A stretch of 13,499 bases of DNA from an uncultured Dialister sp. Lineage in GTDB: Bacteria > Bacillota > Negativicutes > Veillonellales > Dialisteraceae. The DNA lies in the NCBI GenBank assembly GCA_934216155.1, contig CAKQBK010000070.1:1-13499 (forward strand), in the 5' to 3' direction. The translations under genes were made by a program, and so were the position numbers. The notes beneath the pieces are model-generated. The model did not search any database, was not told where the DNA came from, and worked only from the letters and a program-made list of their open reading frames with translations. This document shows, one piece after another, positions 1 to 13,499 of this stretch (the first letter of the stretch is position 1; every line of letters starts with the position of its first letter).

Positions 1-398
1 ACAACGATAGCCGGTACACCTACCTGTTTAGCCAGGAGGATGTGTTCACGGGTCTGCGGCATTGGGCCGTCAGCTGCGGATACTACGAGGATAGCGCCGT
101 CCATCTGAGCTGCACCGGTGATCATGTTCTTTACATAGTCAGCGTGCCCTGGGCAGTCAACGTGTGCATAGTGACGGGTAGCGGTTTCGTATTCAACGGT
201 GGAGGTGTTGATGGTAATACCACGTGCTCTTTCTTCCGGTGCTTTATCGATGGAAGCATAGTCGAGGAAGTTAGCGCCGCCCTGTTCGGACAGTACTTTG
301 GTGATAGCAGCGGTCAGGGTTGTTTTACCATGATCGACGTGGCCAATGGTGCCGATGTTAACATGCGGCTTAGTTCTTTCGTAATGAGCTTTTGCCAT
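1..398 (-). CDS. tuf: Elongation factor Tu, N-terminal part (cut by left window edge)
   Basis: EF-Tu is the GTPase that delivers aminoacyl-tRNA to the ribosomal A site. The visible 132 residues begin [20 protein letters not shown] and cover most of the GTP-binding domain. The P-loop GHVDHGKT is at residues 19-26, the switch I GITINT at 60-65 and the G3 motif DCPGH at 81-85. The NKxD motif would lie just past the edge. The ATG at 398 follows AAGGAG with 8 bases between, and lies 22 bases after the fusA stop, so it is co-transcribed with fusA as the last visible gene of the str operon. The sequence is highly conserved and the identification is secure; only the C-terminal two thirds is missing. 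Confidence 0.98.
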
Positions 399-420
399 TT
401 TGATTTCTCCTTATAAAATA

Positions 421-2499
421 TTATTTCTTTCCGAGTCTTTCTTCAGTAATCTGCTGAGAAATAGCTTTCGGAACTTCTTCGTAATGGTCGAATGTCATGG
501 TGAAGGTACCACGGCCCTGGGTGGAGGAACGCAGTCCTGTTGCATAACCAAACATTTCAGACAGCGGAACGAAGCCTTTGATTCTGGATTCGCCGTTTTC
601 GGTTTCCATGCCTTCGATACGTCCACGACGGGAGTTCAGGCCACCGATAACGTCGCCCATGTATTCTTCCGGTACGTCTACTTCGACAGACATGTATGGT
701 TCGAGGAGAACTGGGTTAGCTTTCTTCGCACCATCTTTGAATGCCATGGAGCCTGCGACTTTGAAGGCCATTTCGGAGGAGTCGACATCATGATAGGAAC
801 CATCATAAACGGTAACTTTGATGTCTACCATCGGATAGCCAGCAACAACGCCATCTTCCATAGCTGCTTCTACGCCGGTCTGGATTGGGTTGATGAATTC
901 TTTCGGAATGACGCCGCCAACGACTTCATTTGCGAATTCGAATCCTTTGCCTGGTTCCATCGGTTCGAGGCGCAGCCAGCAGTGACCATACTGACCATGA
1001 CCACCGGTCTGACGAATGAATTTACCTTCGGATTCAACGGATTTACGGATGGTTTCACGGTAAGCAACCTGTGGTTTACCTACGGTGCAATCTACGTTAA
1101 ATTCACGTCTCATACGATCGACAATGATGTCCAGATGGAGTTCGCCCATACCGGAAATAATTGTCTGGTTGGATTCTGGATCGGTGTGTACTTTGAAGGT
1201 CGGATCTTCTTCTGCCAGTCTCTGAAGAGCATTGCCCATCTTTTCCTGGTCAGCTTTGGTCTTTGGTTCAACAGCAACGGAAATAACCGGATCCGGGAAT
1301 TCCATTTTTTCAAGGATGATTGGATGGTCGATATCGCAGAGGGTATCACCAGTGGTTACATCTTTGAAGCCTACAGCGGCAGCGATATCGCCGGAGTAAG
1401 CGCAGTCGATTTCCTTACGATGGTTTGCATGCATCTGAAGGATACGGCCAACGCGTTCTTTCTTTCCTTTGGTGGAGTTCAGAACGTAGGTGCCCTGGTT
1501 CATGATACCGGAGTATACACGGAAGAATGCCAGTTTACCAACGAATGGGTCAGCCATGATCTTGAATGCCAGAGAAGCCATCGGAGCACTATCGGATGCT
1601 TCACGGGTTGTTTCTTCGCCGTCAAGGGTGGTACCTTTGACCGGAGGAACATCCAGTGGAGATGGCAGGTAGTCCAGGACTGCGTCAAGCAGCATCTGAA
1701 TACCTTTGTTTTTGTATGCGGAACCGCAGAATACTGGGAACAGTTTGCAGTCCAATACCTGCTGACGGAGGGAAGCTTTGATTTCTTCCAAAGTCAGTTC
1801 CTGGCCGTCCAGGTATTTTTCCATCAGTTCATCACTGCCTTCAGCAGCGGTTTCGACGATCTTTTCACGAAGTTCTTCTACTTCATCAGCGAGTTCAGCC
1901 GGTACATCTTCGGTATGGTACTGTTTGCCATCATCGCTGTCGTAGATTTCGGCCTGTCTGGTCAGCAGGTCAACGATACCAGTGAAGGTATCCTGAGCGC
2001 CGATCGGCAGCTGCATAGCCAGTGCATTAGCATGCAGACGGGTTTCCATGGTTTTTACGGCATGGAGGTAGTTTGCACCAACGGTATCCATTTTGTTAAT
2101 GAATGCGATACGCGGTACATGGTAGTGGTCTGCCTGTCTCCAAACGGTTTCAGACTGGGTCTGAACGCCATCTTTCGCACTGAATACAGCTACGGAGCCG
2201 TCGAGTACGCGCAGGGAACGTTCAACTTCTACTGTGAAGTCTACGTGCCCTGGGGTATCGATGATGTTTACGCGGTAACCTTTCCAGTGGCAGGTGGTAG
2301 CAGCGGAGGTAATGGTAATACCACGTTCCTGTTCCTGTTCCATCCAGTCCATGGTAGCTGCGCCATCATGAACTTCGCCGATCTTATGGTTTACACCGGT
2401 ATAATACAGGATACGTTCCGTGGTTGTGGTTTTACCAGCATCGATGTGTGCCATGATGCCGATGTTTCTTGTTTTTTCAAGCGGAAATTCTCTGCCCAC
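421..2499 (-). CDS. fusA: Elongation factor G
   Basis: EF-G is the GTPase that drives ribosomal translocation and, with RRF, ribosome recycling. The 692-residue length is normal for bacterial EF-G. The GTPase motifs are clear: AHIDAGKT at 17-24, [10 protein letters not shown] at 60-69, DTPGH at 81-85 and NKMD at 135-138. The C-terminal half carries the usual EF-G domains, including the GGVIPKEF and GRGTFTM regions. The start is GTG at 2499; an AAGGAG at 2508-2513 lies 8 bases upstream of it and the next residues ([19 protein letters not shown]) match the family. It lies 21 bases after rpsG and 22 bases before tuf, in the middle of the str operon. The single long plus-strand frame over the same DNA is an artefact of codon bias. 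Confidence 0.98.
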
Positions 2500-2507
2500 G
2501 ATGTTTT

Positions 2508-2513
2508 CTCCTT
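2508..2513 (-). promoter_or_regulatory. Ribosome binding site fixing the GTG start of fusA
   Basis: AAGGAG read on the minus strand, with 8 bases before GTG at 2499. It supports a GTG start for EF-G instead of a later ATG, which would cut into the conserved N-terminus. Confidence 0.85.
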
Positions 2514-2520
2514 ATAAAAA

Positions 2521-3021
<501 letters not shown>

Positions 3022-3065
3022 TTATACACATTGTTTATGTTAGAAATATGAGCTACGGGGCAAGA

Positions 3066-3440
3066 TTATTTCTTGTCGCGTTTAGCGCCGTATTTGGAAC
3101 GGCCCTGCTGACGTCCGGATACACCTACGGTATCGAGAGCGCCGCGGATAATGTGGTAACGAACACCTGGAAGATCCTTAACACGGCCGCCTCTGATGAG
3201 GACTACGCTATGTTCCTGCAGGTTGTGGCCTTCCCCTGGAATGTAAGCAGAAACTTCGATTCCGTTGGTCAGGCGTACACGAGCTACTTTACGAAGAGCG
3301 GAGTTTGGCTTCTTCGGGGTAGCTGTATAAACTCTTGTGCAGACACCACGTTTCTGTGGGGACTGTTTCAGAGCCGGGGTCTTCGCTTTGGTAGCCAGAG
3401 TCTGGCGGCCTTTACGAACCAGCTGATTGATTGTCGGCAA
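3066..3440 (-). CDS. rpsL: 30S ribosomal protein S12 (TTG start)
   Basis: S12 lies at the decoding centre and affects translational accuracy. From the TTG at 3440 the product is [12 protein letters not shown] onward, 124 residues, the usual length. The streptomycin-related regions are wild type in sequence: [11 protein letters not shown] and [13 protein letters not shown], each with the lysine that is often altered in resistant mutants. A longer frame reaches 3503, but it runs through the ribosome binding site and adds 21 residues that no S12 has. The gene lies 69 bases after the L7Ae-like gene and 74 bases before rpsG. TTG for such a highly expressed gene is uncommon. Confidence 0.97.
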
Positions 3441-3448
3441 AATGGGCA

Positions 3449-3457
3449 CCTCCTTTC
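3449..3457 (-). promoter_or_regulatory. Ribosome binding site fixing the TTG start of rpsL
   Basis: Minus strand reads GAAAGGAGG, with 8 bases between it and TTG at 3440. This is a near-perfect Shine-Dalgarno sequence and rules out the ATG codons further upstream. Confidence 0.9.
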
Positions 3458-3509
3458 TTCTAAGGTTAAATTTATAATTGATCCTACGAGGCATAAGCCT
3501 CATAAGATA

Positions 3510-3761
3510 TTACCGGGATTTCAGAATCGCTGCGGCTGCGGCTTTCACTTTGATGCCACAAGCACGACCGATTTCTTTTTTAGTAAAATCCTGTACCACA
3601 GGAATGGCTGACGCTCCGCAAGCTTCTGTCAGCGGGCCGGAAATACGCTCATCACAGTCAGATGCGATAAATACGCAAGAGGCTTCCTGTTTTTCAATGG
3701 CTCTTTCTGTTTCTTTCATCCCTACGACGAAAGAAGCTGATTTCAAATCTTCCAGTGTCAT
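3510..3761 (-). CDS. rplGB: Ribosomal L7Ae/L30e-like protein (YbxF type)
   Basis: An 83-residue protein of the L7Ae/L30e/S12e/Gadd45 family, whose members bind kink-turn RNA. It shows the family layout: CVFIASDCDERISGPLTEAC near residues 29-48, then IPVVQ and TKKEIGRACGIKVKAAAAAI in the C-terminal third. In Bacillota the gene for this protein (ybxF, also called rplGB) normally lies between rpoC and rpsL, and it is just upstream of rpsL here. The start at 3761 follows CAGGTGAG, a weaker ribosome binding site than those of the downstream genes. It is the first gene after the operon promoter, with a leader of about 40 bases. The family is clear; its exact role on the ribosome is not settled. Confidence 0.9.
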   Translation of the reverse strand: MTLEDLKSASFVVGMKETERAIEKQEASCVFIASDCDERISGPLTEACGASAIPVVQDFTKKEIGRACGIKVKAAAAAILKSR

Positions 3762-3807
3762 TCATTCTCACCTGCTTTACAGCATACTAAATCCACGCAA
3801 CATTGGA

Positions 3808-3836
3808 ATTATATCATTCTATAGCAAGGATGTCAA
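3808..3836 (-). promoter_or_regulatory. str operon promoter, perfect sigma-70/SigA consensus
   Basis: On the minus strand TTGACA (3836-3831) is followed by a 17-base spacer and TATAAT (3813-3808). Both hexamers match the consensus in full. The sequence upstream of -35 (about 3837-3875) is A/T-rich with A-tracts and could act as an UP element. Transcription should begin near 3801, about 40 bases before the rplGB ATG. This is the strongest promoter in the window and serves rplGB-rpsL-rpsG-fusA-tuf. Confidence 0.92.
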
Positions 3837-3953
3837 CAAAATTTATATCCATTTTTCTTCGTATTTATGCATAACTTTTTTACAACGTAACCAGGCGTAT
3901 CATTTTGTCGATTTGAATAGCGTCTTTTGGTATTTCAAACCGATACTTTTCTC

Positions 3954-4025
3954 AGTGAGGAGTGAGAAGTGGTGGAAGGGGCGCACAAAATTTGGAAGCG
4001 CCCCAATACCCCCTTTTTTATTTTT
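3954..4025 (+). repeat. Composite repeat U1: 7-bp array, GC hairpin, T tail
   Basis: AGTGAGG and AGTGAGA (3954-3967), then AGTGGTGG, AA, a stem GGGGCGC (3978-3984) with GCGCCCC (3998-4004) around a 13-base loop, then AATACCCCC, six T, A, five T. GGTGG can also pair with the CCCCC run, bringing the stem up to the T tract. The plus-strand form looks like an intrinsic terminator, but no plus-strand gene precedes it. It faces U2 (5116-5179) as an inverted partner. Confidence 0.85.
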
Positions 4026-4028
4026 GGG

Positions 4029-4105
4029 TGACTGGTGACTCGTGACTAGTGACTGGGGATTGGGGTTAACGGTTGACCGTTAACTGGTAACTGTCAACCG
4101 TTAAC
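4029..4105 (+). repeat. Eleven 7-bp repeats in continuous register
   Basis: Reading in steps of seven from 4029: TGACTGG, TGACTCG, TGACTAG, TGACTGG, GGATTGG, GGTTAAC, GGTTGAC, CGTTAAC, TGGTAAC, TGTCAAC, CGTTAAC. The motif drifts from TGACTNG to GGTTAAC without losing the 7-bp step. It follows directly on U1. Confidence 0.85.
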
Positions 4106-4106
4106 C
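4064..4106. repeat. Perfect 14-bp inverted repeat
   Basis: GGTTAACGGTTGAC (4064-4077) and its exact reverse complement (4093-4106) enclose a 15-base loop. It is formed by the last heptamers of the preceding array. Confidence 0.85.
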
Positions 4107-4197
4107 ATTCCTCTACTTGAAAACACCATATATTCATCTACAAAATAGGAGGAAATATTCCCATCAGGTGTAATTCTTAACGAAAAGTCTCATTTCA

Positions 4198-4309
4198 TTC
4201 CACAAGCATCATTAGGAGTTGCAGGGAATAACGCAAAGATTTCTCCGCTTCGGTCGAAATGACGTTAGCGCCATGCAACGCTAGAAATAAGAAAAGATCG
4301 CTTGTGGAA
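4198..4309. repeat. 112-bp inverted-repeat element
   Basis: Ends are TTCCACAAGC (4198-4207) and GCTTGTGGAA (4300-4309), exact reverse complements. A second inner pair is GTTGC near 4218 and GCAAC near 4275. It contains GATTTCTCC...GGTCGAAATGACG, parts of which recur in the element at 4450-4646. No coding sequence; it resembles a small non-autonomous mobile element. Confidence 0.6.
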
Positions 4310-4384
4310 CTGGGGCCTGGTAGCTAGGGATTAGGGGAAATGCCATTGCGTCAAGTGTAATATGCGATGATTCCCTTCAGAGAA

Positions 4385-4690
4385 GGGGTTCTAAGGGTTC
4401 TGAAGATTCTAAGGGTTCTAAGGGTTTCTCGAATGTGCCTCTCTCCAAAGCCGTCATTTCGACCGATGGGATTGGTGCTAAATATCACAAAAAGATTCAA
4501 GCGACTATGTTGGACAAAAGTGGAGAAATCTGGTGTCTCTTTCAATCATCTCGCTAGTGTCACAAGATTTCTCCACTTCTGTCTAACATAGTCCCAGACT
4601 ACTCTGCAGCGTCATTCCGCACAAATACGATCGGTCGAAATGACGGATGTGGCTAGTGACACGTTCGAGAAAGCCGAAACCCTCAAAACT
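4385..4690. repeat. 9-bp-repeat inverted element, core replaced by a nested inverted repeat
   Basis: The left arm has 9-bp units (GGGGTTCTA, AGGGTTCTG, AAGATTCTA, AGGGTTCTA from 4385) ending in TTCTCGAATGTGCC. The right arm is GACACGTTCGAGAA (about 4657-4670) and a degenerate remainder. Between them lies about 220 bp with its own symmetry: a 17-bp perfect inverted repeat (4451-4467 with 4630-4646) and a 33-bp arm pair (4503-4535 with 4561-4593; 30 of 33 positions match). Related copies have a short core instead. Confidence 0.65.
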
Positions 4691-4774
4691 TTTTTACCGC
4701 TAGGAGCAGGTATCACCAAGTACGCTTGATATGTTCATAGCGAAGTATACCGCTAAAGCTGCCCCCTCTTGTAT

Positions 4775-5033
4775 TCTCCCCCGACGGGCAATGCTATTAA
4801 GTTAAGCGAAATATGCGATGATTTCTACTGATGCAAAGGTTACTCAGGTTTCTCAGGATACTGAGGTTTCTCACGTTTCTCGAATGAGCCAATAACGCTA
4901 GCGTCTATTGGCACATTCGGAGAACCTGAGCAACCTGAGAACCCTTAGAAACTTTGGAGCCTGTCCCCACTAGCGGAATCATGTCTATTAACGCAAATCC
5001 TTAACTTAACAGCATTACCCCGATGGGGGGAGA
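4775..5033. mobile_element. 259-bp terminal-inverted-repeat element with nested 9-bp-repeat palindrome
   Basis: Ends match as inverted repeats of about 32-34 bp: TCTCCCCC...AATGCTATTAAGTTAAG at 4775-4806 and its counterpart at 5000-5033, with the innermost 17 bp differing at one position. Inside is a 9-bp-repeat palindrome (TTTCTCAGG-type units, about 4837-4947) centred on GCCAATA, ACGCTAGCGT (4895-4904) and TATTGGC. No reading frame is supported, so it looks like a non-autonomous element (MITE-like). No target duplication was recognised. Confidence 0.6.
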
Positions 5034-5070
5034 TAAAACGCTAGTACCTTTACAGATAGAGTCATATTTC

Positions 5071-5113
5071 CTAATCCCTAGTCCCTAATCCCCCAGTCAC
5101 GAGTCACTAGTCA
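5071..5113 (-). repeat. 7-bp repeat array next to U2
   Basis: Plus-strand reading: CTAATCC, CTAGTCC, CTAATCC, then one unit with an extra base, then CGAGTCA, CTAGTCA. Reverse complemented it matches the TGACTNG/GGATTAG heptamers after U1, which extends the inverted pairing of the interval ends to about 110 bp. Confidence 0.8.
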
Positions 5114-5115
5114 CC

Positions 5116-5179
5116 AAAAATAAAAAAGAGCGGCGCTTCATGAATTGCTCGCCGCTACCACCATTTCTCACTTCTCACT
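5116..5179 (-). terminator. Composite repeat U2: terminator of the LOG-family gene
   Basis: On the minus strand the array AGTGAGA, AGTGAGA is followed by TGGTGGT, a stem AGCGGCG (5156-5150) with CGCCGCT (5135-5129), and the tail CTTTTTTATTTTT. T residues follow the stem at once, as in an intrinsic terminator. The stop codon of the LOG gene (5168-5170) lies inside the heptamer array. Confidence 0.85.
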
Positions 5180-5728
5180 GCTTTTTAAAAGTTCCATCAC
5201 TTCATCCAAGGTCTGGCAGAAATGAATATTTCCCCAATCGCCCGCTTCGATAAATCCCGCTTCCCGCCAAGCTTTCATCTGCTGCTTCAGTGCATCGTAA
5301 ATGCCATCGATATTGACGATGATGATCGGCGGTTGATGGTCTTTGTCTCCGTAGATGTGGTTTTGATTGGCCGTGTCTGCCAATTCTTCTAGCGTACCAA
5401 ATCCACCGGGCAGGATGACGAAGGCATCGCCCATGGCAATCATTTTTTGTTTGCGGATGGTCATGTTTTCCACTTCAATCAGTTCTGTGATCCCCCGATG
5501 AGCCTGTTCTTTGGCAATGAAAACTTCTGGAATCACACCAGTCACTTTTCCACCTGCTGCCATGGCCGCATCGGCGCAAATTCCCATAAGACCTACGGTA
5601 CCGCCACCATAAATCATGTGAAATCCGCCTTTTCCCAAAGCTTCCCCCAGCTGCCCTGCAAAGGACGCATAGGCCGGATTATTTCCAAAATGAGAACCGC
5701 AATAAACGACGATATGTTGATAGGACAT
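5168..5728 (-). CDS. LOG family protein (TIGR00730-type Rossmann fold)
   Basis: A 186-residue cytosolic protein of the LOG family, whose studied members release free cytokinin bases from nucleoside 5'-monophosphates (phosphoribohydrolase). Many bacterial members have no proven substrate. Visible motifs are the N-terminal VVYCGS (7-12), the GGGTVGLMG loop (41-49), IRKQKM (91-96) with the family arginine, and the signature PGGFGTLEE (107-115) with the conserved acidic residues. After the signature it reads LADTANQNHIYGDKDHQPP, unlike the TWxQLGxHxKP of most homologues, so it is a divergent branch. The ATG at 5728 follows AAAAGGAGAGG. The last codons (SSEK and stop) come from the downstream 7-bp repeat. 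It seems to be a single-gene transcript ended by U2. Confidence 0.9.
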   Translation of the reverse strand: MSYQHIVVYCGSHFGNNPAYASFAGQLGEALGKGGFHMIYGGGTVGLMGICADAAMAAGGKVTGVIPEVFIAKEQAHRGITELIEVENMTIRKQKMIAMGDAFVILPGGFGTLEELADTANQNHIYGDKDHQPPIIIVNIDGIYDALKQQMKAWREAGFIEAGDWGNIHFCQTLDEVMELLKSSEK

Positions 5729-5751
5729 AGAGGCACCTCTCCTTTTTATAT

Positions 5752-5830
5752 AGTTAGAAGTGAGGAGTTAGGAGTGAGGAGTGGTGGTAGCGGCGCATAA
5801 AATTTGGAAGCGCCGCACTTTTTATATTTT
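5752..5830 (+). repeat. Composite repeat U3: heptamers, hairpin, T tail
   Basis: Heptamers AGTTAGA, AGTGAGG, AGTTAGG, AGTGAGG (5752-5779), AGTGGTGG, TA, stem GCGGCGC (5790-5796) with GCGCCGC (5810-5816), tail ACTTTTTATATTTT. It begins 24 bases upstream of the LOG start codon, in antisense orientation to that gene, and pairs with U4. Confidence 0.85.
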
Positions 5831-5846
5831 GAGGGATTAGTAGTTG

Positions 5847-6007
5847 GGGAAACGCTGATTTAATCAAAGAGTTTGAAATTATATGAATTTTTATCCAAAG
5901 CATCGTCAAGAAAATCCTTAAATAGCTCGCTATTCGCGGATTTCCTTTCCTCGCTTTGTATAAAAATTCAAGAATAATTTCAAACCATGATTAAATCAGT
6001 GTTTCCC
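5847..6007. mobile_element. 161-bp near-perfect palindrome (MITE-like)
   Basis: From GGGAAAC at 5847 to GTTTCCC at 6007 the two halves are reverse complements over about 80 bp each with scattered mismatches. Shared blocks include CTGATTTAATCA, GTTTGAAATTAT, GAATTTTTAT and AAATCC, and the centre is AATAGC-TC-GCTATT at 5921-5934. Heptamer-like sequence (GGATTAG on the left, CTAGGCCCTAG on the right) flanks it, as if it had inserted into an older array. No coding capacity. Confidence 0.75.
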
Positions 6008-6148
6008 TAGGCCCTAGAAATTAGTATTATCCGATAGCCGCTTACCATTTCTCTCATTTAAACCTTAAACCAATGACACTTTCAAAACGAATTTATCACC
6101 CACTCTGAACTCGGACAATAAACCCATCCCCAGTCACCAACGATTATA
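6008..6148. other. Intergenic remainder, no gene seen
   Basis: A few degenerate heptamers (CTAGGCCCTAG, CCCCAGTCACC) and otherwise plain AT-rich sequence. No reading frame with a ribosome binding site, and no clear promoter. Confidence 0.5.
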
Positions 6149-6214
6149 CTGCGGCACTTTATAAGTTGTGCGCCGCCACCACCATTTCTAACTTCTCACT
6201 TCTAACTTCTCACT
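6149..6214 (-). repeat. Composite repeat U4, without T tail
   Basis: On the minus strand the array alternates AGTGAGA and AGTTAGA, then TGGTGGTG and a stem GCGGCGC (6176-6170) with GTGCCGC (6157-6151), allowing one G-U pair. The sequence after the stem has no T run, so terminator activity is doubtful. The HAD gene stop (6210-6212) lies within the first heptamer. Confidence 0.8.
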
Positions 6215-6899
6215 CATTGAGTAGCAAATCTCTCAGTTCCGCTACGGTGTCCACCACGTGAGTGGCACCGCGTTCTTCCAGTTCTTCCCGGCTACCGTAG
6301 CCGAAGGTGACGCCTACGCAGGGAAGGTGGTTATCTTTGGCGCCGTCCACGTCATAGCCAGTGTCGCCGATCATGAGAGTGTGACCGGTGAAGTCTTCTC
6401 TCGAAAATCCTTTATCTTCCAATTCGCCAAGGGCTTTCTGGATGATTCTTGTTTTCTGATTTTGGCTGGCTTTTTTATTCAGCTCATCGGCGGCATCGCT
6501 GCCACAGATGACATGGAAATAGGATGTGAAACCGAAATGGTCCATGATACGTTTCACAAAAGGTTCCGGTTTGCTGGAAGCCACCGCCAGGATGTATCCT
6601 TTTTCTCTGGCTTCTTTCAAAAGGTCCCCTATGCCGTCGTAAGGTTCACATTCAAAGATGCCTTCCGTTTCATAAAGTTCTCTGAACTTGGTCACCGCCA
6701 TGCGAATGTCTTCGTCGCTCATGTGATAGAGCTTTCGCATTTGCACATTCAAAGGCGGCCCGATAAAGGTACGAAGCACCGCCATGTCGGTTTCATGAAT
6801 GCCCACCGCTGCCAGGCCGTACTGCACAGATCGAATAATGCCTGGGGCCGATTCCGAAATGGTACCGTCCAGGTCGAATAGTAAATACTGGTATGTCAT
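6210..6899 (-). CDS. HAD-superfamily phosphatase, phosphoglycolate phosphatase-like
   Basis: A 229-residue cytosolic hydrolase of the haloacid dehalogenase superfamily, with a four-helix cap between motifs I and II. Motif I is FDLDGT (8-13), with D9 as nucleophile and D11 as general acid/base. Motif II is the serine in VASSKP (106-111), motif III is probably K149, and motif IV is GDTGYDVDGAK (178-188) with the Mg-binding aspartates. CVGVTFGYGS (194-203) is typical of the Gph/PgmB-like group, so phosphoglycolate or another small phosphate ester is a reasonable substrate, but sequence alone cannot fix this. The ATG at 6899 follows AAAGGAAT, 7-9 bases away. Between it and the TetR gene lies a large inverted repeat; its final E and stop codon fall in U4. 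Confidence 0.88.
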   Translation of the reverse strand: MTYQYLLFDLDGTISESAPGIIRSVQYGLAAVGIHETDMAVLRTFIGPPLNVQMRKLYHMSDEDIRMAVTKFRELYETEGIFECEPYDGIGDLLKEAREKGYILAVASSKPEPFVKRIMDHFGFTSYFHVICGSDAADELNKKASQNQKTRIIQKALGELEDKGFSREDFTGHTLMIGDTGYDVDGAKDNHLPCVGVTFGYGSREELEERGATHVVDTVAELRDLLLNE

Positions 6900-6921
6900 T
6901 GGATCTATTCCTTTTTAATAA

Positions 6922-7060
6922 CTCAGGTTGCTCAAGTCTCTCAGGTTTCTCAGGCGGCTCAGGTTTCCCGAATGTGCCTATAGACACTGGCATCATCAGC
7001 ACATATGAGGAACCTGAGAACCTTGAGAAACCTGAGCAACCTGAGAAACCTGAGAAACCT
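6922..7060. repeat. Inverted arrays of 9-bp repeats (CTCAGGTTT) between TetR and HAD genes
   Basis: The left arm has five contiguous units: CTCAGGTTG, CTCAAGTCT, CTCAGGTTT, CTCAGGCGG, CTCAGGTTT (6922-6966). The right arm has GAACCTGAG, AACCTTGAG, AAACCTGAG, CAACCTGAG, AAACCTGAG, AAACCT (7010-7060). The arms are reverse complements and could form a stem of about 50 bp. The core keeps CGAATGTGCC on the left. The element fills almost the whole gap between the TetR stop (7065) and the HAD ribosome binding site, so it could end or attenuate transcription between the two genes. Confidence 0.85.
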
Positions 7061-7064
7061 TTCT

Positions 7065-7715
7065 TTATTTCGCTCCCTGCAATATTTCCTTCAGATACTC
7101 GTTCTTTTCTTTTTTCTCATCCACATTATCCAAAAGGAGGTCCACGTAGCGGGAGAGGGTTTCTGCGTCGGTGTAGCCGGCGATGAAGGAGTTGGCTTTG
7201 TTGCTTTCCAGAATGATCGGGAATTCGACCGCAGAAAAGAGTTGCATGGCTTTCAGTTCCAGGTCTTTTTCGTCTGTATAGCCGGTGATTTCTGCTACGT
7301 TCCGGATGACTTTTTCCCAACACTGGCTATGGAGCAGAGAGAGATAAATGAAATAGGTATCCTTCGCATCTTCGCTGGATGGATTGGAAATAGAGCGGAA
7401 AAGGGCCGGGTGCTGGCGGGCCAGCTGGAAGTAAGAAATAATGTATTTCTTCAGTCGTTCTTTGGCTGGCAGGCGCATATCGTCCAGGTAGGCCACAATA
7501 TTTTCCAAATTGCCCATCATGTATTCCAAAGCGGCACCGATCAGTTCTTCTTTGGAGCCAAAGTAATATCTGACGGAAGCGATATTCACCCCCGCCTTTT
7601 GGGCAATGGTGCGCACTGTGGCTTTTTTGAACCCTTCTTGCTGCAGGATATGCACCGTGGTTTCAATCATTTTTTCCCGTACTTTTTCCCCTTTTCCGGT
7701 TAGTTTTCTGCTCAT
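7065..7715 (-). CDS. TetR-family transcriptional regulator
   Basis: A 216-residue DNA-binding regulator. The N-terminal TetR_N domain is clear: a helix at about 10-27, then VRTIAQKAGVNIASVRYYFGSKEELI (34-59), the helix-turn-helix with the typical YYFGSKEEL end. The remaining 150 residues form the variable ligand-binding and dimerisation part, and no ligand can be read from them. The start chosen is ATG at 7715, preceded by AAGGAAGG with a 7-base gap; the frame is open to 7811, but that stretch is repeat U5. It has no divergent gene, so its targets are not obvious; autoregulation or control of the following HAD gene are possible. It sits alone between two repeat intervals. Confidence 0.92.
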   Translation of the reverse strand: MSRKLTGKGEKVREKMIETTVHILQQEGFKKATVRTIAQKAGVNIASVRYYFGSKEELIGAALEYMMGNLENIVAYLDDMRLPAKERLKKYIISYFQLARQHPALFRSISNPSSEDAKDTYFIYLSLLHSQCWEKVIRNVAEITGYTDEKDLELKAMQLFSAVEFPIILESNKANSFIAGYTDAETLSRYVDLLLDNVDEKKEKNEYLKEILQGAK

Positions 7716-7722
7716 AATTTTT

Positions 7723-7730
7723 CCTTCCTT
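7723..7730 (-). promoter_or_regulatory. Ribosome binding site fixing the TetR start
   Basis: AAGGAAGG on the minus strand, 7 bases before ATG at 7715. It rules out the upstream in-frame ATG at 7811, which has only hairpin-repeat sequence around it. Confidence 0.8.
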
Positions 7731-7752
7731 TTGGTTTGCGTTAGACTGAAAT

Positions 7753-7829
7753 AGTGAGAAGTTAGGAGTGAGGAGTGGTGGAAGGGGCGCACAACTTATA
7801 AAGCGCCCCAATACCCCTTTATTATAAAT
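7753..7829 (+). repeat. Composite repeat U5
   Basis: Heptamers AGTGAGA, AGTTAGG, AGTGAGG (7753-7773), AGTGGTGG, AA, stem GGGGCGC (7784-7790) with GCGCCCC (7803-7809) around loop ACAACTTATAAA, then AATACCCC and an A/T tail. It begins 38 bases upstream of the TetR start and faces U6. Confidence 0.85.
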
Positions 7830-7865
7830 AATAGTTGCTCAGTCATTCATATGCACCATCCCCAT

Positions 7866-7948
7866 TATATAAAGAGGAGTATAGGGGCACTATATGAATT
7901 GTGTGCCCCTTCCTTCACTACGCACTCCGCACTACTCACTACGCACTC
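7866..7948 (-). terminator. Composite repeat U6 after the activase gene
   Basis: On the minus strand the heptamers (plus-strand reading TTCACTA, CGCACTC, CGCACTA, CTCACTA, CGCACTC at 7914-7948) precede a stem GGGGCAC (7909-7903) with GTGCCCC (7890-7884), loop ACAATTCATATA, then TATACTCCTCTTTATATA. It begins 3 bases after the activase stop codon, the position expected of a terminator, though the T run is short. Confidence 0.75.
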
Positions 7949-7951
7949 AAG

Positions 7952-10900
7952 TTACAGTTTCACATGAATCGCATGTGTGGTTCCCGGGAAATAGGTCTCC
8001 GCCGGAATGTCCTGTTTTTCTGTAAGGGCATTCATCATCAGTTTCAGTCGGTTGGCCTGGTTCACTTCACTGGCGCTGGCGTCGCAGTCCAGGGCCAGGA
8101 AAACTGCTTCCGGATAGGCGTTGTGCAGTTTATGCACCATGCCTTCGCCGGTGATATGGTTCGGCAGGCACGCAAAGGGCTGCAGGCACACCACGCCGCG
8201 ACATTCGTGATACAGGAGATCAATCATATCCGCCGTGAGGAACCAACCTTCACCGGCTCTATTTCCTAAAGACAGGTACTGCGAGGCCCGTTTGGCCAAT
8301 TTTTCAATGCTGGTGATTTCATGGAATCGTTTGGAATTCTTCAAAGCCTTTTCCAGCGGTTTCCGATACCATTCCAACAGATACCGGGAGAAGAGGCCTT
8401 TCAGGTCATCTTTCATAGTACCATCCATGTGGGTTCTTTGGAAGTGGCTATCTAAAGAACCGTAGAGGAAGAAGTCCAGCATACCGCTGGTTTCTGCTTC
8501 GCCCCCATTGGCTTCGATGGCCCGCACGATGTCATTGCTGGCAATGGGGCTGAATTTGACATATATTTCTCCCACAATGCCAATTCTGGGCCGGCGGGGC
8601 ATATCAGCGAGTGGCAAACGATCGAAATCTTTCACCAGATTGGCGATGTTCTTTCGATAGGTATGCATGGAGTCGCCTCGAAGAATGGATTCTCTGCATT
8701 TCTTCTGCCAAGTTTTATAAAGTGATTCCGCGCTTCCCGGCACTTTTTCGTAAGGCCGGGTGCGATAGAGGCACTGCTGCAACGCATCGCCATACACCAC
8801 GGCCTGAATGAGACGAATCCCCAATTTCAAGGTGAAATGGAATCCCGGCTGGGGTTCAAAGCCATGGGTATTGAGGGAAATCACAGGAATCTGCGACAAT
8901 CCCGCTTCGTCCAACGCTTTGTGCAAGAATCCGATGTAGTTGGACGCACGGCACATGCCGCCGGTTTGGGATAGCATGACCGCCACTTTATTTAAATCGT
9001 ATTGGCCGGATTCCAACGCCCGCATCAGGGAACCAATGGTGATGATCGCCGGGTAGCACGCATCATTGTTCACGCAAGATAGCCCTTTGTCGATGTCTTC
9101 ATGAATCGGCGGTAATACCTTCACATGGTAGCCTACGCTCTGGGCCGCTGCTTCCACCAAAGGGAAATGAACCGGTGACATTTCCGGTGCCAAAATGGTG
9201 AAATCCGATTTCATGTCTTCTGTAAATTGAGCCTTCGGATAGAGAATCGGTTCTCCCTTAGTATCTTCATTGATTCGTTCCTGAATGGCCGCTTTGAGGG
9301 AACGGAGACGAATACGAACTGCGCCCAGGTTCAAACTCTGGTCAATCTTGAGGCAAGTATAGAGCCGATTCCGTTTCGTCATGATTTCCTGTACCTGGTC
9401 AGTCACCACCGCATCGAGACCGCAACCGAAGGAATTGAGTTCCACCAGTTCCAGCTGGTTGTGACGGGTCACATAATCGGCCGCTTTATATAGACGGCTG
9501 TGCCAGGTCCATTGGTTCATGACCCGAAGGCTGGGGAATTCTCCCCCCACCATGGCAATCCCATCTTCGGAAAGCACCGCCATGCCCAGCTGATTCATCA
9601 GGTCAGGGATGGAGTGATTCACCGCCGGATCCACATGGTAAGGTCGCCCAGCCAGGACGATACCGATAAGATGCTTTTCTTTGATTTCTTCCAGAATTCG
9701 TTTCGTCTCTGTATAGAGAGATTTCTTGTACTCTCGTTCCGCTGCCTGCCCGGCATACATGGCAGACTGGATGTCAGAGCCAGAAATGCCCATGCCATGA
9801 AATACTTTTTTCAGTTCTCGATGGAGCGCTTTCGGTGCATGGAGCGGCAGGAACGGATGGAGCAAGGTCACATGGTACTTGGACAGCACTTCATCCATAT
9901 TGGCTTCGATATTTTCCGGATAAGACGCCACCATAGGGCAGTTGTAACTATTGGTACTGCCCTCTTCCGGACCCTTATCGATACAAGGATACCAAATGAA
10001 ATCCGGATGGTGTTTCGCCAGGTCTGCCACATGAGCGTGGGCCAATTTGGCCGGGAAACATTCCGAATAGGATGGAATGGTCTCCATAGCTTCTGTGGGA
10101 ATTTCGCGGAGCTGCTCGCTGGATGTCACCACCCGATAGCCCAATTTTCCAAAGAACGCATGCCAATAGGGGAAATCTTCGTACATATTGAGCACCCGCG
10201 GAATGCCAACGGTGCCGCGAACCGCCTGCTTGGGCGACAAGGGCCGGCGGTGCCAAATCTGGTCATATTTCCAGCGATAAATATTTGGCAAAGTAGAGTG
10301 AGGTGCACTCTTCCCAGTCAGCATCAACGCTGCCCCTCGTTCGCACCGATTGCCAGACACAAAGGCGCGACCATCATTGAACCGGGTCAAGGTGATCATA
10401 CAATGGTTGCCGCAGCCGGGGCAACGTTTCATTTCATTGGTGTAAGACAGGGCCTTCAATTTTTCCGGCGTTACCAAAGAGGACACATGGCCTTCCGGGC
10501 ATTTGTCTCTGGTGATGAGCGCAATGCCATAAGCCCCCATAAGCCCTGCCACATCGGGACGAATCACCTGGCAACCCAGGAGTTTTTCCAGTGCCCGCAG
10601 CACTGCATCGTTGTAGAACGTGCCGCCCTGCACCACCACTTTATTTCCTAAATCCGACGCTTTGCGAAGACGAATCACCTTATACAGTGCATTTTTAATG
10701 ACCGAATAGGACAGGCCCGCAGAAATATCTGCCACAGAGACCCCATTCTTCTGGGCTTCCCGGACACGGGAATTCATGAATACCGTACAGCGGGACCCCA
10801 AATCAACCGGATGTTTCGCCGACAGCGCCATGTGGGCAAAGGTCTTGATATCTAGTCCCAAAGACTGGGCAAACGTATCCAGGAACGAACCGCACCCGGA

Positions 10901-12238
10901 CGAGCAGGCTTCATTCAAAAGGATATCATCTACGGCCCCATCTTTGATACGGCAGCACTTCATATCCTGTCCGCCAATATCCAAAATGGTGGTCACGTCA
11001 GGCAGGAAATGTTTCGCCCCTCGATAATGAGCCATAGTTTCCACTTCGCCCACATCGGTTTCCAGGGCCCGCTTGATGAGTTCCTCGCCGTACCCGGTGA
11101 CACCGGCGCCGCAAATGGTGACCCCTTGCGGCAACTTTTCATACAAATCGGACAGAATCTTTCTGGCCCCTGCCAAAGGAGTGCCCTTATTGCTGTTGTA
11201 ATATTCGTACAGAATCCGATTGTCCTTATCCAAAAGCACCGCCTTGATGGTGGTAGACCCGGCGTCGATCCCCAACCACACCGGTCCCTGGGCTTTGGAA
11301 ATATCTCCTCGGGGTGCGTGGAACTTACCGTGCCGTTCTTTGAACGCCCGGTACTGCTCTTCACTTTCAAACAGCGGCGGCAGCGTCTTAGACACGCCCA
11401 AATCCACATCTTTCTCCTGCTCCACCTTGGACAGCCAATTATCCAAATCCATAGGCTTATCATGCATGGCCGACACAGCGGCCCCAATGGCTACGTACAA
11501 TTCCCCATGTTCTGGAACAATCATATCCTCATCGGCAATATGAAGAGTCTCCTGGAACCGCTTCCGCAGCATAGGCTGGAACGTCAAAGGACCGCCAAGG
11601 AACGCCACCTTCCCATGAATCGGACGCCCACAAGTCAAGCCAGAAATGGTCTGATTCACCACTGACTGGAACACCGACAGAGCAATATCCTCATGAGACG
11701 TACCTTCATTCAAAAGTGCCTGGATATCGGTCTTGGCAAATACCCCGCAGCGAGAAGCAATGGGATATACCTGTTTCGCCTTTTCCGCCAATTTTCCCAT
11801 GCCTGCCGCATCGACGGAAAGAAGAGACGCCATACGATCGATAAAAGCCCCGGTACCACCGGCACAAGCACCATTCATGCGCTGGTCTACCCCATTTCTA
11901 AGGTACGTAATCTTCTCATCCTCGCCGCCCAATTCGATGATCACATCAGTCTCCGGATGGAACGTCTTCACTGCCTTGGTTTCCGCCAATATTTCCTGAC
12001 AGAAAGGAAGACCCATGAGCTTCGCCAGCCCCATACCACCACTACCAGAAATGGACGCAGTGATACGGTAACCAGAAAACTCCTTCGCCAGCTCTTTCAA
12101 AAGCGACATCGTAGCCTTTCTGATATCCGACATATGCCGCTGGTATCGCCCGAAAAGAAGCTTCATATAGGGCGATAAAGCCACTACCTTCACCGTGGTA
12201 GAGCCTACATCGATTCCGACATGAATCACTGGTTTCAT
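7952..12238 (-). CDS. Giant 2-hydroxyacyl-CoA dehydratase activase-like protein (two ATPase domains plus DUF2229/HgdB-like parts)
   Basis: A 1428-residue cytosolic protein. Residues 4-256 and 320-573 are two BcrAD/BadFG/HgdC-type ATPase domains: GIDVGSTTVK (8-17), ELGGEDEK (102-109), NGACAGGTG (122-130), SRCGVFAKTD (162-171), then GIDAGSTTIK (323-332), DIGGQDMK (420-427), NEACSSGCG (442-450), SRCTVFMNSR (482-491). C125/C164 and C445/C484 sit 39 residues apart in both copies, the spacing of the Fe-S ligands in HgdC as I recall it. CPGCGNHC (606-613) follows, then a DUF2229-like region (about 676-900) and an HgdB-like C-terminal region with further conserved Cys (C1055, C1061, C1096). Known relatives use ATP to push one electron into radical dehydratases; the substrate of this fused type is not established. 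The ATG at 12238 follows AGGAGG. No separate dehydratase subunits are adjacent. Confidence 0.93.
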   Translation of the reverse strand: MKPVIHVGIDVGSTTVKVVALSPYMKLLFGRYQRHMSDIRKATMSLLKELAKEFSGYRITASISGSGGMGLAKLMGLPFCQEILAETKAVKTFHPETDVIIELGGEDEKITYLRNGVDQRMNGACAGGTGAFIDRMASLLSVDAAGMGKLAEKAKQVYPIASRCGVFAKTDIQALLNEGTSHEDIALSVFQSVVNQTISGLTCGRPIHGKVAFLGGPLTFQPMLRKRFQETLHIADEDMIVPEHGELYVAIGAAVSAMHDKPMDLDNWLSKVEQEKDVDLGVSKTLPPLFESEEQYRAFKERHGKFHAPRGDISKAQGPVWLGIDAGSTTIKAVLLDKDNRILYEYYNSNKGTPLAGARKILSDLYEKLPQGVTICGAGVTGYGEELIKRALETDVGEVETMAHYRGAKHFLPDVTTILDIGGQDMKCCRIKDGAVDDILLNEACSSGCGSFLDTFAQSLGLDIKTFAHMALSAKHPVDLGSRCTVFMNSRVREAQKNGVSVADISAGLSYSVIKNALYKVIRLRKASDLGNKVVVQGGTFYNDAVLRALEKLLGCQVIRPDVAGLMGAYGIALITRDKCPEGHVSSLVTPEKLKALSYTNEMKRCPGCGNHCMITLTRFNDGRAFVSGNRCERGAALMLTGKSAPHSTLPNIYRWKYDQIWHRRPLSPKQAVRGTVGIPRVLNMYEDFPYWHAFFGKLGYRVVTSSEQLREIPTEAMETIPSYSECFPAKLAHAHVADLAKHHPDFIWYPCIDKGPEEGSTNSYNCPMVASYPENIEANMDEVLSKYHVTLLHPFLPLHAPKALHRELKKVFHGMGISGSDIQSAMYAGQAAEREYKKSLYTETKRILEEIKEKHLIGIVLAGRPYHVDPAVNHSIPDLMNQLGMAVLSEDGIAMVGGEFPSLRVMNQWTWHSRLYKAADYVTRHNQLELVELNSFGCGLDAVVTDQVQEIMTKRNRLYTCLKIDQSLNLGAVRIRLRSLKAAIQERINEDTKGEPILYPKAQFTEDMKSDFTILAPEMSPVHFPLVEAAAQSVGYHVKVLPPIHEDIDKGLSCVNNDACYPAIITIGSLMRALESGQYDLNKVAVMLSQTGGMCRASNYIGFLHKALDEAGLSQIPVISLNTHGFEPQPGFHFTLKLGIRLIQAVVYGDALQQCLYRTRPYEKVPGSAESLYKTWQKKCRESILRGDSMHTYRKNIANLVKDFDRLPLADMPRRPRIGIVGEIYVKFSPIASNDIVRAIEANGGEAETSGMLDFFLYGSLDSHFQRTHMDGTMKDDLKGLFSRYLLEWYRKPLEKALKNSKRFHEITSIEKLAKRASQYLSLGNRAGEGWFLTADMIDLLYHECRGVVCLQPFACLPNHITGEGMVHKLHNAYPEAVFLALDCDASASEVNQANRLKLMMNALTEKQDIPAETYFPGTTHAIHVKL

Positions 12239-12247
12239 GAAAAACGA

Positions 12248-12253
12248 CCTCCT
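12248..12253 (-). promoter_or_regulatory. Ribosome binding site fixing the activase start
   Basis: AGGAGG on the minus strand, 9 bases before ATG at 12238. The frame stays open to 12319, but the 27 extra residues have no family likeness and run into a repeat element. Confidence 0.9.
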
Positions 12254-12285
12254 GACCATACAAAGATGGAATGGGATTCTTACGG

Positions 12286-12416
12286 TAAGCGAAATATGGG
12301 ATGATTTCTTTTGCGCCAAAGTTTCTCAGGTTGCTCAGGATTCTCAGGTTGCTCAGGTTCCCCGAATGAGATGATAACGCTAGCGTTTATTGGCACATTC
12401 GAGAAACGTGAGAACC
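12286..12416. repeat. 9-bp-repeat inverted element upstream of the activase gene, right arm shortened
   Basis: The flank GCGAAATATGGGATGATTTC is shared with the element near 4806-4825. It is followed by TTTCTCAGG, TTGCTCAGG, ATTCTCAGG, TTGCTCAGG (12322-12357), the core CCCGAATGAG, ACGCTAGCGT (12377-12386), TTATTGGCACATTCG, and only about two units on the right (GAGAAACGTGAGAACC). The arms are unequal, so it appears truncated. Any activase promoter must lie within or to the right of it; none was convincing. Confidence 0.75.
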
Positions 12417-12627
12417 TTTCCCTAATCCCTAGGGTCTAGCTACTAATCCCTAGTCCCTAATCCCTTCTCTTCCAATACCTTGTATGCAATGATTTAGCAT
12501 AATCCTATTCTAACATTATTCAACAAATCTCTCAATCCGTAAGGTTTAAAACAACCGTTTACATTCATACATATTTTGTAGAAAAAGGGAATTTATTCAT
12601 AGAAATTATAGATTACTATGATTTGAG
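12417..12627. other. Heptamer array and AT-rich intergenic stretch
   Basis: 12421-12466 holds heptamers on the minus-type motif (CTAATCC, CTAGTCC, CTAATCC), with a perfect TCTAGCTA variant among them. They are inverted relative to the array at 12628-12676. 12467-12627 is AT-rich with no gene and no convincing promoter that I could find. Confidence 0.6.
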
Positions 12628-12725
12628 TGACTGGTGACTAGGGACTGGTGACTAGTGACTAGTAGCTAGGGATTAGAGAATTAAGAGTTAGAAGTGAGAA
12701 GTTAGAAGTGAGGAGTGAGGAGTGT
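12628..12725 (+). repeat. Fourteen 7-bp repeats in unbroken register
   Basis: In steps of seven from 12628: TGACTGG, TGACTAG, GGACTGG, TGACTAG, TGACTAG, TAGCTAG, GGATTAG, AGAATTA, AGAGTTA, GAAGTGA, GAAGTTA, GAAGTGA, GGAGTGA, GGAGTGT. The motif passes gradually from the TGACTAG type to the AGTGAGG type without any insertion or deletion over 98 bp. It leads straight into hairpin U7. Confidence 0.9.
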
Positions 12726-12770
12726 TGGAAGGGGCCCACAATTCATATAGGGCCCCAATACCCCTTTTTA
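12691..12770 (+). repeat. Composite repeat U7
   Basis: The last five heptamers of the array, TTGGAA, stem GGGGCCC (12731-12737) with GGGCCCC (12750-12756), loop ACAATTCATATA, then AATACCCC and TTTTTA. It has the same layout as U1 and U5 but a different stem sequence that still pairs fully. It faces U8. Confidence 0.85.
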
Positions 12771-12772
12771 TA

Positions 12773-12846
12773 GTAATGCTATGAAGTTAAGAAAAAGTAT
12801 AAAAAGTGGCGTCATTTATATCATCCTCTTAATTTAATGACATTAC
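12773..12846. mobile_element. 74-bp miniature terminal-inverted-repeat element
   Basis: The ends GTAATGCTATGAAGTTAAGA (12773-12792) and TCTTAATTTAATGACATTAC (12827-12846) are inverted repeats matching at 16 of 20 positions. The end sequence TAATGCTATnAAGTTAAG is the same as the inner terminal repeat of the 4775-5033 element, so the two belong to one family. The internal 34 bp has no coding capacity. Confidence 0.6.
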
Positions 12847-12920
12847 CGTAGAGAGCACTGTCCTACGGACCTATCATCTGTATGTAAGATAGGAAGTTTG
12901 AGTAAAAACTTTTGCAAAAA

Positions 12921-12936
12921 TGTTTCATGTGAAACC
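12921..12936. promoter_or_regulatory. parS-like palindrome
   Basis: TGTTTCATGTGAAACC matches the ParB/Spo0J site TGTTTCACGTGAAACA at 14 of 16 positions. Such sites are usually found near the replication origin and recruit ParB and SMC. It is a single degenerate copy in a repeat-rich gap, so it may be chance. Confidence 0.4.
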
Positions 12937-12937
12937 A

Positions 12938-13020
12938 AAATAAAAAAGGGGTATTGGGGCGCCTTATGATTTGATGCGCCCCTTCCACCACTCCTCACTC
13001 CTCATTCCTCACTCCTCACT
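12938..13020 (-). terminator. Composite repeat U8
   Basis: On the minus strand four heptamers (plus-strand reading CCTCACT, CCTCATT, CCTCACT, CCTCACT at 12993-13020), TGGTGGAA, stem GGGGCGC (12982-12976) with GCGCCCC (12962-12956), AATACCCC and TTTTTTATTTT. A good intrinsic-terminator shape on the minus strand; no gene is visible upstream of it in the window. Confidence 0.8.
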
Positions 13021-13049
13021 ATTTCCTAATCTCTTCCAGTCACCAAGCT

Positions 13050-13115
13050 ATCATAATGCGGCGCTTTATAATTTGCGCGCCGCCACTACAACTCCTCACT
13101 ACGCACTCCTCACTG
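13050..13115 (-). repeat. Composite repeat U9, without T tail
   Basis: On the minus strand the heptamers (plus-strand reading CTCCTCA, CTACGCA, CTCCTCA at 13092-13112) precede a stem GCGGCGC (13083-13077) with GCGCCGC (13064-13058). The sequence after the stem has no T run, as in U4. It is the only copy without a facing partner in the window; the partner may lie to the right. Confidence 0.75.
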
Positions 13116-13127
13116 CTCTTAAATGCA

Positions 13128-13167
13128 CAAAAAGCACACCCTCTTGTAAAAGAAGATGTGCTTTTTG
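13128..13167. terminator. Bidirectional intrinsic terminator
   Basis: CAAAAAGCACA (13128-13138) and TGTGCTTTTTG (13157-13167) pair over 11 bp, with a smaller inner TCTT/AAGA pairing in the loop. A runs on one side and T runs on the other make it work-shaped on both strands. It probably closes a minus-strand gene lying beyond the right edge. Confidence 0.7.
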
Positions 13168-13499
13168 TTTCTTATAAAGTTCCCGTTAGGGCAATTCTAC
13201 CTTCCATGGAAAGTAGAGGGGGAAATGGGGAAGAAAATATAAATCATTACCATGGTAATGAGATTTGGAAAAAGGTTATTATTCTGCTGAATCGGTCAGA
13301 GACTATAGGTATACTACCGCTAGCATCAAGGTTATATAAGGTTATATGGGGTTATGTGACTCCGCCGGTTGTACATAACCTTGTATACCCTTTTTAACCT
13401 GTATGATGGTGGTATCTTGCGATAAGACATCCATCGAAATCAGTAGAATAATACCCTTTGTGGATACTGCCTACTGCCAACAGCAAACTGCCAACTTGT
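13168..13499. other. Gene-free right end with palindromes
   Basis: No reading frame with a ribosome binding site or family likeness. It contains two palindromes centred on CCATGG (13197-13216, and the perfect 18-bp TCATTACCATGGTAATGA at 13244-13261). It also has a three-unit direct repeat of AAGGTTATAT type with a downstream inverted copy (13329-13398), and a short heptamer run (CTGCCTA, CTGCCAA, CAGCAAA, CTGCCAA) at the very edge. Confidence 0.5.
13329..13398. repeat. 10-bp direct repeats with inverted copy
   Basis: AAGGTTATAT, AAGGTTATAT, GGGGTTATGT (13329-13358) are followed, after a 14-base GC-richer spacer, by ACATAACC, TTGTATACCC and TTTTTAACC, which read as the inverse. The arms can pair over most of about 27 bp with mismatches. 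No neighbouring gene explains it. Confidence 0.6.

Follow-up and report, generated by a model that had tools for sequence, protein, structure and literature searches.

Inward-facing heptamer arrays with hairpin ends in an uncultured Dialister sp. as probable gene-less units of a presumed PF05635-bearing mobile element

Four inward-facing pairs of a composite sequence, in which an array of 7-bp repeats adjoins a GC hairpin, were found in a 13,499-nt stretch of DNA from an uncultured Dialister sp. (the window). We put at roughly 60 % the probability that these pairs are the ends of gene-less units, likely non-autonomous descendants of a presumed mobile element. The full form of this element would comprise a gene of the PF05635 family, a four-helix-bundle family also named ‘23S rRNA-IVP’ or ‘23S rRNA-intervening sequence protein’, between two inward-facing 7-bp repeat arrays. 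The arrays are the ends of the element, and their unit varies between elements but is common to both ends of one element above chance; the arrays of this genus each have, on their inner side, a GGTGG-like foot and a GC hairpin that is mostly T-tailed. By sequence comparison, one window pair and two gene-bearing plasmid units occupy sites at which relatives lack such a unit. We read the terminator-like hairpins as an addition to the element in this genus.

An initial annotation, made from the sequence alone, had placed nine copies in the window with the orientations + - + - + - + - -, and all nine were found at those places and in those orientations, eight of them forming the facing pairs 1/2, 3/4, 5/6 and 7/8. 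The features are as follows.

3940..4020, + strand: copy 1, left end of facing pair 1/2 (heptamer array, TGGTGG spacer, GC hairpin, T tail)
4027..4056, + strand: second heptamer array, GGTGACT, directly inward of copy 1
4833..4954, unstranded: facing 9-bp arrays (AGGTTTCTC and its reverse complement) around a short palindrome, nested within pair 1/2
5070-5112: array similar to the GGTGACT one, after copy 2, within pair 1/2
5114..5193, - strand: copy 2, right end of pair 1/2; LOG gene stop codon inside the array
5168-5728, - strand: LOG gene
5752..5832, + strand: copy 3, left end of facing pair 3/4, immediately upstream of the LOG gene start
6135..6214, - strand: copy 4, right end of pair 3/4; HAD gene stop codon inside the array; no T tail
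6210-6899, - strand: HAD gene
6921..7060, unstranded: another pair of facing 9-bp arrays, in the TetR/HAD junction
7719..7951, unstranded: activase/TetR junction containing pair 5/6
7746..7825, + strand: copy 5, left end of facing pair 5/6
7868..7947, - strand: copy 6, right end of pair 5/6; activase stop 4 nt upstream
12313..12412, unstranded: a third pair of facing 9-bp arrays, upstream of the gene for the activase
12626..12672, + strand: second heptamer array, AGTGACT, directly outward of copy 7
12693..12772, + strand: copy 7, left end of facing pair 7/8
12940..13020, - strand: copy 8, right end of pair 7/8
13042..13121, - strand: copy 9, unpaired, adjoining copy 8; no T tail

The described layout of 7-bp array (approximately two to six units per copy), spacer and GC hairpin holds for all nine copies, but the spacer and the T tail proved to be variable: TGGTGG is present in six copies and is replaced by TGAAGG in copy 6, TGTTGG in copy 7 and TTGTAG in copy 9, while the tail is clear in copies 1, 2, 3, 7 and 8, weaker in copies 5 and 6, and absent from copies 4 and 9. 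The hairpin stem is preserved by changes on both sides at the second and sixth of its seven base pairs, and a model built from the nine copies recovers all of them at 66.7-97.8 bits, as expected of its own training set. An Rfam search gave no match at the gathering score, and literature and database searches, in agreement with the initial annotation, found no named element of such layout. The facing 9-bp arrays at 4833..4954 have a layout like that of the copies with a different unit; the TetR/HAD junction, which holds the second such element in the window, is short and plain in the congener G006.

When the relative G005 was searched, at least 63 matches were obtained from the 78 of 613 candidates that were scored, and the same search gave one to three weak matches in four genomes of other families. 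A scarcity of further copies had been held to count against any system of this kind; G005 has more than 100 composites, namely 132 in 363,405 bases of selected sequence, a density that is biased upward because the stretches were picked around model matches. Oriented hairpins were accompanied by a composite in 138 of 993 cases (132 from G005 and, under a strict scan, six of the window's nine), compared with 1 of 981 in a mirrored-flank control. The spacer-plus-stem pattern showed no excess in G001 (28 occurrences vs 50 for the reversed pattern), and a pattern scan across the contigs of all species was unspecific, returning mainly unrelated loci, and later served as the source of control ORFs. 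Many different 7- and 9-bp units are used by the G005 composites, the layout being constant and the unit not; the heptamer sequence turned out to be exchangeable among elements.

In G005 and the window together, the GC hairpin lies 3′ of the G-rich strand in 140 of 214 arrays and on the opposite side in 23. Where neighbouring arrays both carry a hairpin, 13 pairs face each other, none point away and 29 are in tandem (28, 3 and 67, respectively, for all neighbouring arrays); the proposed preference for facing pairs is therefore upheld against the outward arrangement but not against tandem, which is commoner. Units are shared by facing arms at a mean of 0.32, compared with 0.087 for random arms. 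That these are plain short tandem repeats of the cyanobacterial STRR type, spread by slippage and recombination and lying next to hairpins by chance, is very improbable: the same heptamer does occur bare, lacking both foot and hairpin, in four cyanobacterial and one Bernardetia plasmid stretch, where the heptamer-plus-hairpin composite was not found, but neither the preferred side of the hairpin nor the lack of outward-pointing pairs agrees with such an origin.

The claimed association with stop codons, at or within a few bases of the facing intervals, is tighter in the window than had been supposed, as the LOG (5168) and HAD (6210) stop codons lie within the arrays, which themselves supply them, and the activase stop (7952) lies 4 nt beyond an array. 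This association does not generalise strongly. Among 141 copies from G005 and the window, assigned with crude, greedy ORF calls, there is a modest bias, with 61 following the end of a same-strand gene and 43 on the start side of a gene; the rest are within such ORF calls (33) or without a neighbour (4). The suggestion that the copies act as a two-ended terminator gains from the sequence that follows the hairpins, since at least four T residues are present in the next 8 nt in 102 of 140 composites from G005 and the window (background 15 %), with TTTT in 75 of the 140, and loses from the tail-less copies 4 and 9. A consensus terminator scan of the window found 10 against 10.0 expected, under a rule that omits loops longer than 8, as in the copies. 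We think it unlikely that the copies are simply intrinsic terminators doubled for two-way insulation, with arrays grown by replication slippage and nothing mobile. The compensatory changes in the GC stem, the T-rich tracts and the stop codon preceding many copies are in keeping with termination, but three of the four window pairs lie between genes of one direction, the start-side copies and the missing tails do not fit, and slippage leaves unexplained both the occurrence of one unit in inverted order at the two ends of an element and the link to the PF05635 gene.

Of the three options put forward initially, the best fit is that the pairs bound a non-autonomous mobile element, because pair 5/6 is absent from a conserved junction in relatives, because hairpin-bearing neighbours face each other and never point away, because facing arms share units above the level of random arms, and because like ends flank a gene in G005. 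At the junction in question, four of four congeners (G001, G004, G005 and G006) have the activase and TetR genes joined directly through an ATGA overlap; only adjacent activase and TetR genes were counted, the activase having not been found in the G002 stretch and G003 having been left out. The empty site is not clean, because the junction also differs in the C-terminus of the activase; inspection of pair 5/6 by eye revealed no target duplication, and relatives this distant do not delimit the insertion point. Two long G005 loci, when used in synteny searches, yielded partial matches. As for gene-bearing units, the cas6/cas4 junction carries a PF05635 unit on plasmids of Anabaena sp. 90 and Pseudanabaena galeata and is without it in Dolichospermum, Nostoc UHCC 0302 and Stanieria; the unit-less Dolichospermum operon is 97 % identical, with 800 of 823 aligned positions of cas6 identical.

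The gene flanked by like ends in G005 belongs to PF05635. When the surroundings of the eight PF05635 genes of this genome were read by eye, four (L276, L279, L282 and L288) had array, foot and hairpin ends on both sides; the remaining four do not show both composite ends. At one G005 locus (C67) an element with the gene lies beside a sibling without it, the ends of the two being nearly identical; as the siblings share their outer flanks, they go back to one local duplication, accompanied by loss or gain of the gene, rather than to two insertions. Neighbouring ends within 1 kb that are of mixed type, i.e. that combine the two hairpin types of gene-bearing elements, number five, one in tandem and four facing, and of the facing pairs one encloses a PF05635 gene and three are gene-less, with gaps of 120-254 nt.

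The link extends beyond G005. With crude, greedy ORF calls and control ORFs from 117 loci of mixed phyla, unmatched in composition, periodic arrays were present on both sides of 27 of 63 PF05635 loci vs 2 of 575 control ORFs, and when one array (17 of 21 or better) on either side was enough, the counts were 37 of 63 vs 6 of 575; the loci of one search were the best-placed 30 of 99 matches, and 16 of 28 matching plasmid records were examined. The other 36 loci fell below the both-sides threshold. The G-rich strand is directed inward in 25 of the 27 both-side loci. By the same ORF calls, one of 21 neighbouring ORFs at PF05635 loci had arrays on both sides and six had one strong array. Sharing of k-mers in inverted order (53 of 63 loci vs 420 of 575 controls) is an index that is uninformative alone. 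In G116 the element heptamer occurs, at up to three mismatches, only at the two ends of its element within 3.1 Mb, and in G293 it occurs at the element and at further scattered places. No PF05635 gene or remnant was detected in the window (best tblastn E 0.04), nor was the full form, with the gene between AGTGAGG ends, seen there.

The remaining suggestion, long-range hairpins, is supported as a prediction. Own arms are predicted to pair better than swapped arms at 44 of 62 PF05635 loci (p 6e-6; one of the 63, with a short or N-holding flank, was omitted), and predicted folds have z values of -9.8 for pair 5/6 and -15.7 for pair 7/8, but the predicted pairing of the window arms shows no preference for their own partner. 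Our working hypothesis for the PF05635-related unit is that it would insert as one whole and that, in a transcript, its two arrays may pair into a long stem, which RNase III might cut, by analogy with the intervening sequences of 23S rRNA; a unit inserted in an operon would then do little harm. The hairpins would end transcription running into the unit, and the PF05635 protein may act in trans on gene-less copies.

To our knowledge, PF05635 has no known catalytic function. It is improbable that the element is copied via RNA with a trans-acting reverse transcriptase, on the model of diversity-generating retroelements and their Avd protein, a presumed relative of PF05635; an RNA route has reportedly been proposed for cyanobacterial small dispersed repeats. 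Although PF05635 is weakly akin to bAvd and a PF00078 match was found in six of 13 PF05635-bearing genomes searched, the other seven (G005, 75 % complete, G006, G010, G025, G066, G116 and G318) had none, and a reverse transcriptase is not supported as a necessary partner. We give scarcely any credence to the idea that the copies are REP sequences in BIME- or REPIN-like pairs moved by a RAYT (tyrosine REP transposase), the arrays being secondary. High copy number, facing pairs and GTAG beside the hairpin, as in G001 and in copies 2 and 3, where it is directly at the stem (it is nearby in copy 9, and other feet are GGAAG or GTGG), are reminiscent of such sequences, but PF01797 was unmatched in G001, G002, G003, G004 and G006, and two G005 matches have plain IS200-type ends without a composite. 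RAYT was rejected as the mover, no PF01797 gene in G001-G006 being flanked by a composite, and the window pairs are not counted as members of REP/RAYT.

More tentatively, there may exist a new class of mobile element without a transposase or reverse transcriptase of its own, in which a PF05635 gene lies between facing arrays of a freely changing 7-bp repeat and the arrays would serve as a self-complementary stem and not as a recognised sequence. The heptamer arrays of Cyanobacteria, Xanthomonas, Beggiatoaceae and Bacteroidetes, orphan S23 genes and the 23S rRNA intervening sequences would then be its forms or remains, and the Dialister pairs a miniature form turned terminator cassettes. Until now, heptamer arrays have been treated on their own, either as sites of regulation or as sequences that form quadruplexes, and many genomes carry annotated ‘four helix bundle’ or ‘S23’ proteins to which no role has been assigned. 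If true, such a common element would explain 7-letter repeats scattered in unrelated bacteria, a puzzling class of repeats and a protein family of no assigned role would account for each other, and ends defined by period and polarity, not by sequence, would be a new definition of a mobile unit.

Among known systems, the 428-nt intervening sequence of Coxiella 23S rRNA has tandem heptamers where RNase III cuts and, between inverted ends, an S23p gene; it is called selfish, with mobility proposed (PMC4990558). The S23p gene within inverted ends and the tandem heptamers adjoining it are features in common, whereas the window units are gene-less and lie beside protein genes, both their ends are heptamer arrays, and hairpins are added in this genus. 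The window pairs are not members of the 23S-rRNA intervening sequences; they are not in a 23S rRNA gene, and no S23p/IVP gene was found in them, although one is present inside such ends in G005. The TAACTGA direct repeats of Beggiatoaceae, Cyanobacteria and Bacteroidetes, for which the accessible text proposes translational regulation, share the heptamer, whose AGTTATC reading is the most frequent unit among the arrays of G005 and the window, but that text describes no rule of facing pairs, hairpin ends or link to a four-helix-bundle gene (PMC4679880). The GGGNATC arrays of Xanthomonas and Nostoc are likewise intergenic, often within 50 bp of a stop codon and arranged in convergent pairs (70 and 75 in two Xanthomonas genomes, few in Nostoc), and are interpreted there as G-quadruplex repeats, generally without a tie to mobile elements (PMC4692102). 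Like MITEs and REP/BIME/REPIN sequences, the window pairs are short, intergenic and of high copy number, with inverted ends; as in MITEs, these ends are shared within a unit, and pair 5/6 shows presence and absence at an orthologous site. Unlike MITEs and REP/BIME/REPIN sequences, they have no conserved end sequence, and no transposase or RAYT partner was found, the gene within matching ends being PF05635 and not a transposase. The small dispersed repeats of Nostoc treated by Elhai in 2008 are said to be 21-27 nt long, with compensatory stems, and often to be embedded in heptamer arrays; they would thus be alike in stems and setting, and would differ in having neither the array ends of their own nor the gene that characterise the present element.

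Nine composite copies had been proposed for the window by the initial annotation, and they are real. The consensus runs from AGTGAGG heptamers through AGTGGTGG and two further bases to a GC stem of 7 bp whose AT-rich loop measures about 13, followed in most copies by TTTTT; two-sided changes occur at two of the seven stem pairs. In copies 1, 5, 7 and 8, all with the stem GGGGC, AATACCCC lies between stem and T run, and spacer GGTG could pair with TACC there as a possible second helix; copy 6 likewise has GGGGC, but carries TATACTCC instead. The window genes, all on the minus strand, are a fusA/rpsG/rpsL/L7Ae operon (fusA, rpsG and rpsL assigned by eye from ORFs), a LOG-type gene, a HAD hydrolase, a TetR regulator and a large CoA-enzyme activase. 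Two other arrays lie at the window end, one of 10-bp AAGGTTATAT (13328-13355) and one of ACTGCCA heptamers (13466-13496). Inside pair 3/4 is a separate palindromic element of about 165 nt (5844-6012; ends GGGAAACGCTGATTTAATCA.. and ..TGATTAAATCAGTGTTTCCC), with at least about 39 matches in each of the congeners G001 and G004 (40 candidates scored per genome) and one in G006. Our best reading of the facing pairs in the window is that they are gene-less, terminator-bearing derivatives of an element that carries a gene of the four-helix-bundle family PF05635 ('23S rRNA-IVP'/S23p) between swappable array ends.

The search of relatives with a covariance model of the nine copies, as the initial annotation had advised, yielded many further copies in the element-rich congener G005. 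At E ≤0.01 there were at least 63 matches in G005, where 78 of 613 candidates were scored, one in G001, four in G004 and none in G002, G003 or G006; four genomes of other families had one to three weak matches each. The G005 composites keep the layout, the array being followed by a foot (e.g. GAAGGTGG) and then a GC hairpin, while the units vary (AGTTATC, AGTGATA, CGTGATT, GGGATTA, CGGGGTG and 9-bp types such as TCGGGAGTC). G001 has 9-bp GGTTCAGAA-type arrays followed by GTGGTGG/GTAG feet and GC hairpins; G004 is less clear. A scan for layout only, covering 363,405 selected bases of G005 together with the window, found 138 composites among 993 oriented hairpins (132 in G005, six in the window), against 1 of 981 in a mirrored control. 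G005 and the window together hold 214 arrays (block-shuffled control, 1), and the hairpin is located 3' of the array, as read on its G-rich strand, in 140 of these and 5' of it in 23. AGCCGTT arrays in G005 (L179, L187, L205), unlike most other units, mostly lack a hairpin (three of nine have one). The composite is more than one genome's curiosity, and the finding is real. A T-rich tail is present in 102 of the 140 composites, and these T-tailed hairpins resemble terminators, apparently an addition of this genus. That the window copies are terminators only, with which such tails would agree, is nevertheless unlikely in view of the paired and gene-bearing arrangements described below; were it true, the copies would be of a known kind in variant form, and novelty attaches to the PF05635-derivative reading.

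The suggested preference for facing pairs held in part. Among neighbouring arrays ≤700 nt apart in G005 and the window, 28 pairs face, three point away and 67 are tandem; where both arrays have a hairpin, the counts are 13 (two in the window), 0 and 29. Hairpins ≤1,500 nt apart in one intergenic region gave 21 facing, two back-to-back and 19 tandem. Facing arms share units more than random arms do (mean 0.32 vs 0.087; p 7e-4). Facing pairs are therefore units, but tandem order is also common in the relative, and the share of copies in facing pairs in the window (8/9) exceeds the rate there.

Junctions with and without units were compared. In G001, G004, G005 and G006 the stop codon of the activase and the start codon of TetR overlap as ATGA, whereas the window has a gap of 233 nt, almost wholly pair 5/6; the site is imperfectly clean, because the last activase residues also differ. 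The TetR/HAD junction is short and plain in G006, holds a 9-bp facing-array element in the window, and has arrays of its own in G001 and G004. The window order L7Ae-LOG-HAD-TetR-activase (3510-12241) is unlike that of G004 and G001; in those two genomes LOG and the block HAD/TetR/activase are flipped with respect to L7Ae, and the crossovers may have taken place at facing repeats.

One facing pair in G005 encloses a PF05635 gene (E 3.6e-37), whose protein is weakly akin to bAvd. PF05635 was found in six of 20 genomes searched, with eight genes in G005. By eye, four of these eight (L276, L279, L282, L288) are flanked on each side by array, foot and hairpin; L285 has no more than one composite end, the arrays at L283 lack the composite, and composite ends were not seen at L286 and L287. 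On contig C67 of G005, two adjacent elements have near-identical ends but only one of them carries the gene, and because their outer flanks are in common they represent local duplication with gene loss or gain. Of the two hairpin types seen in gene-bearing elements, the G005 stretches contain 21 and 23 copies. Mixed-type neighbours ≤1 kb apart are facing in four of five cases (one tandem), one facing pair enclosing a PF05635 gene and three being gene-less with gaps of 120-254 nt; the six same-type neighbours are tandem.

PF05635 matches occurred in 56 of 299 Bacillota genomes (48 above the family cut-off) and on 28 plasmid records, 22 of them cyanobacterial by record name. We scored 63 loci (17 from relatives, the best-placed 30 of 99 from Bacillota and 16 from the 28 plasmid records) for a periodic array at most 250 nt away on each flank of the gene.

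Periodic arrays at PF05635 loci, by group (both sides; at least one)
Relatives: 6/17; 9/17
Bacillota: 10/30; 20/30
Plasmids: 11/16; 16/16

Both-side arrays were thus present at 27 of 63 loci, vs 2 of 575 control ORFs (Fisher p 6e-28) and 1 of 21 neighbouring ORFs; 36 loci missed the threshold. The G-rich strand points inwards in 25 of the 27. Units vary per element (AGTAGGG, GGGAACA, AAAGCTA, CGAAGTT, CAGGAGA and others), and ACTAGTA of one bearer, G116, occurs across 3.1 Mb at both element ends only.

CRISPR operons were hit in three of the 16 fetched plasmid loci. In type I-D cas operons a unit lies between cas6 and cas4 in Anabaena sp. 90 and Pseudanabaena galeata; the junction is plain in Nostoc UHCC 0302 and Stanieria. 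Dolichospermum UHCC 0315A, with cas6 identical at 800 of 823 aligned positions, has no unit but a different insert (L335 1338-1582) with inverted ends GTAGGTTGGGTTGACG.. and ..AACCCAACCTAC, so that this junction is a recurrent site of insertion. Pseudanabaena ABRG5-3 has a solitary AATTACG array at cas6/cas4 (L337 1556-1591), perhaps left behind by an element since lost. In Picosynechococcus PCC 7003 (L328) a PF05635 unit is inserted in a type III-B operon, with cas10 on one side and a cmr3-type gene on the other.

What is required of the two ends seems to be a match to one another. At 44 of 62 PF05635 loci, predicted pairing is better between an element's own arms than between swapped arms (p 6e-6). 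Pairs 5/6 and 7/8 are each predicted to fold as one long RNA hairpin (z -9.8 and -15.7); pair-specific pairing was not seen in the window, as the arms there are interchangeable. Of the origins first offered (terminators, long-range hairpins or mobile-element ends), a mobile-element derivative with terminator-like hairpins is favoured, the long hairpin standing as a predicted fold. We infer mobility, an RNA step and a PF05635 protein acting in trans. As copier of the unit, no REP transposase (RAYT) fits among the congeners searched, and reverse transcriptase is missing from seven of 13 PF05635 bearers searched. The two solved relatives (2gsc, 2rld) were deposited as uncharacterised proteins.

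Arrays of TAACTGA heptamers have been described (PMC4679880), and two Xanthomonas genomes contain 70 and 75 convergent pairs of GGGNATC arrays (PMC4692102); the accessible portions of both papers tie neither to a four-helix-bundle gene. Within the accessible open-licence literature, we found a published link between heptamer arrays and this gene only for the 23S rRNA element. That element of Coxiella is the closest described relative: according to the accessible part of its description, its inverted ends pair as a stem, and where the tandem heptamers upstream of S23p begin there is an RNase III site (PMC4990558). By analogy, an arm-arm stem would let the insert be cut from the operon transcript.
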